From Solobacterium sp. (GTDB lineage Bacteria; Bacillota_I; Bacilli_A; Erysipelotrichales; Erysipelotrichaceae), in contig JAKVKC010000009.1 of the NCBI GenBank assembly GCA_022486705.1, forward strand, positions 1-64,000: a stretch of 64,000 nt of DNA. Direction: 5' to 3'. The translations under genes and the position numbers were made by a program. Numbering within the stretch: the stretch's first letter is position 1; each line of letters begins with the position of its first letter. Shown here piece by piece: positions 1 through 64,000 of this stretch. Below the pieces are notes generated by a model. That model was given only the letters and a program-made list of their open reading frames with translations, was not told where the DNA came from and did not search any database.

Positions 1-81
1 ACCTGTTCCCATCCCGAACACAGAAGTCAAGCACTCCCGCGGCTGAAATAGCCTTCGGGTGAATCAAGCTCGCTGCCAGGT
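1..81 (+). rRNA. rrf: 5S ribosomal RNA, 3' part (5' end outside window)
   Basis: The first 81 bases match the conserved 5S core and 3' arm: CCCATCCCGAACACAGAAG near the start and the closing CTGCCAGG at the end. About 30 nt of the 5' side, which would pair with CGCTGCCAGGT, lie upstream of the window. It is followed directly by a terminator, so an rRNA operon ends here. Confidence 0.93.
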
Positions 82-82
82 C

Positions 83-113
83 AAAGAGAGAGACTCGTTT
101 CTCTCTTTTTTTT
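83..113 (+). terminator. Intrinsic terminator of the rRNA operon
   Basis: AAAGAGAGA pairs with TCTCTCTTT around a short loop and is followed by an uninterrupted T run. It ends the 5S transcript before tsaE. Confidence 0.88.
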
Positions 114-166
114 CGTTCGTCAGCAAATAACCGCGCATTTGCTGAGACTTACGAAAGGAAGAGGAG

Positions 167-172
167 TATAAT
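167..172 (+). promoter_or_regulatory. -10 box of a probable tsaE operon promoter
   Basis: A perfect TATAAT lies between the rRNA terminator and tsaE. No good -35 sits 16-18 nt upstream, so the promoter is supported mainly by the -10 and by its position after a terminator. Leader of roughly 15 nt with a GAGG Shine-Dalgarno at 183-186. Confidence 0.5.
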
Positions 173-193
173 TACCAAGCGTGAGGCTAATAT

Positions 194-646
194 ATGAAGG
201 AATATAAAGTAAAGACAGAGAGCTTAGAAGAAACACATCAGCTGGGAGAGATCCTAGGCAGAAATGCCATGGCAAATATGGTCTTCTTATTGGACGGAGA
301 TCTTGGTGCTGGCAAGACAACATTGACCCAGGGGATTGCTAAAGGATTGGATATACATAAAAATGTTACAAGTCCGACATTCACTATCCAGAAGATCTAT
401 CACGGCAGGCTCCCGCTGTATCACATCGATGCCTATCGTTTGGAAGGCGTGGATCAGGATCTTGGCTTTGAAGAATATTTTTACGATGATGGACTGACGG
501 TAATTGAATGGTCGCAGTTTGTGCCTAACCTGATTCCAGAAGAATATATGAGAATTTCTATCAAACTGCTGGAAGAAAATTCGAGAGAATTTGTTTTCAC
601 CGCAGTCGGCAGTCAGTATGAGAAACTATTGGAGGATTTAAAATGA
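194..646 (+). CDS. tsaE: tRNA threonylcarbamoyladenosine biosynthesis ATPase TsaE
   Basis: TsaE is the P-loop ATPase that works with TsaB and TsaD to place threonylcarbamoyl on A37 of ANN-decoding tRNAs. The 150-residue protein has the usual family length and a Walker A motif GDLGAGKTT near residues 36-44, followed by the conserved SPTF stretch near residue 60 and HIDAYRL. The start has GAGG eight bases upstream. The stop overlaps the tsaB start, and rimI and tsaD follow, the classic t6A gene cluster. Confidence 0.96.
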   Translation: MKEYKVKTESLEETHQLGEILGRNAMANMVFLLDGDLGAGKTTLTQGIAKGLDIHKNVTSPTFTIQKIYHGRLPLYHIDAYRLEGVDQDLGFEEYFYDDGLTVIEWSQFVPNLIPEEYMRISIKLLEENSREFVFTAVGSQYEKLLEDLK

Positions 647-1239
647 TCACACTATGCATTGATACAAGTCATACATGGCTCGTTCTGGGATTGATCCAGG
701 ATGGCCGCATGCTGGCAAAAGTACAGGAACCATGCTGGAAGAAGCAGTCGGAAGAGATCTTTCCGAAACTGATCAAGATGATGGATGAGCAGAAGCTGGA
801 ACCGGAAAATATTGATCAGATCGTTATTTCTGAAGGACCTGGCTCTTATACGGGCGTCCGCATTGCGATGACGATTGCGAAAGTATTCTGTGCAATGAGA
901 GATCTTCCTTTATATACGTTAGGTACGCTGCAGCTGTATGCTGGCAAAGAGAAGTGCCGGGTTGTTACAGATGCCAGAGGAAAACGTGTTTATACATGCA
1001 CATATGAAAATGGCAGGGCGACAGGAAAACTGGAAGCTGTCGAGATAGCTGATCTTAAAATTGATCCTGCAGAAAAAGTCATCGGCGATGGTGAATTGGT
1101 CGGCAGAACTAACGTGTGGCCGGATATTGCGGAGAATTTCTTAGCTCTGCAGAATGAATGGAAGAAAGCAGAAAATGTCCATCTTGTCGTGCCTGAATAT
1201 CTGAAGCCAAGTGAATCATACCTTGTGAAGAAAGCATGA
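643..1239 (+). CDS. tsaB: tRNA threonylcarbamoyladenosine biosynthesis protein TsaB
   Basis: TsaB is the inactive ASKHA-fold partner that dimerises with TsaD. The protein shows the N-terminal phosphate-1-like stretch CIDTSHTWLVLGL and the family signature SEGPGSYTGVRIAMTIAK near residues 63-80. At 198 residues it is slightly short for the family (about 210-240) but has no obvious break. Its ATG overlaps the tsaE stop (ATGA) and its own end overlaps rimI by 4 nt, so the genes are probably translationally coupled. Confidence 0.94.
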   Translation: MITLCIDTSHTWLVLGLIQDGRMLAKVQEPCWKKQSEEIFPKLIKMMDEQKLEPENIDQIVISEGPGSYTGVRIAMTIAKVFCAMRDLPLYTLGTLQLYAGKEKCRVVTDARGKRVYTCTYENGRATGKLEAVEIADLKIDPAEKVIGDGELVGRTNVWPDIAENFLALQNEWKKAENVHLVVPEYLKPSESYLVKKA

Positions 1240-1700
1240 TCCGAACTGGGCAGGACGCAGATATACCGGCTTTGATGAAGATCGAGCAGGAGCTCTTTTC
1301 TTCGCCATGGCCAGAGAGCGAATTTCTTTATGAATTCCATGAGAATCCTTTCTCAACATTCTATATCTATGAAAAAGACGGTGTCATTGCTGGCTTTGCG
1401 GATCTTTGGATCACGTATGAGCAGGCACAGATTGCTAATATCGGTGTGGCAAAGAAATACCAAGGCTTAGGCTATGGCAATGCTTTGCTGAAATACTGTG
1501 TCAATCAGGGTATTCGGAATGAATGTGAAAATCTAACGCTGGAAGTGCGGGTCTCGAATGACCGGGCAATTCAGGTTTATGAAAAAAATGGATTCATTAC
1601 AGTCAATAAAAGAAAAAAATACTATGAAGATGGTGAAGATGCCTATCTCATGGTGAAACCATTAGGAGGTCTAGAATATGACAATGATACTGGCGCTTGA
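1236..1700 (+). CDS. rimI: Ribosomal-protein-alanine N-acetyltransferase RimI-like (GNAT)
   Basis: A 154-residue single-domain GNAT acetyltransferase. The acetyl-CoA binding motif QGLGYGNALL is near residues 74-83 and the C-terminal VSNDRAIQVYEKNGF signature is typical of RimI, which acetylates the N terminus of ribosomal protein S18. Position between tsaB and tsaD is the usual rimI position in Bacillota. The 3' end overlaps tsaD by 23 nt. Substrate is inferred from family and context. Confidence 0.92.
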   Translation: MIRTGQDADIPALMKIEQELFSSPWPESEFLYEFHENPFSTFYIYEKDGVIAGFADLWITYEQAQIANIGVAKKYQGLGYGNALLKYCVNQGIRNECENLTLEVRVSNDRAIQVYEKNGFITVNKRKKYYEDGEDAYLMVKPLGGLEYDNDTGA

Positions 1701-2694
1701 GTCCAGCTGCGATGAAACGGCTTGTGCTGTTGTAAAAGATGGAAAGGAAATTCTATCTTCTATCGTATCTTCGCAGATCAATGTACATACCCTGTACGGC
1801 GGGGTCGTACCTGAAGTTGCAAGCAGGATCCATGTAGAAAATATTTCAACAGTCGTTACCGAAGCAGTAAAGAGAAGCGGCGTAACGATGAATGACATTG
1901 ATGCCATCGCCTTCACACAGGGACCTGGACTGATCGGTTCGCTGCATGTCGGTGTCCAGGCAGCTAAGACATTGGCTTGGGAATTTCACAAGCCATTGGT
2001 CCCGATCGATCATATGACAGGACATATCTATGCCAACCGTTTTGCGATTGACCATGATCTGAAATTTCCTCTGCTTGCTTTGGTTATTTCCGGCGGACAT
2101 TCACAGCTTGTATGGATGGCCAATGACTGGGATTTCAAAGTCCTAGGAACGACCAGAGATGATGCCATCGGTGAAGCATACGATAAAGTTTCCAGAGTTC
2201 TTGGTACAGGATATCCAGGCGGTCCAGTGATCGATAAGATGGCAAAGTCTAGCAAGGAGAATTATCATCTGCCGACACCGAAAGTGGATGGCAAATATGA
2301 TTTCTCATTCTCCGGACTGAAGACAGCTGTCTCACAGCTGATTGCGAGAGAAGAGAAAGCAGGCCGTCCGATCATTAAAGAAGATGTTGCGTATGCTTTC
2401 CAGGAAACTGCGCTGAAATCAATGATCGGCAAGACCCTGCAGGCTGTGCAGGATCTGCATCCGGCAATGGTCGTTACGGCCGGCGGAGTTGCAGCCAACA
2501 GCCGCTTAAGAGTGCTGCTGGAAGAAGGCATGAAACAGTTCCCGAAGGTTGAATTATCGCAGCCGCCGATCAAGTTCTGCACAGACAATGCGGCAATGAT
2601 CGGTGCTTCAGGATATATTGCATATAAGCACGGTCTGTTCGGCACCTTTGATGTGGCAGCAGATCCTGGACTGATGATGCCGGGTGAAGAATAA
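1678..2694 (+). CDS. tsaD: tRNA N6-adenosine threonylcarbamoyltransferase TsaD
   Basis: TsaD (Kae1/Gcp) transfers the threonylcarbamoyl group from TC-AMP to A37 of tRNA. The 338-residue protein is the normal length. Visible motifs: N-terminal LALESSCDETACAVV, the metal-binding HMTGH near residue 112, LVISGGHS, and AGGVAANS near the C terminus. Start ATG has AGGAGG about 8 nt upstream, inside rimI. A small hairpin (TCTCG/CGAGA, 2696-2709) follows but has no T run on this strand. Confidence 0.97.
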   Translation: MTMILALESSCDETACAVVKDGKEILSSIVSSQINVHTLYGGVVPEVASRIHVENISTVVTEAVKRSGVTMNDIDAIAFTQGPGLIGSLHVGVQAAKTLAWEFHKPLVPIDHMTGHIYANRFAIDHDLKFPLLALVISGGHSQLVWMANDWDFKVLGTTRDDAIGEAYDKVSRVLGTGYPGGPVIDKMAKSSKENYHLPTPKVDGKYDFSFSGLKTAVSQLIAREEKAGRPIIKEDVAYAFQETALKSMIGKTLQAVQDLHPAMVVTAGGVAANSRLRVLLEEGMKQFPKVELSQPPIKFCTDNAAMIGASGYIAYKHGLFGTFDVAADPGLMMPGEE

Positions 2695-2726
2695 CTCTCG
2701 GTATCGAGAAAAAATTCACAAAAAAT

Positions 2727-2754
2727 TTCACAAAGTCTGAAATCGTGATAAAAT
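2727..2754 (+). promoter_or_regulatory. rex promoter
   Basis: TTCACA (2727-2732), 16-nt spacer, TAAAAT (2749-2754). Two copies of TTCACAA stand as direct repeats at 2715-2721 and 2727-2733; this is the half-site of the known Rex operator, but no inverted partner is visible. The predicted transcript start falls at about 2761-2762, on the rex start codon. Confidence 0.62.
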
Positions 2755-2761
2755 TGAACCG

Positions 2762-3397
2762 GTGATAAATATGGAAATGAATGATAGAAAAGTACCTCGC
2801 GCTACCCTGCAAAGATATCCGGTATATCTGAAAGCCCTGCGCAAATTGAAGACAGACGGTGTTGACAGGATCATGTCCCGTCAGCTGGCTGACTATGTCG
2901 GCATTGAATCAACAACAATACGCCGTGATTTCAGCTTTCTTGGCAATCTGGGAAAACAGGGATATGGCTATAATGTAGATTCTCTGATCCAGATCTTTTC
3001 AGATCAGCTTGGTGTCAATTTTGATGAAAAGATCATTCTGATCGGTGCCGGAAACTTAGGCAAAGCATTGCTGAATTACAATCATTGGAATCATGTTGTC
3101 GGGGAGATCGTCTGTGCTTTTGATCTGAAACCGGAGAACTGCAAGGAATCTACGGTACCCGTATATGATATACGCGAACTTTCAGCGAAGATGCCGAAGG
3201 GATGCCGCATTGCTATCCTATGCATCAATCAGAATGTACAGGAAACGGTCAATATGCTGGTCAAAGAAGGAATCAAAGGATTTGTCAGTTTCTCTCTGGA
3301 GCACTTCAGTGTTCCGCAGGGAGTCTATGTAAGATCTGTCGATGTTGTTTCTTCTATTCAGGAACTTGTCTTTGAGACCAATTCCATGAAGGACTGA
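2762..3397 (+). CDS. rex: Redox-sensing transcriptional repressor Rex
   Basis: Rex senses the NADH/NAD+ ratio and represses fermentation and respiration genes. The N-terminal winged helix carries the family sequence RKVPRATLQRYPVYL and TTIRRDFSFLGNLGKQGYGY; a Rossmann dinucleotide motif IGAGNLGKALLNY sits near residues 94-106. Length 211 is standard. Two starts are possible: GTG at 2762, which lies 7 nt after the -10 box and would be leaderless, or ATG at 2771 preceded by a weak GGTGAT. asnS follows after 34 nt with no terminator, so they may be co-transcribed. Confidence 0.95.
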   Translation: MINMEMNDRKVPRATLQRYPVYLKALRKLKTDGVDRIMSRQLADYVGIESTTIRRDFSFLGNLGKQGYGYNVDSLIQIFSDQLGVNFDEKIILIGAGNLGKALLNYNHWNHVVGEIVCAFDLKPENCKESTVPVYDIRELSAKMPKGCRIAILCINQNVQETVNMLVKEGIKGFVSFSLEHFSVPQGVYVRSVDVVSSIQELVFETNSMKD

Positions 3398-3431
3398 AGA
3401 AGGATCATAAGAGAATAGAAGGAGATTTGGT

Positions 3432-4829
3432 ATGCCAACAGAAATGAGCATCCGTGAGCTGTATGAGCTTACGAGCGAAGGAACAGAATTAGAAAAAGAC
3501 CAGCTGGAGTATGTGCAGCTGCAGGGCTGGATCAAGTCCAACAGAGCAGGCAAGAATGTATCGTTTATTGCCTTGAATGATGGTACTTATTTTCAGAATG
3601 CGCAGGTCGTCTATGCGGCTGATACGCTAGCAAACTATGAGGATGCAGCGAAGTACGGCACGGGCACGGCAGTCAGTGTGATCGGCAGATTTGCTTTGAC
3701 GCCGGATAATAAGCAACCATTTGAGATACAGGCAACAGAAATTGTCTTGGAAGGTGCCTGCGATGCGTCTTTCCCGCTGCAGAAGAAAAGACATTCTTTT
3801 GAATATCTGCGTGAGATCGGTCATCTGAGACCGAGAACAAATACTTTCTCCGCTGTATTCCGGGTGAGAAGTGCCTTGGCCATGGCCGTGCATCAGTTCT
3901 TCCAGGATCAGGGATTTGTTTATGTCAACACACCGCTGATCACATCGAATGATGCAGAAGGCGCTGGGGAAACATTTACCGTCACAACGAGAGATGACGG
4001 CAAGTATGAGGAAGACTTCTTTGGCAAGCATGCAAGTCTGACTGTTTCCGGTCAGCTGCAGGCAGAAGCGTATGCGATGGCTTTCCGTGATGTGTATACG
4101 TTCGGACCGACTTTCCGTGCTGAGAATTCCAATACAACGAACCATTTGGCAGAATTCTGGATGATCGAACCGGAAATGGCGTTCGCTGATCTGGACTATG
4201 ATATGGATGTGATCGAAGATCTGATCAAGTACTGCATCAGCTATGTCTATGAGACCTGCCCAGAAGAGATGAAGTTCTTCAATGAGCGCATTGATACAAG
4301 CTTAGCAGAGCGTCTGAATAAAGTCAGAAATTCTGAATTCAGAAGAATGCCGTATTCTGAAGGCATTGAGCTTTTGAAAAAAGCAGTCGCGGACGGCGTG
4401 AAGTTCGAGAATACAAAGATCGAATGGGGCATGGATCTGATGACAGAACATGAAAGATATCTCTGTGAGAAGATTGCGGACGGACCTTTATTCTTAACGG
4501 ATTATCCTAAGGATATCAAAGCATTCTATATGAGACAGAACGATGACGGCAAGACAGTTGCTGCAGTAGACTGCTTAGTTCCAGGCGTCGGCGAATTGGT
4601 CGGCGGATCGCAGAGAGAAGAGCGTCTTGATGTGCTTGAAAAGCGCATGGATGAACTGGGCATGAACAAGGACCATTATCAATGGTATTTGGATCTGCGC
4701 AGATATGGCGGATGCCAGCATGCCGGCTTCGGTGTAGGGTTTGAAAGACTTGTGATGTATGTCACTGGCATGGAAAATATCCGCGATGTCATTCCTTTTG
4801 CCAGAACGCCGCGGAATCTTCAGTTCTAA
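3432..4829 (+). CDS. asnS: Asparaginyl-tRNA synthetase
   Basis: Class IIb aminoacyl-tRNA synthetase charging tRNA-Asn. The 465-residue protein has an N-terminal OB-fold anticodon domain (about 1-110) and a class II catalytic core with motif 2 around [19 protein letters not shown] and motif 3 [15 protein letters not shown] near the C terminus. The NTTNH form of motif 2 favours AsnRS over AspRS. A GGAG lies 9 nt before the ATG. It sits between rex and an ABC-F gene and ends in a strong terminator. Confidence 0.96.
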
Positions 4830-4845
4830 AGGATTTGAAATCAAG

Positions 4846-4889
4846 ACAGGAATGCGGTAACCTTACATGGCTGGCATTTCTGTTTTTTA
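4846..4889 (+). terminator. Intrinsic terminator after asnS
   Basis: ACAGGAATGC (4846-4855) pairs with GCATTTCTGT (4874-4883) with one G-U pair, followed by a T run. It contains an in-frame upstream ATG of the next gene (4867), which is therefore not the real start. Confidence 0.86.
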
Positions 4890-4914
4890 TTGGCAGAGGA
4901 AAGGAGAACGGCAT

Positions 4915-6789
4915 ATGCTGTATTCAATATCGAAAGCATCCAAAGCGTATGGTGCAGATGAGATCTTTCAGGATGTGAACTTTGAGATCAAAGGCACGGA
5001 GAAGATCGCTATTGTAGGACGCAATGGCTGCGGAAAAACAACTTTCCTTCGCTGCATGTGCGGTGAAGAATCTTTTGATCATGCCAATATTGCCAAACAG
5101 AATGGTACGGAGATCGGCTATCTGGCGCAGAAAGTCCTATCGCATGATGACTGGACCGTTGAACAGGAACTGATGACGATCTATGAACCGATCTTTGCGC
5201 TGCAGAAGAAAATAAATGAACTGGAAGATAAAATGGCCAATGATTATTCTGAAAAGGTCATGAATCAATATGGCGAAGCACAGGAAAAATTTGAAGCGAT
5301 GAACGGTTATCATTGGGAATCTGAAATGAAGACAGTCTTTACGCGCTTTGGTTTTCCCATTGAACAGTTATCAAAAAAGATCGGCGAATTCTCCGGCGGG
5401 CAGAAGACACGGATCGCTTTTGTAAAGCTGCTGCTTTCCAAACCGGATATTCTGCTTTTGGATGAACCGACGAACCATTTGGATATTGATGCGATCGAGT
5501 GGCTGGAAGGATATGTGAAGAGCTATCCGAAGGCAGTTGTTGTTGTATCGCATGATCGAATGTTCCTAGATCATACTGTCGACTGTGTTTATAACATGGA
5601 GTATGGCAAGATGACCCGCTATCCCGGCAACTATTCTAATTTTGTTGTGGAGCGGGAGAATGATCTGGAGAGACAGCAGGATGCGTACAATCGTCAGCAG
5701 AAAGACGTGGAGCGTCTGCAGGCATTGATTGAAAAGTTCCGCTATAAGAGAAGCAAGGCTGCTTTTGCCCAGTCGAAGATCAAATATCTGGACCGGATGG
5801 AAATGGTCACCGTAGATAAAAGCGATACAAGAAATTTCCATGCCCACTTTACGCCCAATGTCAAAGGCGGTGAAAAGGTATTGGAAACAGATCATCTGGC
5901 CATTGGCTATGATCATGTCCTGACCGAAGTGACCATGAAAATGAGAAGAGGGGATCGGATCGCCGTTATCGGTCCTAATGGCACCGGCAAATCAACGTTT
6001 GTCAAAACACTGATGGAACTGATCCCATCTTTAGGCGGTTCTTTCTTATTTGGACATCAGATTGAAAAGGGCTATTTTGATCAGCAGCTGGCGCAGTTCT
6101 CCTCGGGGAAAACGGTGCTGGAAGAAGTCTGGGATGATTATCCTGAATTGGATCGCACGGCAGTGCGTTCTGTCCTTGGACAGTTTCTTTTCAGTGCGGA
6201 TGATGTCTTCAAATCTGTTGATGTTCTGTCCGGCGGTGAAAAAGTCCGTCTGTCTTTTGCAAAACTGCTGCTGCAGCACAGCAATCTCCTGATCTTGGAT
6301 GAACCGACCAACCATTTGGACATTCCTGGCAAGGAAGCTCTGGAACAGGCACTGAAGGGATTCTCCGGCACGATCTTATTCGTTTCTCATGACAGATATT
6401 TCATTCAGCAGCTGGCAACCGGCCTGCTGAAGTTCGAAAATGGGAAAGCAGAATTCATCGAAGCCAATTGGAATGAGTATGAGGAACAGGAAACTTCCAA
6501 GGCTTCTATGGTCATGGCATCGGAGAAGAAGCAGCCGGCGGAAGAAGCTCCTGCTCAGGAAACACGCCGTCAGCTCTCCCCGGAAGCCAAAGCTCGCGAG
6601 ATCAAGAAGCTGGAAGAAAAGATCACCGATAAAGAGGGAGAATTGGAAGATCTGCGCGATCTGCGCTATGAACCGGAATATTATCAGGATTATCAGAAAA
6701 TGAATGTCTTGGATGGGGATATTGATGATGTGCATAATGAATTGGCACATCTGTATCAGAAGTGGGACGAGCTCAATGAAGATGCGTAA
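4915..6789 (+). CDS. ABC-F family ATP-binding protein (YdiF/Uup-like)
   Basis: A soluble tandem-ABC ATPase of the ABC-F group, whose members act on the ribosome. Domain order: ABC1 with GRNGCGKTT, FSGGQKTRIAF and LLLDEPTNHLD; a charged linker (about residues 230-300) typical of the P-site tRNA-interaction motif; ABC2 with GPNGTGKST, LSGGEKVRLSF and LILDEPTNHLD; and a C-terminal coiled coil (about 540-620). No membrane segments. The chosen start has AGGAG at 4902-4906; an upstream ATG at 4867 lies inside the asnS terminator. Closest in architecture to YdiF/Uup; an antibiotic-resistance role is not indicated. Confidence 0.93.
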   Translation: MLYSISKASKAYGADEIFQDVNFEIKGTEKIAIVGRNGCGKTTFLRCMCGEESFDHANIAKQNGTEIGYLAQKVLSHDDWTVEQELMTIYEPIFALQKKINELEDKMANDYSEKVMNQYGEAQEKFEAMNGYHWESEMKTVFTRFGFPIEQLSKKIGEFSGGQKTRIAFVKLLLSKPDILLLDEPTNHLDIDAIEWLEGYVKSYPKAVVVVSHDRMFLDHTVDCVYNMEYGKMTRYPGNYSNFVVERENDLERQQDAYNRQQKDVERLQALIEKFRYKRSKAAFAQSKIKYLDRMEMVTVDKSDTRNFHAHFTPNVKGGEKVLETDHLAIGYDHVLTEVTMKMRRGDRIAVIGPNGTGKSTFVKTLMELIPSLGGSFLFGHQIEKGYFDQQLAQFSSGKTVLEEVWDDYPELDRTAVRSVLGQFLFSADDVFKSVDVLSGGEKVRLSFAKLLLQHSNLLILDEPTNHLDIPGKEALEQALKGFSGTILFVSHDRYFIQQLATGLLKFENGKAEFIEANWNEYEEQETSKASMVMASEKKQPAEEAPAQETRRQLSPEAKAREIKKLEEKITDKEGELEDLRDLRYEPEYYQDYQKMNVLDGDIDDVHNELAHLYQKWDELNEDA

Positions 6790-6814
6790 ACAGAGAGGAA
6801 TCTCTGTTTTTTTT
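6790..6814 (+). terminator. Intrinsic terminator after the ABC-F gene
   Basis: ACAGAGA, loop GGAA, TCTCTGT, then eight T residues. Confidence 0.92.
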
Positions 6815-6824
6815 AGAAGAGGAT

Positions 6825-6833
6825 TGATATAAT
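6825..6833 (+). promoter_or_regulatory. Extended -10 promoter of pfp
   Basis: TGATATAAT is a perfect extended -10 (TGnTATAAT). No -35 is recognisable; the upstream DNA is the terminator T run. Transcript start about 6840. Confidence 0.65.
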
Positions 6834-6864
6834 GAATACGCAATAAGAGGAGAAAACGAAAACT

Positions 6865-8109
6865 ATGTCAAATTGTATCGTAGCACAGTCAGGCGGACCT
6901 AGCTCCGTCATTAACGCAACCGTAGCAGGTGTAGTCAAAGCCAACCAGATGAATCCGATCTATGATCATGTCTATGGCGGCTTAAATGGCATTGAGGGCA
7001 TTTTACAGGAGAGATTTGTTGATCTGACAAATATGTCAGAACATGAGAACCTGGTCCTGCGCCAGACACCTTCTTCTGCTTTAGGCTCCTGCCGTTATAA
7101 GCTGAAGAGAGACAATGTTGAAGATTTTGAAAAGATCATCAGTATCATGGATAAGTATGATATTGAAACATTGTTCTATACCGGCGGCAATGATTCAATG
7201 GATACCGTAGCAGCATTATCTGAATATGCTGCAAAGAATAAGATCACGAACCACCGCTTTGTCGGCTGCCCAAAAACAGTTGATAACGATCTGATGGTCA
7301 CTGATCACTGCCCAGGCTTTGCTTCAGCAGCAAAGTTCATTGCTACAACAGCTCTGCAGTGCTGGTATGATGTCAATGTCTATCCTGCTTCCCGCAAGGA
7401 AGTATTCATTCTTGAGACCATGGGAAGAGATGCCGGCTGGCTGGCTGCTTCTGCCTGCCTGAGCGGCAAGGTTGATCTTCTGATCGTACCGGAACAGCCG
7501 TTTGACAAGGAAGTATTCCTGAAGGAAGTCAAACAGATCGTTGACGAAAAAGCGAAGTGCTTTGTGGTTGTATCCGAAGGTGCACATTTCGCAGATGGCA
7601 GCTATTTGGCAGCCGGTGAAGCAAAGAATGATAAATTCGGCCATGCAATCTTAGGCGGTGCAGGCAAGGCATTGGAGACAATGATCCTGAATGCAGAAGC
7701 TGCTCCTAGATGCAAGGTGCAGGATCTTTCTACCGCACAGAGATGTCATGCAACAGAACAGTCGCTGGTCGATGTTACAGAGTCATTCCGCTTAGGAATG
7801 TCGGCTCTGAACAGATCTGCAGATAAGACATTCACAGGCAAGATGGTCGGTGTCAAGAGAAGAGCAGGAGAAGAATATGATGCAGAATTCTTCGCTGTTG
7901 AGGCTTCTAAAGTTGCCAACTATGTCAAGAATTTCCCAGTGGAATGGCTGCTGCCTGAATACAAGGGCATTACTAAGGAAGGCTATGCGTATTTGGAACC
8001 GCTGATCCATGGCAATCCTGTGATCCTGATGCAGGAAGGCGATGGCCTGCCTGAATATGTTCAGCCGTACTATATGCGCGGGGATGCTGCTTTAGTAGCA
8101 AAGAAGTAA
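6865..8109 (+). CDS. pfp: Phosphofructokinase, pyrophosphate-dependent type
   Basis: Phosphorylates fructose-6-phosphate in glycolysis. The 414-residue protein carries GGNDSMDT near residue 108 and CPKTVDNDL near residue 137. In ATP-dependent enzymes the second diagnostic Gly of GGDGS is Gly and the later loop lacks the Lys; here Asp and Lys occupy the two positions known to select pyrophosphate over ATP, so PPi is the likely donor and the reaction probably reversible. It has its own extended -10 promoter, an AGGAG site and a terminator, so it is monocistronic. Confidence 0.92.
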   Translation: MSNCIVAQSGGPSSVINATVAGVVKANQMNPIYDHVYGGLNGIEGILQERFVDLTNMSEHENLVLRQTPSSALGSCRYKLKRDNVEDFEKIISIMDKYDIETLFYTGGNDSMDTVAALSEYAAKNKITNHRFVGCPKTVDNDLMVTDHCPGFASAAKFIATTALQCWYDVNVYPASRKEVFILETMGRDAGWLAASACLSGKVDLLIVPEQPFDKEVFLKEVKQIVDEKAKCFVVVSEGAHFADGSYLAAGEAKNDKFGHAILGGAGKALETMILNAEAAPRCKVQDLSTAQRCHATEQSLVDVTESFRLGMSALNRSADKTFTGKMVGVKRRAGEEYDAEFFAVEASKVANYVKNFPVEWLLPEYKGITKEGYAYLEPLIHGNPVILMQEGDGLPEYVQPYYMRGDAALVAKK

Positions 8110-8128
8110 ACGTATATCATGCTGAATG

Positions 8129-8156
8129 AGAAGACTGCTGAGGCGGTCTTCTTTTT
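8129..8156 (+). terminator. Intrinsic terminator after pfp
   Basis: AGAAGACTGC, loop TGAG, GCGGTCTTCT and a T run. Confidence 0.92.
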
Positions 8157-8212
8157 GTATGACTGTGCAGAACAAAGAAATATATCGGATTCTGTGTGCT
8201 GACAGATCTGGA

Positions 8213-8241
8213 TTGACATTCTATATTAGTTAGAATAAACT
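8213..8241 (+). promoter_or_regulatory. feo operon promoter
   Basis: TTGACA (8213-8218), 17-nt spacer, TAAACT (8236-8241). The -10 lies within the palindrome described separately. Confidence 0.65.
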
Positions 8242-8244
8242 AAT
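8225..8244 (+). promoter_or_regulatory. Palindromic operator over the feo -10 (probable DtxR-family site)
   Basis: ATTAGTT (8225-8231) and AACTAAT (8238-8244) form a perfect 7-bp inverted repeat around six bases. Known DtxR/IdeR boxes are 19-bp palindromes of the TTAGGTTAG type, and a DtxR-like protein is encoded at the end of this operon, so autoregulated iron control is a reasonable inference. Confidence 0.68.
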
Positions 8245-8266
8245 CTCTGACAGAGAGGAGATAGCA

Positions 8267-10615
8267 ATGAACCTGAAAGAGCTGAAGATCGGGCAGTCTG
8301 CAAAAATGACTGTCATTGGAGGTGAGGGCGAACTTCGTCAGCATTTCCTGGATATGGGCATGATCCCAGGTACGGAAGTAACCGTAACAAAGTATGCACC
8401 AATGGGGGATCCTATTGAAGTCATGCTGCATGGATATGAACTGACGATCCGCTTAGCAGATGCTGAAAAGATCGAAGTAGAGCCAATCAAAGCAGATACA
8501 AAGATATCAAATGCAAAATTAAAAAAAGAAGTTCTTCATCCTGGTCTTGGTGAAGGCGGTATTTATCATGATCGCAAGACAGAACATCCGCTTCCTGAAG
8601 ATACCGTGCTGACTTTTGCTTTAGCAGGAAATCAGAACAGCGGAAAGACAACTCTTTTCAACCAGCTGACGGGTTCCAATCAGCATGTAGGAAACTTTCC
8701 TGGTGTTACGGTCGATCGGAAAAGCGGACAGGTCCGCGGGCATAAGAATACCAATGTGACCGATCTGCCGGGCATTTATTCTCTTTCTCCCTATACAAGT
8801 GAAGAACTTGTGTCACGTGAGTTTATTCTGGATGAAAAGCCAAGCGGCATCATTAATATTGTGGATGCGACGAACATAGAACGAAATCTGTATTTAAGCA
8901 TGCAGCTGATGGAATTGGACAGACCGATGGTCTTAGCGCTGAACATGATGGATGAGATGCGCAATAATGGCGGATCGGTACTGATCAATGATATGGAAGC
9001 TGCTTTAGGCATACCAGTCGTTGCAATTTCCGCAGCCAAAGATGAAGGCATTGATGAACTGATCAATCATGCACTGCATGTTGCAAAATATCAGGAGAAG
9101 CCGGCGCGGCAGGATTTCTGCGATGAGAATGATCATAATGGCGCTGTGCATCGCTGCCTGCATGGCATCATGGATCTGATTGAAGATCATGCATCAGCTG
9201 CCGGTCTGCCGCTGCGCTTTGCGGCTACAAAGGTAGTAGAAGGGGATGAGCGGATAATCAAGGCTCTGAACTTTGAGCAGAATGAAATGGATATGCTGGA
9301 GCATATCATTGAACAGATGGAAGAAGAGCGCGGCTTAGACAGAGCAGCAGCCATTGCCGATATGCGCTATTCCTTTATTGAAAAACTATGTCAGCAGACG
9401 GTCGTCAAGCCAGTGGAATCAAAGGAACATGAACAGTCGCGGCGGATCGATAAAATACTGACGGGAAAATATACAGCGATTCCTTTCTTTATCGGTATCA
9501 TGGGCCTCGTCTTCTTTCTGACCTTTCATGTCATCGGTGCGTTCTTTCAAGGTCTATTGGAAGAAGGTATCAGTGCAGCAACCGGTGCTGTGGATGCATG
9601 GATGACGTCAGTGCAGGTCAACAGTGTTGTTCATTCTTTAGTGATCGACGGTATCTTTACCGGTGTCGGTACGGTGATCAGTTTTGTGCCGATCATTATG
9701 GTACTGTTCTTTTTCCTGTCAATTCTGGAAGACAGCGGATATATGGCACGTGTAGCCTTCGTTATGGATAAGCTGCTGCGCCGGATCGGTCTTTCCGGCC
9801 GAAGTATTGTACCGATGCTGATCGGGTTTGGATGCACAGTGCCAGGCGTCATGTCGGCCCGTACACTTCCTTCTGATCGTGATCGCAAATTGACAATTCT
9901 GCTGACGCCATTCATGAGCTGCAGTGCAAAGCTGCCAATCTATGCTTTCTTAGCCGATGCCTTCTTTCCATCTCAGGCTGGCTGGGTCATGCTTGCTCTG
10001 TACTTCCTTGGCATTGTGATGGCAATCATCGTTGCTCTGCTTTCAAAAGAAACGGTCTTTCATGGTGAAGCAACTCCATTTGTGATGGAACTCCCGAATT
10101 ACAGAATGCCAAGTGCAAAGTCAACATGGATGCTGATGTGGGACAAGGCAAAAGATTTCCTGCAGAGAGCCTTTACCGTCATCTTTGTCGCAACGATCAT
10201 CATCTGGTTCCTGCAGCACTTTGATCTCTCGTTGAATCTTGTATCTGATTCTTCCACAAGTATTCTGGCCATTGCGGCTGGCGGTATTTCGCCGATCTTT
10301 GCTCCATTGGGATTTGGCGATTGGCGCATTGTTACCGCATTGATCACTGGCTTTATGGCAAAGGAATCTGTTGTATCTACGCTCTCCGTATTATTCGGCA
10401 GCACGGCAGAGATCCTCAGTGCAATTACACCGCTGGCTGCGGCTGCATTGCTTGTCTTCTGTCTTCTCTATACACCATGCATTGCTGCTGTTTCTGCCAT
10501 CAAGCGGGAGCTTGGCGCAAAGTGGTCCCTATTCATTGTGCTGTTCCAATGCGCATTAGCTTGGATCATCGCATTCCTTGTTCATTTCATCGGTCTTCTG
10601 ATTGGCTTGGCATAA
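8267..10615 (+). CDS. feoB: Ferrous iron transporter, FeoA-FeoB fusion
   Basis: Imports Fe(II) across the cytoplasmic membrane. Residues 1-75 form an SH3-like FeoA domain (RQHFLDMGMIPGTEV), followed by a linker and a FeoB G domain starting near residue 120: G1 GNQNSGKTT, G3 DLPGIYSLSPYT, G4 NMMD. The membrane part begins near residue 400 with the two Gate regions (FVPIIMVLFFFLSILEDSGYM; LLVFCLLYTPC). FeoA and FeoB are usually separate genes; this single 782-residue frame is an in-frame fusion. AGAGAGGAG precedes the ATG. The following DtxR-type gene starts 3 nt after the stop; no FeoC is visible. Confidence 0.96.
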   Translation: MNLKELKIGQSAKMTVIGGEGELRQHFLDMGMIPGTEVTVTKYAPMGDPIEVMLHGYELTIRLADAEKIEVEPIKADTKISNAKLKKEVLHPGLGEGGIYHDRKTEHPLPEDTVLTFALAGNQNSGKTTLFNQLTGSNQHVGNFPGVTVDRKSGQVRGHKNTNVTDLPGIYSLSPYTSEELVSREFILDEKPSGIINIVDATNIERNLYLSMQLMELDRPMVLALNMMDEMRNNGGSVLINDMEAALGIPVVAISAAKDEGIDELINHALHVAKYQEKPARQDFCDENDHNGAVHRCLHGIMDLIEDHASAAGLPLRFAATKVVEGDERIIKALNFEQNEMDMLEHIIEQMEEERGLDRAAAIADMRYSFIEKLCQQTVVKPVESKEHEQSRRIDKILTGKYTAIPFFIGIMGLVFFLTFHVIGAFFQGLLEEGISAATGAVDAWMTSVQVNSVVHSLVIDGIFTGVGTVISFVPIIMVLFFFLSILEDSGYMARVAFVMDKLLRRIGLSGRSIVPMLIGFGCTVPGVMSARTLPSDRDRKLTILLTPFMSCSAKLPIYAFLADAFFPSQAGWVMLALYFLGIVMAIIVALLSKETVFHGEATPFVMELPNYRMPSAKSTWMLMWDKAKDFLQRAFTVIFVATIIIWFLQHFDLSLNLVSDSSTSILAIAAGGISPIFAPLGFGDWRIVTALITGFMAKESVVSTLSVLFGSTAEILSAITPLAAAALLVFCLLYTPCIAAVSAIKRELGAKWSLFIVLFQCALAWIIAFLVHFIGLLIGLA

Positions 10616-10618
10616 AAT

Positions 10619-11005
10619 ATGCAGCTGGCAAGAAGAGAAAAAGAATCGGTGGAGAATTATCTCGCATCGATCCTGGATATTCAGAAAAGAAATGGCAGGT
10701 GCTATTCGGTAGATGTATCGCATGATCTGAATGTTGCCAAAGCCAGTGTCAGTGTGGCAATGAAAAAGCTGACTGAACAGGATCTTGTCAGCTTTGGAAC
10801 GTCTCATGAACTGATACTGTCAGAAGCGGGACATGCGATTGCCAAAGATGTATTGGCAAAAAGGAAACTGCTGAAAGAAGCATTGATAGCCATCGGTGTC
10901 GATGAAGAAACAGCAGAAACAGATGCACATGAGATTGAACATTCAATCAGCAAAGAGACAAATAAGAAACTATATCAGTACCTCAGAAAGCAGATGAAGA
11001 AGTAA
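10619..11005 (+). CDS. DtxR/MntR-family metal-dependent regulator
   Basis: A 128-residue protein with an N-terminal winged helix (YLASILDIQ, VSHDLNVAKASVSVAMKKL) followed by the DtxR dimerisation region with LSEAGHAIAKDVLAKRKLLKEAL and the metal-ligand-like EETAETDAHEIEHSIS. Length fits the short MntR-like class without an SH3 domain. It is the last gene of the feo operon, only 3 nt after feoB and without a clear Shine-Dalgarno, suggesting coupled translation. Likely represses its own operon through the palindrome at 8225-8244. Fe(II) versus Mn(II) specificity cannot be read here. Confidence 0.87.
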   Translation: MQLARREKESVENYLASILDIQKRNGRCYSVDVSHDLNVAKASVSVAMKKLTEQDLVSFGTSHELILSEAGHAIAKDVLAKRKLLKEALIAIGVDEETAETDAHEIEHSISKETNKKLYQYLRKQMKK

Positions 11006-11027
11006 TTGTTTACAGCAGCATCCTATG

Positions 11028-11079
11028 AGATCTTTTCGGCAAAGATTGTTGCAGCAATCATACCGATAAGATCTTTTTC
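11028..11079 (+). terminator. Intrinsic terminator of the feo operon
   Basis: A long two-part stem: AGATCTT (11028-11034) pairs with AAGATCT (11068-11074), enclosing CGG/CCG and an inner GATTG/CAATC hairpin; a T run follows. About 145 nt without recognisable features separate it from the next gene end. Confidence 0.75.
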
Positions 11080-11225
11080 TTTTGAACAGCTCTGCATGGC
11101 TTCTTTTATGGCATTTCATGATTCCGTTAAGCAGCAGATCATAATACTATGCATGAATGTTTTCTGCTCCGGATAAGCTATGCTGCGTCTTGAATAAAGA
11201 CTGTCAGATGCCTCCTGTATTCTGC

Positions 11226-11951
11226 TTATTCAGTCTCCGCTGAATTGGATGCTTTGTCATACTGATATCCATTGTCTTTTTCAAACTGTTCAGCATATCT
11301 TTCATAGTATCCGCGATTGGTGAATGCATAAGGCGTATTCTGACTGCCTAATAGATCTTCCGGCAGATTGATCAGCAGGAAACAGAAGCCAAACATTGCG
11401 GCGATGGCAATGATCCATTGCCTGAATTTCGGACGATCCTCTTTTGTTCTGAACAGCTGTATGGCAATGCCAATGGCTATCGGCAGAAAGCCGAACAGGG
11501 AAGTGATCAGACCTGGTGAATACAATGTATTCATGCCATATGGTGCAAAGATCTGCATATCCTGAAGGCCGATGCTGACATGGATGAATACTTCAAATAA
11601 AGAGAACAGCATGATGGCAATGCCAGCTGGTTTGCCGAAGCCCCAGAACTTCAATACGATGCAGCCAAGCAGCACACCGCCAAAGTTGGTGATCATATCG
11701 GTCAGACGGTTCATAGGATAGCAGCTTAATATGGATGATCCATGGCTCAGGTTGTAAGAGTAATGCAGTCCGCCTGGCAGCACCCATTCCTCAAGGACAT
11801 GCAGGACAAGAACAACAATTGCCAGCGTGCAGAGAATGGTCAGCTTAGACCATGTATGACGATGCTTATAAATCAAGATGCAAAGGACAATGGCAATCGC
11901 TGCCATCACATACAGCCAGATCGACAGCCAGCCTTGAAGCAATGTTTCCAT
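11226..11951 (-). CDS. HXXEE-domain multi-pass membrane protein (paralog 1)
   Basis: A 241-residue protein with about six hydrophobic segments, of unknown function. It carries LHVLEEW, the HXXEE motif that names family PF13787, followed by PGGLHYSYNL, then CYPMNRLTDM, a second His in EVFIHVSIG, and SPYAF-like NTPYAF near the C terminus. The same landmarks appear in the gene at 12625. The conserved His, Glu and Cys residues in membrane-proximal positions look like possible metal ligands (inference). Start chosen at 11951 because GAGGAG lies 7 nt upstream; a longer frame to 12077 would cross the promoter. Transcribed divergently from tetR. Confidence 0.85.
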   Translation of the reverse strand: METLLQGWLSIWLYVMAAIAIVLCILIYKHRHTWSKLTILCTLAIVVLVLHVLEEWVLPGGLHYSYNLSHGSSILSCYPMNRLTDMITNFGGVLLGCIVLKFWGFGKPAGIAIMLFSLFEVFIHVSIGLQDMQIFAPYGMNTLYSPGLITSLFGFLPIAIGIAIQLFRTKEDRPKFRQWIIAIAAMFGFCFLLINLPEDLLGSQNTPYAFTNRGYYERYAEQFEKDNGYQYDKASNSAETE

Positions 11952-11983
11952 AAGTGATCTCCTCTTTTCTTTCTGCATCTCTG

Positions 11984-12022
11984 TTGTATCAGTAAAATAA
12001 ATGCGATACAATAGTATCGCAA
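11984..12022. promoter_or_regulatory. Divergent promoters and TetR-type operator
   Basis: Plus strand: TTGTAT (11984-11989), 17 nt, TACAAT (12007-12012) for tetR. Minus strand: TTGCGA (12022-12017), 17 nt, TATTTT for the HXXEE gene. A perfect palindrome TGCGATAC-AATA-GTATCGCA (12002-12021) covers the plus -10 and the minus -35, and a second inverted pair TTGTATC/GATACAA (11984-11990, 12005-12011) overlaps it. One repressor bound here would block both promoters. Confidence 0.8.
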
Positions 12023-12068
12023 TAAACACTGCAGAAAGCAGAAATATGAAGCGGAAAAGGAGAACGAT

Positions 12069-12644
12069 ATGTACCATATTCCCAAGGATAAGCGCAGCGA
12101 ACAGTCAGTGAAGCTGATCTACAATGGTCTGATCAGCTGTCTGAAGAAAAAAGAATTTGATCGGATCACGGTGAGTGATCTGCAGAAAGAATCCGGGGTG
12201 GCACGGACAACGATCTATCGCAGTTTTGACAATATCTCGGATATTCTGTATTGGAAGTGCGATACCTGTTTTAATGATTCTCTGTTCAGCTCTATGCCAT
12301 CTCTCAGATCCTCTGAAATGGAACTGGCTAAACACTATTTTAAATATTGGATGGAGCACAGCGATATTCTGGAGCTCCTGATGAAGATCAATCGCTTTGA
12401 TATTATTTATGCCTGCCATATGAAGAATGCAGATGCTTTGGCTGCACAGTATGGCCGGCTGCCTAACTTTCCCTCAGAACATGGAAACTATTTTATTGCG
12501 ATCCGCACAGGATTTACCGTCAGTATCCTGACGGCATGGCTGCGCGGCGGACGCAGAGAAACACCCGAAGAGATCACAGCGATCATTCAGGAGCAGCTTG
12601 TTCTGCTTCAGGAAGGAGCGAGAGATGATAAAAAAACTGACTGA
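12069..12644 (+). CDS. TetR/AcrR-family transcriptional regulator
   Basis: A 191-residue TetR-type protein: N-terminal helix-turn-helix FDRITVSDLQKESGVARTTIYRSFDNISDIL near residues 32-62 and a variable helical ligand-binding C-terminal part. AAGGAG precedes the ATG. It lies between two HXXEE membrane genes, one divergent and one overlapping its 3' end by 20 nt, with a perfect palindrome in the divergent promoter region. Local repression of all three genes is the natural inference; the ligand is unknown. Confidence 0.9.
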   Translation: MYHIPKDKRSEQSVKLIYNGLISCLKKKEFDRITVSDLQKESGVARTTIYRSFDNISDILYWKCDTCFNDSLFSSMPSLRSSEMELAKHYFKYWMEHSDILELLMKINRFDIIYACHMKNADALAAQYGRLPNFPSEHGNYFIAIRTGFTVSILTAWLRGGRRETPEEITAIIQEQLVLLQEGARDDKKTD

Positions 12645-13287
12645 AGCATGGCTGTCAATCTGGCTCTATGTCATGATCCTGACGGCCGGCATCATTTTGG
12701 GACTTCTGCTGGCAAACTGGCATACATGGGACCTTGGCACAAAACTGTTTGCGGCAGCAACCATCCTGCTTCCTCTGCATGTATTGGAAGAATGGCATTT
12801 TCCCGGCGGGTTCCATACGATGTACAATCTGATGAAGCGTTCCGATCATCCAGACTGCTATCCGATGAATCAGCTTTCTGATATGTGGACGAATCTGCTC
12901 GGCGAAGTATTCGGGTGCGCTGTTCTGATTGCTGGTGTAAATCCGGTATTTCTGATCATGCAGCTGTTCCTCTGCTGTGCAGAGATCGGCGGGCATCTGT
13001 CCGGCGGTATCTTTGCATATCGCAAATTCAGAGATCAAGGAAAGCGTACCATTTACAATCCCGGTCTGTTTACCGCAGCAGCGGGATACTTCCCCATCGG
13101 CCTCGGCATCGTATACTGCCTGCTGAGGGAACAGATCCCTGCTCTGTGGGAGATTCCATTGGCTTTATGCTGTTCTCTTGCCTTAGGTGCTTTTTCTCTG
13201 AAAGGAGTGGAGAAATTATGCATGGATCCGCATTCTCCTTATGCCTTTTCATGGGGAAATGGCTATTTCAGCAGATATATTGATTAA
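12625..13287 (+). CDS. HXXEE-domain multi-pass membrane protein (paralog 2)
   Basis: A 220-residue paralog of the protein at 11226-11951. Shared blocks: WLSIWLYVM at the N terminus, HTW, LHVLEEW followed by PGGFHTMYNL, CYPMNQLSDMWTN, GGHLSGG, YNPGL, and SPYAF with GYFSRY at the end. Function unknown. The start ATG at 12625 has GGAG 9 nt upstream and lies inside the end of tetR, so the two are co-transcribed and probably coupled. The presence of two diverged copies around one regulator suggests a functional pair, possibly a heteromer (inference). Confidence 0.86.
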   Translation: MIKKLTEAWLSIWLYVMILTAGIILGLLLANWHTWDLGTKLFAAATILLPLHVLEEWHFPGGFHTMYNLMKRSDHPDCYPMNQLSDMWTNLLGEVFGCAVLIAGVNPVFLIMQLFLCCAEIGGHLSGGIFAYRKFRDQGKRTIYNPGLFTAAAGYFPIGLGIVYCLLREQIPALWEIPLALCCSLALGAFSLKGVEKLCMDPHSPYAFSWGNGYFSRYID

Positions 13288-13309
13288 GAGACAGCATAAT
13301 TAGCAAATG

Positions 13310-13351
13310 AAAAAGAAAAATCCAGCTCGGCCATATGCCAGAACTGGATTT
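13310..13351 (-). terminator. Terminator of tRNA-Ser
   Basis: On the minus strand AAATCCAG pairs with CTGGATTT, with an inner GGC/GCC pairing, then a T-rich tract (A-rich 13310-13320 on the plus strand). It may also end the paralog-2 operon arriving from the other side. Confidence 0.8.
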
Positions 13352-13357
13352 CATTTA

Positions 13358-13446
13358 TGGCGGAGAAGGAGGGGTTCGAACCCTCGCACGCTTGCACGTC
13401 TGCCGGTTTTCGAAACCGGTCCCTTCAGCCTCTTGGGTACTTCTCC
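13358..13446 (-). tRNA. tRNA-Ser (anticodon CGA)
   Basis: Read on the minus strand, the acceptor GGAGAAG pairs with CTTCTCC, discriminator G and an encoded CCA. The anticodon stem CCGGT/ACCGG encloses TTCGAAA, giving CGA (reads UCG). A long variable arm (GACGTGCAAGCGTGC) is typical of tRNA-Ser, and the T arm has GGTTCGAACC. Confidence 0.95.
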
Positions 13447-13460
13447 AAACAGCAAAAATG

Positions 13461-13466
13461 ATTATA
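13461..13466 (-). promoter_or_regulatory. -10 box of the tRNA-Ser promoter
   Basis: TATAAT preceded by TGG (extended -10) on the minus strand, 14 nt before the tRNA 5' end. Confidence 0.65.
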
Positions 13467-13508
13467 CCATAATCGGCGCAGAACACCTACTTATGAAAAT
13501 AATGAAAA

Positions 13509-13523
13509 AGTTTTCAGACAATT
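13509..13523 (+). promoter_or_regulatory. CodY-box-like sequence upstream of oppA
   Basis: AGTTTTCAGACAATT matches 13 of 15 positions of the CodY consensus AATTTTCWGAAAATT. It lies 35 nt upstream of the oppA -35. CodY is known to control peptide transport operons in several Bacillota; whether this organism has CodY is not visible here. Confidence 0.42.
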
Positions 13524-13557
13524 ATCATGAAAATTACAATGTAAATTGTGAAACTTA

Positions 13558-13586
13558 TTGACACAAATCCTGAAAATACCTACAAT
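13558..13586 (+). promoter_or_regulatory. oppA promoter
   Basis: TTGACA (13558-13563), 17-nt spacer, TACAAT (13581-13586). A small palindrome ACAAT-GTAA-ATTGT (13536-13549) lies just upstream of the -35. Confidence 0.85.
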
Positions 13587-13626
13587 TTTAGCATATTCAG
13601 GTAAAACTGAACGGGAGGAAAGAGTT

Positions 13627-15564
13627 ATGAAGATGAAGAAGGCTTTATGCGCTTCACTGGCACTTGTACTGGCTGCAGGTTGCTCTACAGGCAGCGCATC
13701 ATCCAGCAAGAAGTCTCAGGATCTGTATTATGTATTTACATCAGATCTGAAGACAACTGACTATTTGATCACACAGAATGCGGCAGATCATGACATCAAC
13801 GACAACATTGTTGATGGCTTGGTTGAAGTAGATGCCAAGAACAAGTATGTTGCTTCTTTGGCAGAAAGCTGGGAACACAACGATGATTCCAGTGTTTGGA
13901 CATTCCATTTAAGAAAGGATGCCAAGTGGGTCACAAATACCGGTGAACAGTACGGTACAGTTAAGGCTGACGACTTTGTTGCCGGTCTGCAGCACGCAGC
14001 TGATTTCAAGTCTGCTACATTATCTCTTGCTGCTATGCATATCAAGGGACTGCAGGATTATGCAGATGGCAAGACAAAGGACTTCAGCACAGTAGGTGTC
14101 AAGGCTGTTGATGACTATACAGTTGAATACACACTGACACAGCCTGCTACATATTTTGATACATTGACATCTTATACAATTTTCTATCCAGTCAACCGTG
14201 AGTTCCTTGAAGCTCAGGGCTCCGGATGCAAACTGGGTTCCCCAGATGCAAACAACTGTAAGTTCGGACAGCCAACAGAACCAAGTTCTGTACTGTACAA
14301 CGGTGCTTATATCCTGACATCCTTTGTTTCCAAGTCTGAAGAAAAGCTGACAAAGAACAAGAATTATTGGGATGCAGATCATGTTTACATCAACAATGTC
14401 AACCTGGTCTATGATGATGGATCTGATCCAGCATCAACTGTAAAGGGATTCGAACAGTCAGAGAACCCTTATTACCAGGGCGTACTGCTTGCTAAGTCTG
14501 ACAACTTCAAGGATTATCTTGAAAAGTATAAGGACAATGCATACACAGGCATGCAGGATCAGTATACCTTCGGCATCAACTTCAATATGAACCGTATCAC
14601 ATATACAACAACAGACAAGACAGCTACACAGCAGACAGATGCTCGTGCAGCACTGCTGAACAAGAACTTCCGTTTGGCTCTGAAGTATGGCCTGGACCGT
14701 GTATCTTACATGGGAACAGCTGTTGATCCTTCCATCGCTGCTACTGCACTCCGCAACATTGAATGCCCATGGAACTTTGTCACGACAACAGATGGCACAG
14801 CATATGGTCAGCTTGTTGAAGATGCTTCGACACTGAAGGCAGATCTGTCTGAAGGACAGGATCCGTTCTACAATGCTGACACAGCTAAGAAGTATATCGA
14901 ATCTGCAAAGAGCGAACTGTCCGGTGTCACCTTCCCAATCAAGCTTGACTTGATGGTCGATGAATCCAGCAAGACTCTGGTTGCTCAGGCTTCTTCTCTG
15001 AAGCAGTCCATTGAAGCTTCGCTTGGTACAGACAATGTTCAGATCATTGTTCACCCAGTAGATTCTGATACATATGAGAAGTCCGCTTACAACTCCACAG
15101 GACCAGTCGATGCTGACTGGGATATCTCCACATCTACAGGCTGGGGCTATGACTACATCGATCCGAAGTCTTATCTGCATATCTTCTGCCCAACAGACGG
15201 CGATATTCTCCGTCAGAACATGGGTCTTGAATTTGAAGCAGATGGCGATGCTCAGAACACAGCAGCCATTGCTGCTTCCGGTCTGGATGAATATCAGAAG
15301 CTCTATGATGCTGCTGATGCCATCACAGATGATCAGGATGCACGTTACAAGGCATTTGCTAAGGCAGAAGCATTCATCCTTGATGAAGCTATCTACATTC
15401 CTGTACAGGCTCGTACAGCTTCTGTAAACTGGAGAATTTCGAGAGAAGTTCCATTCCAGGGAGGCTATCTGCAGACAACGAAGTACAAGAGCAGAATCAT
15501 CCAGAAGGATGCAATCACAGCTGCTGATTACAAGAAAGCTCTGGAAACTTGGCAGAAGGGCTAA
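13627..15564 (+). CDS. oppA: Oligopeptide ABC transporter substrate-binding lipoprotein (AmiA/OppA type)
   Basis: Surface lipoprotein that captures oligopeptides for import. The signal peptide ends in LAAGC with the lipidated Cys near residue 19, followed by a Ser-rich spacer. The body (645 residues) is an SBP_bac_5 fold: VEYTLTQPATYFDTLTSYTIFYPVN, LLNKNFRLALKYGLDRVSYM, DWDISTSTGWGYDYIDPKSYL. Length and these stretches resemble pneumococcal AmiA. The start ATG has GGAGG at 13614; the longer frame begins at the -35 box. It is followed by a hairpin region and oppBCDF. Confidence 0.93.
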   Translation: MKMKKALCASLALVLAAGCSTGSASSSKKSQDLYYVFTSDLKTTDYLITQNAADHDINDNIVDGLVEVDAKNKYVASLAESWEHNDDSSVWTFHLRKDAKWVTNTGEQYGTVKADDFVAGLQHAADFKSATLSLAAMHIKGLQDYADGKTKDFSTVGVKAVDDYTVEYTLTQPATYFDTLTSYTIFYPVNREFLEAQGSGCKLGSPDANNCKFGQPTEPSSVLYNGAYILTSFVSKSEEKLTKNKNYWDADHVYINNVNLVYDDGSDPASTVKGFEQSENPYYQGVLLAKSDNFKDYLEKYKDNAYTGMQDQYTFGINFNMNRITYTTTDKTATQQTDARAALLNKNFRLALKYGLDRVSYMGTAVDPSIAATALRNIECPWNFVTTTDGTAYGQLVEDASTLKADLSEGQDPFYNADTAKKYIESAKSELSGVTFPIKLDLMVDESSKTLVAQASSLKQSIEASLGTDNVQIIVHPVDSDTYEKSAYNSTGPVDADWDISTSTGWGYDYIDPKSYLHIFCPTDGDILRQNMGLEFEADGDAQNTAAIAASGLDEYQKLYDAADAITDDQDARYKAFAKAEAFILDEAIYIPVQARTASVNWRISREVPFQGGYLQTTKYKSRIIQKDAITAADYKKALETWQKG

Positions 15565-15584
15565 TCCTTTCTCACCATTGAAAA

Positions 15585-15650
15585 ATTTACATTTTAATGT
15601 AAATATGATGATTAGGGGGCTGAAAATGCTTCCTAATCATTTGTATTTTT
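15585..15650 (+). terminator. Attenuating hairpins between oppA and oppB
   Basis: First hairpin ATTTACAT-TTTA-ATGTAAAT (15585-15604), a perfect 8-bp stem. Second hairpin ATGATTAGG/CCTAATCAT (15608-15640) followed by TTGTATTTTT. The imperfect T tract suggests partial termination, which would give more binding protein than membrane components, as is common in opp operons. Confidence 0.62.
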
Positions 15651-15699
15651 GAGCTGTATATTATATCCTTAATAAGCGAATTTAAAGCAGGGGGTTTCT

Positions 15700-17196
15700 A
15701 TGAAACGATATATATGGGGCCGCGTTATCAGGGCCATCTTATCTGTCTTTATTGTCACTGCAGTAGCAATGATCATGATCTACACGCTGATCCCGCGTGA
15801 ATTGATCTTTAAGACGGATGCAACGTATCAGAAATTAGGCGGCAAGGAAGACGATAGAAATCGTTATAAATACAACGCTTATGAAAAATTGGGATATGTG
15901 GATTTCATTGAACAGACCGACATGTGCGGTGCATATGCATCCGATAACTATGATGCCTGCATGGTCGAAAATTCCAGTGAGATCAAGAGCATTCTTCCTG
16001 AATATGAGGCAAAAGGATATACAGTTCAGCAATACAAGGCTGGTCTTTACTATGCATATAAAGATAACCCAATCCTATCTATTGTCGGCAACTTCTTTTC
16101 CAATCTGATTGATATTGACCATCCATGGAGAGTTACGGATGATTCCAACCCAGAACTGAATTCTACCAGAGGCATATACTGGGGATTGGATTACAACGGT
16201 CTGCCGGCGCTGATGGGCAATGGCACCGAACATCAGTATCTGATCTATGTGGACGGCAATTTCCCGTTCATTCATCAGAATATTATTTCCATTAATTTAG
16301 GCTTATCCTATCCGGCATATTCATATACGCCGATCACCCAGGTCATTTCTTCTTCCCAGGGCTCAGAAGATACTTTTGAGCAGACCTTCCCGACCGGTGA
16401 GACGATCGAATCTGCCGTGATCCAGCATTCCTGCCAATATAAGGCGACCGAAAATCTGGATCGTCTGGATACAAATAAGTACACGGACAACTACGCTGAA
16501 TGCTTAACGCAGAAGACGGATCCTTCCATGATCCAGGATTCTATGACGATTGGCATCATTGCTCTGATACTGGCTTATCTGATCTCAATTCCTGCTGGCA
16601 TGGGCATGGCCCGTCATAAGGGAAAGATGGGCGATCATATCGGTACGATCTGGATCAACTTTATGATTGCTGTTCCATCGCTTGCCTTTATCTTCTTCGG
16701 CCGTCAGATCTTCTATCTGCTTGGCCTGCCGCAGTCATTCCCAACGTTCGGTGCACATGATATCCGTTCGTATATTCCAGCAGTCGTGATCTTGGCTCTG
16801 ATGAATACAGCGTCGCTGATGCTGTGGACCAGACGCTATATGATCGATCAGGAAAATGCGGATTATGTTAAATTTGCCCGCGCTAAGGGCCTGACGGAGA
16901 AAGAGATCTTCCGCCGTCATATCCTGCGCAATGCAATTATTCCTATAGTTCATGATATTCCGGCCAATGTCATTCTGACGATTACCGGTGCTGTCTTAAC
17001 TGAAACTGTCTTTGCAATTCCTGGCACAGGCAAACTGCTGCCGGATGCCATCAATGATCATAACAACTCGATGATCGTTGCGCTGACTATGATCTTTACA
17101 GCACTTTCCATTATGTCAGTACTGCTGGGCGATCTCTTAATGACAGCGATCGATCCTAGAATTCAGCTGGAAGAAAAGGAAGGGGGTGCTCATTAA
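15700..17196 (+). CDS. oppB: Oligopeptide ABC transporter permease OppB (AmiC type, with large external domain)
   Basis: First permease subunit. An N-terminal membrane helix (residues 8-28) is followed by an extracytoplasmic region of about 250 residues before the usual permease core (from about residue 275). Ordinary OppB is near 305 residues; 498 matches the pneumococcal AmiC class, so the insertion is a class feature and not an error. The EAA loop is visible as ADYVKFARAKGLTEKEIFRRHILRNAIIP. The ATG has AGGGGG upstream. Its last base is shared with the oppC start region. Confidence 0.93.
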   Translation: MKRYIWGRVIRAILSVFIVTAVAMIMIYTLIPRELIFKTDATYQKLGGKEDDRNRYKYNAYEKLGYVDFIEQTDMCGAYASDNYDACMVENSSEIKSILPEYEAKGYTVQQYKAGLYYAYKDNPILSIVGNFFSNLIDIDHPWRVTDDSNPELNSTRGIYWGLDYNGLPALMGNGTEHQYLIYVDGNFPFIHQNIISINLGLSYPAYSYTPITQVISSSQGSEDTFEQTFPTGETIESAVIQHSCQYKATENLDRLDTNKYTDNYAECLTQKTDPSMIQDSMTIGIIALILAYLISIPAGMGMARHKGKMGDHIGTIWINFMIAVPSLAFIFFGRQIFYLLGLPQSFPTFGAHDIRSYIPAVVILALMNTASLMLWTRRYMIDQENADYVKFARAKGLTEKEIFRRHILRNAIIPIVHDIPANVILTITGAVLTETVFAIPGTGKLLPDAINDHNNSMIVALTMIFTALSIMSVLLGDLLMTAIDPRIQLEEKEGGAH

Positions 17197-18119
17197 TGTC
17201 AGAATCTGAAAACAAGTTCGTCTTTGTCAAAAATGATGACAATGCATCTGAGCACATTGCCGCACCTAAATATTCCTATTGGTCTGCTGTATTTAAAAAG
17301 TTCCTTTCATCAAAATCAACGGTCATTGTCCTGATCATTGCCTTGACGGTCATTGCCCTGTCCATTATTGATCCAATGATCTCAAACTATGATGGCATTA
17401 CGCATGTGAATATCAATGATACGTCAATGCAGTTCATTCATCCTAGCCTGAAGTATTTCTTCGGCACAAATGATTACGGCGACAATCTGTGGAATGTCGT
17501 ATGGATCGGTGCGAGAAACTCACTGGCCATTGCCGGCATTACAACATTGATCACCATTGTCTTAGGTGTCGTTGTTGGTGCTATCTGGGGCTATTCCAAA
17601 AAGATGGATAAATGGATGATCGAGATCTACAACATTATTGCCAATGTTCCATTTACCTTAGTTGTCTTCGTTCTGATGTATGTATTGGGCAGAGGCTTCT
17701 GGCAGCTGATCTTTGCTATGTCAGTCACTTCGTGGCTCTCTACCGCATACTTTATCCGCACCCAGGTCATGATCATCCGCGACCGTGAATACAACCTGGC
17801 ATCGCAGTGCTTAGGCACATCAACATGGACCATCGTCAAGAACAACATCATGCCATTCCTGGTATCGATCATTGTTACTTCGATCTCCCGTGATATGCCA
17901 TCGTATATCTCGCTGGAAGTATTCTTAGCTTGGCTTGGCATCGGCGTTGGCGAAACAACACCATCCTTAGGCAAGACGATCTCAGCCAACCGTACCTTCA
18001 TGACAAGTACGCCGTACCTGTTCTGGATCCCGGTCGCGATCTCTGCCGTGATTACCATTTCACTTTATGTTGCCGGTCAGACATTTGCGGATGCTGCTGA
18101 TCCTAGAACACATATGTAA
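17196..18119 (+). CDS. oppC: Oligopeptide ABC transporter permease OppC (AmiD type)
   Basis: Second permease subunit, 307 residues as expected for AmiD/OppC. One membrane helix near residues 40-62, a short external loop with FGTNDYGDNLWNVVWIGARNSL, then the BPD_transp_1 core with an EAA-like loop REYNLASQCLGTSTWTIVKNNIMPFL. TAATG links it to oppB (ATG overlaps the oppB stop), and GGGGGTG gives the Shine-Dalgarno inside oppB. Confidence 0.94.
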   Translation: MSESENKFVFVKNDDNASEHIAAPKYSYWSAVFKKFLSSKSTVIVLIIALTVIALSIIDPMISNYDGITHVNINDTSMQFIHPSLKYFFGTNDYGDNLWNVVWIGARNSLAIAGITTLITIVLGVVVGAIWGYSKKMDKWMIEIYNIIANVPFTLVVFVLMYVLGRGFWQLIFAMSVTSWLSTAYFIRTQVMIIRDREYNLASQCLGTSTWTIVKNNIMPFLVSIIVTSISRDMPSYISLEVFLAWLGIGVGETTPSLGKTISANRTFMTSTPYLFWIPVAISAVITISLYVAGQTFADAADPRTHM

Positions 18120-18133
18120 GGAGGTGCTGAAAG

Positions 18134-19219
18134 ATGAGTGAAGAAAGAAAAACGATCCTATCAGCCAATGATGTACATGTGCAGTTCACTGTACGCGGAA
18201 AAACGCTGAATGCGATCAGAGGAGTATCAGTGGATCTCTATGAAGGAGAGACACTTGCAATTGTCGGAGAATCCGGTTCCGGGAAATCCGTATTTACAAA
18301 AACATTTACCGGCATGATCGACGCCAATGGCGCGGTCACCGGCGGTACCGCCATCTTTGAAGGCAAGAATCTGTATGATAACAAGACAGATGAAGAGTGG
18401 CAGAAGATCAGAGGCAGAAAGATCGCGACGATCTTCCAGGACCCGATGACTTCATTGAATCCGATCATTTCTATCGGCCGTCAGATCACGGAGGTCATTG
18501 AAAAGCATCAGGGAAAATCTTTTGATGAAGCAAAGAAAGAAGCAATTCAGCTGATGAGCGAAGTTGGCATCTATGATGCTGAAGATCGCTTTGATGAATA
18601 TCCATTCATGTATTCCGGCGGCATGCGCCAGCGTATTGTTATAGCAATTGCTTTAGCCTGCCATCCGGAGATCCTGATCTGCGATGAGCCGACGACCGCA
18701 TTGGATGTAACAGTCCAGGCACAAATCATCCGTCTGATCAAAAAACTGCAGAAGGATTATGGCTATTCCATCATCTTCATCACGCATGATCTTGGTGTAG
18801 TAGCGAATGTGGCTGACCGTGTTGCAATCATGTATTCCGGTCAGATCATTGAATATGGCAAAGTCAACGAGATCTTCTATGATCCAAAGCATCCATATAC
18901 TTGGGGCTTATTGAGCTCGCTGCCGCAGTTAGGCATCAAGGGCGAACCGCTGTATGCAATTACAGGTACGCCGCCAAGTCTGTATGATACGATCAAAGGC
19001 GATGCATTTGCGCAGAGATCGAATTATGCGATGAAGATCGATTTTGAAGAAGAACCGCCGATGTTTGCTGTATCGGATACGCATTTCGCTAAAACATGGC
19101 TTCTGGATCCAAGAGCGCCGCATGTTGAACCTCCGGTGCAGGTAAAGGAACTTCATGAGCGGATGCAGGAAACGATCCGTATACAGAAAATGGAACTGCA
19201 TGAGGGGGAAGCGAAATGA
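18134..19219 (+). CDS. oppD: Oligopeptide ABC transporter ATP-binding protein OppD
   Basis: Cytoplasmic ATPase of the importer. Walker A GESGSGKS near residue 44, signature [15 protein letters not shown], Walker [20 protein letters not shown], and the C-terminal oligopeptide/dipeptide region with [15 protein letters not shown]. 361 residues, matching AmiE. AAGGAGG precedes the ATG by 8 nt. The 3' end overlaps oppF by 4 nt. Confidence 0.95.
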
Positions 19220-20199
19220 CAGAAATGAAACAGGCTCCTCTGAAGAAGGATGCCAATGGCAGAGAGATCCTGCTGGAAGTTAAAGATCTGGCAGTAACTT
19301 TCCGCAATGGCAAAAAAGAATTCCGGGCGGTACATGATATCAATTTCAATGTATACAAAGGTGAGACCTTTGCGTTAGTTGGCGAATCAGGATCTGGCAA
19401 AACGACCATCGGCCGTGCCATTATCCGGATCAATCCAACATCAAACGGCGATGTCATCTTTATGGGCAAGAAGATCAATCAGAAGCTCAGCAAAGAAGAG
19501 AATCGCTGGGTGGTCCGCAATATCCAGATGGTCTTCCAGGATCCAGCTGCTTCCTTGAATGAAAGAGCGACCATCGACTATATCGTTTCTGAAGGTCTGC
19601 AGAACTTCCATCTGTACAAAGATGAAGAAGACCGCAAGAAGAAGGTCATGGATGCTTTGGAATCTGTCGGTCTGTTAGCTGAGCATGCAACAAGATATCC
19701 GCATGAATTCTCCGGCGGACAGAGACAGCGTATCGGCATTGCCAGAGCGATGGTCATGGACCCAACGCTTCTGATTGCGGATGAACCGATCTCTGCTCTG
19801 GATGTTTCTATCCGTGCACAGGTATTGAACCTGCTGAATGAATTCAAAGAGAAGCAGGGACTGACGCAGATCTTTATTGCCCATGACTTATCTGTTGTGC
19901 GCTATATCTCAGATCGTATTGCTGTCATTCATAAAGGAAGAATTGTTGAACTGACAGATACAAATGAGCTCTTCAAGAATCCGATGCATCCATATACACA
20001 GTCTCTGATGTCAGCGATCCCGCTGCCGGATCCAGAGATTGAAAAATCAAAGACACTGATTACATATGACGAAGATGAGCATCAGAAGAAGTGGAACTAT
20101 GCTGAACATCCAGCAACCTTCCGCGAGCTTGCCAAGGATCATTGGATCTTTGCCAATGATGAAGAATTTGCTTATTATCAGCAGAATTATCGGAAGTAA
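19216..20199 (+). CDS. oppF: Oligopeptide ABC transporter ATP-binding protein OppF
   Basis: Second ATPase of the importer, 327 residues. Walker [10 protein letters not shown] near residue 57, signature [15 protein letters not shown], Walker [20 protein letters not shown], and the C-terminal [20 protein letters not shown] overlap with oppD. Last gene of the operon, followed by a clear terminator. Confidence 0.95.
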
Positions 20200-20203
20200 A
20201 AAC

Positions 20204-20230
20204 AAAGGTCATCTGTATGATGGCCTTTTT
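20204..20230 (+). terminator. Intrinsic terminator of the opp operon
   Basis: AAAGGTCATC pairs with GATGGCCTTT (one G-U) around TGTAT, followed by T residues. Confidence 0.88.
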
Positions 20231-20270
20231 CGTGCATTTTAAGCACTCTGAGAGGTGATGACAGAGAAAC

Positions 20271-20286
20271 ATGCATGATCATGCAT
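20271..20286. repeat. Perfect 16-bp palindrome in a convergent intergenic spacer
   Basis: ATGCATGATCATGCAT reads the same on both strands. It lies between two terminators (opp and the DUF3899 gene) and is not followed by a T run on either strand. No function assigned. Confidence 0.5.
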
Positions 20287-20311
20287 TCAGACAGAAAGAC
20301 TTCTCAGAAAG

Positions 20312-20333
20312 AAAAAAACCGGCATTGTGCCGG
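20312..20333 (-). terminator. Intrinsic terminator of the DUF3899 gene
   Basis: Minus strand: CCGGCA, loop CAA, TGCCGG, followed by seven T residues. Confidence 0.9.
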
Positions 20334-20334
20334 A

Positions 20335-20676
20335 CTAGTAGGTGATGCTGAGAATGATCGAAACTATGACGGTCAGAATGCCGGCATAGAGGAAGGGATT
20401 GGAAGAACCTTTTCTTTCTTCTCTTCTTCCTTCACGCCACTTGCGATAGGAACCATGGATCTGTTTCCAGCTGAAGAAAGTAAAATCTCCTTCCGCCCAT
20501 GACCAGCGCATCAGCCCGATCAGAAGATACAGAAAACCAACAAAGGTCAGACCGTTGATAAAGCACAGATAAACTGGCTTGACGATCAGCCCATAGATCA
20601 AGGCGGCTGCAGCCCCTGCTGCGATGGCAATCCACACTGTTTTATTTTTCAATTCCTTTAGGATTTTATTTTTCAT
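20335..20676 (-). CDS. Small membrane protein, DUF3899-like
   Basis: A 113-residue protein with three predicted membrane helices: near residues 15-30, 37-58 and at the C terminus (LYAGILTVIVSIILSITY). Between helices 2 and 3 is a basic stretch (SYRKWREGRREERKG). The arrangement and the RWSWAEGDF region resemble the DUF3899 family, whose function is unknown. The start was set at 20676, giving MKNKILKELKN; the Shine-Dalgarno is weak. Monocistronic, convergent with opp. Confidence 0.68.
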   Translation of the reverse strand: MKNKILKELKNKTVWIAIAAGAAAALIYGLIVKPVYLCFINGLTFVGFLYLLIGLMRWSWAEGDFTFFSWKQIHGSYRKWREGRREERKGSSNPFLYAGILTVIVSIILSITY

Positions 20677-20715
20677 GTGTCCATTGTAAACGTAAAATGG
20701 ATTTTGTTTCAATGA

Positions 20716-20744
20716 TTGTTTTGAAATTATCATGATGGTATACT
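20716..20744 (+). promoter_or_regulatory. sepF promoter
   Basis: TTGTTT (20716-20721), 17 nt, TATACT (20739-20744) preceded by TGG, an extended -10. Confidence 0.68.
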
Positions 20745-20777
20745 ACTGTAAGTAGATATTAATGGAGGCTATAAGAA

Positions 20778-21182
20778 ATGGCATTCGAAAAATTAAAGAA
20801 TTTTATTGCACCGGTCGATGATGAATACGATGATGAAAATGAAACAGCATATGATGAACAGGAGACAAAGCCTGTGAGCACTTATGAAGCAAAGCAGACA
20901 AAGGTACAGGGTGTTCCTACCAATGCACAGATGGTCCTGTTTGAACCAAGAAGCTTTGAAGAAGCAGAAGAAATTGCACGTCATCTGAAGCAGAGAAGAG
21001 CGTGTGTTGTCAACCTGCATAAGCTGCAGAGAGACTATGCACAGCGCACGATCGATTTCCTGACGGGTGTTGTCTTTGCGTTAGATGGAACGATCCAGAA
21101 GATCGGTCATAATGTCATCCTCTGCACACCGAAGAATGTCGGTGTCGATGGGGCTATTTCACTCGACAGTGAAGATGACTGA
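20778..21182 (+). CDS. sepF: Cell division protein SepF
   Basis: SepF bundles FtsZ filaments and tethers them to the membrane at midcell. The 134-residue protein has the short N-terminal amphipathic segment AFEKLKNFIAP, an acidic linker (DDEYDDENETAYDEQE) and the SepF core: MVLFEPRSFEEAEEIARHL, VVNLHKLQRDYAQRTIDFLTGV, ALDGTIQKIGHNVILCTP. GGAGG precedes the ATG. The order sepF-ylmH-divIVA-ileS is the conserved dcw-distal order, although ylmG is absent here. Confidence 0.95.
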   Translation: MAFEKLKNFIAPVDDEYDDENETAYDEQETKPVSTYEAKQTKVQGVPTNAQMVLFEPRSFEEAEEIARHLKQRRACVVNLHKLQRDYAQRTIDFLTGVVFALDGTIQKIGHNVILCTPKNVGVDGAISLDSEDD

Positions 21183-21915
21183 TGCATCGGAACTGACTTC
21201 ATTGGCAGCGCATCTGCATGATCTGGAAGAGAAAAGCAGAACATGGCATAAATCACTGGCTTCTTCATTTCTGAATGAAGAGGAACAGAGCGCTATGGAA
21301 AAACTGTTTCCGCCTTCCTCGTTGATCCGCTATGATGGAGGATATCCTGAAGCAAGAAAGAAAAAGGTCATTTTCCTCGCGGATGAGGAAGATGGCTTTT
21401 CTGATATTGTCTGTTTGGAAGCAAAGGCGGATCAAAGATTCCGCCGGATCGGTCACAGTGACATTCTCGGTGCTCTGATGCATCTGCAGATCGACCGCAG
21501 TTCCTTCGGCGATTTCTGGCTGGAGGGGGATCATCTGTATCTGTATACCAGTGCAGCAATGGCACCTTTTCTGATCGATCAGCTGACCAGGATCAATCAG
21601 CTCAGTATCTCTCTGCAGATCACCGAAGAAAGACCGGTGCAGGTCTTCCATACGAAGAAGATCACCTGTGTTGCGGCAAGCAACCGGGCGGATGCCTTGG
21701 TCGCTGCTCTGGCTCATGTCAGCCGCGTCGCGGCTAAGGAAATGATCCATGCAGGACTGGTGCAGTTCAATCACGTGAGTCTTGAAGAGCCCGATCAACT
21801 GTGCGATAATAACGTTACGATTTCGATCCGCGGTATTGGCAGATTTACTTATATAGGAACAAGTCACAGTACAAAGAGCGGTCGGATCGCAGCTGAGTTT
21901 CTGCAGTATATGTAG
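21175..21915 (+). CDS. ylmH: YlmH-family RNA-binding protein (S4 domain)
   Basis: A 246-residue YlmH-type protein: an N-terminal region resembling L-fold/RNA-binding (FLNEEEQSAMEKLFPPSSLIRYDGGYPEARKKKVIFL), a central HSDILGALMHLQIDRSSFGDFWLEGD, and a C-terminal S4 domain from about residue 165 (NRADALVAALAHVSR). Recent work on the family points to ribosome quality control on 50S-peptidyl-tRNA; that role is family knowledge. The start at 21175 overlaps sepF by 8 nt; the longer upstream frame is antiparallel to conserved sepF sequence and is not preferred. Confidence 0.92.
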   Translation: MTDASELTSLAAHLHDLEEKSRTWHKSLASSFLNEEEQSAMEKLFPPSSLIRYDGGYPEARKKKVIFLADEEDGFSDIVCLEAKADQRFRRIGHSDILGALMHLQIDRSSFGDFWLEGDHLYLYTSAAMAPFLIDQLTRINQLSISLQITEERPVQVFHTKKITCVAASNRADALVAALAHVSRVAAKEMIHAGLVQFNHVSLEEPDQLCDNNVTISIRGIGRFTYIGTSHSTKSGRIAAEFLQYM

Positions 21916-21926
21916 AGGAGCATGCA

Positions 21927-22409
21927 ATGAGTGCAAAAAGGCCGACATTTCGGGTCATGAAAAATGGATACGATCGTTTCGCGGTCGATGATGCCGTTGA
22001 GCGCTATGCTGCTCAGGCAGATGCCCTGCAGCGCAAGCTTGAGCTCTATCAGGAACAGCTGGTCGAAACGACCAGAGAGCTGAACTCCATTAAAGCGCAG
22101 CTGGCGGAGATGGAGAAGAACGATGCTGTGCGCAAGGAAACAAGCGACCGCATTGCGCGCTTATCGATCCGGGAAGCAAATGAGATCATTGCTACCGCCC
22201 AGAACAATGCGGATGAGATCATCCGTGAAGCTCTTGGCACTGCCCGTTTAGTCCTGACAGATCTGACCAAGCTCTATCAGAGCGCTGGGACGGTCAAAGG
22301 ACAGATGAATACGCAACTGGAAGATTTATTGAAACAGCTCGACAACTTCAAGCTTCCGCAGATGCCTGATCTTAGATGGCTGAACGAAGCAGAAGAAAAA
22401 CTGCGCTGA
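21927..22409 (+). CDS. divIVA: DivIVA-family cell division/polarity protein
   Basis: A 160-residue coiled-coil protein. Residues 1-25 contain the DivIVA N-terminal membrane-binding signature FRVMKNGYDRFAVDDAVERYA, followed by a long heptad-rich coiled coil (about 28-110) and a second helical part. DivIVA recognises curved membrane at septa and poles. AGAGGAG precedes the ATG. It lies 12 nt after ylmH and immediately upstream of the ileS T-box. Confidence 0.9.
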   Translation: MSAKRPTFRVMKNGYDRFAVDDAVERYAAQADALQRKLELYQEQLVETTRELNSIKAQLAEMEKNDAVRKETSDRIARLSIREANEIIATAQNNADEIIREALGTARLVLTDLTKLYQSAGTVKGQMNTQLEDLLKQLDNFKLPQMPDLRWLNEAEEKLR

Positions 22410-22602
22410 AGAAAGACGCGCCAAGCAATTGAAATCACAAGAGATCCTGTGGCTGGTGAAAACAGGAATTCGATTGCCAAGGACATCACTTTCCGAGCAG
22501 ACGCGCCTCAGCGTTATGAGGATAAAATAAGGGTATGCATTTACTGCATAAACTAAGGTGGTACCGCGTTCAAAAGCGTCCTTAGAGATAGGGACGCTTT
22601 TT
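22410..22602 (+). promoter_or_regulatory. T-box riboswitch controlling ileS
   Basis: The canonical T-box AAGGTGGTACCGCG is at 22555-22568 and the competing terminator is AAAGCGTCC/GGACGCTTT with a T run at 22573-22602. The Ile specifier is probably ATC at 22485-22487, in the usual context before ACTTTCCGAG on the 3' side of stem I. Uncharged tRNA-Ile should favour the antiterminator. The 9-mer AGACGCGCC occurs at both ends of stem I (22414-22422 and 22499-22507). Confidence 0.95.
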
Positions 22603-22627
22603 ATATACGTATACAAAGGAGAGACAT

Positions 22628-25342
22628 ATGGATTACAAAGACACGCTGAACATGCCGAACACAGAATTTGAAATGCGGGGAAATCTTGCCAAGAAAGAAC
22701 CAGGCATTTTAAAGCAGTGGGAGGAAAACAACTATTATCAGAATCTGCTTGCGCATCATAAAGGACAGAAGGCCTTTATTCTTCATGACGGTCCTCCGTA
22801 TGCCAACGGCAACCTGCATGCAGGTACAGCAATGAACCGTTCCATTAAGGATTTTATTGTCAGATCGCATGCCATGCTTGGCTATTACACACCATACTTC
22901 CCAGGCTGGGACACGCATGGACTGCCGACGGAGAATGCGATCCAGAAACTTGGGGTTGACCGCAAGAAGATCAGCGCTGCTGAATTCCGTCAGAAGTGCA
23001 ATGAGTTCGTTCATTCGCAGATTGCCACTCAGATGGCAACGGAAAAACGTCTGGGACAGATTGCTGACTATGAACATCCATATATCACACTGAATCGCGA
23101 ATTTGAGGAACGTCAGGTAAAGACATTCGGCAAAATGGCTTCCAGCGGTATGATCTTCCAGGGCTTTAAGCCTGTCTATTGGTCGCCGTACAATGAAACA
23201 GCTGTGGCAGATTCAGAGATCGTTTATAAAGATGTCAAGGACGCAACCATCTATCTTGCTTTCCAGATTGCCGATGGCAAGGGCATCTTGGACTCTGATG
23301 ATTACTTTGTGATCTGGACAACTACGCCATGGACGATGGCTGCTAACGAAGCAGTGTCTATGAATGAGCGCTTTGATTATGCGGAAGTGCAGACAGAAAA
23401 AGGCAAGCTGGTCTTCTTGGCAAAGTTTGTCGATGCGCTGCTGGAGAAATTCCATCTGACCAATCAGGGCATCCTGCGTACTTTCAAAGGAAAAGAATTG
23501 GAAGGCATTACCTATCATCATGTGATCTTTGACAAAGAATGCCCAGTGCTTCTTGGCAATCATGTCACAGATGAAGATGGCACAGGCGTTGTCCATACAG
23601 CCGGCGGCCATGGTCTCGATGACTTCAATGTATGTGCCAAGTATGGCTTAGCACCGATCAATACCGTTGACTATCAGGGAAAGATGAATGAGAATGCCGG
23701 CAAATATGAAGGCATGTTCTTTGAAGACTGCTCTAAGGCTGTCATTCACGATATGAGTGAGAAGGGATGTCTGCTGGCCGTGGAGAATATTGTCCACAGC
23801 TATCCGCACGATGACCGCTTAAAGAAAAAGGTCATCTTCCGTGCCGTTAAACAGTGGTTCTGCTCGATCGATAAGATCAAGCCGCAGCTGCTGGATGAGA
23901 TCGATCATCAGGTCGTATGGCACAATTCCTTCGGTCAGAAGCGCATGCATAATATGATTGCAGACCGCGGCGACTGGTGCATCTCTCGGCAGAGATTATG
24001 GGGCGTTCCAATCCCGATCTTCTATAACGAAGATGGTTCACCGATCATGGAGATGGCTGTCTTCAATCATGTTGCGGAATTGTTCGGCAAATACGGCACC
24101 AATATCTGGTTTGAAAAAGAAGCCAAAGAACTGCTGCCGGAAGGATATACGAATGCAAAGTCGCCGAACGGGAACTTTACAAAAGAAAAAGACATCATGG
24201 ATGTCTGGTTCGATTCTGGTTCGTCATGGAATGAACTGATTGCCAGAGGCGACAGCTATCCATGCGATCTGTACTTTGAAGGAAGCGATCAGTACCGCGG
24301 CTGGTTCAACTCTTCTCTGATCGTCAGCACGGCTGTCAATGGAACTGCTCCATATAAAGAAGTTCTGTCCCATGGCTATGTCGTTGATTCCAAAGGTGAG
24401 AAGATGTCCAAATCCGTCGGCAATGTAGTCAATCCGATGGATATCATCAATGTCAACGGTGCCGATGTGTTCCGCTTATGGGCAATGACCTCAGACTTTA
24501 AAGAAGACCTGAAGCTTGGCCCAAGCAATATCAAGCAGGTATCGGATCAGTACCGCAAGATCCGCAACACATTCCGTTTCTTATTAGGCAATATTCATCC
24601 ATCCGACTTTGATCCAAAGAAGGATATGGTATCTTATGAAGATCTGGAACCGGCAGATCAGTATATCATGATCAAGCTGAACGAAGTTGCCCAGGCGGTG
24701 CGCAGCGACTGTGCAGAGTATGATTTCTTGGATGCTTCCAAAGCACTGACGAATTTCATGGTCAATGAACTGTCTTCCTATTACTGCGATTTCACGAAGG
24801 ATATTCTTTACTGCAGCAGCAGGAATGATCGTCGCAGAAGACAGGTACAGTCTGTCTATTGGAACTGCACGGATGCGTTAGTGAAGCTATGGGCACCATT
24901 CCTTGTCTATACCTGCGAAGAAGTATGGTCGCATTTCAATGATGATGCAGCAGAGTCAGTACACTATACGGAATTCCCGCAGGTACAGAATTATGCCAAT
25001 GCGGCTGAGATTGAAGCTGAATTTGACAAGCTTCTGAATGTCAGAAATGATGTCCTGAAAGCCTTGGAAGAAGCCAGAGCTGCTAAGCAGATCGGCACTG
25101 CCCAGGAAGCAGAATTGGATCTGACTTTGCCAAAGGAAGAAGCAGAACTGATGACGAAGGGGCTCAAGGGAACAGCCGCTCAATGGATGATCGTATCCAA
25201 AGCAGTGATCAGTGAAGGAAATGAAAGAAGTGTCAAAGTAGTGAAGGCAAAGGGAACGAAGTGCCCAAGATGCTGGAACTATTCTGAAGAAGCTGATGAG
25301 AACGGTCTCTGCCCAAGATGCCATTCTGTCATGGAACATTAG
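22628..25342 (+). CDS. ileS: Isoleucyl-tRNA synthetase
   Basis: Class Ia synthetase charging tRNA-Ile. The 904-residue protein has HIGH-type motif as PYANGNLHAGTA near residues 58-68, an editing (CP1) domain with IWTTTPWTM and GTGVVHTAGGHGLDD, the KMSKS motif in GEKMSKSVGN near residue 600, an anticodon-binding region, and a C-terminal zinc knuckle CPRCWNYSEEADENGLCPRC. The normal HIGH His-Ile-Gly-His reads HAGT at the second half, that is GNLHAGT, a known Bacillota variant position. AAGGAG precedes the ATG. Controlled by the upstream T-box. Confidence 0.96.
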   Translation: MDYKDTLNMPNTEFEMRGNLAKKEPGILKQWEENNYYQNLLAHHKGQKAFILHDGPPYANGNLHAGTAMNRSIKDFIVRSHAMLGYYTPYFPGWDTHGLPTENAIQKLGVDRKKISAAEFRQKCNEFVHSQIATQMATEKRLGQIADYEHPYITLNREFEERQVKTFGKMASSGMIFQGFKPVYWSPYNETAVADSEIVYKDVKDATIYLAFQIADGKGILDSDDYFVIWTTTPWTMAANEAVSMNERFDYAEVQTEKGKLVFLAKFVDALLEKFHLTNQGILRTFKGKELEGITYHHVIFDKECPVLLGNHVTDEDGTGVVHTAGGHGLDDFNVCAKYGLAPINTVDYQGKMNENAGKYEGMFFEDCSKAVIHDMSEKGCLLAVENIVHSYPHDDRLKKKVIFRAVKQWFCSIDKIKPQLLDEIDHQVVWHNSFGQKRMHNMIADRGDWCISRQRLWGVPIPIFYNEDGSPIMEMAVFNHVAELFGKYGTNIWFEKEAKELLPEGYTNAKSPNGNFTKEKDIMDVWFDSGSSWNELIARGDSYPCDLYFEGSDQYRGWFNSSLIVSTAVNGTAPYKEVLSHGYVVDSKGEKMSKSVGNVVNPMDIINVNGADVFRLWAMTSDFKEDLKLGPSNIKQVSDQYRKIRNTFRFLLGNIHPSDFDPKKDMVSYEDLEPADQYIMIKLNEVAQAVRSDCAEYDFLDASKALTNFMVNELSSYYCDFTKDILYCSSRNDRRRRQVQSVYWNCTDALVKLWAPFLVYTCEEVWSHFNDDAAESVHYTEFPQVQNYANAAEIEAEFDKLLNVRNDVLKALEEARAAKQIGTAQEAELDLTLPKEEAELMTKGLKGTAAQWMIVSKAVISEGNERSVKVVKAKGTKCPRCWNYSEEADENGLCPRCHSVMEH

Positions 25343-25354
25343 CAATAAATTTAG

Positions 25355-25382
25355 GAGAAGATGAACAATCTTCTCTTTTTTG
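25355..25382 (+). terminator. Intrinsic terminator after ileS
   Basis: GAGAAGAT, loop GAACA, ATCTTCTC and a seven-T run. Confidence 0.92.
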
Positions 25383-25426
25383 CGCAAAAATGCACATCAT
25401 TGACAAAAAAACACAGTATATCACGA

Positions 25427-25454
25427 TTGACATAAGGGCCAGAAGAACTATATT
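25427..25454 (+). promoter_or_regulatory. Promoter of the secreted beta-helix protein
   Basis: TTGACA (25427-25432), 16 nt, TATATT (25449-25454). Another TTGACA at 25400 has no matching -10. Confidence 0.62.
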
Positions 25455-25505
25455 ACTCATAGTCAATAATATTGAAAAAAATATTAGACAGGGGGAAAGT
25501 AAAAC

Positions 25506-27554
25506 ATGAAGAGATTAGTCAGTATCATAGCAAGTGCTGCTATGATGATCGGACTGTCGCCAGTGTGTTTGGGGACAGCAGCGAACGCAGCCGGCAACGA
25601 AGCAAGTGTTGACGGAACAGAGTATGCAACATTGAAAGAAGCAGTGGATCATGCGGCAGATAACAGTACCATTACTGTTCTGCAGGATGCAGCAATTTCA
25701 CAGGATCTGGATTTCACCAAAGCAGGTCTGACACTGGATCTCAATGGCAAAATGATTTCCACGGATGGAAAAGCATTCAATGTGAAGTCCGGCAGTTTAT
25801 CAGTAACCGGAAATGGATCTGTTACAGATGATCATAGCTTTGATCAGAAAGCTTATGAACCTATGTTCGATGTCAATGGCGGTTCTCTGACCATCAGCAC
25901 CGGCACGTATACTTCAAAAGAGATTGAAATTGTCAGAGTTGAAAATGGAACTGCTGATATTCTTGGCGGTTCATTTGTCTGCAATGGAACAAACATTCCG
26001 GATAAGGGCAAATGCATCATGGTCGCTAATGGATCGAGTGCAAAGCTGACAATTGAAGCAGGTACACTGACGGCGGTTACGGAAAATACAACGACTGCCG
26101 GAGGTGACCTTTGCGGTATGAATGGCGTTGCGGCTTTCAATGGCGGCACAATCGTTTTAGGTAAGCAGAGCAATGGAACCGGTCCTACGATCACGGCGGA
26201 TTACAGTGTGATTGGCGGCAACAATATATATTCACCAGCCAATGTTACGGTCTACGGCGGCAAATATATCATGGACGCTGCTTCAGACAGAAAGGCTGGT
26301 TCATCTGAAAAGTTTGATACGGTGATCTATATGCCATGCAATGGCAATCTGAATATCTACGGCGGTACGTTTGATGCCACTTCGGGTCCTGCTTCGCATG
26401 TAATTTCGGTGCCATACAGCAACACGGCAGCAAATATCAATATTGCCGGCGGCTACTTCAAAGCAAACACGGCAAGTTCAGTATTCTATATTGGCAATCA
26501 GACAGCGACATACGGCACTGGAAAGCCATCCATTTCTATAACACATGGCAGCTATACAGACAATCCGATTGCGTATGTAAAAGAAGGATATTCTGTTCAT
26601 GAAATAAATGACAGCGGCTGCAAATATACGGTCATTGTAGCATTGAGCACAAAAACAGCGACAGTTACCGCATCCACTGTTGATGACAGCCAGATCAGTA
26701 CACCTGAGGGTGAAAAAGAAATGACAGCAGCCGATAAGACTGCTCTGCTTGAAACAGCTGCGGCGGTGAAACCAGCAGCCGATGATACTGCCATGAAAAA
26801 GGCAGCGCAGGCAGTGAAGCCTTCCAAGACAGCTGAAGAAGCACGCAAAACACTGGAGGCTGCGACTAAGACATCGACAGCAGGTCAGGATATCAATTTT
26901 GTTGTAAAAGCATTGTTCAATGTAAAACCTGAATACTATAATGCTGAAACTAATGAGATCACAATGGATATCAAGCCGATGTATGAAGTCTATGCAACAA
27001 CATCAGAAGATACAACGGTGAATAAGAATAATTCTGTAATGATCGAATCCGGTGTCTTGGATACAGGAACAAAGCCAGTTGAGATCACCACAGAGATCCC
27101 ATCCAGCATGGCCGTATCTGATGGCAACGGCGGTTATAAGCCGCTGTCGATCAGACATGAAAAAGAGAATGGCAATGTCTATTACTATACGGCATCTGTT
27201 GCTAAGACTGGCAATGTATACAATGCGACATTTACGGTAACTCATGGCTTCAGTCAGTTTACCCTGATGCCAGTCAACAGCAGTGTAGTGAAAGTGAACT
27301 TTGACACTGTAGAAAAGGCATATGCGATCAATGATATCAGCAGTTCTCTGCCAAGCACATCGAAAGACGGATATACATTTACCGGCTGGAAGTTTGATGG
27401 CATTGACGGTGTTTATAACAGTCTGACAGAAGATCTGTTCAAGGCACTGACAAAAAATGGCAGTGCATCAGTAACTGCATATGCACAGTTTACGCAGGAT
27501 CCTGCGGGAAGCCCGACAGATGACTATGTGGCGCCGGATACAGCTGTAAAGTAA
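25506..27554 (+). CDS. Secreted cell-surface-like protein with beta-helix region
   Basis: Function unknown. Signal peptide of about 29 residues ending AANAA. Residues about 35-360 contain repeated GGTFDATSG/GGKYIMD/GGSFVCNG-type turns spaced 20-30 residues apart, suggesting a right-handed parallel beta-helix. An Ala/Lys-rich helical segment follows (about 395-465, DKTALLETAAAVKPAAD), then a beta-rich domain and a short C-terminal unit GYTFTGWKF...VTAYAQF like half of a Listeria-Bacteroides (Flg_new) repeat. It ends at VAPDTAVK with no LPXTG, no membrane anchor and no SLH repeats. AGGGGGAAAG precedes the ATG. Own promoter and terminator; similar proteins are adhesin-like. Confidence 0.75.
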   Translation: MKRLVSIIASAAMMIGLSPVCLGTAANAAGNEASVDGTEYATLKEAVDHAADNSTITVLQDAAISQDLDFTKAGLTLDLNGKMISTDGKAFNVKSGSLSVTGNGSVTDDHSFDQKAYEPMFDVNGGSLTISTGTYTSKEIEIVRVENGTADILGGSFVCNGTNIPDKGKCIMVANGSSAKLTIEAGTLTAVTENTTTAGGDLCGMNGVAAFNGGTIVLGKQSNGTGPTITADYSVIGGNNIYSPANVTVYGGKYIMDAASDRKAGSSEKFDTVIYMPCNGNLNIYGGTFDATSGPASHVISVPYSNTAANINIAGGYFKANTASSVFYIGNQTATYGTGKPSISITHGSYTDNPIAYVKEGYSVHEINDSGCKYTVIVALSTKTATVTASTVDDSQISTPEGEKEMTAADKTALLETAAAVKPAADDTAMKKAAQAVKPSKTAEEARKTLEAATKTSTAGQDINFVVKALFNVKPEYYNAETNEITMDIKPMYEVYATTSEDTTVNKNNSVMIESGVLDTGTKPVEITTEIPSSMAVSDGNGGYKPLSIRHEKENGNVYYYTASVAKTGNVYNATFTVTHGFSQFTLMPVNSSVVKVNFDTVEKAYAINDISSSLPSTSKDGYTFTGWKFDGIDGVYNSLTEDLFKALTKNGSASVTAYAQFTQDPAGSPTDDYVAPDTAVK

Positions 27555-27569
27555 GAATTTATAAATGAG

Positions 27570-27600
27570 AGAACAGTGCCTTCATGGACTGTTCTTTTTG
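27570..27600 (+). terminator. Intrinsic terminator after the beta-helix gene
   Basis: AGAACAGT (27570-27577) pairs with ACTGTTCT (27588-27595), then T residues. Confidence 0.88.
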
Positions 27601-27733
27601 CATACTCTGACAGCAGACAGAAAAGCTATTCTGTCATTCATTCCTTTGAAAAGCAGTCGAATTATAAAGATGAATGTAGTATATTTAAAGCAGAGATCCA
27701 GTATAAAAATTGATCATTAAAAGGGGAAATCTT

Positions 27734-29671
27734 ATGACAAAGACAAAGAGCATCATAAGCAGTCAGCCGAAAGCAGAGCCTGCTTTCTTTACTGAATATG
27801 ATCGGTATTTATTCGGCAATGGACGGGACTACAAGATCTATGAGAAGATGGGCGCACATCCGGCGGTCATCCATCAGAAGAAAGGCATGCGCTTTGATGT
27901 ATGGGCACCGCATGCCAAAAGAGTTTCCATTATCTGTGAAAGAAACGGCTGGGATATCAAAGCAAATTATTTAAAGCCGCTGGATCGCAGCGGGGTATTT
28001 GAAGGCTTCCAGGAAGGCATGTCAACCGGGGAATTATATAAGTATGCCATTGAAACAGAGCAGGGAAAGATCCTGTATAAAGCAGATCCTTATGCTTTCT
28101 ATGCAGAGATGCGTCCGGGGACAGCATCCTGTACAGCAGATATCACAAAGTTCAAATGGCATGATGCCAAATGGATGCAGGAGAGAAAAGAACAGAATAC
28201 CTTTGCTTCGCCGATGTCGATCTATGAATGCCATTTAGGTTCTTGGCGCAAGCAGAACGACGGCAGTGCAGATGGCTTCATGAATTATCGTGAATTGGCC
28301 AAGGAGCTGACTGACTACTGCTGTCACATGGGATATACGCATGTAGAGCTGATGGGCATTGCCGAGCATCCTTTTGATGGATCATGGGGCTATCAGGTCA
28401 CAGGATATTATGCACCGACCAGCCGCTATGGTACACCAGAAGATTTTATGTTCTTCATCAATCATCTTCATCTTCACGGCATCGGGGTCATTCTGGATTG
28501 GGTGCCGGCACATTTTCCGAAGGATGCGCATGGCTTAGCGGACTTCGACGGTACGCCGACCTATGAGTATGCGGATCCCCGCAAGGGCGAACATCCGGAA
28601 TGGGGCACAAAGATCTTTGATTACACAAAGAATGAAGTCAAGAATTTTCTGATCGGCAATGCATTGTTCTGGTTCGATGAATACCATATTGATGGACTTC
28701 GGGTGGATGCGGTGGCGTCCATGCTGTATCTGGACTATGGCCGCAAACAGGGAGAATGGGTACCGAATAAATATGGATCCAACGGCAACCTGGAAGCGAT
28801 TGAATTCTTTAAGCATCTGAATTCTGTGATCCGCGGCAGAAAAGACGGAACGATCATCATTGCGGAGGAAAGCACAGCCTGGCCTAAAGTGACAGAAGCA
28901 CCTGAGAATGACGGCCTTGGTTTCACATATAAATGGAATATGGGCTGGATGCATGATTTTCTGGACTATATGAAACTGGATCCGCTGTTCCGCAAGGGAG
29001 CGCATAATAAGATGACCTTCGGTATGTCCTATGCGGCCAGTGAAAAATTCATTCTTGTCTTATCGCATGATGAAGTTGTTCATCTGAAATGTTCGATGAT
29101 CAATAAAATGCCTGGATGTGAAGTGGATAAATTCCGGAATCTGAAGTGCGGCTATCTCTTTATGTTCGGCCATGCCGGAAAGAAACTGCTGTTCATGGGA
29201 CAGGATTTCGGGCAGAGCCATGAATGGGATGAGAAGGTGCAGCTGAGCTGGGATGAAGCAGAACAGCCGCTGAACAAGGATCTGCAGAACTTTGTCAAAG
29301 ATCTTCTTCATCTGTATAAAAAATATCCTGCTTTCTATGCCAAGGATGATTCCTGGGATGGCTTCCAGTGGATGAATGCAGATGATGCGGAACGTTCGAT
29401 CTATTCCTTTGTCAGAAGAGACGGTACGGGGAAGAACAGTCTTCTCTTTATTGTCAATATGACCCCGATGGAAAGAAACGGCTATATGGTGGGCGCCCCG
29501 CATGCCGGCAGGTATACACTGCTGCTGGATCGCGATGGTGCTGTTTCCATACAGGATGGAAAGAGGACGCAGTATACAGCCTTGAAAGGCGAATGCGATC
29601 ATCAGAAGTACCATCTTACGTTTGATCTTCCGCCATATGGATGCGCCATATTTAAATTCAATGAAAAATAA
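27734..29671 (+). CDS. glgB: 1,4-alpha-glucan branching enzyme GlgB
   Basis: Introduces alpha-1,6 branches in glycogen. N-terminal CBM48-like domain (about 40-130, FDVWAPHAKRVSIICERNGWD), then a GH13 barrel: GYTHVELMGIAEHPFDGSWGYQVTGYYAPTSRYG, catalytic Asp in GLRVDAVASM, general acid Glu in IIAEEST, transition-state Asp in LSHDEVVH. All three catalytic residues are intact and the length, 645, is normal. AAGGGGAAA precedes the ATG; an upstream TTG is less likely. No glgA, glgC, glgD or glgP is adjacent, so it is an isolated branching enzyme in this region. Confidence 0.94.
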   Translation: MTKTKSIISSQPKAEPAFFTEYDRYLFGNGRDYKIYEKMGAHPAVIHQKKGMRFDVWAPHAKRVSIICERNGWDIKANYLKPLDRSGVFEGFQEGMSTGELYKYAIETEQGKILYKADPYAFYAEMRPGTASCTADITKFKWHDAKWMQERKEQNTFASPMSIYECHLGSWRKQNDGSADGFMNYRELAKELTDYCCHMGYTHVELMGIAEHPFDGSWGYQVTGYYAPTSRYGTPEDFMFFINHLHLHGIGVILDWVPAHFPKDAHGLADFDGTPTYEYADPRKGEHPEWGTKIFDYTKNEVKNFLIGNALFWFDEYHIDGLRVDAVASMLYLDYGRKQGEWVPNKYGSNGNLEAIEFFKHLNSVIRGRKDGTIIIAEESTAWPKVTEAPENDGLGFTYKWNMGWMHDFLDYMKLDPLFRKGAHNKMTFGMSYAASEKFILVLSHDEVVHLKCSMINKMPGCEVDKFRNLKCGYLFMFGHAGKKLLFMGQDFGQSHEWDEKVQLSWDEAEQPLNKDLQNFVKDLLHLYKKYPAFYAKDDSWDGFQWMNADDAERSIYSFVRRDGTGKNSLLFIVNMTPMERNGYMVGAPHAGRYTLLLDRDGAVSIQDGKRTQYTALKGECDHQKYHLTFDLPPYGCAIFKFNEK

Positions 29672-29676
29672 TAAAA

Positions 29677-29706
29677 CTGCTGCAGAATATTCTGCAGCAG
29701 CATTTT
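29677..29706. terminator. Bidirectional terminator between glgB and metK
   Basis: A perfect 24-bp palindrome CTGCTGCAGAAT/ATTCTGCAGCAG (29677-29700) with T runs outward on both strands. It serves both convergent genes. Confidence 0.93.
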
Positions 29707-30798
29707 TTAGAAATTGATCTTTTTGAACTGTTCCCAAGGAAGGTCTTTCTTGCCGAAGTGTCCGTAGTTGACGGTCTTCTTGTAGATCGGCTGTCTGAGG
29801 TTCAGCTCTTTGATGATGTTCGATACAGAGAAGTCGAAGTTCTTCAGAACGATCTCCTGCAGTTCATCATCGCTGTACTTGGATGTGCCGAAGGACTGTA
29901 CATAGACAGAAGTTGGCTTTGGCTCACCGATGGCATAGGAGAGCTGCAGCTGGCACTTATGTGCTAAGCCATTGGCAACAATGTTGCGGCAGACATAGCG
30001 GGCATAGTATGCAGCGGAACGGTCGACCTTAGTTGGGTCTTTGCTGGAGAAGCAGCCGCCGCCGATCGGTGCATATCCGCCATAGGAATCAACGACGATC
30101 TTGCGTCCGGTCGTACCGGAATCGCCCCAGGATCCGCCCAGAACGAAGCTTCCGGATGGGTTGATCAGATATTTTGTATCTGCATCTACCAGCTTTGCAT
30201 CTACAACTGGCTTGATGACTTTTTCCATAACGATCTTCTTGATCTCTTCCTGCGATACATCTGCTGTATGCTGGGTAGAAACAACGATCGTATCAATTCT
30301 TGCAAGCTTGCCGTCAACATATTCGCATGTGACCTGTGTCTTGCCGTCCGGTCTTAAGCATGGTGTCTGTCTTCTGACTTCTTCCAGCTTCTTGGCCAGC
30401 TTATGCGCACAGTCGATCGCAAATGGCATCAGATCATCGGTCTCATCATCAGCGTAGCCGAACATGATGCCCTGATCGCCAGCCGAGATCTCATCATGTG
30501 CAACCGCACCGTTGATCTCAGAAGACTGTTTGTTGACCTTGACCATGACATGATATTCTTCATCATAGCCAATTTCCTTCATTGCATTCAAAGCGATTTT
30601 TTCATAATCGATGTCAGCCTTTGTTCCGGCTTCGCCATAGATCAGGATCAGATCATCTTTGATCGTGCACTCAACTGCCATGTGGGATTCTGGATCCTGG
30701 GCAATTGCTGCATCAAGGATCGAGTCTGCGATATAATCACAGACCTTGTCTGGATGTCCGCTTGTAACGGACTCGGATGTAAAAAATACTTTTGACAT
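29707..30798 (-). CDS. metK: S-adenosylmethionine synthetase
   Basis: Makes SAM from methionine and ATP. The 363-residue protein begins FFTSESVTSGHPDKVCDYIADSILD, has the GAGDQGIMFGYA signature as SAGDQGIMFGYADDET, and the phosphate-binding region GGGCFSSKDPTKVDRSAAY. It is shorter than the usual 380-400 residues, and the stretch normally reading GDAGLTGRK and ARHGGGAFSGKD reads GDSGTTGRK and APIGGGCFSSKD, so it is a divergent but apparently complete MetK. GGAG lies before the ATG and is predicted to be controlled by the upstream riboswitch. Confidence 0.94.
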   Translation of the reverse strand: MSKVFFTSESVTSGHPDKVCDYIADSILDAAIAQDPESHMAVECTIKDDLILIYGEAGTKADIDYEKIALNAMKEIGYDEEYHVMVKVNKQSSEINGAVAHDEISAGDQGIMFGYADDETDDLMPFAIDCAHKLAKKLEEVRRQTPCLRPDGKTQVTCEYVDGKLARIDTIVVSTQHTADVSQEEIKKIVMEKVIKPVVDAKLVDADTKYLINPSGSFVLGGSWGDSGTTGRKIVVDSYGGYAPIGGGCFSSKDPTKVDRSAAYYARYVCRNIVANGLAHKCQLQLSYAIGEPKPTSVYVQSFGTSKYSDDELQEIVLKNFDFSVSNIIKELNLRQPIYKKTVNYGHFGKKDLPWEQFKKINF

Positions 30799-30862
30799 AA
30801 AAAATTCTCCTTTTCTTGTCTTTTTTAACGAAAGCTGAGAAAGAGAATTTATCAGACTCTTT
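30799..30862 (-). promoter_or_regulatory. Expression platform of the metK riboswitch (Shine-Dalgarno sequestering)
   Basis: AAATTCTC (plus coordinates 30843-30850) can pair perfectly with GAGAATTT (30802-30809), which includes most of the metK Shine-Dalgarno GGAG. In the alternative fold the aptamer's P1 3' strand region (AACGATAAAG with GAAAGAG) pairs with CTCTTTC and GCTTTCGTT, using up the anti-Shine-Dalgarno. No T-run terminator is present. Translational OFF switching by SAM is therefore the likely mode. Confidence 0.7.
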
Positions 30863-30950
30863 CTTTATCGTTGTCAGCTTTACCACCTTACCCTAGGGCA
30901 GGCTGGTATGGGATCGCTGAGCTGACTCTCTCACCCATTCTTGATAAAAG
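30863..30950 (-). promoter_or_regulatory. SAM-I-clan riboswitch aptamer upstream of metK, lacking P4
   Basis: Minus strand: P1 strands CTTTTATC and GATAAAG; P2 TGGG/CCCA with an inner GAG/CTC and a loop containing GTCAGCT; P3 CCTGCCC/GGGTAAGG; and AGCTGAC in the J3/4 position, an exact 7-nt complement of the P2 loop (the SAM-I pseudoknot). The conserved AAGGTGGTAAA resembles AAGGTGCTAA of S-boxes. The aptamer is about 88 nt because P1 closes almost directly after the pseudoknot, so P4 is missing. Closest descriptions are SAM-I/IV-type variants. Confidence 0.82.
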
Positions 30951-30958
30951 ACTCCATT

Positions 30959-30987
30959 ATTAAAGCATTGCCCTTGATCAGAGTCAA
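30959..30987 (-). promoter_or_regulatory. metK promoter
   Basis: Minus strand TTGACT (30987-30982), 17 nt, TTTAAT (30964-30959). The predicted start at about 30952 is at the first base of the riboswitch. Confidence 0.8.
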
Positions 30988-31025
30988 TTCTTATGACCTA
31001 TACACATTTGAGTTTCTGTAAATAC

Positions 31026-31054
31026 TTCAAAACGGGGGCCTTGCATGCTAAAAT
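31026..31054 (+). promoter_or_regulatory. Promoter of the AI-2E-family gene
   Basis: TTCAAA (31026-31031), 17 nt, TAAAAT (31049-31054). It overlaps an upstream in-frame ATG at 31045, which supports the downstream start at 31072 and implies a leader of about 11 nt beginning near GAGG. Confidence 0.66.
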
Positions 31055-31071
31055 ACATGCGAGGTACAAAA

Positions 31072-32226
31072 ATGAAAATTAAAGATCTGATGAGCGATGA
31101 AGCCAAGACCAATATGCTGTCGTATGCTGGTGCGGGCTGTATCATCGTACTGTTCTATCTGCTGGTGAGCCATCTGCCTGTTCTGGGCAATGGCATTAAA
31201 ATAATCTGGGATGCACTGTCGCCTTTTATTTATGGCTTTATCTTTGCTTTCTTAGTCAAACCGTTCCGTGTCCTGATGGAAGAAAAATGGCTGAAGAAGA
31301 AAGATTGGAGCTTTAAGAAAAAGCGCCTGCTCGCCACGATCTTTGCCATGACGGTCTTTATCCTGATCCTGGTGGCTTTTGTGGCGGTCCTGCTGCCGCA
31401 GCTGGTCTCTTCGATTACTTCTTTTGTGAAATCATTCAGTACATATCTGGAGAATTTTGAAAAGCTGCTGAATCCGGACAATGCGTCGTCACCGCAGATG
31501 GCAGAGCTGATCACGGCGATCAATTCCGGTCTGAATTCAGCCCTCAGTTCCATCTCTGATTGGCTTACCGGTGCTTCCGGAGGGATCCAGAAGATCCTGT
31601 CTGCCGGTATGAGCTTTGTCAAAGGAACATTCAATTTCCTGATCGGCATCATCGCAGCTGCCTATATGCTGTATGATGAAGAAAAGTTCAAGCATACCTT
31701 CAAAAAGCTTTTCTACGGCATCCTGCCGCAGAAGGGCGCAGATTGGATCGTCTATGTCTATCATCTGAACAAAGTCGCTTTCAATGCCTTTATCTTCGGC
31801 AAGCTCATTGATTCTCTTATTATTGGGATCCTGTGCTATATCTGTGTTGCTTTGATGAAGATGCCATATCCGGTGCTGATCGCTGTGGTGGTCGGCGTGA
31901 CCAATGTGATCCCGGTATTCGGACCGTTCATCGGTGCGATCCCGTGCCTGATCATCCTGGTCGTGATCGATCCATGGTCGGCTTTGAAGTTCCTGATCTT
32001 TATCTTCATCCTGCAGCAGTTCGACGGCAATCTGCTGGGACCGAAGATCTTGGGCGGATCGCTTGGTCTGCCGACTTTATGGATCATGTTTGCCATCATT
32101 GTCGGAGGTTCTCTGTTCGGCATCCCTGGCATGGTCGTCGGTGTACCGATCTTCTCGGTGCTGTATACTCTGATCCGCGATTGGATCAATGCCAGTTTAA
32201 AGAAAAAAGAGATCAAAATGGAATGA
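31072..32226 (+). CDS. AI-2E family transporter (membrane permease)
   Basis: A 384-residue polytopic protein with about seven to eight membrane helices: two N-terminal (residues 17-60), one near 80-105, a soluble mid-section (about 110-160) and a cluster of helices from 165 to 370. The C-terminal block VPVFGPFIGAIPCLIILVVIDPWSALKFLIFIFILQQFDGNLLGPKILG is the AI-2E_transport signature (PF01594). Members have been linked to autoinducer-2 or sodium/proton export, but the substrate is not evident here. Monocistronic. Confidence 0.88.
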   Translation: MKIKDLMSDEAKTNMLSYAGAGCIIVLFYLLVSHLPVLGNGIKIIWDALSPFIYGFIFAFLVKPFRVLMEEKWLKKKDWSFKKKRLLATIFAMTVFILILVAFVAVLLPQLVSSITSFVKSFSTYLENFEKLLNPDNASSPQMAELITAINSGLNSALSSISDWLTGASGGIQKILSAGMSFVKGTFNFLIGIIAAAYMLYDEEKFKHTFKKLFYGILPQKGADWIVYVYHLNKVAFNAFIFGKLIDSLIIGILCYICVALMKMPYPVLIAVVVGVTNVIPVFGPFIGAIPCLIILVVIDPWSALKFLIFIFILQQFDGNLLGPKILGGSLGLPTLWIMFAIIVGGSLFGIPGMVVGVPIFSVLYTLIRDWINASLKKKEIKME

Positions 32227-32230
32227 ACAG

Positions 32231-32262
32231 GATCGCAGACAGAAATGTCTGTGATCTTTTTT
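32231..32262 (+). terminator. Intrinsic terminator after the AI-2E gene
   Basis: GATCGCAGACA, loop GAAA, TGTCTGTGATC and a six-T run. Confidence 0.93.
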
Positions 32263-32281
32263 GAACGGAAGAGGGATGCAT

Positions 32282-32318
32282 AAAAAAAAGACCGGTGCCT
32301 GCGCATCAGTCCTGGTCT
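32282..32318 (-). terminator. Intrinsic terminator of the COG2509 flavoprotein gene
   Basis: Minus strand: AGACCAGG...CTG pairs with CAG...CACCGGTCT, followed by eight T residues. The hairpin overlaps the last codons of the gene. Confidence 0.82.
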
Positions 32319-33862
32319 AGATCATGAATGATATTTTCTGCCTGCTTGATGCCATCAACGGCACTGGAGACAATGCCGCCCGCATAGCCGGCACCTTCAC
32401 CTGCTGGGTAGAGCCCCTTGCAGGATACCGAGCATCCATCTTCGGTGCGCAGCAGACGGATCGGGGAAGAAGAACGGGATTCCATGCCGATCATGATGCC
32501 TTGATCATCAAAGCCCTTGATCCGGCGGCCGAAGGTACGAAGGCCTTCTGCCAAAGCCGCATTGACTTTCTCAGAGAACAGGGAGTGCATATCTTCCATC
32601 ACGATCCCGCGCGGGAAAGAGGTTGGAATGACTGGTGTATCAGAAACGGTATGGGACAGATAGTCGCGAATATTCTGGCAGGGTGCTTCATAGCCATTGC
32701 GATAGGCATGCTTTTCCAGTTCCTGCTGGAAACGGAAACCGTCAAGCGGATCGCCATGATCGAAGTCGCTGCGGGGGATCTGCACAAGGATCGCACTGTT
32801 GGCATTGGCACCGTCACGCTTGCTGAAGGACATGCCATTGACGGCCAAGGCATTCTTTTTGGCAGAGGATGGGATCACCATGCCGCCTGGGCACATGCAG
32901 AAGGAGTATACACCGCGATTGATTTTTGTCTTGGCGGTCAATTGATAGGAAGCTGGTTCTAAATATGGGCTGCCGGCAGAATCGCCATAGGTGCATTGAT
33001 CGATCATGCTCTGCAGATGCTCGACTCTGACGCCTGCCGCAAAATCTTTCTGTTCAATGGCAATGCCTTGGCGATACAGATCCTGATATGTATCCGAAGC
33101 ACTGTGGCCGGCGCATAGGATGATGTGGCTGCTCATAAAATCACCGGCATTGGTATGAATGCCTGTCACTTTATGATCGGCAGTGATCAGACCTTCCATG
33201 CGGGTATTGAAATGGATTTCACCGCCAAGAGAAAGGATCTTCTGACGGATGTTCTTCACAATGATCCTAAGTACATCTGTTCCTAAATGCGGACGATGCT
33301 GATAGGAAATGGCTGGATCGGCACCGGCTTCAATAAATTCATCAAATACTTTTCCGATCCGTACATTCTTCATCCGGGTCGTCAGCTTGCCGTCTGAAAA
33401 AGTCCCGGCGCCGCCTTCGCCAAACTGCACATTGGATTCCTCATCCAATTCACCTTTCTGAAAGAAGACATCAATATCCTTGGTGCGTTCTTCCACTGGT
33501 TTTCCGCGTTCAATGATGATCGGCTTCAGGCCGCATTCGGCCAGGACCAAGGCACTGAACATGCCAGCAGGACCGAAGCCCACAACGATCGGCCGTTCCA
33601 TCTGCTTTGGCTGAAAAGCCGGCAGGACATAGGTCTCTTTTTCTTCGGCGGTCACATCTTTATTCCGCAGATATTTTTCTTCATTTCTGACTTGGGCATA
33701 GACAGTATAGGAATAATGCAGATGAGGACCGCGGGCATCCAGGCTCTGTCGGTCGATTTCAAAAGAAGAGATATCTTTCGGCAGACAATGGAGCTTTTTG
33801 GCAATAATATCAATACTCAGTGATTTATCAACTGGCACTTTGATCTGATGGATTTTTATCAT
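32306..33862 (-). CDS. FAD-dependent oxidoreductase, COG2509 family
   Basis: A 518-residue flavoprotein of uncharacterised function. A conserved N-terminal domain of about 95 residues (MIKIHQIKVPVD...RQSLDARG) precedes the dinucleotide motif VVGFGPAGMFSALVLAE near residue 100 and an acidic end of beta-2 (IIIERG). VQFGEGGAGTFSDGKLTTR and the C-terminal YPAGEGAGYAGGIVSSAVDGIK are family signatures. The start fits the family N terminus, yet it has no Shine-Dalgarno and lies 7 nt after a perfect TATAAT, so the mRNA is probably leaderless. Monocistronic. Confidence 0.9.
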   Translation of the reverse strand: MIKIHQIKVPVDKSLSIDIIAKKLHCLPKDISSFEIDRQSLDARGPHLHYSYTVYAQVRNEEKYLRNKDVTAEEKETYVLPAFQPKQMERPIVVGFGPAGMFSALVLAECGLKPIIIERGKPVEERTKDIDVFFQKGELDEESNVQFGEGGAGTFSDGKLTTRMKNVRIGKVFDEFIEAGADPAISYQHRPHLGTDVLRIIVKNIRQKILSLGGEIHFNTRMEGLITADHKVTGIHTNAGDFMSSHIILCAGHSASDTYQDLYRQGIAIEQKDFAAGVRVEHLQSMIDQCTYGDSAGSPYLEPASYQLTAKTKINRGVYSFCMCPGGMVIPSSAKKNALAVNGMSFSKRDGANANSAILVQIPRSDFDHGDPLDGFRFQQELEKHAYRNGYEAPCQNIRDYLSHTVSDTPVIPTSFPRGIVMEDMHSLFSEKVNAALAEGLRTFGRRIKGFDDQGIMIGMESRSSSPIRLLRTEDGCSVSCKGLYPAGEGAGYAGGIVSSAVDGIKQAENIIHDLDQD

Positions 33863-33869
33863 ATGGGGA

Positions 33870-33875
33870 ATTATA
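33870..33875 (-). promoter_or_regulatory. -10 box of the COG2509 gene (leaderless)
   Basis: TATAAT on the minus strand, separated from the ATG by 7 nt. No good -35 is seen at the expected distance. Confidence 0.62.
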
Positions 33876-34005
33876 CACTATTCATACTTTTATTTGGCTA
33901 TTTCAAAGATAAATGATGCCGAATGCACAAAAATGAACAAAAGTATGCTAAGGTTAGGGGGTATTATTTGTACATTTAACGAATGTTCGTGGGGGAGGAT
34001 TCATT

Positions 34006-34341
34006 ATGGATTACAAAGAAAGCCAAGAAGCGTTCCGTGCTTCCTGCCGAGCCTATCGGAATGAAAAGGAAAACCTTGTGCGGTATAAGAATGCGCAGGG
34101 ACTGAATGCACTGACAGAACAGATGGTCCGTTTCATGCAGGAAGACGTGGACTATGTGGACAGGATCTTGGACAGAATTGAAGAAAAATGCGGTACCAAT
34201 GCAAGACTGATGATCTTCCTTCTTTTTGTCGAAGAAAGAACGCAGGTCGATATTGCGCATGAGTTCGGCATTACAAGAAGACAGGTCCAGTATTCAATGG
34301 ATAAGTGGCTTCACGCCGCCTTGGACTATACAGGTGAGTAA
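34006..34341 (+). CDS. Small HTH protein resembling phage transcription regulators
   Basis: A 111-residue, mostly helical protein. The C-terminal part (FVEERTQVDIAHEFGITRRQVQYSMDKWLHAAL, about 73-107) reads as a sigma-region-4-like helix-turn-helix. The N-terminal half is charged and helical. No enzymatic motif. GGGGAGGA precedes the ATG. It is followed after 4 nt by a second small protein of similar type and then a BceRS system, so the four genes may form one operon. ArpU/RinA-like phage late regulators have this size and layout; assignment is by resemblance only. Confidence 0.6.
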   Translation: MDYKESQEAFRASCRAYRNEKENLVRYKNAQGLNALTEQMVRFMQEDVDYVDRILDRIEEKCGTNARLMIFLLFVEERTQVDIAHEFGITRRQVQYSMDKWLHAALDYTGE

Positions 34342-34345
34342 GCAC

Positions 34346-34825
34346 ATGAATGACAATGATAAGATCAATGTCTTTCGGGAGGAATGCCATCGCTACCTGG
34401 ATTTTCAGGAACATATCGACAATATCAACGGCCGCCTGAAAGTGCTGAAGGTCAAGATGGAGAATGTCCATTCCCCATCCTTAGAGAAAATAGGCTCCAG
34501 CCCATCGCATCATGAAAAAGACATGATTGCTTTGATCGAGCAGAAGAATCGTCTGGAGGACAGAAAGGCATACTATCAATCCCGCATGGATTGGATCGTA
34601 GATACGATCGAACTGATGCCCTCGCCTGCCTATAAAGCCTTGGTGTGGATGACATTTGTGAAAAGAGATTCTTTGGATTCTGTATCGCGCTTCTATGATG
34701 TAAGGCCAAGTCATATGAATAAGATGCGCCGGAAGTTCCTGCTGTATGTACTGACGGATGATAAGATCGATGAATTGGACCGTATGCAGCAGAGAGAATA
34801 CGCCTACAGATATTTAGGCATGTAA
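34346..34825 (+). CDS. DUF1492/RinA-like phage-type regulator
   Basis: A 159-residue protein. A coiled-coil N-terminal half contains the run SPSLEKIGSSPSHHEKDMIALIEQKNRLEDR, which resembles the phage DUF1492 family; the C-terminal half (LMPSPAYKALVWMTFVKRDSLDSVSRFYDVRPSHMNKMRRKFL) is a probable helix-turn-helix. The start is at 34346 with GGTGAG 8 nt upstream in the preceding gene; a longer frame from 34226 overlaps that gene heavily. Only 17 nt separate it from the BceR-like gene. No other phage genes are near, so it is either a relic or a domesticated regulator. Confidence 0.62.
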   Translation: MNDNDKINVFREECHRYLDFQEHIDNINGRLKVLKVKMENVHSPSLEKIGSSPSHHEKDMIALIEQKNRLEDRKAYYQSRMDWIVDTIELMPSPAYKALVWMTFVKRDSLDSVSRFYDVRPSHMNKMRRKFLLYVLTDDKIDELDRMQQREYAYRYLGM

Positions 34826-34842
34826 GAAAGAAAGGCAGCACT

Positions 34843-35511
34843 GTGTATAAGATCCTGATCGTAGAAGATGACCGTGTCATCGGCGAACAATTGGAAAAAC
34901 AGCTTCGGGAGTGGGGATATGCTGCCGAGAGAGCCAGTGATTTTCAGAAGATCATGGAAGAATTTCAGGATCTTCAGCCGTCTCTTGTGCTGCTCGATAT
35001 CAAGCTTCCCTTTTATAATGGCTTTCATTGGTGCGCCAAGATCCGGGAGACTTCGCATGTTCCGGTGATCTTTATATCCAGTGCGTCTGACAGTATGAAT
35101 ATTGTCATGGCCATGAATATGGGCGGGGATGACTTCATTGCCAAGCCTTTTGATATGAATGTGCTGATTGCCAAGATCCAGGCATTGCTGCGGCGGACAT
35201 ATGACATGTCTTCCCCCGCCAATCTGCTGACGTATCAGGGCGTGACACTGGATCTGAATGCTTCTTCTGTGAGCTATGAAGGCCAGCAGAAGGACCTGAC
35301 CAAGAATGAATATCGCATCCTGCAGGTCCTGATGGAGAACCAGGGACACATAATCTCACGGGAAGCTCTGATGCAGAGACTGTGGGAGACCAATGAATTT
35401 ATTGATGACAATACACTGACGGTCAATATGACGCGCCTGCGCCATACCTTGGAAGAACTTGGCCTCAAAGACTTTATCATTACCAGAAAGGGATCAGGCT
35501 ACCAGATATGA
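34843..35511 (+). CDS. bceR: BceR-type response regulator
   Basis: An OmpR/PhoB-family response regulator, 222 residues. Receiver domain residues 1-115 with acidic pair EDD (8-10), phospho-acceptor Asp in LVLLDIKLPF near 51, and KPF near 101; winged-helix DNA-binding domain from about 130 (NEYRILQVLMENQGHIISREALMQRLWE). Starts with GTG preceded by AAAGG. ATGA overlap with the sensor kinase gene. Likely binds the TTACA-N4-TGTAA repeat upstream of the ABC genes. Confidence 0.92.
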   Translation: MYKILIVEDDRVIGEQLEKQLREWGYAAERASDFQKIMEEFQDLQPSLVLLDIKLPFYNGFHWCAKIRETSHVPVIFISSASDSMNIVMAMNMGGDDFIAKPFDMNVLIAKIQALLRRTYDMSSPANLLTYQGVTLDLNASSVSYEGQQKDLTKNEYRILQVLMENQGHIISREALMQRLWETNEFIDDNTLTVNMTRLRHTLEELGLKDFIITRKGSGYQI

Positions 35512-36476
35512 TCTTCGGTTATCTGCGGAAACATCTGCCGGTGATCCTGTTTTCATTATTCACGGTTGGTACTTTCCTGATCGTAGCTGTTCTATATGCG
35601 CAGCTGCGTCCGGCGGTGATGTATGCTTCGCTCATTGTTCTGATCGTTGGTGCTCTTCTGCTGTGCTTCGGCTATCCGCGCTACCGCACCAGGATCCAGT
35701 ATCTGAAAGAACTGAATGCAAGCATGGATATTGAAGGATGCAGTGAGCATCTCAGAGAATCCAATGATATGGAAATATCCATGTATCAGGATCTGCTGCA
35801 TTCCTTAGCGGTGAACTATCGGCAGTATGTAACGAAAGAAGAAGAAAAGTACCGCGACCGCAGCGATTACTTTGCCATGTGGGCGCATCAGATCAAGACA
35901 CCGATCTCAGCCATGCATCTATTGATCGATGATCATGGCGACCCTGAGATCAAAGATCAGCTCTTCCGCATTGAAGAATATGTTTCGATTGTGATGCATT
36001 ATCTGAAGACGGACGATATTACCAATGATTTTGTCCTGAGCGATTATGCTTTGGATCCAATCATTCAGGAAGCGGTGCGCCACTACAGCAGCCAGTTCAT
36101 TCATAAAAAACTGAAACTGGATTACAGTCTGACGAACATGCATGTCGTAACGGATAAAAAATGGCTTCTCTTTGTCCTTGAACAGATCATTTCCAACAGC
36201 CTGAAATATACATCGCATGGCAGTATTCGCATCTATGCGGAAGATGGCAGTCTGATCATCGCCGATACCGGATGCGGGATCTGTGCCGAAGATCTTGCCC
36301 GGGTAGGGGAAAAGGGATATACCGGATACAATGGTCGCATGGATGATCATGCCAGCGGGATCGGCCTGTATCTCTGCCGGCGCATCCTGAAGCAGCTTGG
36401 CCATACGATCCAGCTGAGATCGGAAGCTGGCAAAGGGACAGAAGTGATCTTAGGGCTGAACCTTACAAAACTGTAA
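35508..36476 (+). CDS. bceS: BceS-type intramembrane-sensing histidine kinase
   Basis: A 322-residue kinase with two N-terminal membrane helices (about 10-32 and 36-56) joined by only a few residues, so it has no external sensor; such kinases read the state of a BceAB transporter. The phospho-acceptor His is in WAHQIKTPISAMHLL near residue 128. ATP-binding N box IISNSLKYT, G1 DTGCGI and G2 GIGLYLCRRIL are intact. Its last codons overlap the putative BceR operator of the next gene pair. Confidence 0.92.
   Translation: MIFGYLRKHLPVILFSLFTVGTFLIVAVLYAQLRPAVMYASLIVLIVGALLLCFGYPRYRTRIQYLKELNASMDIEGCSEHLRESNDMEISMYQDLLHSLAVNYRQYVTKEEEKYRDRSDYFAMWAHQIKTPISAMHLLIDDHGDPEIKDQLFRIEEYVSIVMHYLKTDDITNDFVLSDYALDPIIQEAVRHYSSQFIHKKLKLDYSLTNMHVVTDKKWLLFVLEQIISNSLKYTSHGSIRIYAEDGSLIIADTGCGICAEDLARVGEKGYTGYNGRMDDHASGIGLYLCRRILKQLGHTIQLRSEAGKGTEVILGLNLTKL
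36463..36476 (+). promoter_or_regulatory. Putative BceR operator upstream of bceAB
   Basis: TTACA-AAAC-TGTAA matches the described BceR-type consensus TNACA-N4-TGTAA exactly. It includes the bceS stop codon (TAA at 36474-36476). A further TGTAA half-site follows at 36492-36496. A weak -10 (TATTCT, 36530-36535) lies downstream before the bceA start. Confidence 0.62.
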
Positions 36477-36560
36477 GATTCGGCTTTCTTTTGTAAGACA
36501 GTTCGATGGATGATCTTTTTGATCCGGATTATTCTAATAGCTGTCAGGAGGGTTTCAAAT

Positions 36561-37328
36561 ATGGAACTATTACAAGTCAATAACTTACGGAAAGTATATG
36601 TCAGCCGCTTTGGTACAAACAAAGTACAGGCTCTGAGCAACGTTACCTTTTCCGTTGAAAAAGGAGAGTATTTAGCAATTATGGGCGAAAGCGGTTCAGG
36701 CAAAACAACACTGCTGAACATTCTTGCCTCATTGGATAAGCCGACTTCAGGATCTGTCTTACTGAATGGCAAGAATACTACTGCCATCAGCGAACGCGAT
36801 ATTTCAAAATACCGCCGTGACAACTTAGGCTTCGTTTTCCAGGATTTCAATCTGCTGGATACTTTCTCTATCCGGGACAATATCTATCTGCCCCTGGTAC
36901 TGAAGGGATGCCCGGAAGTGGAAATGGCACGTCGGCTGGCACCGATTGCCAAGCGCTTGGAGATCACGGAACTGCTGGATAAATTCCCGTATGAAGTATC
37001 CGGCGGTCAGAAGCAGAGAGCTGCTGCAGCCCGTGCATTGATCACTTCACCGCAGCTTGTCTTAGCAGATGAGCCGACCGGTGCATTGGATTCCAGAGCG
37101 GCGGGTCATATTCTGAAGATCTTTGAAGAGATCAATAACGAAGGACAGACGATCGTCATGGTCACGCACAGTGCTCATGCGGCAAGCCACGCATCCCGTG
37201 TCCTGTTCATTAAGGATGGCGAAGTCTATCATCAGCTGTATCGTGCTGCTATGAGCGAAGAAGAATTCTATGAACGGATCCAGTCGACACTGACCGTTGT
37301 TGCCAGAGGCGGTGAACTGAATGCATAA
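36561..37328 (+). CDS. bceA: BceA-type ABC transporter ATP-binding protein
   Basis: ATPase of a peptide-antibiotic detoxification ABC transporter, 255 residues. Walker [10 protein letters not shown] near residue 42, Q loop FQDFNLLD, signature VSGGQKQRAAAARAL, Walker B LVLADEPTGALD. The start at 36561 has AGGAGG 9 nt upstream; a longer frame to 36510 is not supported. It overlaps bceB by 8 nt. Confidence 0.94.
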   Translation: MELLQVNNLRKVYVSRFGTNKVQALSNVTFSVEKGEYLAIMGESGSGKTTLLNILASLDKPTSGSVLLNGKNTTAISERDISKYRRDNLGFVFQDFNLLDTFSIRDNIYLPLVLKGCPEVEMARRLAPIAKRLEITELLDKFPYEVSGGQKQRAAAARALITSPQLVLADEPTGALDSRAAGHILKIFEEINNEGQTIVMVTHSAHAASHASRVLFIKDGEVYHQLYRAAMSEEEFYERIQSTLTVVARGGELNA

Positions 37329-39276
37329 GCTTTCTCTTTACGCAAAGCTGGCATGCACAAATATCAAAGCAAACTATCGCCTGTACGTTCCTTATCTTTT
37401 AGCCAGCTCCGGCATGATCATGATGTATTACATCATTCTGATGCTGGCGATGGATCCCGGCATGAACAACGGCAATCTGTCGGCTGCTCTGGGCTCCGGC
37501 TCATGGATCGTCGGTCTGTTTGCGGTCAGCTTTATCCTTTATATCAACAGCTTCTTAATGAAGCGGCGTACGAAGGAATTCGGTCTGTACAATGTACTTG
37601 GCATGGATAAGCCGCAGATCGCCTGTGTTGTATTTATTGAAACCGCCTTTGCTTTTCTGATCGCTGTCCTCGGCGGCATTCTGCTTGGTACGGTATTCTC
37701 CAAACTGATGCAGCTGCTGCTTCTGCGGATGATCAAATACGGCGGCGATATTACGATGCAGCTGAGCCTGAAACCAGTTCTGGATACAGTCTGCTTATTT
37801 GCCGTGATCTATTTCCTTGCCTATCTTTCGACTCTGAAGACGATCTATCAGACAAAGCCAGTGGATCTGATGTCTTCCAGCAATGCTGGTGAGAAAGCGC
37901 CGAAAGCAAATTGGGCCATGGCCATTATCGGTGCTGCTGTTCTGATTGCTGGGTATTGGCTGGCACAGTATGTAAAGAATCCGACAGAGGCATTGACGTA
38001 TTTCTTTATTGCCGTTGCCTTAGTCATGATCGGTACATTCTTCTTATTTACTTCCTGTTCGGTAGCGGTACTGAAACTGCTGCAGAAGAATAAGAAGTAC
38101 TATTACAAGAAAAATCATTTCATCAATGTTTCCGGCATGATGTACCGCATGAAGCAGAATGCCAAGGGACTTGCCCAGATCTGCATTCTTTCATGCATGG
38201 TGCTGGTCACGATCTCGATGACGATCTCGCTGTATGTCAATACAGAAAATATTGTTAAGACTTCATTTACCAAAGATGTTGAGATCTCAGCTTACGTTGA
38301 CTCCCAGACAGATCAGGCAAAGGTGACAGATGAATTGGCATCTTATACAGATCTAGCAAGAGAGAACGAAACTATTTATGTCAAGGGAGGCACATTGCTT
38401 TCTGCTGACAGTGTCGGTCTTCTGGATCTGCCGGACCATGTTTCTTCAGTTTCTGTACAGATTCTTTCGATTGCTTCTTACAACGAGCAGACAGGGCGCA
38501 ATATTGTGCTGAATGGCGATGAGATCGCTGCTTACTGTTCTGCCAATGGACAGATCGGCGATGCTCTGAAGATCAATCAGAACAGCTATCATGTCAAAGA
38601 AGAGATCTTATCGAATCCGGATGCTTTTGCAGAGTCAGCGATTGGAAACGATGAACAGCTGTCTGTATATATCTACTGCAATGATCCATATGCGATGACG
38701 GATACAGTGCAGAATGCCAAAGGAAAACCGACCCTGGTGCTCCATGATGACTTTGATACCTCTGCTTCAGATCAAGAGCAGCAGAAATTCTGCGACAGAC
38801 TGAGCGATGAGTATTTCAATGCAGAACAGGGCGGCGAAGCACAGTGCTATTCTTCTTTCCGCACCGAAGCATATACGCTGATCGGATCGCTGCTGTTCGT
38901 CGGTGTCTTCTTAGGAACACTGTTCCTGATTGCGACGGTTCTGATCATCTACTATAAGCAGGTATCTGAAGGATATGAGGATCGCCATCGCTATGAGATC
39001 CTGCAGCAGGTCGGCCTGTCCAAAGCAGAAGTCAAAAAGTCGATCAATTCTCAAGTGCTGACTGTATTCTTCATGCCATTGGGCGTTGCTATGCTGCATA
39101 TCTGCTTTGCCTTCCATATCGTGTATGAACTGATGAGGGCCTTCGGCTTATCCGATACATCGCTGTATCTGAAATATCTGCTGCTTACTGCCGGAGCGTT
39201 TGCAATCATCTACATGCTTGTCTATTTTGTGACATCCAAAGTGTATTATCATATTGTTGAAAATAAGAATGCATAA
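37321..39276 (+). CDS. bceB: BceB-type ABC transporter permease (FtsX family)
   Basis: A 651-residue permease with about ten membrane helices and a large external domain of roughly 200 residues (about 320-520) between the seventh and eighth helices, the BceB arrangement that binds lipid II-targeting peptides such as bacitracin. An FtsX core is visible as FVSFILYINSFLMKRRTKEFGLYNVLGM and again near the C terminus (EGYEDRHRYEILQQVGLSKAEVKKS). Works with BceA and signals to BceS. Antibiotic specificity is not readable. Confidence 0.92.
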   Translation: MHKLSLYAKLACTNIKANYRLYVPYLLASSGMIMMYYIILMLAMDPGMNNGNLSAALGSGSWIVGLFAVSFILYINSFLMKRRTKEFGLYNVLGMDKPQIACVVFIETAFAFLIAVLGGILLGTVFSKLMQLLLLRMIKYGGDITMQLSLKPVLDTVCLFAVIYFLAYLSTLKTIYQTKPVDLMSSSNAGEKAPKANWAMAIIGAAVLIAGYWLAQYVKNPTEALTYFFIAVALVMIGTFFLFTSCSVAVLKLLQKNKKYYYKKNHFINVSGMMYRMKQNAKGLAQICILSCMVLVTISMTISLYVNTENIVKTSFTKDVEISAYVDSQTDQAKVTDELASYTDLARENETIYVKGGTLLSADSVGLLDLPDHVSSVSVQILSIASYNEQTGRNIVLNGDEIAAYCSANGQIGDALKINQNSYHVKEEILSNPDAFAESAIGNDEQLSVYIYCNDPYAMTDTVQNAKGKPTLVLHDDFDTSASDQEQQKFCDRLSDEYFNAEQGGEAQCYSSFRTEAYTLIGSLLFVGVFLGTLFLIATVLIIYYKQVSEGYEDRHRYEILQQVGLSKAEVKKSINSQVLTVFFMPLGVAMLHICFAFHIVYELMRAFGLSDTSLYLKYLLLTAGAFAIIYMLVYFVTSKVYYHIVENKNA

Positions 39277-39281
39277 GAAAA

Positions 39282-39318
39282 GGAATTCTGGAGCGATCTC
39301 CAGGATTCCATTTTTTTT
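39282..39318. terminator. Terminator between bceB and glnN
   Basis: GGAATTCTGGAG, loop CGAT, CTCCAGGATTCC, eight T residues. Convergent genes; on the minus strand a CTTTTCTT tract follows the stem, so it may work both ways. Confidence 0.9.
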
Positions 39319-41413
39319 AGATATTGAACAGCATTTCTTCATACAGAGGCATGTGATAGAACTGCCTTGAAGCAATCTCTTCATAGCGGTCGATATACTT
39401 CCGCAGGACTTCCATCTGCGGTGCAACGGTATAATAGATCTTCTTCCCTGTTTCAAAGTCATCTTCCGAAGAATTGGCTTCTTTCCATAGCACGGTCATT
39501 TTCTCAGTCGCTGCATAGACATTGTCGATCAGTTCTGACAGCTGGCTCATTCTCTTAGATAAGAACTTCGGTGCATCTTTGCCGCCGTTCTTGGCAGCTT
39601 CGCCATAGAAGTTATATTCTGCACTCATGGCCGGTAAGACATCTTTTCTGCACATTTCAATCAATGTACGTACTTCGATATCCATGGTACGGTCATACTG
39701 CTCTTCCATGATCTTGCGGTTGGCTTCCAATTCTTTTTCGGTATAGACGCCTAAGGAAGTAAACAGATCAATGACCTTCTTATCTTTCAGTATTTCGACG
39801 GATTCGATAAAGGATGGCACATTCGGCAGGCCTCTGCGCTTGGCTTCTTTGACCCAAGCTTCACTGTAGCCATCGCCAGAGAACAGGATGCGCTTATGTT
39901 CATGGATCAGATTGCGGCAGATCTCCAATGCTTTTTCTCTGACATCCTGCAGATACTTGATGCCGTCAAGCTGATCGGAGATGGCATTGAGCGACTGTGC
40001 CATGATGCAGTTGAGCACCGTATTGGCAAAAGAGGCTGACATCGAAGAACCAAGCATCCGGAATTCAAACTTATTGCCGGTAAAGGCGACCGGAGAAGTA
40101 CGGTTGCGATCTGTATTGTCATGCGGAATATAAGAAAGTCCGGCGACTGGATTGAAGTCATCTTTATCTTCCGTCTTTCCTTTCTTCTGCGAAGGATGAT
40201 CCTGATAGAGAGAATACAGAATATCTTCAATATAAGATCCTAGGAAGATCGAGATGATAGCTGGCGGAGCTTCCAAGGCACCTAAGCGATGATCATTGCC
40301 AGTGCAGGAAGCGCTCATGCGCAGCAGTACTGGGTATTCATCCACTGCTTGGATAAAGGCACAGATGAAGGTCAGAAAGCGGATATTGTCGGCTGGCTTC
40401 TTGCCAGGATCGAACAGATTCTGTCCATTGTCTGTAATGATGGAGTAGTTATTATGCTTGCCGGATCCATTGATGCCATTGAATGGCTTCTCATGGAGCA
40501 GGCATGCAAGCCCATGTTTCTCGGCTGTCTTGCGCAGAATATCCATGGTCACCTGATTCTGATCGACGGCAATGTTTCCCTTGCAGAAGATCGGGGCCAA
40601 TTCAAACTGTGCCGGGGCAGCTTCGTTATGTTCTGTCTTGGCATAGATGCCGAGCTTCCAAAGCTGCTGATTGACGTCGGTCATAAAGGACTGGACTTTG
40701 GTCGGGATGGCTCCGAAGTAATGATCATCCAATTCCTGCCGCTTGGCTGCCGAAGCACCGAACAGTGTCCTGCCAGTCAGCTTTAAGTCCAAGCGCTGAT
40801 CAAAGTATTTCCGATCGATCAGAAAGTATTCCTGTTCCAAGCCGACCGAGATGTTGCATGATTTGACTTCTTTGTCACCGAACAGGTTGACCAGTCTGGT
40901 CGCCGAAGTGCTCAGGACTTCCAAAGACTTTAAAAGAGGTTCTTTTTTGTCCAATGCTTCGCCATTGTAAGAAACAAAGATGGTAGGAATGCATAGGACA
41001 TTCTCCTTGATAAAGACAGGGGAAGTGACATCCCAATAGGTATACCCTCTGGCTTCAAAGGTAGCTCTCAATCCGCCCGATGGAAAACTTGACGCATCCG
41101 GCTCTCCCTTGATCAGCATCTTCCCGGAAAAACGGGCAATCGGTTCTCCCTGCTCATCCGGCTCTAAGAAGGCATCATGCTTTTCAGCAGTGCCCCCGGT
41201 CATTGGCTGGAACCAATGGGTAAAGTGCGTGACGCCCTGTTCCATGGCCCATCTCTTCATGGCATGTGCTATCGCATCTGCTGTCGGACGATCCAAGGTG
41301 CCCTCATTTGCGACTGTTTTCTCCCAGGAATCATAGACTGGGCCCGGAAGCCTGTCTTTCATCTCGTCTTCATTGAAGACCAGTGATCCAAAACCTTCAT
41401 ACGGTGTAGGCAT
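39317..41413 (-). CDS. glnN: Glutamine synthetase, type III
   Basis: Assimilates ammonium into glutamine. The 698-residue length and N-terminal TPYEGFGSLVFNEDEM are specific to the GSIII class. Visible catalytic landmarks: SVGLEQEYFLIDRKYF, the NHEAAPAQFELAPIF region (as TEHNEAAPAQFELAPIF), and HEKPFNGINGSGKHNNYS. AAGGAG precedes the ATG on the minus strand. Monocistronic with its own promoter and an unusual long-range inverted repeat upstream. No PII or glnR gene is near. Confidence 0.95.
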   Translation of the reverse strand: MPTPYEGFGSLVFNEDEMKDRLPGPVYDSWEKTVANEGTLDRPTADAIAHAMKRWAMEQGVTHFTHWFQPMTGGTAEKHDAFLEPDEQGEPIARFSGKMLIKGEPDASSFPSGGLRATFEARGYTYWDVTSPVFIKENVLCIPTIFVSYNGEALDKKEPLLKSLEVLSTSATRLVNLFGDKEVKSCNISVGLEQEYFLIDRKYFDQRLDLKLTGRTLFGASAAKRQELDDHYFGAIPTKVQSFMTDVNQQLWKLGIYAKTEHNEAAPAQFELAPIFCKGNIAVDQNQVTMDILRKTAEKHGLACLLHEKPFNGINGSGKHNNYSIITDNGQNLFDPGKKPADNIRFLTFICAFIQAVDEYPVLLRMSASCTGNDHRLGALEAPPAIISIFLGSYIEDILYSLYQDHPSQKKGKTEDKDDFNPVAGLSYIPHDNTDRNRTSPVAFTGNKFEFRMLGSSMSASFANTVLNCIMAQSLNAISDQLDGIKYLQDVREKALEICRNLIHEHKRILFSGDGYSEAWVKEAKRRGLPNVPSFIESVEILKDKKVIDLFTSLGVYTEKELEANRKIMEEQYDRTMDIEVRTLIEMCRKDVLPAMSAEYNFYGEAAKNGGKDAPKFLSKRMSQLSELIDNVYAATEKMTVLWKEANSSEDDFETGKKIYYTVAPQMEVLRKYIDRYEEIASRQFYHMPLYEEMLFNI

Positions 41414-41438
41414 TGAACATCTCCTTTTCTTTTTGAAA

Positions 41439-41467
41439 ACTGTATTTCAATTCTTCTGTTACGTCAA
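41439..41467 (-). promoter_or_regulatory. glnN promoter
   Basis: Minus strand TTGACG (41467-41462), 17 nt, TACAGT (41444-41439). One arm of a 13-bp inverted repeat covers the -10 region. Confidence 0.68.
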
Positions 41468-41588
41468 TTGAAAAAGGAGAAAAAACAGAAAAAATTGGAT
41501 TTATTTTGCGATTTTACAAAAAAAGAATGAAAAACAGTTAAAATTTACGGAATATTTTTGAAAAATACAAGAATGGAATTGAAATACA
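41441..41588. repeat. Distant 13-bp inverted repeat upstream of glnN
   Basis: TGTATTTCAATTC (41441-41453) and GAATTGAAATACA (41576-41588) are exact reverse complements 122 nt apart in an AT-rich region with no gene. One arm overlaps the glnN -10. The arms might be two sites for one regulator in opposite orientation with DNA looping between them; they do not match the GlnR consensus TGTNAN7TNACA. Confidence 0.6.
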
Positions 41589-41632
41589 TTGTTTTTTGAA
41601 CAGAATTCTGCTGTTTCTCAGTATCAAGATCT

Positions 41633-41658
41633 CACAAAAAAAACAGGATCTCTCCTGT
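41633..41658 (-). terminator. Intrinsic terminator of the DUF212-nfu operon
   Basis: Minus strand ACAGGA, loop GAGA, TCCTGT and a T run of about ten; the stem abuts the nfu stop codon. Confidence 0.9.
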
Positions 41659-42101
41659 TAGATCTTTTCATACCCGTAAGGGTTGGCTTCCAGCATCTGC
41701 ACTTTGTGCACTTCCGGAACTTCGTCGATCAGGATCGCCTGAATGCCATCCGTCAGGGTCGCATCAATTGCCATGCATCCGGCACATGCGCCCAGCATGG
41801 ATACGGTCACAATGCCGTCTTTATAATCAATTAACTGCACGTCGCCGCCATCTGCCTGAATATACGGACGGATCTTGTTCAGGGTATGCTGGATGCGATC
41901 CATCAGATCCTGACGTTCCAATGTACCTTCCGCATTCTGCAGTGCATTCAGCGTTTCGGGATCTTTGACTTCCTGGCTCTGCTGAATCGATGCTGCTTCA
42001 GCTTCTTTTTTGACTGGCTGTGCGGGAGCAGGGATCTCATGCTCCTTGATTGTTTCATCTATTTCCTGATTGATCTTTTTTTCTTCTTCGTCTCTATTCA
42101 T
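41658..42101 (-). CDS. NifU-like iron-sulfur cluster scaffold/carrier protein (Nfu)
   Basis: The C-terminal 75 residues form an Nfu domain: LNKIRPYIQADGGDVQLIDYKDGIVTVSMLGACAGCMAID, with the cluster-binding CAGC pair near residues 114-117. Nfu proteins carry or assemble 4Fe-4S clusters. The N-terminal 60 residues are unusual: highly charged, Glu/Lys-rich and probably disordered (EEEKKINQEIDETIKEHEIP). It lies 12 nt after the DUF212 gene and shares its terminator. Likely supports the Fe-S proteins of the cell, including Rnf; that link is inference. Confidence 0.88.
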   Translation of the reverse strand: MNRDEEEKKINQEIDETIKEHEIPAPAQPVKKEAEAASIQQSQEVKDPETLNALQNAEGTLERQDLMDRIQHTLNKIRPYIQADGGDVQLIDYKDGIVTVSMLGACAGCMAIDATLTDGIQAILIDEVPEVHKVQMLEANPYGYEKI

Positions 42102-42113
42102 ATTTCCTCGGTC

Positions 42114-42575
42114 CTATAAATACCAATGGAAGCACAGGGCAACAGCACATCCTAGGATCATGCCGCCGATGACCTCTTTCCATTTATGGCCAAGTACATC
42201 TTTCAGCTTAATGGAATAAATCGGATCATTGAAGTCTTCCGGGTGATCTTCCTGCAGATCTTTGACTAATTGTCGCGTAACTTTAGCATTTTGTCCACTA
42301 TAATACCTCACGTTTGCTGCATCATAGATCACGATGCAGGCAACCGTCAGCGTGACCGCAAACAGCGGGGAAGAAAATCTCTCCTGCAGACCGACAGATA
42401 AGGCCAGAGCAGACACCATGGCAGAATGAGAAGATGGAAATCCGCCGGCATCCTTGACACGGGCAGGCTGCCATTTATGTCCAATAAAGAAATAATAGAT
42501 TACTGGCTTCAATACCTGTGCAAGTGTTGCGGACAATAAAGAAGACCAGAATATATACATCGTTTTCAATCCCAT
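42114..42575 (-). CDS. Divergent PAP2-family membrane protein (DUF212, YuiD-like)
   Basis: A 153-residue membrane protein with about four helices. KWQPARVKDAGGFPSSHSAMVSALA near residues 35-58 contains a PAP2-like PSSHS motif, and the C-terminal GHKWKEVIGGMILGC is typical for DUF212. Phosphatase activity in this family is unproven. The start at 42575 has GGAG upstream (CGGAGAAAAATAACTATG); a longer frame reaches into the divergent promoter. First gene of a two-gene operon with nfu. Confidence 0.86.
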   Translation of the reverse strand: MGLKTMYIFWSSLLSATLAQVLKPVIYYFFIGHKWQPARVKDAGGFPSSHSAMVSALALSVGLQERFSSPLFAVTLTVACIVIYDAANVRYYSGQNAKVTRQLVKDLQEDHPEDFNDPIYSIKLKDVLGHKWKEVIGGMILGCAVALCFHWYL

Positions 42576-42621
42576 AGTTATTTTTCTCCGAGTAAAGTAT
42601 AACACGTCCATAGAAATTCCG

Positions 42622-42630
42622 TGGTATACT
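42622..42630 (+). promoter_or_regulatory. Extended -10 promoter of the S1-domain gene
   Basis: TGGTATACT fits TGnTATAAT with one mismatch. The predicted start near 42637 would put GGAG at the very 5' end of the mRNA. Confidence 0.6.
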
Positions 42631-42651
42631 GAATCCGGAGAATTCATAACA

Positions 42652-43035
42652 ATGAGCTATCAGATTGGGCAGATCGTTGAAGGAAAAATAACCGGCATAC
42701 AGCCATATGGAGCATTTGTCAGTTTAGATAAGCATACCAGCGGACTGATCCATATTTCCGAGATCTCCGATGGCTTTATCAGAGATATCAATTCATTTGT
42801 AAAAGTCGGTGATACGGTAAAAGCAAAGATCATCGATTTTGACAATACAACGAACCAGGCAAGGCTTTCTATCAAAGCATTGAATCATAGCCGGGTGCGC
42901 AACAGAAGGAAACAGACGCCGCTGATCAAGGCATCGCTGCCTTCCATGAAGATTGGTTTTCAATCCATTGCTTCACATATGGATCAATGGATTGCAGATG
43001 CAAAAGGAGAGATATTACATGACAATGAAATTTGA
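42652..43035 (+). CDS. S1 RNA-binding domain protein (general stress protein 13/CvfD-like)
   Basis: A 127-residue protein with an N-terminal S1 domain (about residues 1-75: GQIVEGKITGIQPYGAFVSLDKHTSGLIHISEIS, VGDTVKAKIIDFD) and a basic tail (HSRVRNRRKQTP) followed by GFQSIASHMDQWI. Size and the C-terminal part match the Gsp13/YugI/CvfD group, which binds ribosomes or RNA and has regulatory roles. It overlaps pgi by 17 nt, so the two are coupled, the same gene pairing seen in other Bacillota (yugI next to pgi). Confidence 0.9.
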   Translation: MSYQIGQIVEGKITGIQPYGAFVSLDKHTSGLIHISEISDGFIRDINSFVKVGDTVKAKIIDFDNTTNQARLSIKALNHSRVRNRRKQTPLIKASLPSMKIGFQSIASHMDQWIADAKGEILHDNEI

Positions 43036-44308
43036 TGCATCACACGGTCTGCTGAAAGAGGAGATTTCTTCTTATCAGGACAAAGTTACAGAACTGCATA
43101 AGGCGATCCGCAGCAGAACAGGAGCCGGCAATGATTTTATGGGATGGGTCGAATGGCCTGCATCCTATGACAAAGAAGAATTTGCCCGGATCATCAAGAC
43201 AGCTGAAAGAGTCAGAGACAAGGCTGAAGTATTGATCGTATGCGGTATTGGCGGATCTTATTTAGGCGCCAGAGCAGCTATTGAAATGATCAATGGCCTG
43301 TATCCGGAAGGAAAAACAGAAGTGATCTATATCGGCAATACCTTCTCATCGACATATGTATCGCAGGTCATGAAGCATGTTCAGAATAAGTCTGTCGTCC
43401 TCAATGTGATCTCCAAGTCCGGCACAACGACGGAAACAGCTCTTGCTTTCCGTGTCTTAAGAGAATTCATGGAAAAGAAGTACGGCAAGGAAGAGGCGAA
43501 GACCAGGATCATTGCTACGACCGATAAAGCCAGAGGTGCTCTGAAGACTTTGGCAGATCAGGAAGGCTATGAGACATTTGTCATTCCGGATGATATCGGC
43601 GGACGCTATTCGGTGATCACACCGGTCGGCTTAGTGCCGATGGCAATTGTCGGCATTGATATTGCGAAAGTCATGGAAGGACTTCATGATGCATATACGG
43701 AACTGAATACCGCGGATCTGAACAAGAACCCAGCATATCAGTATGCTGTGACCAGACGCATCATGCAGAAGCAGGGATACAATGTTGAGATGTTTGTTAC
43801 CTATGAACCGCAGATGCAGATGTTAGCAGAATGGTGGAAGCAGCTGTTAGGAGAATCTGAAGGCAAAGACGGCAAGGGCATCCTGCCGGACAGTGCATGT
43901 TTCTCAACTGATCTGCATTCTTTAGGCCAGTTCATCCAGCAGGGAAAGAAAGTCTTATATGAGACTGTGCTGGAAGTAGAAAAGCCAACTGAAGATCTTC
44001 ATGTAGAAGCAGATGAAGCAAATCTGGATAATATGAACTATCTGACTGGCAAGTCTTATGACTGGGTCAACAAGATGGCCGAAAAGGGAACGATCGAAGC
44101 ACATGTTGAGGCTGGCAATGTTCCGAATCTGCTGATCACGATCCCGGATATGAAGGAATACAGCTTTGGCTATCTCTGCTACTTCTTCTTCTTAGCTACG
44201 GCAATGACATGCTATATGATCGATATCAACCCATTCAATCAGCCAGGTGTTGAAATCTATAAGAAGAATATGTTCCGTCTGCTTGGCAAACCGGGATACG
44301 AAAAGTAA
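43019..44308 (+). CDS. pgi: Glucose-6-phosphate isomerase
   Basis: Interconverts glucose-6-phosphate and fructose-6-phosphate. 429 residues, the length of the shorter Bacillota class. Two sugar isomerase (SIS-like) regions: VCGIGGSYLGARAAIE near 77 and VISKSGTTTETALAFR near 138; signature DIGGRYSVITPVGLVP near 202; HSLGQFIQQG. The start at 43019 has GGAGAG 9 nt upstream inside the S1 gene. Confidence 0.96.
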   Translation: MTMKFDASHGLLKEEISSYQDKVTELHKAIRSRTGAGNDFMGWVEWPASYDKEEFARIIKTAERVRDKAEVLIVCGIGGSYLGARAAIEMINGLYPEGKTEVIYIGNTFSSTYVSQVMKHVQNKSVVLNVISKSGTTTETALAFRVLREFMEKKYGKEEAKTRIIATTDKARGALKTLADQEGYETFVIPDDIGGRYSVITPVGLVPMAIVGIDIAKVMEGLHDAYTELNTADLNKNPAYQYAVTRRIMQKQGYNVEMFVTYEPQMQMLAEWWKQLLGESEGKDGKGILPDSACFSTDLHSLGQFIQQGKKVLYETVLEVEKPTEDLHVEADEANLDNMNYLTGKSYDWVNKMAEKGTIEAHVEAGNVPNLLITIPDMKEYSFGYLCYFFFLATAMTCYMIDINPFNQPGVEIYKKNMFRLLGKPGYEK

Positions 44309-44332
44309 GCAATCGATAAGAAACAATGATAT

Positions 44333-44367
44333 GGCTTGGTCCTGCACAATGGGATCAAGTCTTTTTT
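44333..44367 (+). terminator. Intrinsic terminator after pgi
   Basis: GGCTTGGTCC pairs with GGATCAAGTC (two G-U pairs), then six T residues. Confidence 0.88.
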
Positions 44368-44433
44368 ATGCGGGATCCGCATGATCATCATGAAGGATAG
44401 GCATGCAGAAAAAGAAGGAAAAAGGGTTGGCAA

Positions 44434-44442
44434 TGGTATAAT
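44434..44442 (+). promoter_or_regulatory. Extended -10 promoter of the DUF362 gene
   Basis: TGGTATAAT is a perfect extended -10 (TGnTATAAT). AGGAG follows before the ATG at 44460. Confidence 0.7.
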
Positions 44443-44459
44443 GAGAGCAGGAGAAAAAT

Positions 44460-45470
44460 ATGACAATCATGCAGGAAAAAGATGGTGCAGAGTATCTGCC
44501 TTACAGTGAACGTACAGGCAAAGAATCAATCGTGTATTTTACGCGGGATCTTTCAGCCGCAGGACTGATCAAAGCATATGAGAAGATCGGATCTGTACTG
44601 ACAGGAAAGATTGCCGTAAAGCTGCACACCGGCGAAAAACATGGACCGAACATTCTGCCGCGGCCTTGGGTGAAAGAACTGATGTCCAAAGAAATTCCGG
44701 ATGGGACGATCGTGGAGACGAATACGTATTATGACGGCGACCGCTATACAACGGAAAAGCATCGTGAAACACTGCAGGTCAATGGCTGGACGTTCTGTCC
44801 CGTCGATATCATGGATGAAGAGGGCACTGCTGCGCTGCCGGTCAAAAATGGCAGATGGTTCAAGGAGATGCATGTTGGATCGCATGAACTGAACTATGAT
44901 TCCATGCTTGTTCTGACGCATTTCAAAGGCCATACGCAGGGAGGCTTCGGCGGTTCCAACAAGAATATCGGCATTGGCTGTGCAGATGGCCGCATCGGCA
45001 AAAAAGAGATCCATACAACGCCCGGTCAGCCGAATATGTGGGATATCAAAGAAGAAGAATTCATGGAACGCTTTACGGAATCAGCCAAAGCGACCGTAGA
45101 TCATTTCGGCAGTCAGATCGCTTTTATCAATGTTATGCGCAATATGTCGGTATCCTGCGACTGCGAAGGGATCCAGGCTGAACCAGTCGTGACACCGAAT
45201 GTCGGTATCTTGGCTTCCTTGGATATCTGTGCGATCGATCAGGCATCTATTGATATGATCTATGCAATGGATGAAAAGGATCATCATGATTTTGTTGAGC
45301 GCGTTCAATCTCGGCATGGCCTGCGTCAGCTCTCGTATATGAATGAGCTTGGCATGGGGAATCGCCGCTATCATCTGATCGATCTGGATCGCGAGGAAGC
45401 AGAGATCGATGCAGGCGAGGCAGTCAAAGATGTTGTTCCGTTCAATGCCCCAAAGATCATTCAGCGCTGA
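44460..45470 (+). CDS. DUF362-domain protein without ferredoxin domain
   Basis: A 336-residue soluble protein. KIAVKLHTGEKHGPNILPRPWVKEL near residue 50 and HFKGHTQGGFGGSNKNIGIGCADGRIGKKEIH near 160, with SCDCEGIQAEPVVTPNVGILASLDICAIDQASIDMIY near 235, are DUF362 landmarks. Many DUF362 proteins carry a 4Fe-4S ferredoxin module; none is seen here, although C-x-C (SCDCEG) and C in IGIGCADG could be metal ligands. Function is unknown. Monocistronic with promoter and terminator. Confidence 0.86.
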   Translation: MTIMQEKDGAEYLPYSERTGKESIVYFTRDLSAAGLIKAYEKIGSVLTGKIAVKLHTGEKHGPNILPRPWVKELMSKEIPDGTIVETNTYYDGDRYTTEKHRETLQVNGWTFCPVDIMDEEGTAALPVKNGRWFKEMHVGSHELNYDSMLVLTHFKGHTQGGFGGSNKNIGIGCADGRIGKKEIHTTPGQPNMWDIKEEEFMERFTESAKATVDHFGSQIAFINVMRNMSVSCDCEGIQAEPVVTPNVGILASLDICAIDQASIDMIYAMDEKDHHDFVERVQSRHGLRQLSYMNELGMGNRRYHLIDLDREEAEIDAGEAVKDVVPFNAPKIIQR

Positions 45471-45490
45471 AGAAGGAGAGATCCTTCTTT
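45470..45490 (+). terminator. Intrinsic terminator after the DUF362 gene
   Basis: AGAAGGA, loop GAGA, TCCTTCT and a short T run; the stem starts at the stop codon. Confidence 0.85.
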
Positions 45491-45500
45491 TTCTGTGCGT

Positions 45501-45529
45501 GTGACAAAAGACAGCTGCGGCAGTATCAT
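45501..45529 (+). promoter_or_regulatory. MATE gene promoter (probably leaderless)
   Basis: GTGACA (45501-45506), 17 nt, TATCAT (45524-45529); the ATG begins only 6 nt after the -10. Confidence 0.62.
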
Positions 45530-45535
45530 AACAGG

Positions 45536-46906
45536 ATGAATAATGAAGAACAGAAAAAGCAGTATATAAAAATGACGGAAACACCCGTCTCCAAGCTGAT
45601 CCTGTCATTGGGCATTCCGACCATTATTTCGATGCTTGTAACGAGCATCTATAACATGGCAGATACATATTTTGTCGGTACGATCTCTACCAGTGCTTCG
45701 GGAGCTACCGGCATTGTCTTTGGCTTAATGGCCATCCTGCAGGCTTTCGGCTTTATGTTCGGCCATGGGGCAGGATCCAATATTGCGCGTCAGCTTGGAG
45801 ACCGCAATGTCAATGCGGCACATGAATATGCAAGCACGTCATTCTGGTCCTCGATCTTAGCTGGTCTTCTGGTCCTGATCCTTGGTCTTGCATGCATGGA
45901 TCCGCTGATGCGCATGCTTGGCAGTACAGATACGATTCTTCCTTATGCCAGAACGTATGCTTTCTATATTCTGCTCGCCGGCCCGGCCATGACATCTTCC
46001 TGCGTCATGAATAATATTCTGCGCTATGAAGGAAAAGCAGTATTTGCCATGTTCGGTCTGACGGCAGGCGGCCTATTGAATATCTTAGGGGATTATATCT
46101 TTGTAGATCTTCTGCATATGGGCATCGGCGGTGCTGGACTGTCGACCACTCTTTCGGAATATATCTCTATGTTCATTCTGCTGCTGCCGTATCTGCAGGG
46201 AAAGACACAGTCAAAATTCAATATGAAGTACTTTACAAGAAGATTCTCTGTCTTCCGCAATATCATCAGCACTGGGCTTCCTTCTTTAGCAAGACAGGGC
46301 CTGAACAGTGCTTCTACGATGATCCTGAATGTATGTGCCGGCGGCTATGGCGATGCGGCGGTGGCTGCTATTTCTATCGTGACCAGAATTGTGAACTTTC
46401 TCTTCTGTGTTGCCATCGGCATCGGACAGGGCTTTCAGCCGGTATCTGCCTTCAACTATGGAGCCAAGAAGTATCAGCGTGTCAAAGCTGGCTTTCTCTT
46501 TGCTTTGAAGCTTGGCACTGCCCTCATGATCATTCTGAGCATTCTGTCTTTTGTCCAAGCGGAAACATTTGTTGCGTTCTTCCGCGATGATCCGGAGGTC
46601 ACGAAGATCGGTGCTGCAGCAATGCGCTATCAATGCATTTCCTTGGTACTGATGCCGATATCGATGTATGGCAATATGCTGTTCCAATCCATCGGCAAAA
46701 GCGCAGCCGCAACTTTCTTGGCTGCCCTGCGCAGCGGATTGGTACTGATCCCAACGGTCCTTCTGATGAATTGGATCTTGGGCCTGTATGGCTTAGAGAT
46801 GGCACAGAGCGTCAGTGAGATCCTGTCTGCTTTGATCACGGTACCATTCCTGGTCATCTTCTTAAGGTCGCTGCCGGCAGACGTATCTGCTGAGAAAGCA
46901 TCATAA
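45536..46906 (+). CDS. MATE family efflux transporter
   Basis: A 456-residue multidrug/toxin exporter with twelve predicted helices in two MatE halves. The first half has SLGIPTIISMLVTSIYNMADTYFVG and FGHGAGSNIARQLGDRN; the second half, after residue 230, has TGLPSLARQGLNSASTMILN and GQGFQPVSAFNYGAKKYQRVKAGF. Energised by Na+ or H+; substrates unknown. No Shine-Dalgarno is present for the ATG at 45536 or for the next Met at 45572; the first is placed where transcription should start. Confidence 0.92.
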   Translation: MNNEEQKKQYIKMTETPVSKLILSLGIPTIISMLVTSIYNMADTYFVGTISTSASGATGIVFGLMAILQAFGFMFGHGAGSNIARQLGDRNVNAAHEYASTSFWSSILAGLLVLILGLACMDPLMRMLGSTDTILPYARTYAFYILLAGPAMTSSCVMNNILRYEGKAVFAMFGLTAGGLLNILGDYIFVDLLHMGIGGAGLSTTLSEYISMFILLLPYLQGKTQSKFNMKYFTRRFSVFRNIISTGLPSLARQGLNSASTMILNVCAGGYGDAAVAAISIVTRIVNFLFCVAIGIGQGFQPVSAFNYGAKKYQRVKAGFLFALKLGTALMIILSILSFVQAETFVAFFRDDPEVTKIGAAAMRYQCISLVLMPISMYGNMLFQSIGKSAAATFLAALRSGLVLIPTVLLMNWILGLYGLEMAQSVSEILSALITVPFLVIFLRSLPADVSAEKAS

Positions 46907-46907
46907 G

Positions 46908-46955
46908 AAAAGGAATCCAAACTGTCTTTATACGGCAGAGCGGATTCCTTTTTTA
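46908..46955. terminator. Bidirectional terminator between the MATE and ArsP_2 genes
   Basis: AAGGAATCC (46910-46918) pairs with GGATTCCTT (46942-46950), with an inner CTGTC/GGCAG pairing; T runs leave on both strands. Confidence 0.88.
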
Positions 46956-47795
46956 TATGAGCGTCAGTATCAGTTCGATCAATAGACCGCCGATCAGGCC
47001 GCAGAGCCATGTCAGGAACATGATCTGGAAATTCTCTTTGAGATCTGGATTGACCCGCCACAGGACCATCATGCCGGTACCGGCATTGACTAACAGCCCA
47101 GCACATACTGCCGCAAAGCCAATCACGCCTTCCAGATACATCTTGGTCAGCAGGATCGAAGAAGCACAGGAAGGGATCATGCCGATCAGCGTTGAAACAA
47201 AGACCGATTGATTTGGATAAGAAGCAACAAATAAGCGCAGGCTGTCTTCCCCGATCCAAGCAACGATCAGGTTGAAGACAAGGGTGATCAGCAGCAGCCA
47301 TACGGCTACCTGCATTGTATGCATGGCAGCCGAATAGAAGATGCCATGCGAATGATCATCATGTTCACGTTCGCAGAATTCTTCCACATCAATGCTGCGC
47401 TTCTTTGAGAACTGATCAATGATGACACCGGCAATGCCGGCCACGATCAGCTTGACGATCAGGATCGGCCAGATCTTGCTGAAAGGTGCCTGCATGCTCA
47501 GCATGATCGAAAGCATCTCATCAGAAGAAGAGAGATAAACAGCAACTAAGGTGCCGGCCGAGATCACGCCGGTCGCAAACAGCGAAGAAGCAGCTCCGGC
47601 AAAGCCGCAGGAAGGGATCAGTCCCATGATCGTTCCCATGATCGGATTCAGCCGGCGATGTTTTTCTAAGAAGTGCTCCATCTTATGACCGGCTTCATGT
47701 TCCATGAATTCCAAGAGCAGATAGATAATAAATAAGAAGGGAATGATCTTAACGACATCGCTCAGGGAATCCAGCAGAATATCGATCAGTACCAT
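46953..47795 (-). CDS. Putative metal (manganese/arsenic-type) exporter, ArsP_2 family
   Basis: A 280-residue membrane protein with about eight to ten helices. Two internally related segments, TIMGLIPSCGFAGAASSLFATGVIS and TLIGMIPSCASSILLTKMYLEG, each contain IPSC, typical for the PF11449 putative 10-TM heavy-metal exporter group. A central His/Glu-rich cytoplasmic loop (EEFCEREHDDHSHG) could bind metal. Substrate is not settled in the family. It overlaps the end of apbE by 10 nt, so the two are one operon. Confidence 0.82.
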   Translation of the reverse strand: MVLIDILLDSLSDVVKIIPFLFIIYLLLEFMEHEAGHKMEHFLEKHRRLNPIMGTIMGLIPSCGFAGAASSLFATGVISAGTLVAVYLSSSDEMLSIMLSMQAPFSKIWPILIVKLIVAGIAGVIIDQFSKKRSIDVEEFCEREHDDHSHGIFYSAAMHTMQVAVWLLLITLVFNLIVAWIGEDSLRLFVASYPNQSVFVSTLIGMIPSCASSILLTKMYLEGVIGFAAVCAGLLVNAGTGMMVLWRVNPDLKENFQIMFLTWLCGLIGGLLIELILTLI

Positions 47796-48922
47796 ATCAG
47801 ATCATCCTTGATGTCATCGGTATAGGTGACAAAATAGCTTCCTTCTGTTTTGCCTGTTTCATTCTGTGTCTTATCAGGATCCATGATCCATACGGCAGAT
47901 ACTTTCTTTCCGGATGCTGCTTCATAAGCAGCCAAAGCCTTTTTGCCATCCGCGACGCTCATCGTAAACAGCGTTGTAGACAGACAGTCAGCGACGCCGG
48001 AATCATCAGCGATGATCGTCACACTGTGGTAGTAGGTGGCAGGAAAGAGGGTCTGCGGATCAATAATATGCGAATAGCGATTGCCGTCGGTCCCGGTATA
48101 GTAGCGTTCATAATCGCCGGAAGTGACAACAGAATAAGAAGGATCCACATCCAGAGCAACTAAAGATTCTCCCGTGGAACTGCCTGGATTGGTAATGCCG
48201 ATGCGCCATTGCGAGCCATCGGCTTTTGCTCCAAGCAGACGGATGTTCCGCCCGACATTGACATACCCGCCGCTGATATTCTGCTTTTCCAGATCGGCAG
48301 CGACCTGTTCTGTGGCATAGCCTTTGGCAATGCCGCCGACATCCAAGGAAACTGCGGCATCGGTGATATAGACGGTACTGGCATCTTCATCAATGATGAC
48401 TTTATCCCAGCCGCTCTCTGTCTTTACTGCATCCAATTCTTCCTGTGAAGGGATCGGACCATTCTGTCCCTGTTCATTCAAGGTGATGCCATTTTCACGA
48501 TATGTATGCCATATCTTAAGAACAGCGCCCATCGTAATATCAAATTCACCATCGGAATAGACATAGAACTGTTTTGCCAGTTTCAGCATATCAATGATCT
48601 TCTGATCGACTTTGACCGGCTGAATGCCTGCATTGTCATTGATCGTCTTCAGATTATTTATACCGTCATAATTGTTATAGATATCATAGAGATCGCTGTA
48701 CTCTTTCAAGGCGGTCAAAGAGCTCTGATAGTGCTCTGCACTTTCATCTGTTTTCGGTGCTTCCTGATATGCGTAAGTGGTATCAAAGATCCCGGCATCA
48801 AGATTTGTATTCTTATATGCTTCTGTGGATGCCGATGCGGAAGAAGCGGGTGCTGTATTTGCGGAACAGCCAGTCAGCAGAAGAGCTGACAGTACGATTT
48901 TGCATATGTTTTTCTTTGTCAT
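47786..48922 (-). CDS. apbE: FAD:protein FMN transferase ApbE (lipoprotein)
   Basis: Attaches FMN covalently to Thr/Ser of target proteins outside the membrane. Signal peptide with lipobox LLTGC, Cys near residue 19. Core motifs: YNNYDGINNLKTIND, the DGEFDITMGAVLKIWH region, VSLDVGGIAKGYATEQVAADL, and TSGDYERYY...YSHIIDPQT. 378 residues. It is divergent from the rnf operon, whose RnfD and RnfG carry flavinylation motifs, so these are the likely targets. The ATG has no Shine-Dalgarno and lies 8 nt after TATAAT (48936-48931). Confidence 0.94.
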   Translation of the reverse strand: MTKKNICKIVLSALLLTGCSANTAPASSASASTEAYKNTNLDAGIFDTTYAYQEAPKTDESAEHYQSSLTALKEYSDLYDIYNNYDGINNLKTINDNAGIQPVKVDQKIIDMLKLAKQFYVYSDGEFDITMGAVLKIWHTYRENGITLNEQGQNGPIPSQEELDAVKTESGWDKVIIDEDASTVYITDAAVSLDVGGIAKGYATEQVAADLEKQNISGGYVNVGRNIRLLGAKADGSQWRIGITNPGSSTGESLVALDVDPSYSVVTSGDYERYYTGTDGNRYSHIIDPQTLFPATYYHSVTIIADDSGVADCLSTTLFTMSVADGKKALAAYEAASGKKVSAVWIMDPDKTQNETGKTEGSYFVTYTDDIKDDLIWY

Positions 48923-48930
48923 ATTGACCG

Positions 48931-48936
48931 ATTATA
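48931..48936 (-). promoter_or_regulatory. -10 box of apbE (probably leaderless)
   Basis: TATAAT on the minus strand, 8 nt before the apbE ATG; no clear -35. Confidence 0.6.
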
Positions 48937-49074
48937 GCAGAACTTAAAAAAAGTACCTAACATCTGCTCACCTGAACAATTGATGAAATATTCAAGGAAA
49001 TAATACAATCCTGCGGGATTGCCCAGTTAACTGTTGGTAAACTGATTAAGAAACTGCATAAATAAAGAAAAAGA

Positions 49075-49083
49075 TGCTATAAT
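49075..49083 (+). promoter_or_regulatory. rnf operon promoter (extended -10)
   Basis: TGCTATAAT is a perfect extended -10. A 10-bp palindrome CAGTTAACTG lies upstream at 49024-49033. GGGAGGAG follows before the rnfC ATG. Confidence 0.68.
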
Positions 49084-49111
49084 TCTCTCTGTTTTGATGG
49101 GAGGAGACCAT

Positions 49112-50431
49112 ATGTCATTTTTACAGGGACCGATGAATGAACATCTCAATGGACATAAGGATCTGACGCTGGGCAAGGAAGTCCTGAAGTCAATGGATCC
49201 GGATGTGGTATGGGTGCCGTTATATAACGGAAACGCAGCATGCACACCATGTGTGAAAGTTGGAGATGAAGTTTCGATCGGTACAAAGGTCGCAGAAAGA
49301 AACGACCACTTTTATCTGCCTATCTTCTCGCCAGTATCTGGAACAGTTACCGGCATTGAGAAATTCATGACTTCTGGCATGACGCAGGGTGAACATTTAA
49401 GAATCCAGAATGACCACAAGAACACAGCTGTGCGTGCTTTTGCGGAGTTTGATTATGAAAAGGCCAGCTGGCAGGAACTGCTGGATTTCGTAAAGAACGC
49501 AGGAATGTTAGGACTTGGCGGTGCGGGCTTCCCTACCTACGTCAAGTATATGAAGCCGGAGAACGTGAAGCTGTTCATTGTCAATGCAGTGGAATGCGAA
49601 CCATATCTGACTTCTGACTACAAGAATATTGAAGCCAATCTATCCTTATTGAAAACAGGTGTTCTTGCTCTGTTCAAGCTTTCTAAAGCAGAGAAGGGAT
49701 GCATTGCAATCAAGGAAGATAAGAAAGATCAGATTGCTGCACTGCAGACTGCCTTCAGCGGTACACCGATCGAGATCCGTACGGTACCGGATAAGTATCC
49801 AATGGGCTGGGAGCGTGTGCTGGTCTATGAATTGACCGGAAAGCGCTATGACAGACTGCCGATGGAAGCAGGATGCGTGCTGAACAATGCTTCGACCGCA
49901 ATTGCTTTAGGCGATGCGATCGTCAATGGCATGCCGATCATTCATAAGGTGCTGACCGTTTCAGGCAATGCTCTGAAGCAGCCGCAGAATATTATTGTGC
50001 CGATCGGCACACCTGCTCACGAAGTCATTGAAGCAGTCGGCGGATACGCTGACGGTGTTGATGATGTTCTGGTGATTGCCGGCGGACCGATGATGGGCAA
50101 AGCAATTCCAAATGATACTTTTGTGATCTGTCCGCAGAATAATGGCCTGACAGTTCTGAAGAATGAACCGATCGACAGTGTTGCATGCCTGCGCTGCGGG
50201 AAATGCACAGAACATTGTCCATCTGGCCTGGAGCCAGTCAATATTGCGGCAGCTACAAAGAAGATGGATAAGGATGCTTTGGCTAAATTATCTGTTATGG
50301 ACTGCATTGAGTGCGGTTTATGCACATATGTATGTCCTTCAAAGATCGATGTGACCGAGAATGTCCGCAAAGGCAAGAGGCTCATTCAGCTGCAGATGCA
50401 GAAGGATAAGAAAGCAAAGGGAGGAAAATAA
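49112..50431 (+). CDS. rnfC: Rnf complex subunit RnfC
   Basis: Peripheral NADH-binding subunit of the ferredoxin:NAD+ oxidoreductase. N-terminal RnfC barrel-sandwich region (GDEVSIGTKVAERNDHFYLPIFSPVSGTVTGIE), the flavin/NADH-binding GLGGAGFPTYVKY near residue 137, and two 4Fe-4S motifs CLRCGKCTEHCPSG and CIECGLCTYVCPSK near residues 365 and 404. 439 residues. Start at 49112 has GGAGGAG upstream. First gene of rnfCDGEA. Confidence 0.95.
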   Translation: MSFLQGPMNEHLNGHKDLTLGKEVLKSMDPDVVWVPLYNGNAACTPCVKVGDEVSIGTKVAERNDHFYLPIFSPVSGTVTGIEKFMTSGMTQGEHLRIQNDHKNTAVRAFAEFDYEKASWQELLDFVKNAGMLGLGGAGFPTYVKYMKPENVKLFIVNAVECEPYLTSDYKNIEANLSLLKTGVLALFKLSKAEKGCIAIKEDKKDQIAALQTAFSGTPIEIRTVPDKYPMGWERVLVYELTGKRYDRLPMEAGCVLNNASTAIALGDAIVNGMPIIHKVLTVSGNALKQPQNIIVPIGTPAHEVIEAVGGYADGVDDVLVIAGGPMMGKAIPNDTFVICPQNNGLTVLKNEPIDSVACLRCGKCTEHCPSGLEPVNIAAATKKMDKDALAKLSVMDCIECGLCTYVCPSKIDVTENVRKGKRLIQLQMQKDKKAKGGK

Positions 50432-50433
50432 AC

Positions 50434-51567
50434 ATGAAAATTTCATACAGACCATCCCCGAACTATCGTTCTGAACAGAGCACAACTGGAATCATGTGGG
50501 ACGTCACGTTCTGCCTGCTGGCAGTTCTGCTGTTCTCGATCGTTTGGTACAGTGTATCTTATGGTGCAATGTATGGCTTGAGAGTATTCTTAATGGCTCT
50601 GTTTGCGGTCATTGCGGCCGAAGCTACAGAAGTCATCTGGTTCAAAGCAACGGGCAAGGATTGGAAAGAGATCTTCCATTCCTATGGCTGGGTCACAGCT
50701 TTGATCTTAGTTCTGATCACTCGCTTGGAAGTCAGCTATTATGCTGTCATTGTGGCAACGATCGTTGCTATTATCTTCGGCAAGATGGTATTCGGCGGCT
50801 TTGGCCAGAATATCTTCAACCCAGCAGCTTTCGGCGAAGCATTGATCATGAATTCCTTCAGTGCTTCCGTTGCATCTGATATTTCCACCGGGGCAACCCC
50901 AGTTACAACAATCAAGTCCGCAGGCTGGATCATGGATTCAAGCGCCTTCAGTGCGTTCCTGAGCCAGTTCGGCGGCCTCAAGAGCTTCTTCTTAGGCAAC
51001 TATGCATCCGTCATCGGCGGAAGCTGTGCCCTGCTGCTGATCTTATGTTTCCTTTATTTATTATGGAAGAAGGATATTGATTGGCATCTCAGCGTCAGCT
51101 ATGTTGTCACGATATTTGTTATTTCCGGCATTGTCGGTCTGATGAAGGGTGCAGGCTTTGAATACGGTCTGTTCAACGTCATCAGCGGCGGTGTGCTGTT
51201 CGGTGCTGTCTTTATGATGACAGATCCTGTATCAACGCCAGTTACCATCGGCGGCAGAGTCGTCTTTGGCATCTGCACAGCCTGCCTGACTCTGGTCATC
51301 CGCTGGCGGAGCAATCTTCCGGATGGTGTCCTATTCTCTATCTTATTAATGAACATGCTGACACCGGCAATCGATAAGGCATTCTCTGGCAATCAGATCA
51401 AGAATGCTTCCGCATTTATGAAGCGGGCAGTTATTATTTCTGTCATTGCTATTGCAACTGCTTTCTTTGTCGGCTCTATGCTTGCTCCTAAGACATCTTC
51501 AACGACAGCTGCTGTGCAGGAGAATCCAGCAGCCGAGATCACTGACATATCTGTCAGTGAAATGTGA
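50434..51567 (+). CDS. rnfD: Rnf complex subunit RnfD
   Basis: Membrane subunit homologous to NqrB, 377 residues with about nine to ten helices. The flavinylation motif reads STGATPVT near residues 150-157, placing the FMN-bearing Thr outside the membrane. FGGFGQNIFNPAAFGEALIM and the MTDPVSTPVTIGGRVVFGI block are typical. GGAGG lies before the ATG, 2 nt after rnfC. Confidence 0.95.
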   Translation: MKISYRPSPNYRSEQSTTGIMWDVTFCLLAVLLFSIVWYSVSYGAMYGLRVFLMALFAVIAAEATEVIWFKATGKDWKEIFHSYGWVTALILVLITRLEVSYYAVIVATIVAIIFGKMVFGGFGQNIFNPAAFGEALIMNSFSASVASDISTGATPVTTIKSAGWIMDSSAFSAFLSQFGGLKSFFLGNYASVIGGSCALLLILCFLYLLWKKDIDWHLSVSYVVTIFVISGIVGLMKGAGFEYGLFNVISGGVLFGAVFMMTDPVSTPVTIGGRVVFGICTACLTLVIRWRSNLPDGVLFSILLMNMLTPAIDKAFSGNQIKNASAFMKRAVIISVIAIATAFFVGSMLAPKTSSTTAAVQENPAAEITDISVSEM

Positions 51568-51581
51568 GGAGGGTACGAACA

Positions 51582-52541
51582 ATGGACAAAAATTCCAGTA
51601 TGTATAAAACGATCCTCTTAGCTGTTGTATGTTCAGTGGCAGGTGCCTGCTTGGCAGCTGTCAATGCAGTAACAAAACCGATCATCACGGACAATGCACT
51701 TGCAGCAGTTAAAACAACATTGAATCAATTCTATCCGGATGGCACTTTCTCAGATGTTACATCTAAGTATGTTACCAAGGATACAGATCTTGTTGACGGC
51801 GTCTATGAAGCAGAAGGAAAAGGCTATATCTTTACGCTTCATAACACAGGATACAGTTCTTCCGGCTTCAAGTTCGCCATTGCTTTCAACAATGACGGTA
51901 CGATCGAGGGCTATATGGCTCTGGAACAGCAGGAGACTTCCGGCAAAGGATCCTTGGCTTTTGATCAGGATTATGCGGATGAAGTGAAAAAGCTTACTTC
52001 TCTTGATGCAATGCCTTTGATCTCAGGCGCTACGATCACAACAAGTGCCGTCGGTGCCGCGGTAAAACAGGCTGAGACGATCTTCAATTCAATTGCCAAT
52101 ATTTCTGGCGAACCTGCTTCTCAGGCTTCTGCTTCTGCCGAAGCATCAAGCGGTGCGACCACAAACAGCGGTGCAACATCAAGTGCTTCTGCATCCTCTG
52201 GTGCGAAAACTTCGGATACACTTGGAACGGGCGATTATGCCAGTGCCAAAGCATCCTGCACAGCTACTTCTTCCGGTGCCTTTGCCTGCCGCGCAACAGG
52301 ATTTGACGGTGCAGATGTCACTGCAACGATCCTCGTTAAGGACGGTGCTATCACTTCGATCAAAGATCTGACGGGCAAGGACAATGGCGATGGCATGGGA
52401 GATGCATGGTACTCTGATGCTTCTGTCTTCAATGGCGCAACCTTAGATTCATCCATTGATGCAATGTCAGGTGCTACATTTACTTCAAAAGCCGTAAAAG
52501 GCATGGCAGCCGCAGCGCTTAAAGCTGCAGCTCAGCAATAA
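51582..52541 (+). CDS. rnfG: Rnf complex subunit RnfG with two FMN-binding domains
   Basis: Residues 1-30 form a membrane helix; a first FMN-binding domain (about 50-170) ends in PLISGATITTSAV, a flavinylation motif. A linker of about 40 residues rich in Ser, Ala, Gly and Thr follows (about 176-215), then a second FMN-binding domain (about 216-319) ending in DAMSGATFTSKAV, again with D-x-x-SGAT-x-T. Usual RnfG has one such domain and about 200 residues; 319 here reflects the duplication. Start at 51582 has GAGGAGGG upstream; the longer frame begins inside rnfD. Confidence 0.94.
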   Translation: MDKNSSMYKTILLAVVCSVAGACLAAVNAVTKPIITDNALAAVKTTLNQFYPDGTFSDVTSKYVTKDTDLVDGVYEAEGKGYIFTLHNTGYSSSGFKFAIAFNNDGTIEGYMALEQQETSGKGSLAFDQDYADEVKKLTSLDAMPLISGATITTSAVGAAVKQAETIFNSIANISGEPASQASASAEASSGATTNSGATSSASASSGAKTSDTLGTGDYASAKASCTATSSGAFACRATGFDGADVTATILVKDGAITSIKDLTGKDNGDGMGDAWYSDASVFNGATLDSSIDAMSGATFTSKAVKGMAAAALKAAAQQ

Positions 52542-52553
52542 AGGAGGTCACTT

Positions 52554-53216
52554 ATGAGCGAAAACAATGAAAAGAAACCAAGCTTTTTCTCAAAGCTGAT
52601 CACTGAGAATCCAGTCTTCGGACTGTATCTGGGCATCTGCTCAACATTGGCAATTTCAACATCTGTGAACAATGCCATCGGCATGGGCGTAGGTGTTATC
52701 GTCGTATTAGTGCTTTCAAATGTCGTTATCTCAATGATCGCGAAGATCACACCGGATGACATTCATATTCCAGTTTATATTGTTGTCATTGCTACATTGG
52801 TAACAATCCTGGAGATGTTCATGCATGCATATACACCGGATCTGTATACAGCATTGGGCGCATTCCTTTCCCTGATCGTTGTCAACTGCATCATCTTGGG
52901 AAGAGCGGAAGCGTTTGCCTGCAATCACAGTGTCGGTGCATCCGCACTGGATGGTCTGCAGATGGGCCTTGCTTATACTTGCTCCCTTCTGTGCATGTCT
53001 CTGATCCGTCAGATCGTAGGCACCGGTGTTCTGTCTTTAGCAAACCCATTTACAAATGCAGTCATCTTCTCATGGCGCATTATTCCGGAATCCTATACGA
53101 TTCCATTCATGACTGGCGAAACAGGCGCTTTCTTCACCTTTGCCTGCTTAGCTGCAGCAGTTGCGGTCTATAAAGAGAGCATGGCTCAGAAGTCCGCAAA
53201 GAAGGAGGTTAAGTAA
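52554..53216 (+). CDS. rnfE: Rnf complex subunit RnfE
   Basis: Six-helix membrane subunit homologous to NqrD, 220 residues. NPVFGLYLGICSTLAISTSVNNAIGMG at the N terminus and IVVNCIILGRAEAFA, with the Cys that helps hold the membrane iron centre with RnfA, are intact. The C-terminal tail is Lys-rich. AAGGAGG precedes the ATG. Confidence 0.95.
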   Translation: MSENNEKKPSFFSKLITENPVFGLYLGICSTLAISTSVNNAIGMGVGVIVVLVLSNVVISMIAKITPDDIHIPVYIVVIATLVTILEMFMHAYTPDLYTALGAFLSLIVVNCIILGRAEAFACNHSVGASALDGLQMGLAYTCSLLCMSLIRQIVGTGVLSLANPFTNAVIFSWRIIPESYTIPFMTGETGAFFTFACLAAAVAVYKESMAQKSAKKEVK

Positions 53217-53218
53217 GT

Positions 53219-53794
53219 ATGAATCTATTTGCCTTATTCATCAGCGCAATGCTGATCAATAACATTGTCTTGACCAAGTTCTTAGGCATGTGCCCATTCA
53301 TGGGCGTTTCCACCAAGCTGGATTCTGCTGTCGGCATGGGTGCTGCTGTTATCTTCGTTATCTTCGGTGCTTCGGTTCTGTCATGGTGCTTATACTACTT
53401 TGTATTGGTACCGCTGCAGTTGGAGTATATGGAACTGATCACCTTCATTCTGCTGATTGCAGCGTTTGTTCAGTTCGTTGAATTATTCTTAAAGAAGTAT
53501 TCACCAGGACTGTACCGTCAGCTCGGTATCTATCTTCCGCTGATCACGACCAACTGCACAGTTCTGTATGTTGCACAGGAAAACATCACAAAGAATTATG
53601 ATATCTTCCAGACAATGGTCAATTCCATTGCGACCCCAGCAGGATTTATGCTGATGCTGGTCATCTTTGCTACGATCCGTGAAAGACTTCAGGGCAGCAG
53701 TATTCCTAAGCCATTCAAGGGAAATCCGATTGCCTTTGTCGTTGCAGGCATTATGGCAATTGCCTTCTCTTCTCTTGCGGGCCTGGTTGGATAA
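53219..53794 (+). CDS. rnfA: Rnf complex subunit RnfA
   Basis: Six-helix membrane subunit homologous to NqrE and RnfE, 191 residues. LFISAMLINNIVLTKFLGMCPFMGVS and LPLITTNCTVLYVA carry the two conserved Cys of the intramembrane iron-sulfur/iron site shared with RnfE. GGAGG lies in the end of rnfE, 2 nt before this gene's ATG region. Confidence 0.95.
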   Translation: MNLFALFISAMLINNIVLTKFLGMCPFMGVSTKLDSAVGMGAAVIFVIFGASVLSWCLYYFVLVPLQLEYMELITFILLIAAFVQFVELFLKKYSPGLYRQLGIYLPLITTNCTVLYVAQENITKNYDIFQTMVNSIATPAGFMLMLVIFATIRERLQGSSIPKPFKGNPIAFVVAGIMAIAFSSLAGLVG

Positions 53795-53797
53795 ACA

Positions 53798-53992
53798 ATG
53801 AAAGTTTTAATTGCGATCGTACTTGTGGCAGGCCTGTTCCTTCTGAATGTATTTCTCTTTCGGAAGAACAAGCATACGCCTGTGCCGAAGGGCTGTGAGA
53901 ATCTCACACCGGACTGCGGGAGCTGCGGCATGTCAGACTGTACGTCAAGAATGAAACCGATAAGAAAAGAGGAAGATGATGGTAATCATTAA
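53798..53992 (+). CDS. Small single-pass membrane protein with four Cys in the rnf operon (NqrM-like layout)
   Basis: A 64-residue protein: one N-terminal membrane helix (residues 2-21), a short basic stretch, then Cys at 33, 40, 43 and 48 (C-x6-C-x2-C-x4-C) and a charged tail. It starts 3 nt after rnfA and overlaps rnfB by 17 nt. NqrM, a small one-helix protein with clustered Cys, is needed to mature the iron centre of NqrD/NqrE, the homologs of RnfE/RnfA. A similar job for Rnf is inferred from layout and position only. Shine-Dalgarno is weak; coupling to rnfA is likely. Confidence 0.75.
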   Translation: MKVLIAIVLVAGLFLLNVFLFRKNKHTPVPKGCENLTPDCGSCGMSDCTSRMKPIRKEEDDGNH

Positions 53993-54263
53993 AGCATTTG
54001 TACTGATGCTGATATTAGGTGCTGTGCTGGGGGCAGTACTAGGATTTGCATCAAAGAAGTTCTATGTCAAAGAAGACAACAGAGTGCAGGATATCCTAGG
54101 CATGCTGCCAGGATACAACTGCGGCGGATGCGGCAATCCAGGATGTGCTGGCATGGCTGCAAAGCTCGTGTCTGGTGAATGCAAGATCGATCAATGCGCA
54201 CCTAGCAAACCAGATGCAAAAGAAAAGATCCGCCAGTATCTTGCGGAACATAAAGAAGCATAA
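53976..54263 (+). CDS. rnfB: Short RnfB: membrane anchor and first Fe-S domain only
   Basis: A 95-residue protein with one N-terminal helix (residues 2-25) and the RnfB Fer4 cluster motif LPGYNCGGCGNPGCAGMAAKLVSGEC (four Cys, about 46-67), followed by a helix ending in KEKIRQYLAEHKEA. Normal RnfB continues for 80-200 residues with two or more ferredoxin-type 4Fe-4S motifs; here a stop codon and a terminator follow at once, and no CxxCxxC motifs occur downstream in any frame before it. Start ATG at 53976 (or 53979) with GAGGAAG. Either a truly reduced RnfB or one whose ferredoxin part is encoded elsewhere. Confidence 0.88.
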   Translation: MMVIIKAFVLMLILGAVLGAVLGFASKKFYVKEDNRVQDILGMLPGYNCGGCGNPGCAGMAAKLVSGECKIDQCAPSKPDAKEKIRQYLAEHKEA

Positions 54264-54267
54264 AGCT

Positions 54268-54295
54268 AAGAGACCTTCAAATGGAGGTCTCTTTT
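54268..54295 (+). terminator. Intrinsic terminator of the rnf operon
   Basis: AAGAGACCT pairs with AGGTCTCTT, followed by T residues. Confidence 0.9.
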
Positions 54296-54366
54296 CATAC
54301 ATAAATCACCTTTTCATCAAAGAAAGATGATCATTGTCTGCTATATATCCTTTAGAGGGCAGACAT

Positions 54367-54564
54367 ATGAAAAGATATGAGATAGAACCGTATTTAGGAA
54401 AATCAGTACTGATCTATGCCAAACGTCAGCAGATCTGCAGCGGGCAGTTCGCCAGAATGCGCACAGTCAATGGAAATGAGGTCATGGAGATCCGTCAGTC
54501 CAGTGAATACAGCTTTCTGCCGATCCAGGATGTTCTGTACATGATCGAAACAAAACGAAGCTGA
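54367..54564 (+). CDS. Small conserved-looking protein of unknown function
   Basis: A 65-residue soluble protein, MKRYEIEPYLGKSVLIYAKR at the start, predicted as a compact beta-rich fold (alternating hydrophobic strands, VLIYAKRQQICSGQFARMRTV, VMEIRQSSEYSFLPIQDVLYMIE), possibly SH3- or Sm-like. Not recognised. GAGGG precedes the ATG at 54367; an upstream in-frame ATG at 54334 lacks a binding site. It follows the rnf terminator and precedes the SAF-domain gene by 66 nt. Confidence 0.62.
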   Translation: MKRYEIEPYLGKSVLIYAKRQQICSGQFARMRTVNGNEVMEIRQSSEYSFLPIQDVLYMIETKRS

Positions 54565-54630
54565 AACGTACGGCCGGATCAGGAAAATCTTTTTTCTGTG
54601 CGTATATATAGACAGAAGAGAGATGCAGAT

Positions 54631-55365
54631 ATGAAAAAGAAGATAGTCCTGAAAATTGCGGTATGTCTTGGCTGCGCTGCGATGCTATTGGCGCTGAATG
54701 GCATTCTGTTCCGGCTGTGCATAAAGGCAAAGCTGAATCTGGTCCATACGTATATTGCGGCAGAAGATATACCGCCGCGCACAAAGATCACGGAAGAGGA
54801 TCTTGTTCCTGCCGAGATTGCTTCGGATTATCTGATCGATAATACATATCTGAAAAAAGAAGATATCATCGGCAAGTATACCGAGATCCAGGGCATGATC
54901 CCGGCCGGATCGGTCTTCTATAAACATATGCTTTATGAAGAAAAAGACCTTCCGGATCATGCGCAGCTGCAGCTGAAAGAAGGGGAGACATCCTTTGGCG
55001 TACAGGTCGATGTCGCTTCTTTAGGCTCTCTCACGGAAGACGAAAGGGTCGATATGCATGTCGGCATTGAACGAAGAGACAGTACGCCTCTGACTGGGAT
55101 CCTGATCCAGAATGCCAGAGTCATCTGCATCAAAGATCATCAGGGACTTTCCCTCCGCAATGCTCAAAGCAATGGGGTCCCGTATCTGATGGAGCTTGCC
55201 GTGCAGAGAACAGACCTTGATCTGCTGAATCTGGCTGAAAGTGTTGGCACATTGAAATTCTTTCCGTCCTCAGATCCGTACAGCACAGAACTTGAGGCTT
55301 CTCTTGTCTATGATTCCGATATGACTAGATACTTGCAGAACATGAAAGAAAGTGCCGCGAAGTAG
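54631..55365 (+). CDS. SAF-domain membrane-anchored protein (CpaB/RcpC-like)
   Basis: A 244-residue protein. An N-terminal membrane helix (about 5-28) is followed by an SAF domain (about 38-100): YIAAEDIPPRTKITEEDLVPAEIASDYLID, GKYTEIQGMIPAGSVFYKHML. The rest resembles the CpaB/RcpC periplasmic part (FGVQVDVASLGSLTEDERVDMHV). CpaB proteins assemble Flp/Tad pili, but no cpa/tad gene is present nearby, so this is an orphan. Start at 54631 has GAGAG about 9 nt upstream. Function not assigned. Confidence 0.74.
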   Translation: MKKKIVLKIAVCLGCAAMLLALNGILFRLCIKAKLNLVHTYIAAEDIPPRTKITEEDLVPAEIASDYLIDNTYLKKEDIIGKYTEIQGMIPAGSVFYKHMLYEEKDLPDHAQLQLKEGETSFGVQVDVASLGSLTEDERVDMHVGIERRDSTPLTGILIQNARVICIKDHQGLSLRNAQSNGVPYLMELAVQRTDLDLLNLAESVGTLKFFPSSDPYSTELEASLVYDSDMTRYLQNMKESAAK

Positions 55366-55410
55366 AAGCGGGATGATGCGGAAACAGAAAGAACAGTCAG
55401 CTGTACAACA

Positions 55411-55437
55411 AAAAAATGGCTTATTCAGCCATTTTAG
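55411..55437. terminator. Terminator of tRNA-His, probably also of the SAF gene
   Basis: AAATGGCT/AGCCATTT around TATTC (55414-55434). A long T run follows on the minus strand (plus-strand A run) and ATTTT on the plus strand. Confidence 0.82.
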
Positions 55438-55445
55438 ATCAATAA

Positions 55446-55523
55446 TGGGGCGACTAGTGGGACTCGAACCCACGAGTGCTGGAGCCACAATCCAGTGTGT
55501 TAACCAACTTCACCATAGCCGCC
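55446..55523 (-). tRNA. tRNA-His (anticodon GTG)
   Basis: Minus strand: an extra 5' G(-1) pairs with C73, the tRNA-His hallmark; acceptor GCGGCTA/TAGTCGC; anticodon stem CTGGA/TCCAG around TTGTGGC, anticodon GTG; T arm GGTTCGAGTCC; CCA is encoded. Confidence 0.95.
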
Positions 55524-55535
55524 AGGTGCTTGATA

Positions 55536-55564
55536 ATATTACCGCAAAGAGAAGGGGAATGCAA
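55536..55564 (-). promoter_or_regulatory. tRNA-His promoter
   Basis: Minus strand TTGCAT (55564-55559), 17 nt, TAATAT (55541-55536), 12 nt before the tRNA. Divergent TATAAT (55582-55587) on the plus strand serves the next gene. Confidence 0.7.
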
Positions 55565-55607
55565 GCATAACCTAACGGTAATATAATGAATATGCAGGAG
55601 AGAAAAT

Positions 55608-56297
55608 ATGGAGATCACAGTTGCGGGACAGGAACGTTCTGTCCGCGTTGAATACAAGCGGAATCACAATATGTATCTAAGGGTCAATGATGACGGCAGT
55701 CTGCATGTCACATGTCCGCGCTGGGTGAACAGCAGTGAGATCAGGTCTTTCATCAGTGAAAAAGAAAAATGGATCGCACGCAGTGAACAGAGCATCAAAA
55801 GAAAGCAGTCATCCCTAAAGACAGGCTTGGATGGCATCTGTGCCTTCTGGCTTGGCCAGTCCTACCAGATCGAGACCGTCCTTTCTCATAAGAGCCTTCT
55901 GTTCATTGATGAGGAAGCGAAGAAGATCCTTTTTTTCCTGAAAGAAAATACACCGCAGGAAAGAGAGAAAGTATTCTATCGAGAAGGTGCTAAAATGTTG
56001 AAGGCAATGATCAATGAGCGCCGGCCGGAATGGGATCAGAAGATCTGTGAAAGCTATCAGAAGCCATTGCCGAAGATCACGATCAAATATATGACATCGC
56101 GCTGGGGAAGCTGTTCTCCGGAAGCGGGACATATCAGTATCAATGTACGGCTGATCCACTATCCGAAGGAATGTCTGGATTATGTGCTGCTCCATGAATA
56201 TGTGCATATGCTTGTACCGAATCATGGCCCGTCATTCTATCAGACGGTGCAGAAGTATATGCCCATGTGGAAATCGTACAGCGATCAATTGAAATAG
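55608..56297 (+). CDS. YgjP-like zinc metallopeptidase (M48/WLM-type, DUF45)
   Basis: A 229-residue protein. An N-terminal beta-rich segment (VEYKRNHNMYLRVNDDGSLHVTCPRW) is typical of YgjP/DUF45, and the C-terminal catalytic part has MTSRWGSCSPEAGHISINVRLIHYP followed by HEYVHMLVPNHGPSFYQ near residue 195, an HExxH zinc motif with the third ligand His. Substrates of this family are largely unknown. GGAGAG precedes the ATG; promoter TATAAT at 55582-55587. Followed after 9 nt by the MscS gene. Confidence 0.9.
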   Translation: MEITVAGQERSVRVEYKRNHNMYLRVNDDGSLHVTCPRWVNSSEIRSFISEKEKWIARSEQSIKRKQSSLKTGLDGICAFWLGQSYQIETVLSHKSLLFIDEEAKKILFFLKENTPQEREKVFYREGAKMLKAMINERRPEWDQKICESYQKPLPKITIKYMTSRWGSCSPEAGHISINVRLIHYPKECLDYVLLHEYVHMLVPNHGPSFYQTVQKYMPMWKSYSDQLK

Positions 56298-56306
56298 GAG
56301 GGCTTC

Positions 56307-57158
56307 ATGTCAGTGGATACAGCAATCGGAACCAATATCTTTGAAGGAGGTCTGATCAATTTTCTGATCAGGACTGCTTTTATTATCATCTTTGCCTGGG
56401 TGATCAATAAACTGATCAATAGGACGGTAAAGCAGGTCAACAGAAAGAACAGTACCAATGATATGCTTGCGGCTTATATCCGCAAGATCCTGAACGCCAT
56501 CGTCTATGCTGTGGCAGCTTTCTCCGTACTTTCCGCAATTGTTCCGCTGGAAGGATTGGGATCTGCTGTTCTGGGCGCTACATCGGTCATTACGGTTGTT
56601 CTAGGCTTAGCTGCACAGGAGACCTTCGGCAATTTCATTGCCGGCTTCTTCTTGGCTTTGGGCCAGCCTTTCTCCGTGGGAGATCTGATCACGCTGCCGG
56701 AAAAGAATATTACCGGAACGGTGCAGGAAATCACGTTCCGTCATACCGTGCTGCAGACCATCGAGAATACGCAGATGATCATTCCGAATTCTCTGATGAA
56801 TTCAGCTGTCTTGGAGAATAAAGTATTTGGCCAAGGGACCTTTACCCGCTATATGAAGGTCAGTGTAGGCTATGATACTGACATGGTCTTAGCAAAGAAG
56901 CTGATCACAGAAGCAGTCATGACAAATCCATTGGTGAATGATCTGCGAAGTGAAGAAGAAAAGAAACAGGGAAAAGAACCATTTCTGATCCGTCTGGATG
57001 ATTTTGAAGAGTCTGGTGTACTGATCACTTTTCCGGTCAATACAACAGATCTGAAAGACAATCTGCAGGCTTCTTCGGAGATCAGAGAAAAGCTGCTGAT
57101 CGTCTTCAAAGAAAATCAGATCGAGATTCCTTATCCTAAGGTACAGATACTTCACTGA
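56307..57158 (+). CDS. Small-conductance mechanosensitive channel, MscS family
   Basis: A 283-residue channel with three N-terminal helices (about 15-35, 60-80, 85-110). The pore helix reads LGATSVITVVLGLAAQETFGNFIAGFFLALGQPFSVGDLI, followed by the beta domain (VQEITFRHTVLQTIENTQMIIPNSLMNSAVLEN) and C-terminal alpha/beta part. Releases solutes upon osmotic downshock. AGGAGG precedes the ATG; likely co-transcribed with the YgjP-like gene. Confidence 0.94.
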   Translation: MSVDTAIGTNIFEGGLINFLIRTAFIIIFAWVINKLINRTVKQVNRKNSTNDMLAAYIRKILNAIVYAVAAFSVLSAIVPLEGLGSAVLGATSVITVVLGLAAQETFGNFIAGFFLALGQPFSVGDLITLPEKNITGTVQEITFRHTVLQTIENTQMIIPNSLMNSAVLENKVFGQGTFTRYMKVSVGYDTDMVLAKKLITEAVMTNPLVNDLRSEEEKKQGKEPFLIRLDDFEESGVLITFPVNTTDLKDNLQASSEIREKLLIVFKENQIEIPYPKVQILH

Positions 57159-57165
57159 AGAACAG

Positions 57166-57207
57166 TCCTGCCAGGCAGATCCTGAAATCTGCTGAGCGGG
57201 ATTTTTT
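57166..57207 (+). terminator. Intrinsic terminator after the MscS gene
   Basis: TCCTGC pairs with GCGGGA (one G-U) enclosing GCAGAT/ATCTGC, followed by seven T residues. Confidence 0.78.
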
Positions 57208-57229
57208 TCTGCTGTGCTAAAATACAGGT

Positions 57230-57610
57230 ATGAAGAAAACAATGACGGTGATCTTAGCAGCAGCTTTTCTCTGCCTGTTTACGGCAGCTTTCAGCGTGCG
57301 GGAAAGCATTGTCCATAACGGGGTGCAGATCACAGCAGAATCTGTGGTCACCAATGGTTCGATCATTAAGATGCAGATCGCAGCTGTCCGCAGCAATCAG
57401 ACCATTACCAGTGTGACATATGAATTGGCAGATGATACACAGGTCAATGTCCATGTCAGTATGGATTTTGCCGAAAGGCACGCTGTTTCTAAGGAACAGA
57501 CGCTGCAGCTCCTGCTGCCAAATGAGAAAACAGTTCATTTCTATGTCAACGAACAGATGCTGTCGACTTCGCTGCAGAAAGATGGGGCTATCTGGAAAAC
57601 CGTTGGATGA
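57230..57610 (+). CDS. Small exported protein of unknown function
   Basis: A 126-residue protein with a signal peptide or membrane anchor (residues 3-21, VILAAAFLCLFTAAFS), then a beta-rich domain (VHNGVQITAESVVTNGSIIKMQIAAVRSNQTITSVTYELAD). Not recognised. The ATG lies 6 nt after TAAAAT (57218-57223) with no Shine-Dalgarno, so a leaderless mRNA is possible. No clear terminator follows. Confidence 0.6.
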   Translation: MKKTMTVILAAAFLCLFTAAFSVRESIVHNGVQITAESVVTNGSIIKMQIAAVRSNQTITSVTYELADDTQVNVHVSMDFAERHAVSKEQTLQLLLPNEKTVHFYVNEQMLSTSLQKDGAIWKTVG

Positions 57611-57742
57611 AAACGGTTACATCTCTTCTGGGGCATTTATCTGTATTTTCAAGGAAACCGCAGGAATTGATGTTGAATGAAAAAAGAATTCTGCTATATT
57701 TGAGATAGAGATCCAAGCAGAAAGATAACAGAGAAAAATAAG

Positions 57743-57850
57743 ATGATGAAGAATGGAATACTTCTTTTAGCTATCGATGAAAGGGGCTGCAGACCAGCGG
57801 CTGATATGCTTTTGGGCGGGGACGGCAGAACATATAAATATGGGATTTAA
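57743..57850 (+). CDS. Possible 35-residue leader peptide
   Basis: Two adjacent ATG codons start a frame MMKNGILLLAIDERGCRPAA and on to a TAA at 57848-57850. The stop codon is the first base pair region of the terminator hairpin, an arrangement seen where translation controls termination. The ribosome-binding site is weak (only purine-rich AGAGA), so coding status is doubtful. Confidence 0.3.
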   Translation: MMKNGILLLAIDERGCRPAADMLLGGDGRTYKYGI

Positions 57851-57877
57851 GGTGGGTGAATTATGCTCACCTTTTTA
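57849..57877 (+). terminator. Terminator inside the ankyrin gene leader
   Basis: AAGGTGGG pairs with CTCACCTT (one G-U), followed by a T run. Confidence 0.8.
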
Positions 57878-57913
57878 TATCTAAACTGATGAACATAAAA
57901 GGAGGAAACGATT

Positions 57914-58582
57914 ATGGATCAGGTAAACCAGGAATTCTTTGATGCAGCAGGTTTGGGGGATTTTGGCAAAGTCTGTGCCCAGGTTTCAAAGGGTGCGGAT
58001 GTCAACATTGCCAACGGTGACGGACGTACGGCACTGATGCGCAGCGCAAAGAGAGGATACGAAGACATTGTCCGCTTCTTATTGGATAATGGTGCGGATA
58101 CAAGAGCACGCGATAAAAATAATAAGACGGCTCTGATGGGCGCCGCAAAAAAGGGGCATACAGAAATATGTCGGATGCTGATCCACGCTGGGGCGGATGT
58201 CAATTCGCATGATAATAACGGCAGAACATCACTGATGAGAGCAGCCTTGCTGGGGGAAACAGAAACGGTTGGATATCTGATCTCCAAAGGTGCAGATGTC
58301 AATGCGGCAGATGACCAGGGCAGAACGGCTTTGATGGAAGCTGTCACAGGATATAAAGAAGATGTCATCGATCAGCTGCTGGCTGCCGGAGCATCTGTAA
58401 ATACAGCAGACGCAAAGGGCTGCACTGCCTTGATGAGAGCTGCATATATCGGTATTCCTGATCTGGTAAAGAGCCTTCTTTCAAAAGGTGCGGATAAAAC
58501 GAAAAAGGATTATCAGGGAAATTTAGCGATCCATTATGTCAGAAAAGAATGCTTTGAAGATCTGAAAGGCTTCCTGAAGTAA
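57914..58582 (+). CDS. Ankyrin repeat protein
   Basis: A 222-residue protein made of about six ankyrin repeats from residue 5 to the end. Each carries a variant of G-x-TALM-x-A-A-x-x-G and LL-x-x-GADVN: TALMRSAKRGYEDIVRFLLDNGAD, TALMGAAKKGHTEICRMLIHAGADVN, TSLMRAALLGETETVGYLISKGADVN. No signal peptide or other domain, so a cytoplasmic protein-binding scaffold. AAAAGGAGG precedes the ATG. It starts an operon with the EF-G-like gene 10 nt downstream, suggesting a shared process. Confidence 0.9.
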   Translation: MDQVNQEFFDAAGLGDFGKVCAQVSKGADVNIANGDGRTALMRSAKRGYEDIVRFLLDNGADTRARDKNNKTALMGAAKKGHTEICRMLIHAGADVNSHDNNGRTSLMRAALLGETETVGYLISKGADVNAADDQGRTALMEAVTGYKEDVIDQLLAAGASVNTADAKGCTALMRAAYIGIPDLVKSLLSKGADKTKKDYQGNLAIHYVRKECFEDLKGFLK

Positions 58583-58592
58583 GGGGGCAGCT

Positions 58593-60680
58593 ATGAGAGA
58601 CTATCTTGCGAATGAAGTGCGGAATGTCGTGGTATTGGGACACTCCGGTGCCGGGAAGAGCTCTTTGATCGAGGCCTGCCTGTATACAACGCATCAGATC
58701 GATAAATACGGTGCCAATAATGATGGCACGACCGCATTGAATTATGATACGGAAGAAGGAAAGCGCAGATCTTCTGTCTACTGTCATTTGGCACCGGTGG
58801 AATGGCAGAATAAAAAGATCAACTTTATTGATGTGCCGGGATATATGGATTATGTCGGGGAAGAAGCGACCGGCTTAATGGTCGGAGACAATGCTTTGAT
58901 CGTCGTATCTGCTAAAGATGGTGCGGAGGCAGGAACAGAAAGAGCGTGGAAGAATGCGGTAAAGAAACAGAAGCTTCCGACGATCTTCTTTGTGAATAAG
59001 CTGGATGATGAAAATGCAGATTTCTCACAGACCGTAGATGAACTGCGTGAGAAATTCGGCAAATCCGTCTTCTTATTTGAACTGCCGATCATTGATGGCC
59101 GCAAGGTCATCGGATCCGTCAATATCCTGCGCCATAAGGCTTGGTACTATGATAAGCCAGGTGTTCCGCAGGAAGTGCCGGATGCGATCAAGCCGAAAGT
59201 CGATGAATACTACAGTGAGATTGCCGAAGCAATTGCGATGACAGATGATGAACTGCTTGAGAAATTCTCCAATGGCGAAGAATTTGATGAACATGAAATA
59301 GCCAAGGGACTGCGGATCGGTGTTCGCAATGGGGACATTCATCCTGTCTACTGCGGATCGGCAGAAAAACAGACCGGTATTGAAAGACTGCTGGATCTGA
59401 TCACAGAATTCTTCCCAAGCTATGCTGAAAAGGGACATGTCCATGCCCTGAATGCAAAGAATGAGACCTTGGATATGGAGACCAATGAAGAAGAAGCCTT
59501 AAGTGCTTTTGTCTTCAAGACGGTCATTGATCCATTTGTTGGGAAAGTCTCCTACCTGAAGGTCATGAGCGGCGTGCTGAACAGTGATTCTCAGGTCTAT
59601 AATGCCAAGAAAGATGTCATGGAGAAGATCTCCCAGATCTATGTCATCAATGGCAAGTATCAGATCGGCGTAGGCAAGCTGTTCACTGGAGATATCGGGG
59701 CAGTGGTCAAGCTGCAGAGCACGACGACAAACGATACGCTGTGCACAAGAAGCAGAGTTGTCCATTATCCGGACATTGAATACCCGCAGCCGATGCTGGG
59801 GTATGCTATCCGACCGAAGACAAAAGCAGATGAAGATAAAATGTCTGTCGGCATTCGCAATCTGATGCAGGAAGATGGCACCATCCGTTTTGTCAATAAT
59901 GATGAAACACATGAACAGATCCTGTATGGCATCGGCGATCAGCATATCAATCTGATCCTGGATAAACTGAAGGCAAAGTACAAAGTAGAAGTGACATCCG
60001 CCTTGCCGACCGTGCAGTATCGTGAAACGATCCGCGGCAAAGCAGAAGCGCAGGGACGCTATAAGAAACAGAATGGCGGCGCTGGGCAGTTTGGCGATGT
60101 ATGGGTCAGATTTGAACCAAGCGATGATCCAGACGGAGATATGGTATTTGCGGAAGAAGTCTTCGGCGGTGCCGTGCCAAAACAGTATTTCCCACCGACC
60201 GAACAGGGACTGAGAGAATGCATGAAGAAGGGACCTTTAGCCGGCTTCAAAGTGGTCGGTGTCAAAGCAACACTGTATGATGGTTCCTATCATCCGGTAG
60301 ATTCAAAAGAAGTTGCATTCAAGGAAGCGGCCAGACTTGCCTATGTTGCGGCGATGCCGAAAGCCGATCCTGTTCTTCTGGAACCGATTGGCAAGATCGT
60401 CGTCACAGCACCGGAAGAATATACCGGCGCTATCATGGGTGACTTTACCAAGAGACGCGGACTGATCAGCGATATGACAACGAATGAGGACGGCGATCAG
60501 GTGATCAATGCCGAAGCACCGATGGCTGAAATGCAGACATATCAGAATGAGCTCCGTGCAATGACACAGGGAAGAGGGTCCTATATCATTACCTTTGACC
60601 GCTATCAGGCAGCCCCGAAAGAAATAGCAGATAAGGTCATTGCCGCAGCAAAAGCAAAGGGAAAACAGGAAGATAAATAG
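58593..60680 (+). CDS. Elongation factor G-like GTPase (EF-G2 type)
   Basis: A 695-residue translational GTPase with the full EF-G domain set. G1 GHSGAGKSS near residue 17, G3 DVPGYMDYV near 79, G4 VNKLD near 131; domain IV region YKKQNGGAGQFGDVWVRFEP near 500 and domain V EPIGKIVVTAPEEYTGAIMGDFTKRRG. In canonical EF-G, G3 reads DTPGH; here the catalytic His position is Tyr, which is seen in EF-G-like paralogs and suggests altered GTPase chemistry. Exact role unknown; not the main fusA, which would lie in the str operon. Confidence 0.9.
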   Translation: MRDYLANEVRNVVVLGHSGAGKSSLIEACLYTTHQIDKYGANNDGTTALNYDTEEGKRRSSVYCHLAPVEWQNKKINFIDVPGYMDYVGEEATGLMVGDNALIVVSAKDGAEAGTERAWKNAVKKQKLPTIFFVNKLDDENADFSQTVDELREKFGKSVFLFELPIIDGRKVIGSVNILRHKAWYYDKPGVPQEVPDAIKPKVDEYYSEIAEAIAMTDDELLEKFSNGEEFDEHEIAKGLRIGVRNGDIHPVYCGSAEKQTGIERLLDLITEFFPSYAEKGHVHALNAKNETLDMETNEEEALSAFVFKTVIDPFVGKVSYLKVMSGVLNSDSQVYNAKKDVMEKISQIYVINGKYQIGVGKLFTGDIGAVVKLQSTTTNDTLCTRSRVVHYPDIEYPQPMLGYAIRPKTKADEDKMSVGIRNLMQEDGTIRFVNNDETHEQILYGIGDQHINLILDKLKAKYKVEVTSALPTVQYRETIRGKAEAQGRYKKQNGGAGQFGDVWVRFEPSDDPDGDMVFAEEVFGGAVPKQYFPPTEQGLRECMKKGPLAGFKVVGVKATLYDGSYHPVDSKEVAFKEAARLAYVAAMPKADPVLLEPIGKIVVTAPEEYTGAIMGDFTKRRGLISDMTTNEDGDQVINAEAPMAEMQTYQNELRAMTQGRGSYIITFDRYQAAPKEIADKVIAAAKAKGKQEDK

Positions 60681-60689
60681 CAGTTCTGA

Positions 60690-60717
60690 GGGACAGTGAG
60701 CAATCACTGCCCCTTTT
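60690..60717 (+). terminator. Intrinsic terminator after the EF-G-like gene
   Basis: GGGACAGTGA, loop GCAA, TCACTGCCCC (one mismatch), TTTT. Confidence 0.82.
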
Positions 60718-60730
60718 CTGTCTGAATTCA

Positions 60731-60759
60731 TTGCGAAAAAAAGAGGGTTATTGTATAAT
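60731..60759 (+). promoter_or_regulatory. tRNA-Leu promoter
   Basis: TTGCGA (60731-60736), 17 nt, TATAAT (60754-60759). Confidence 0.87.
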
Positions 60760-60777
60760 GACCTAGCTGTTATTTTC

Positions 60778-60861
60778 GCTCCTGTGGCGGAGCTGGTAGA
60801 CGCAGTAGACTCAAAATCTGCCGATAGCAATATCGTGCCGGTTCGAATCCGGCCAGGAGCA
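60778..60861 (+). tRNA. tRNA-Leu (anticodon CAA)
   Basis: Acceptor GCTCCTG/CAGGAGC with discriminator A; anticodon stem GTAGA/TCTGC around CTCAAAA gives CAA (reads UUG); class II variable arm CCGATAGCAATATCGT; T arm GGTTCGAATCC. CCA is not encoded (CCT follows), unlike the Ser and His tRNAs in this window. Confidence 0.95.
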
Positions 60862-60871
60862 CCTATATTAC

Positions 60872-60908
60872 AAAAAAAGCTTAACATGATGTTAAGTCTT
60901 TTTTTTTC
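60872..60908. terminator. Bidirectional terminator between tRNA-Leu and the RpiR gene
   Basis: CTTAACAT/ATGTTAAG (60880-60896) flanked by an A run upstream and a T run downstream, so it can act on both strands. Confidence 0.88.
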
Positions 60909-60939
60909 ATCTTTGCTCAGATGAGCGTCGTTCGTTCTC

Positions 60940-61779
60940 TTACGGTTTTACAATATGTGTTTTCTTCAGCTGCTTAATGCAGTTTTCATAGTTGTTATTA
61001 GCCAAAGCAGTATAAAGAATATCGATGATATCAAGCTGAGAGATACGTGAAGACATGGCTGCCGAACGGAACAAGGATTCATTGGCGGTTGTATACAGCT
61101 TATAATCAGCTAATTCTGAGATTGGACTGTCAACACAGCGGGTAATGACTATGATCGGTGTATGATTGTCCTTCATTGCTTTCATGCATTCAATCATTTC
61201 TGTTGTCTGACCGCTGTAGGAAATGACAACGCCGACGTCATCGCGCGTGCTGTTCCTTGCACTGAGCAGCTGCAGATGCCAGTCTTCATTAATCGTGCAT
61301 GGTTTATTGATCCGCAGCAGCTTTTCATAGGCATCGCGTCCCGCAAGCCAAGAGGCACCCAGGCCGAAGAGAATCACGCTCTTTGCTTTCTCTAAGAGCG
61401 CAACGCATTTCTGCAGTGTATCAGTATCCATCAGATGCTGTGTATCCAGAAGGGACTGTACATTTTTGTAAGTGATCTTCTGAATGATCTCACTGATGGA
61501 ATCTCCTTTTTCAATATCTTCACGGGAGAGGCTCATGTTTTCATCGCGCAGAGCGATCTCCACCGTCAGACTGCTGCGGAAATCCTTGTATCCTTCAAAC
61601 CCAAGGTCGCGGCACATGCGGATGACCGCAGAAGAAGATACAAAAGCCTTATCCGCCAATTCATGGACACTGAGCGTACTCGCTCTCTGAGGATCGGCCA
61701 GCACATAGTCGGCAGCCGCGTATTCGGCAGGGTTGAGACCGTCACGTCCTTCCCGCAAACGTATCAATGCATTTTTCAT
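60940..61779 (-). CDS. murR: MurR/RpiR-family transcriptional regulator
   Basis: A 279-residue regulator with an N-terminal RpiR helix-turn-helix (LSVHELADKAFVSSSAVIRMCRDLGFEGYKDFR, about 35-70) and a C-terminal SIS sugar-phosphate domain (VILFGLGASWLAGRDAYEKLLRINKP; GVVISYSGQTTEMIECM). The start at 61779 has GAGG 6 nt upstream; a longer frame to 61812 runs over GGGAGGAG. It is divergent from murQ-murP, so MurNAc-6-phosphate is the likely effector (inference from context). Confidence 0.88.
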   Translation of the reverse strand: MKNALIRLREGRDGLNPAEYAAADYVLADPQRASTLSVHELADKAFVSSSAVIRMCRDLGFEGYKDFRSSLTVEIALRDENMSLSREDIEKGDSISEIIQKITYKNVQSLLDTQHLMDTDTLQKCVALLEKAKSVILFGLGASWLAGRDAYEKLLRINKPCTINEDWHLQLLSARNSTRDDVGVVISYSGQTTEMIECMKAMKDNHTPIIVITRCVDSPISELADYKLYTTANESLFRSAAMSSRISQLDIIDILYTALANNNYENCIKQLKKTHIVKP

Positions 61780-61855
61780 ACCTCTATTATTCTCCTCCCA
61801 ATGAAAACTCATTTAGCCAAAGTATAGAACAAAGTTACAAACATATCACCTGTTA

Positions 61856-61904
61856 TTGAAACAAAAATATTTCGATTTACTATGAAATAGCACTTAAGAG
61901 CTAT
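61856..61904. promoter_or_regulatory. murQ promoter and inverted repeats in the murR/murQ spacer
   Basis: TTGAAA (61856-61861), 16 nt, TACTAT (61878-61883). Two inverted repeats overlap it: ATTGAAA...TTTCGAT (61855-61876, one mismatch) covering the -35, and ATAGC-N8-GCTAT (61887-61904) just downstream of the -10. Either could bind the divergent RpiR-type regulator. Confidence 0.58.
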
Positions 61905-61956
61905 GCCTGAAGGCGCCGGGCATGACAAAAGAAAGATAATACAGGAGGTGAATGTA

Positions 61957-62853
61957 TTGAATCTGGATCAGTTGACAACAGAATCACGGAACCCTGAAAC
62001 GATGAATCTGGATCAGATGTCTTCACTGGAAATCGTAACTGAAATGAATCGTGAAGATCAGAAGATCCCGCTCTGCATTGAACCGCTTCTGCCGAAGATC
62101 GCACAGACAGCGGATTGGGCTATTGAGGCAATGCAGCATGGCGGCAGGATCATTTACATCGGTGCAGGGACCAGCGGAAGACTTGGCGTATTGGATGCGG
62201 CGGAATGCCCGCCTACATTCGGTGTATCGCCAGAAGAGGTCGTCGGCCTGATTGCCGGTGGAAACGGAGCTTTTATCAGCGCAAAAGAAGGTGCTGAAGA
62301 TGACCGTGAACAGGGAAAGCAGGACATGATCGAGCATGAACTGAAGAAGACAGATATTCTGATCGGCCTGGCCGCAAGCGGCAGAACACCGTATGTGATC
62401 GGCGCACTGGAATATGCAAAGTCGATTGGATGCCATACGGCAGCTGTTTCATGCAATAAAGATTCAGCTATTGGAAAGGTCTCTGATGTGGCAATCGATG
62501 CGGTTGCCGGACCGGAAATCCTGACGGGCTCAACTAGACTGAAAGCAGGAACAGCTGAAAAGATGATCCTGAATATGATCTCTACAGCTTCCATGGTAGG
62601 AGTTGGGAAAGCATATATGAATCTGATGGTCGATGTGAAGCAGACAAATGAAAAACTGCGTGCAAGGGCCGAGAAGATCGTTGTGGAAGCAACGGGAACG
62701 GATACTGCGACAGCACGGAAAAAAATTAATGAAGCTGACGGCAGCTGCAAAACAGCAATCACGATGATCTTAGCAGACTGCGATGCCAAAGAGGCAGAAG
62801 CAAGACTGCAGAAAGCAAATGGCCATGTACGCATGGCAATCAAGCAAGGGTGA
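61957..62853 (+). CDS. murQ: N-acetylmuramic acid 6-phosphate etherase
   Basis: Cleaves the lactyl ether of MurNAc-6-phosphate to give GlcNAc-6-phosphate and lactate. The SIS domain shows IYIGAGTSGRLGVLDAAECPPTFG, GLAASGRTPYVIGALEYAK and the C-terminal VDVKQTNEKLRARAEKIV. TTG is chosen as start because AGGAGG lies 8 nt before it and the family N terminus is MNL-x-x-LTTESRNP; the frame also extends upstream to 61903 without a good site. 298 residues, standard length. murP follows after 24 nt. Confidence 0.94.
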   Translation: MNLDQLTTESRNPETMNLDQMSSLEIVTEMNREDQKIPLCIEPLLPKIAQTADWAIEAMQHGGRIIYIGAGTSGRLGVLDAAECPPTFGVSPEEVVGLIAGGNGAFISAKEGAEDDREQGKQDMIEHELKKTDILIGLAASGRTPYVIGALEYAKSIGCHTAAVSCNKDSAIGKVSDVAIDAVAGPEILTGSTRLKAGTAEKMILNMISTASMVGVGKAYMNLMVDVKQTNEKLRARAEKIVVEATGTDTATARKKINEADGSCKTAITMILADCDAKEAEARLQKANGHVRMAIKQG

Positions 62854-62877
62854 ATAGAAAGAAGGGGATTTTAGAAT

Positions 62878-64000
62878 ATGACTAACGAAGAATTGGTCCA
62901 AAATATTCTGGAACATGTTGGCGGCAAAGACAACGTTGTTTCAGCTACGAACTGCATGACACGCCTTCGTATCAATCTCAAGGATGATGCCAAGCTGAAT
63001 GAGGAAGAATTAAAGAAAACGGAGGGCGTTCTGGGCACAGTCCATGACCGTCCGCAGTATGTAGAAGTTGTTGTCGGTCCTGGCAAGAGCCGCAAGTGTG
63101 CAGATATCTGCTTCGATATGGGAATTCCTTCTACCGGAACAACCAGCACACAGAATGACTGGCAGGCAAACAAGGCTGCTGTGAAGTCAAAGCAGAAGAG
63201 CAATCCTGTACGCAATGCCCTGAAGATCTTCGGTGAGATCTTTATCCCGCTGATCCCTGGTGTTGTTGCAGCAGGACTCTGCTCAGGTATTTCTACTCTG
63301 ATCACACAGGTCAATCCTAACTATGCGCAGAATACATTCTTAGCAGTTGTTGTAGCACTGCTCGGTCTGATCTCCGCAGCCTTCATGACATATCTGACGG
63401 CTTGGGCTGGCTACCGTGCGGCAGAACGCTTCGGCGGTACACCGATCTTAGGCGGTATGCTTGGCATGATCACTGGCTTGGACGGCATCAATGCTCTGTC
63501 TAAACTGGTCGGCTGGTTCAATGAAGCTTCGCCATTGGATTCTCTGCTGAGAAGCGGCAGAGGCGGTGTCTTATCTGCTGTTCTTGGTGTCTATGTGATG
63601 GTCAAGGTCGAAAAGTGGATCCGCAGAAGAATGCCGGATTCCATGGATATTGTATTTACACCTATTCTGACACTGATCATCTGTGTCATTCCTTACATCT
63701 TCCTGATCATGCCTGCATGCGGACTTGTTTCCACAGGCCTGGTATGGATCGTACAGGAGATCTGCATGAGCTCCAACGTATTTGTTCGGATCATTGCTGG
63801 TTTTATTTCCTCTGCTCTGTTCCTGCCGATGGTCGCTATGGGCATGCATCATGGCTTAGTTGCTCTGTATACGGTTCAGCTGAATACACTTGGCTATGTC
63901 ACTCTGTATCCTGCTCTCTGCATGGCTGGTGCTGGCCAGGTCGGTGCTGCAATTGCCATCTATCTGAAGGCTAAGAAAGTCAAGAATGAGAGAATGAAAG
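62878..64000 (+). CDS. murP: PTS transporter EIIBC, probable MurNAc-specific (partial, runs off the window)
   Basis: Open from ATG at 62878 to the window edge without a stop (374 codons seen). Residues 1-80 are an EIIB domain with the phospho-acceptor Cys in SATNCMTRLRINL near residue 27; a linker follows (about 85-110), then an EIIC membrane domain with IFIPLIPGVVAAGLCSGISTLI, GGTPILGGMLGMITG and MGMHHGLVALYTVQL. The EIIBC order without EIIA matches MurP, and the place right after murQ supports MurNAc uptake and phosphorylation. AAGGGG precedes the ATG. Confidence 0.9.
   Translation, partial: MTNEELVQNILEHVGGKDNVVSATNCMTRLRINLKDDAKLNEEELKKTEGVLGTVHDRPQYVEVVVGPGKSRKCADICFDMGIPSTGTTSTQNDWQANKAAVKSKQKSNPVRNALKIFGEIFIPLIPGVVAAGLCSGISTLITQVNPNYAQNTFLAVVVALLGLISAAFMTYLTAWAGYRAAERFGGTPILGGMLGMITGLDGINALSKLVGWFNEASPLDSLLRSGRGGVLSAVLGVYVMVKVEKWIRRRMPDSMDIVFTPILTLIICVIPYIFLIMPACGLVSTGLVWIVQEICMSSNVFVRIIAGFISSALFLPMVAMGMHHGLVALYTVQLNTLGYVTLYPALCMAGAGQVGAAIAIYLKAKKVKNERMK

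Follow-up and report, generated by a model that had tools for sequence, protein, structure and literature searches.

The window analysed here, the first 64,000 nucleotides of contig JAKVKC010000009.1 from a Solobacterium sp. genome that is approximately 92% complete, contains an operon for Rnf, on which many anaerobes rely as their chief respiratory ion pump. Pfam and NCBIfam assignments give the gene order rnfC-D-G-E-A-sORF-B, where sORF denotes a small cysteine-rich open reading frame (Table 1). The listed start of rnfC is a TTG codon, and the true start may lie further downstream. RnfA has Cys25 and Cys113, both invariant among the aligned relatives, which in A. woodii RnfA coordinate the [2Fe-2S] cluster within the membrane (PMC11889175). 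The hairpin that follows rnfB is likely to be the operon terminator.

Several neighboring features of the window deserve mention. A gene for an ArsP_2-type putative heavy-metal exporter (46953-47795, minus strand) overlaps the start of apbE and, like it, is divergent from the rnf operon. RnfG is far longer in some relatives (749-756 residues in L066, L069 and L071), where it resembles the multi-flavinylated RnfG reported previously (PMC8238504). Elsewhere in the window, a FeoA-FeoB fusion protein of 782 residues (8267-10615) is followed by a small gene resembling a DtxR/MntR-type metal regulator (10619-11005), and no FeoB-associated cysteine peptide was seen beside the fusion.

Table 1. Coordinates of the rnf operon and its flanking features in the window.
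Feature	Position	Strand	Basis
apbE flavin transferase, divergent from the rnf operon	47786..48922	-	Pfam/NCBIfam
rnfC, 445 aa, 4Fe-4S dicluster domain	49094..50431	+	Pfam/NCBIfam
rnfD, 377 aa	50434..51567	+	Pfam/NCBIfam
rnfG, 325 aa, two FMN-binding stretches	51564..52541	+	Pfam
rnfE, 220 aa	52554..53216	+	Pfam/NCBIfam
rnfA, 191 aa	53219..53794	+	Pfam/NCBIfam
sORF, 64-aa Cys-rich single-helix protein	53798..53992	+	ORF, ATG start; MKVLIAIVLVAGLFLLNVFLFRKNKHTPVPKGCENLTPDCGSCGMSDCTSRMKPIRKEEDDGNH
rnfB, short form, 95 aa	53976..54263	+	one PF04060 FeS domain, 45.9 bits, E 4.5e-12
11-bp hairpin and short T run, directly 3' of rnfB	54268..54293	+	-18 kcal/mol, z -5.4

The sORF begins after a gap of 3 nucleotides from the rnfA stop codon (53792-53794), and its 3' end overlaps the rnfB start at 53976 by 17 nucleotides. 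The encoded protein is defined by a helix at residues 2-25, Asn24, a TP-P-GC motif at residues 27-33 and cysteines at positions 33, 40, 43 and 48. The initial annotation had described a 64-residue one-helix protein with these four cysteines, placed between rnfA and rnfB, and the reading frame, the coordinates and AlphaFold2 modeling all agree with that description. Using a 42-row alignment, AlphaFold2 gave a single helix for residues 2-25 (block pLDDT 83-97), whereas the cysteine tail was left without a confident fold. Modeling of an in-frame RnfA-sORF readthrough fusion with 26 rows, aimed at contacts between the two proteins, gave a mean pLDDT of 64 and a pTM of 0.54, with the cysteine tail below 50, values too uncertain to place such a contact. 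The basic residues that follow the helix suggest, by the positive-inside rule, that the cysteine tail lies on the cytoplasmic side. The C-terminal histidine was considered as a metal ligand in the Solobacterium genome and was dropped: it was not counted as a metal-ligand motif because the ...GNH end is dictated by the overlapping start of rnfB.

The sORF is a real gene, more than a chance open reading frame. It was found in 86 of 100 relatives searched at E<=1, in 55 of these at E<1e-11, and substitution counts between close pairs over the 55 codons outside the rnfB overlap (pS 0.13-0.70 vs pN 0.00-0.13) show that it is under strong purifying selection. Among 42 sequences drawn from two families, no variation was seen at N24, T27, P28, P30, G32, C33, C40, C43 or C48. 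The expectation that all four cysteines would be conserved is upheld for these 42 sequences and fails for the family as a whole, where the first cysteine is lost in members L150, L154, L164, L166, L167 and L169, and only N24, P30, C40, C43 and C48 are invariant. Outside the motif the sequence drifts fast. As far as could be found, the family is undescribed and lacks a curated name; a search of the open-access literature, with subscription papers outside its coverage, gave no report of the sORF gene or of a short RnfB.

The predicted linkage of the gene to rnf was confirmed by the gene-neighborhood survey. The sORF lies between rnfA and rnfB in all 30 same-genus loci, and this slot is kept across two families of the order. 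Scanning all GTDB r220 contigs with a pattern derived from the sORF motif gave 80 loci, from hosts that include Erysipelotrichaceae, Solobacterium, Bulleidia, Holdemanella, Faecalicoccus, Longibaculum, Beduini, Acholeplasmatales and others. Motif conservation in these 80 loci is true by construction, as the search pattern includes TP-P-GC; the neighborhood is independent of the pattern, and was rnfA-sORF-rnfB in 79 of them. At locus L126 the contig ends before rnfA, leaving only the sORF and rnfB visible.

The tie to rnf extends to other genomes of the class. Much of the data consists of metagenome-assembled genomes, and in a class survey of 296 genomes, with species sampled unevenly, RnfA was detected in 166 and a sORF profile match in 140. 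The sORF was present in 135 of the 166 rnfA-positive genomes vs 5 of the 130 rnfA-negative ones (Fisher p 5e-46, uncorrected for kinship), and a looser RnfA threshold also gave none in those five. A broader profile (A3) recovered the sORF in 10 of the 31 RnfA-positive misses at E<1e-5. Degenerate copies, in which the helix is followed by CxxCx2-3C, lie between rnfA and rnfB at L134, L254 and L242, and no convincing copy was found in the short-RnfB genomes G315, G341 and G354 of family f17. Scanning at the level of the phylum, and within it, gave sORF matches that were all from the same class.

Copies of the sORF in other settings were also observed. One locus of G030 (L113, also recorded as L047) carries a sORF without rnf nearby, and L247-L249 (G302, G351 and G283) are copies in genomes without detected rnfA; some of the genomes behind these copies are incomplete. 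At L168 in G140, a second sORF copy (2151-2348, minus strand) lies approximately 0.8 kb downstream of rnfB on the same contig.

The sORF has a site outside the rnf operon, yet still co-occurs with rnf, in families f4, f17, f20 and f22 and in some of f6. These unlinked copies (L161-L166 and L255) sit in conserved housekeeping clusters, of either a phosphoglucomutase (pgm)/uracil-DNA glycosylase (ung)/nitroreductase type or a dCMP deaminase/AspRS/HisRS type, and the rnf operon of these genomes is without a sORF. When mapped onto an RnfA tree, the linked or unlinked state changes at least two times with presence kept, and one change of sORF presence suffices. As the Fisher p-value ignores kinship, this relocation with retention is a better argument than the Fisher test.

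The initial annotation had missed that the 95-residue RnfB of this operon is short and without ferredoxin domains. The window RnfB consists of a membrane helix and one [4Fe-4S] relay domain (PF04060), with the ferredoxin-docking domains absent, and aligns to A. woodii RnfB only over A. woodii residues 11-77. The relay 'B8' domain of A. woodii RnfB comprises residues 30-100 (PMC11889175), and structurally characterised RnfB proteins carry two to seven C-terminal clusters (PMC12174285). A frameshift or assembly error was ruled out as the cause of the shortening, as a hairpin lies directly 3' and the relatives are equally short; with a likely terminator right after rnfB, the protein is not continued downstream. 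Among 141 loci with a linked sORF, drawn from two collections that share some genomes, RnfB has 87-119 residues in 139 and 180-183 in two, and the ferredoxin motif was found in none. In the bacterial class of the sORF, a short RnfB seems to be the usual form. Longer, ferredoxin-free RnfB proteins, listed at 184-187 residues, were observed in family f9 (L152:4504-5055, plus strand, and L168:3128-3688, minus strand), and that of L168, when scanned, has two tandem PF04060 FeS domains and no ferredoxin domain.

Ferredoxin-type RnfB, of 188-429 residues, belongs to loci in which no sORF is linked; those examined come from three Clostridia, Fusobacterium, gamma-proteobacteria and genus g95 of the same class. 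No convincing sORF copy was found in whole Acetoanaerobium, Fusobacterium and Neisseria records, nor in those of Monoglobus (0.5 Mb) and Vescimonas (0.9 Mb), the weak profile match in Monoglobus being RnfB itself, and the Clostridia loci have no gene between rnfA and rnfB. Within family f6, genus g95 (L133 and L238-L241) has a Clostridia-type Rnf with a long ferredoxin-type RnfB and no sORF, whereas the other f6 genera tested have a short RnfB and an unlinked sORF. The Rnf of g95 was apparently acquired or retained separately, and all RnfA sequences from long-RnfB loci form one clade (SH-aLRT 97). The contrast within f6, together with this clade, indicates that the sORF tracks the Rnf type rather than the host. 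The partnership of the sORF with short-RnfB Rnf is well supported and, as the sORF is found almost only with Rnf that lacks the docking domains, it probably serves this Rnf variant as a dedicated helper or an additional part.

The initial annotation had also proposed the sORF as a counterpart of NqrM, the maturation factor of Na+-NQR, which acts on NqrD and NqrE, homologues of RnfE and RnfA (PMC12174285). NqrM (DUF539, PF04400) is likewise a small protein with one N-terminal helix and a cysteine cluster, encoded beside an Rnf/Nqr operon; NqrM genes accompany nqr and apbE, and the sORF differs in going with rnf rather than nqr, and only with short-RnfB Rnf. A relationship by descent did not survive the profile checks. 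PF04400 matched 0 of 42 sORF members at E<=10 and was absent from all 296 class genomes, with profile matches in two control records as the positive control. For direct comparison we used eight NqrM-type sequences from nqr loci on plasmid-collection records, in which the first cysteine is the only invariant one, whereas the sORF family keeps the last three instead. Cys33, the first of its cluster, was reportedly the one essential cysteine of V. harveyi NqrM in a 2016 study. Profile-profile comparison at full length gave Prob 52, and the cysteine regions scored 11.0 against a shuffled null with a mean of 8.7 and a maximum of 19.9. NqrM homology was rejected on the strength of Pfam, the genome scans with their positive controls and the profile-profile comparison; the sORF may act in a broadly NqrM-like manner without being an NqrM.

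Two other families resemble the sORF more closely in profile comparisons. The FeoB-associated Cys-rich family PF12669 was the best sub-threshold Pfam family (17.7 bits vs a gathering cut-off of 27), matching 18 of 42 sORF members at E<=10 with a best value of 2.6e-4, and gave the top profile-profile match (Prob 93). Both have one helix and a CxxC-type cysteine cluster, but the sORF adjoins rnfA and rnfB rather than feoB, and the FeoA-FeoB fusion lies 43 kb off. Membership of this family was rejected on the sub-threshold score, the different neighborhood and the separate copies in the same genomes, such as a weak PF12669 match at G000:C2:7765 in the genome studied here. The RnfB N-terminus (Prob 86) shares with the sORF a helix followed by CxxCGx3C, but the sORF has no counterpart of the fourth, downstream cysteine in the FeS domain or of the remainder of RnfB, and coexists with a separate rnfB. 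PF04060 gave no match to the sORF, and TIGR01944 scored 14 bits (cut-off 68.7).

Once the helix is left out of the comparison, the matches to RnfB and to the FeoB-associated family still outscore all 60 column shuffles (24.6 vs a best shuffle of 23.4 for the cysteine region of the RnfB N-terminus), while the NqrM match falls below its best shuffle; since the compared proteins are short, such profile comparisons prove no descent. A search of all PDB chains, including Rnf structures 7zc6, 8ahx and 9eri, gave no match to the sORF profile at E<=10. By description only, RnfH of Azotobacter vinelandii is also a small extra Rnf protein found in some lineages; it differs in that neither a cofactor nor homologues in other complexes are listed for it (PMC12174285).

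We propose, with a rough probability of 0.45, that the sORF may be an accessory (assembly) factor of short-RnfB Rnf, whose most likely function would be the delivery or assembly of iron or Fe-S units. The helix would be placed beside RnfA, RnfE and RnfB, with the C-terminal CxxCx4C motif in the cytoplasm, where the protein may hand an iron or Fe-S unit to a cytoplasm-facing cluster site, or hold that site open. Candidate target sites are the membrane [2Fe-2S] cluster of RnfA/RnfE and the RnfB relay cluster. For Rnf with a full-length RnfB, help of this type might be unneeded or supplied by something else.

The siting of unlinked copies in housekeeping clusters argues for an accessory factor, for which it is usual, and is unusual for a stoichiometric subunit. 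The drift outside the motif also favors this reading. NqrM and the FeoB-associated proteins, likewise, are built from one helix with a cysteine cluster, and a motif that can be shortened and can lose its first cysteine suits transient metal handling better than a fixed relay cluster. On the other side, the tie to the lost ferredoxin domains of RnfB would be explained no less well by a role in electron entry, three f17 genomes with a short RnfB gave no convincing copy, and common ancestry might be all that joins the sORF to short-RnfB Rnf, given that the tree needs a single change of sORF presence. A general role in RnfA/RnfE maturation is unlikely, because the sORF goes only with Rnf lacking the ferredoxin-docking domains of RnfB; such a role predicts a sORF with every Rnf, which the Acetoanaerobium, Fusobacterium and Neisseria records contradict.

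The tie to docking-domain loss opens an alternative role in electron entry, in which the membrane-anchored sORF protein would count as a seventh subunit of Rnf, either bearing a cluster or contributing, beside the short RnfB, to a docking site for ferredoxin or another donor. We regard this as possible, if rather doubtful. It is consistent with the position of the gene between rnfA and rnfB, with the separation of linked sORF loci (0/141 with a ferredoxin motif in RnfB) from long-RnfB loci, with the CxxCx4C motif common to the sORF and the RnfB FeS domain, and with the resemblance of its profile to the RnfB N-terminus, including the weak Monoglobus match to RnfB. However, only three cysteines are invariant, the CxxCx2-3C of L134, L242 and L254 would be poor for a fixed [4Fe-4S] relay, and the sORF lies outside the rnf operon in several families. 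Furthermore, the short RnfB keeps its relay cluster to RnfA/RnfE, so that electrons could enter directly. We would give even odds to the wider proposal that the whole class uses Rnf without RnfB docking domains, with the sORF as a seventh component enabling electron entry or cluster assembly.

A redox-inert role for the sORF, structural or regulatory, seems distinctly improbable; in this reading its helix would stabilise the RnfA/RnfE/RnfB interface while the cysteine tail senses iron or oxidation to control turnover. Roles of this kind have been proposed for the small cysteine peptides of Feo systems (FeoC-like; PMC8749426), and both the fast drift outside the motif and the strict conservation of N24 and P30 at the edge of the membrane would fit, but the pairing with a short RnfB is left unexplained. 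A true NqrM orthologue acting on RnfA/RnfE is very improbable indeed: the shared layout of one helix, a basic linker and GC...C-C...C and the full-length match favor it, but the empty PF04400 searches, the cysteine-region score within the null and the different invariant cysteines do not.

In a 2025 review, NQR alone has a named maturation protein (PMC12174285), and the sORF, tied to one Rnf type, is a concrete candidate for a role in inserting the intramembrane [2Fe-2S] cluster of Rnf. The short RnfB, with only its relay cluster, has fewer than the two to seven C-terminal clusters that the review gives for structurally characterised RnfB, which draws attention to the electron donor. The two Rnf types, full RnfB without a sORF and short RnfB with one, offer a natural comparison.
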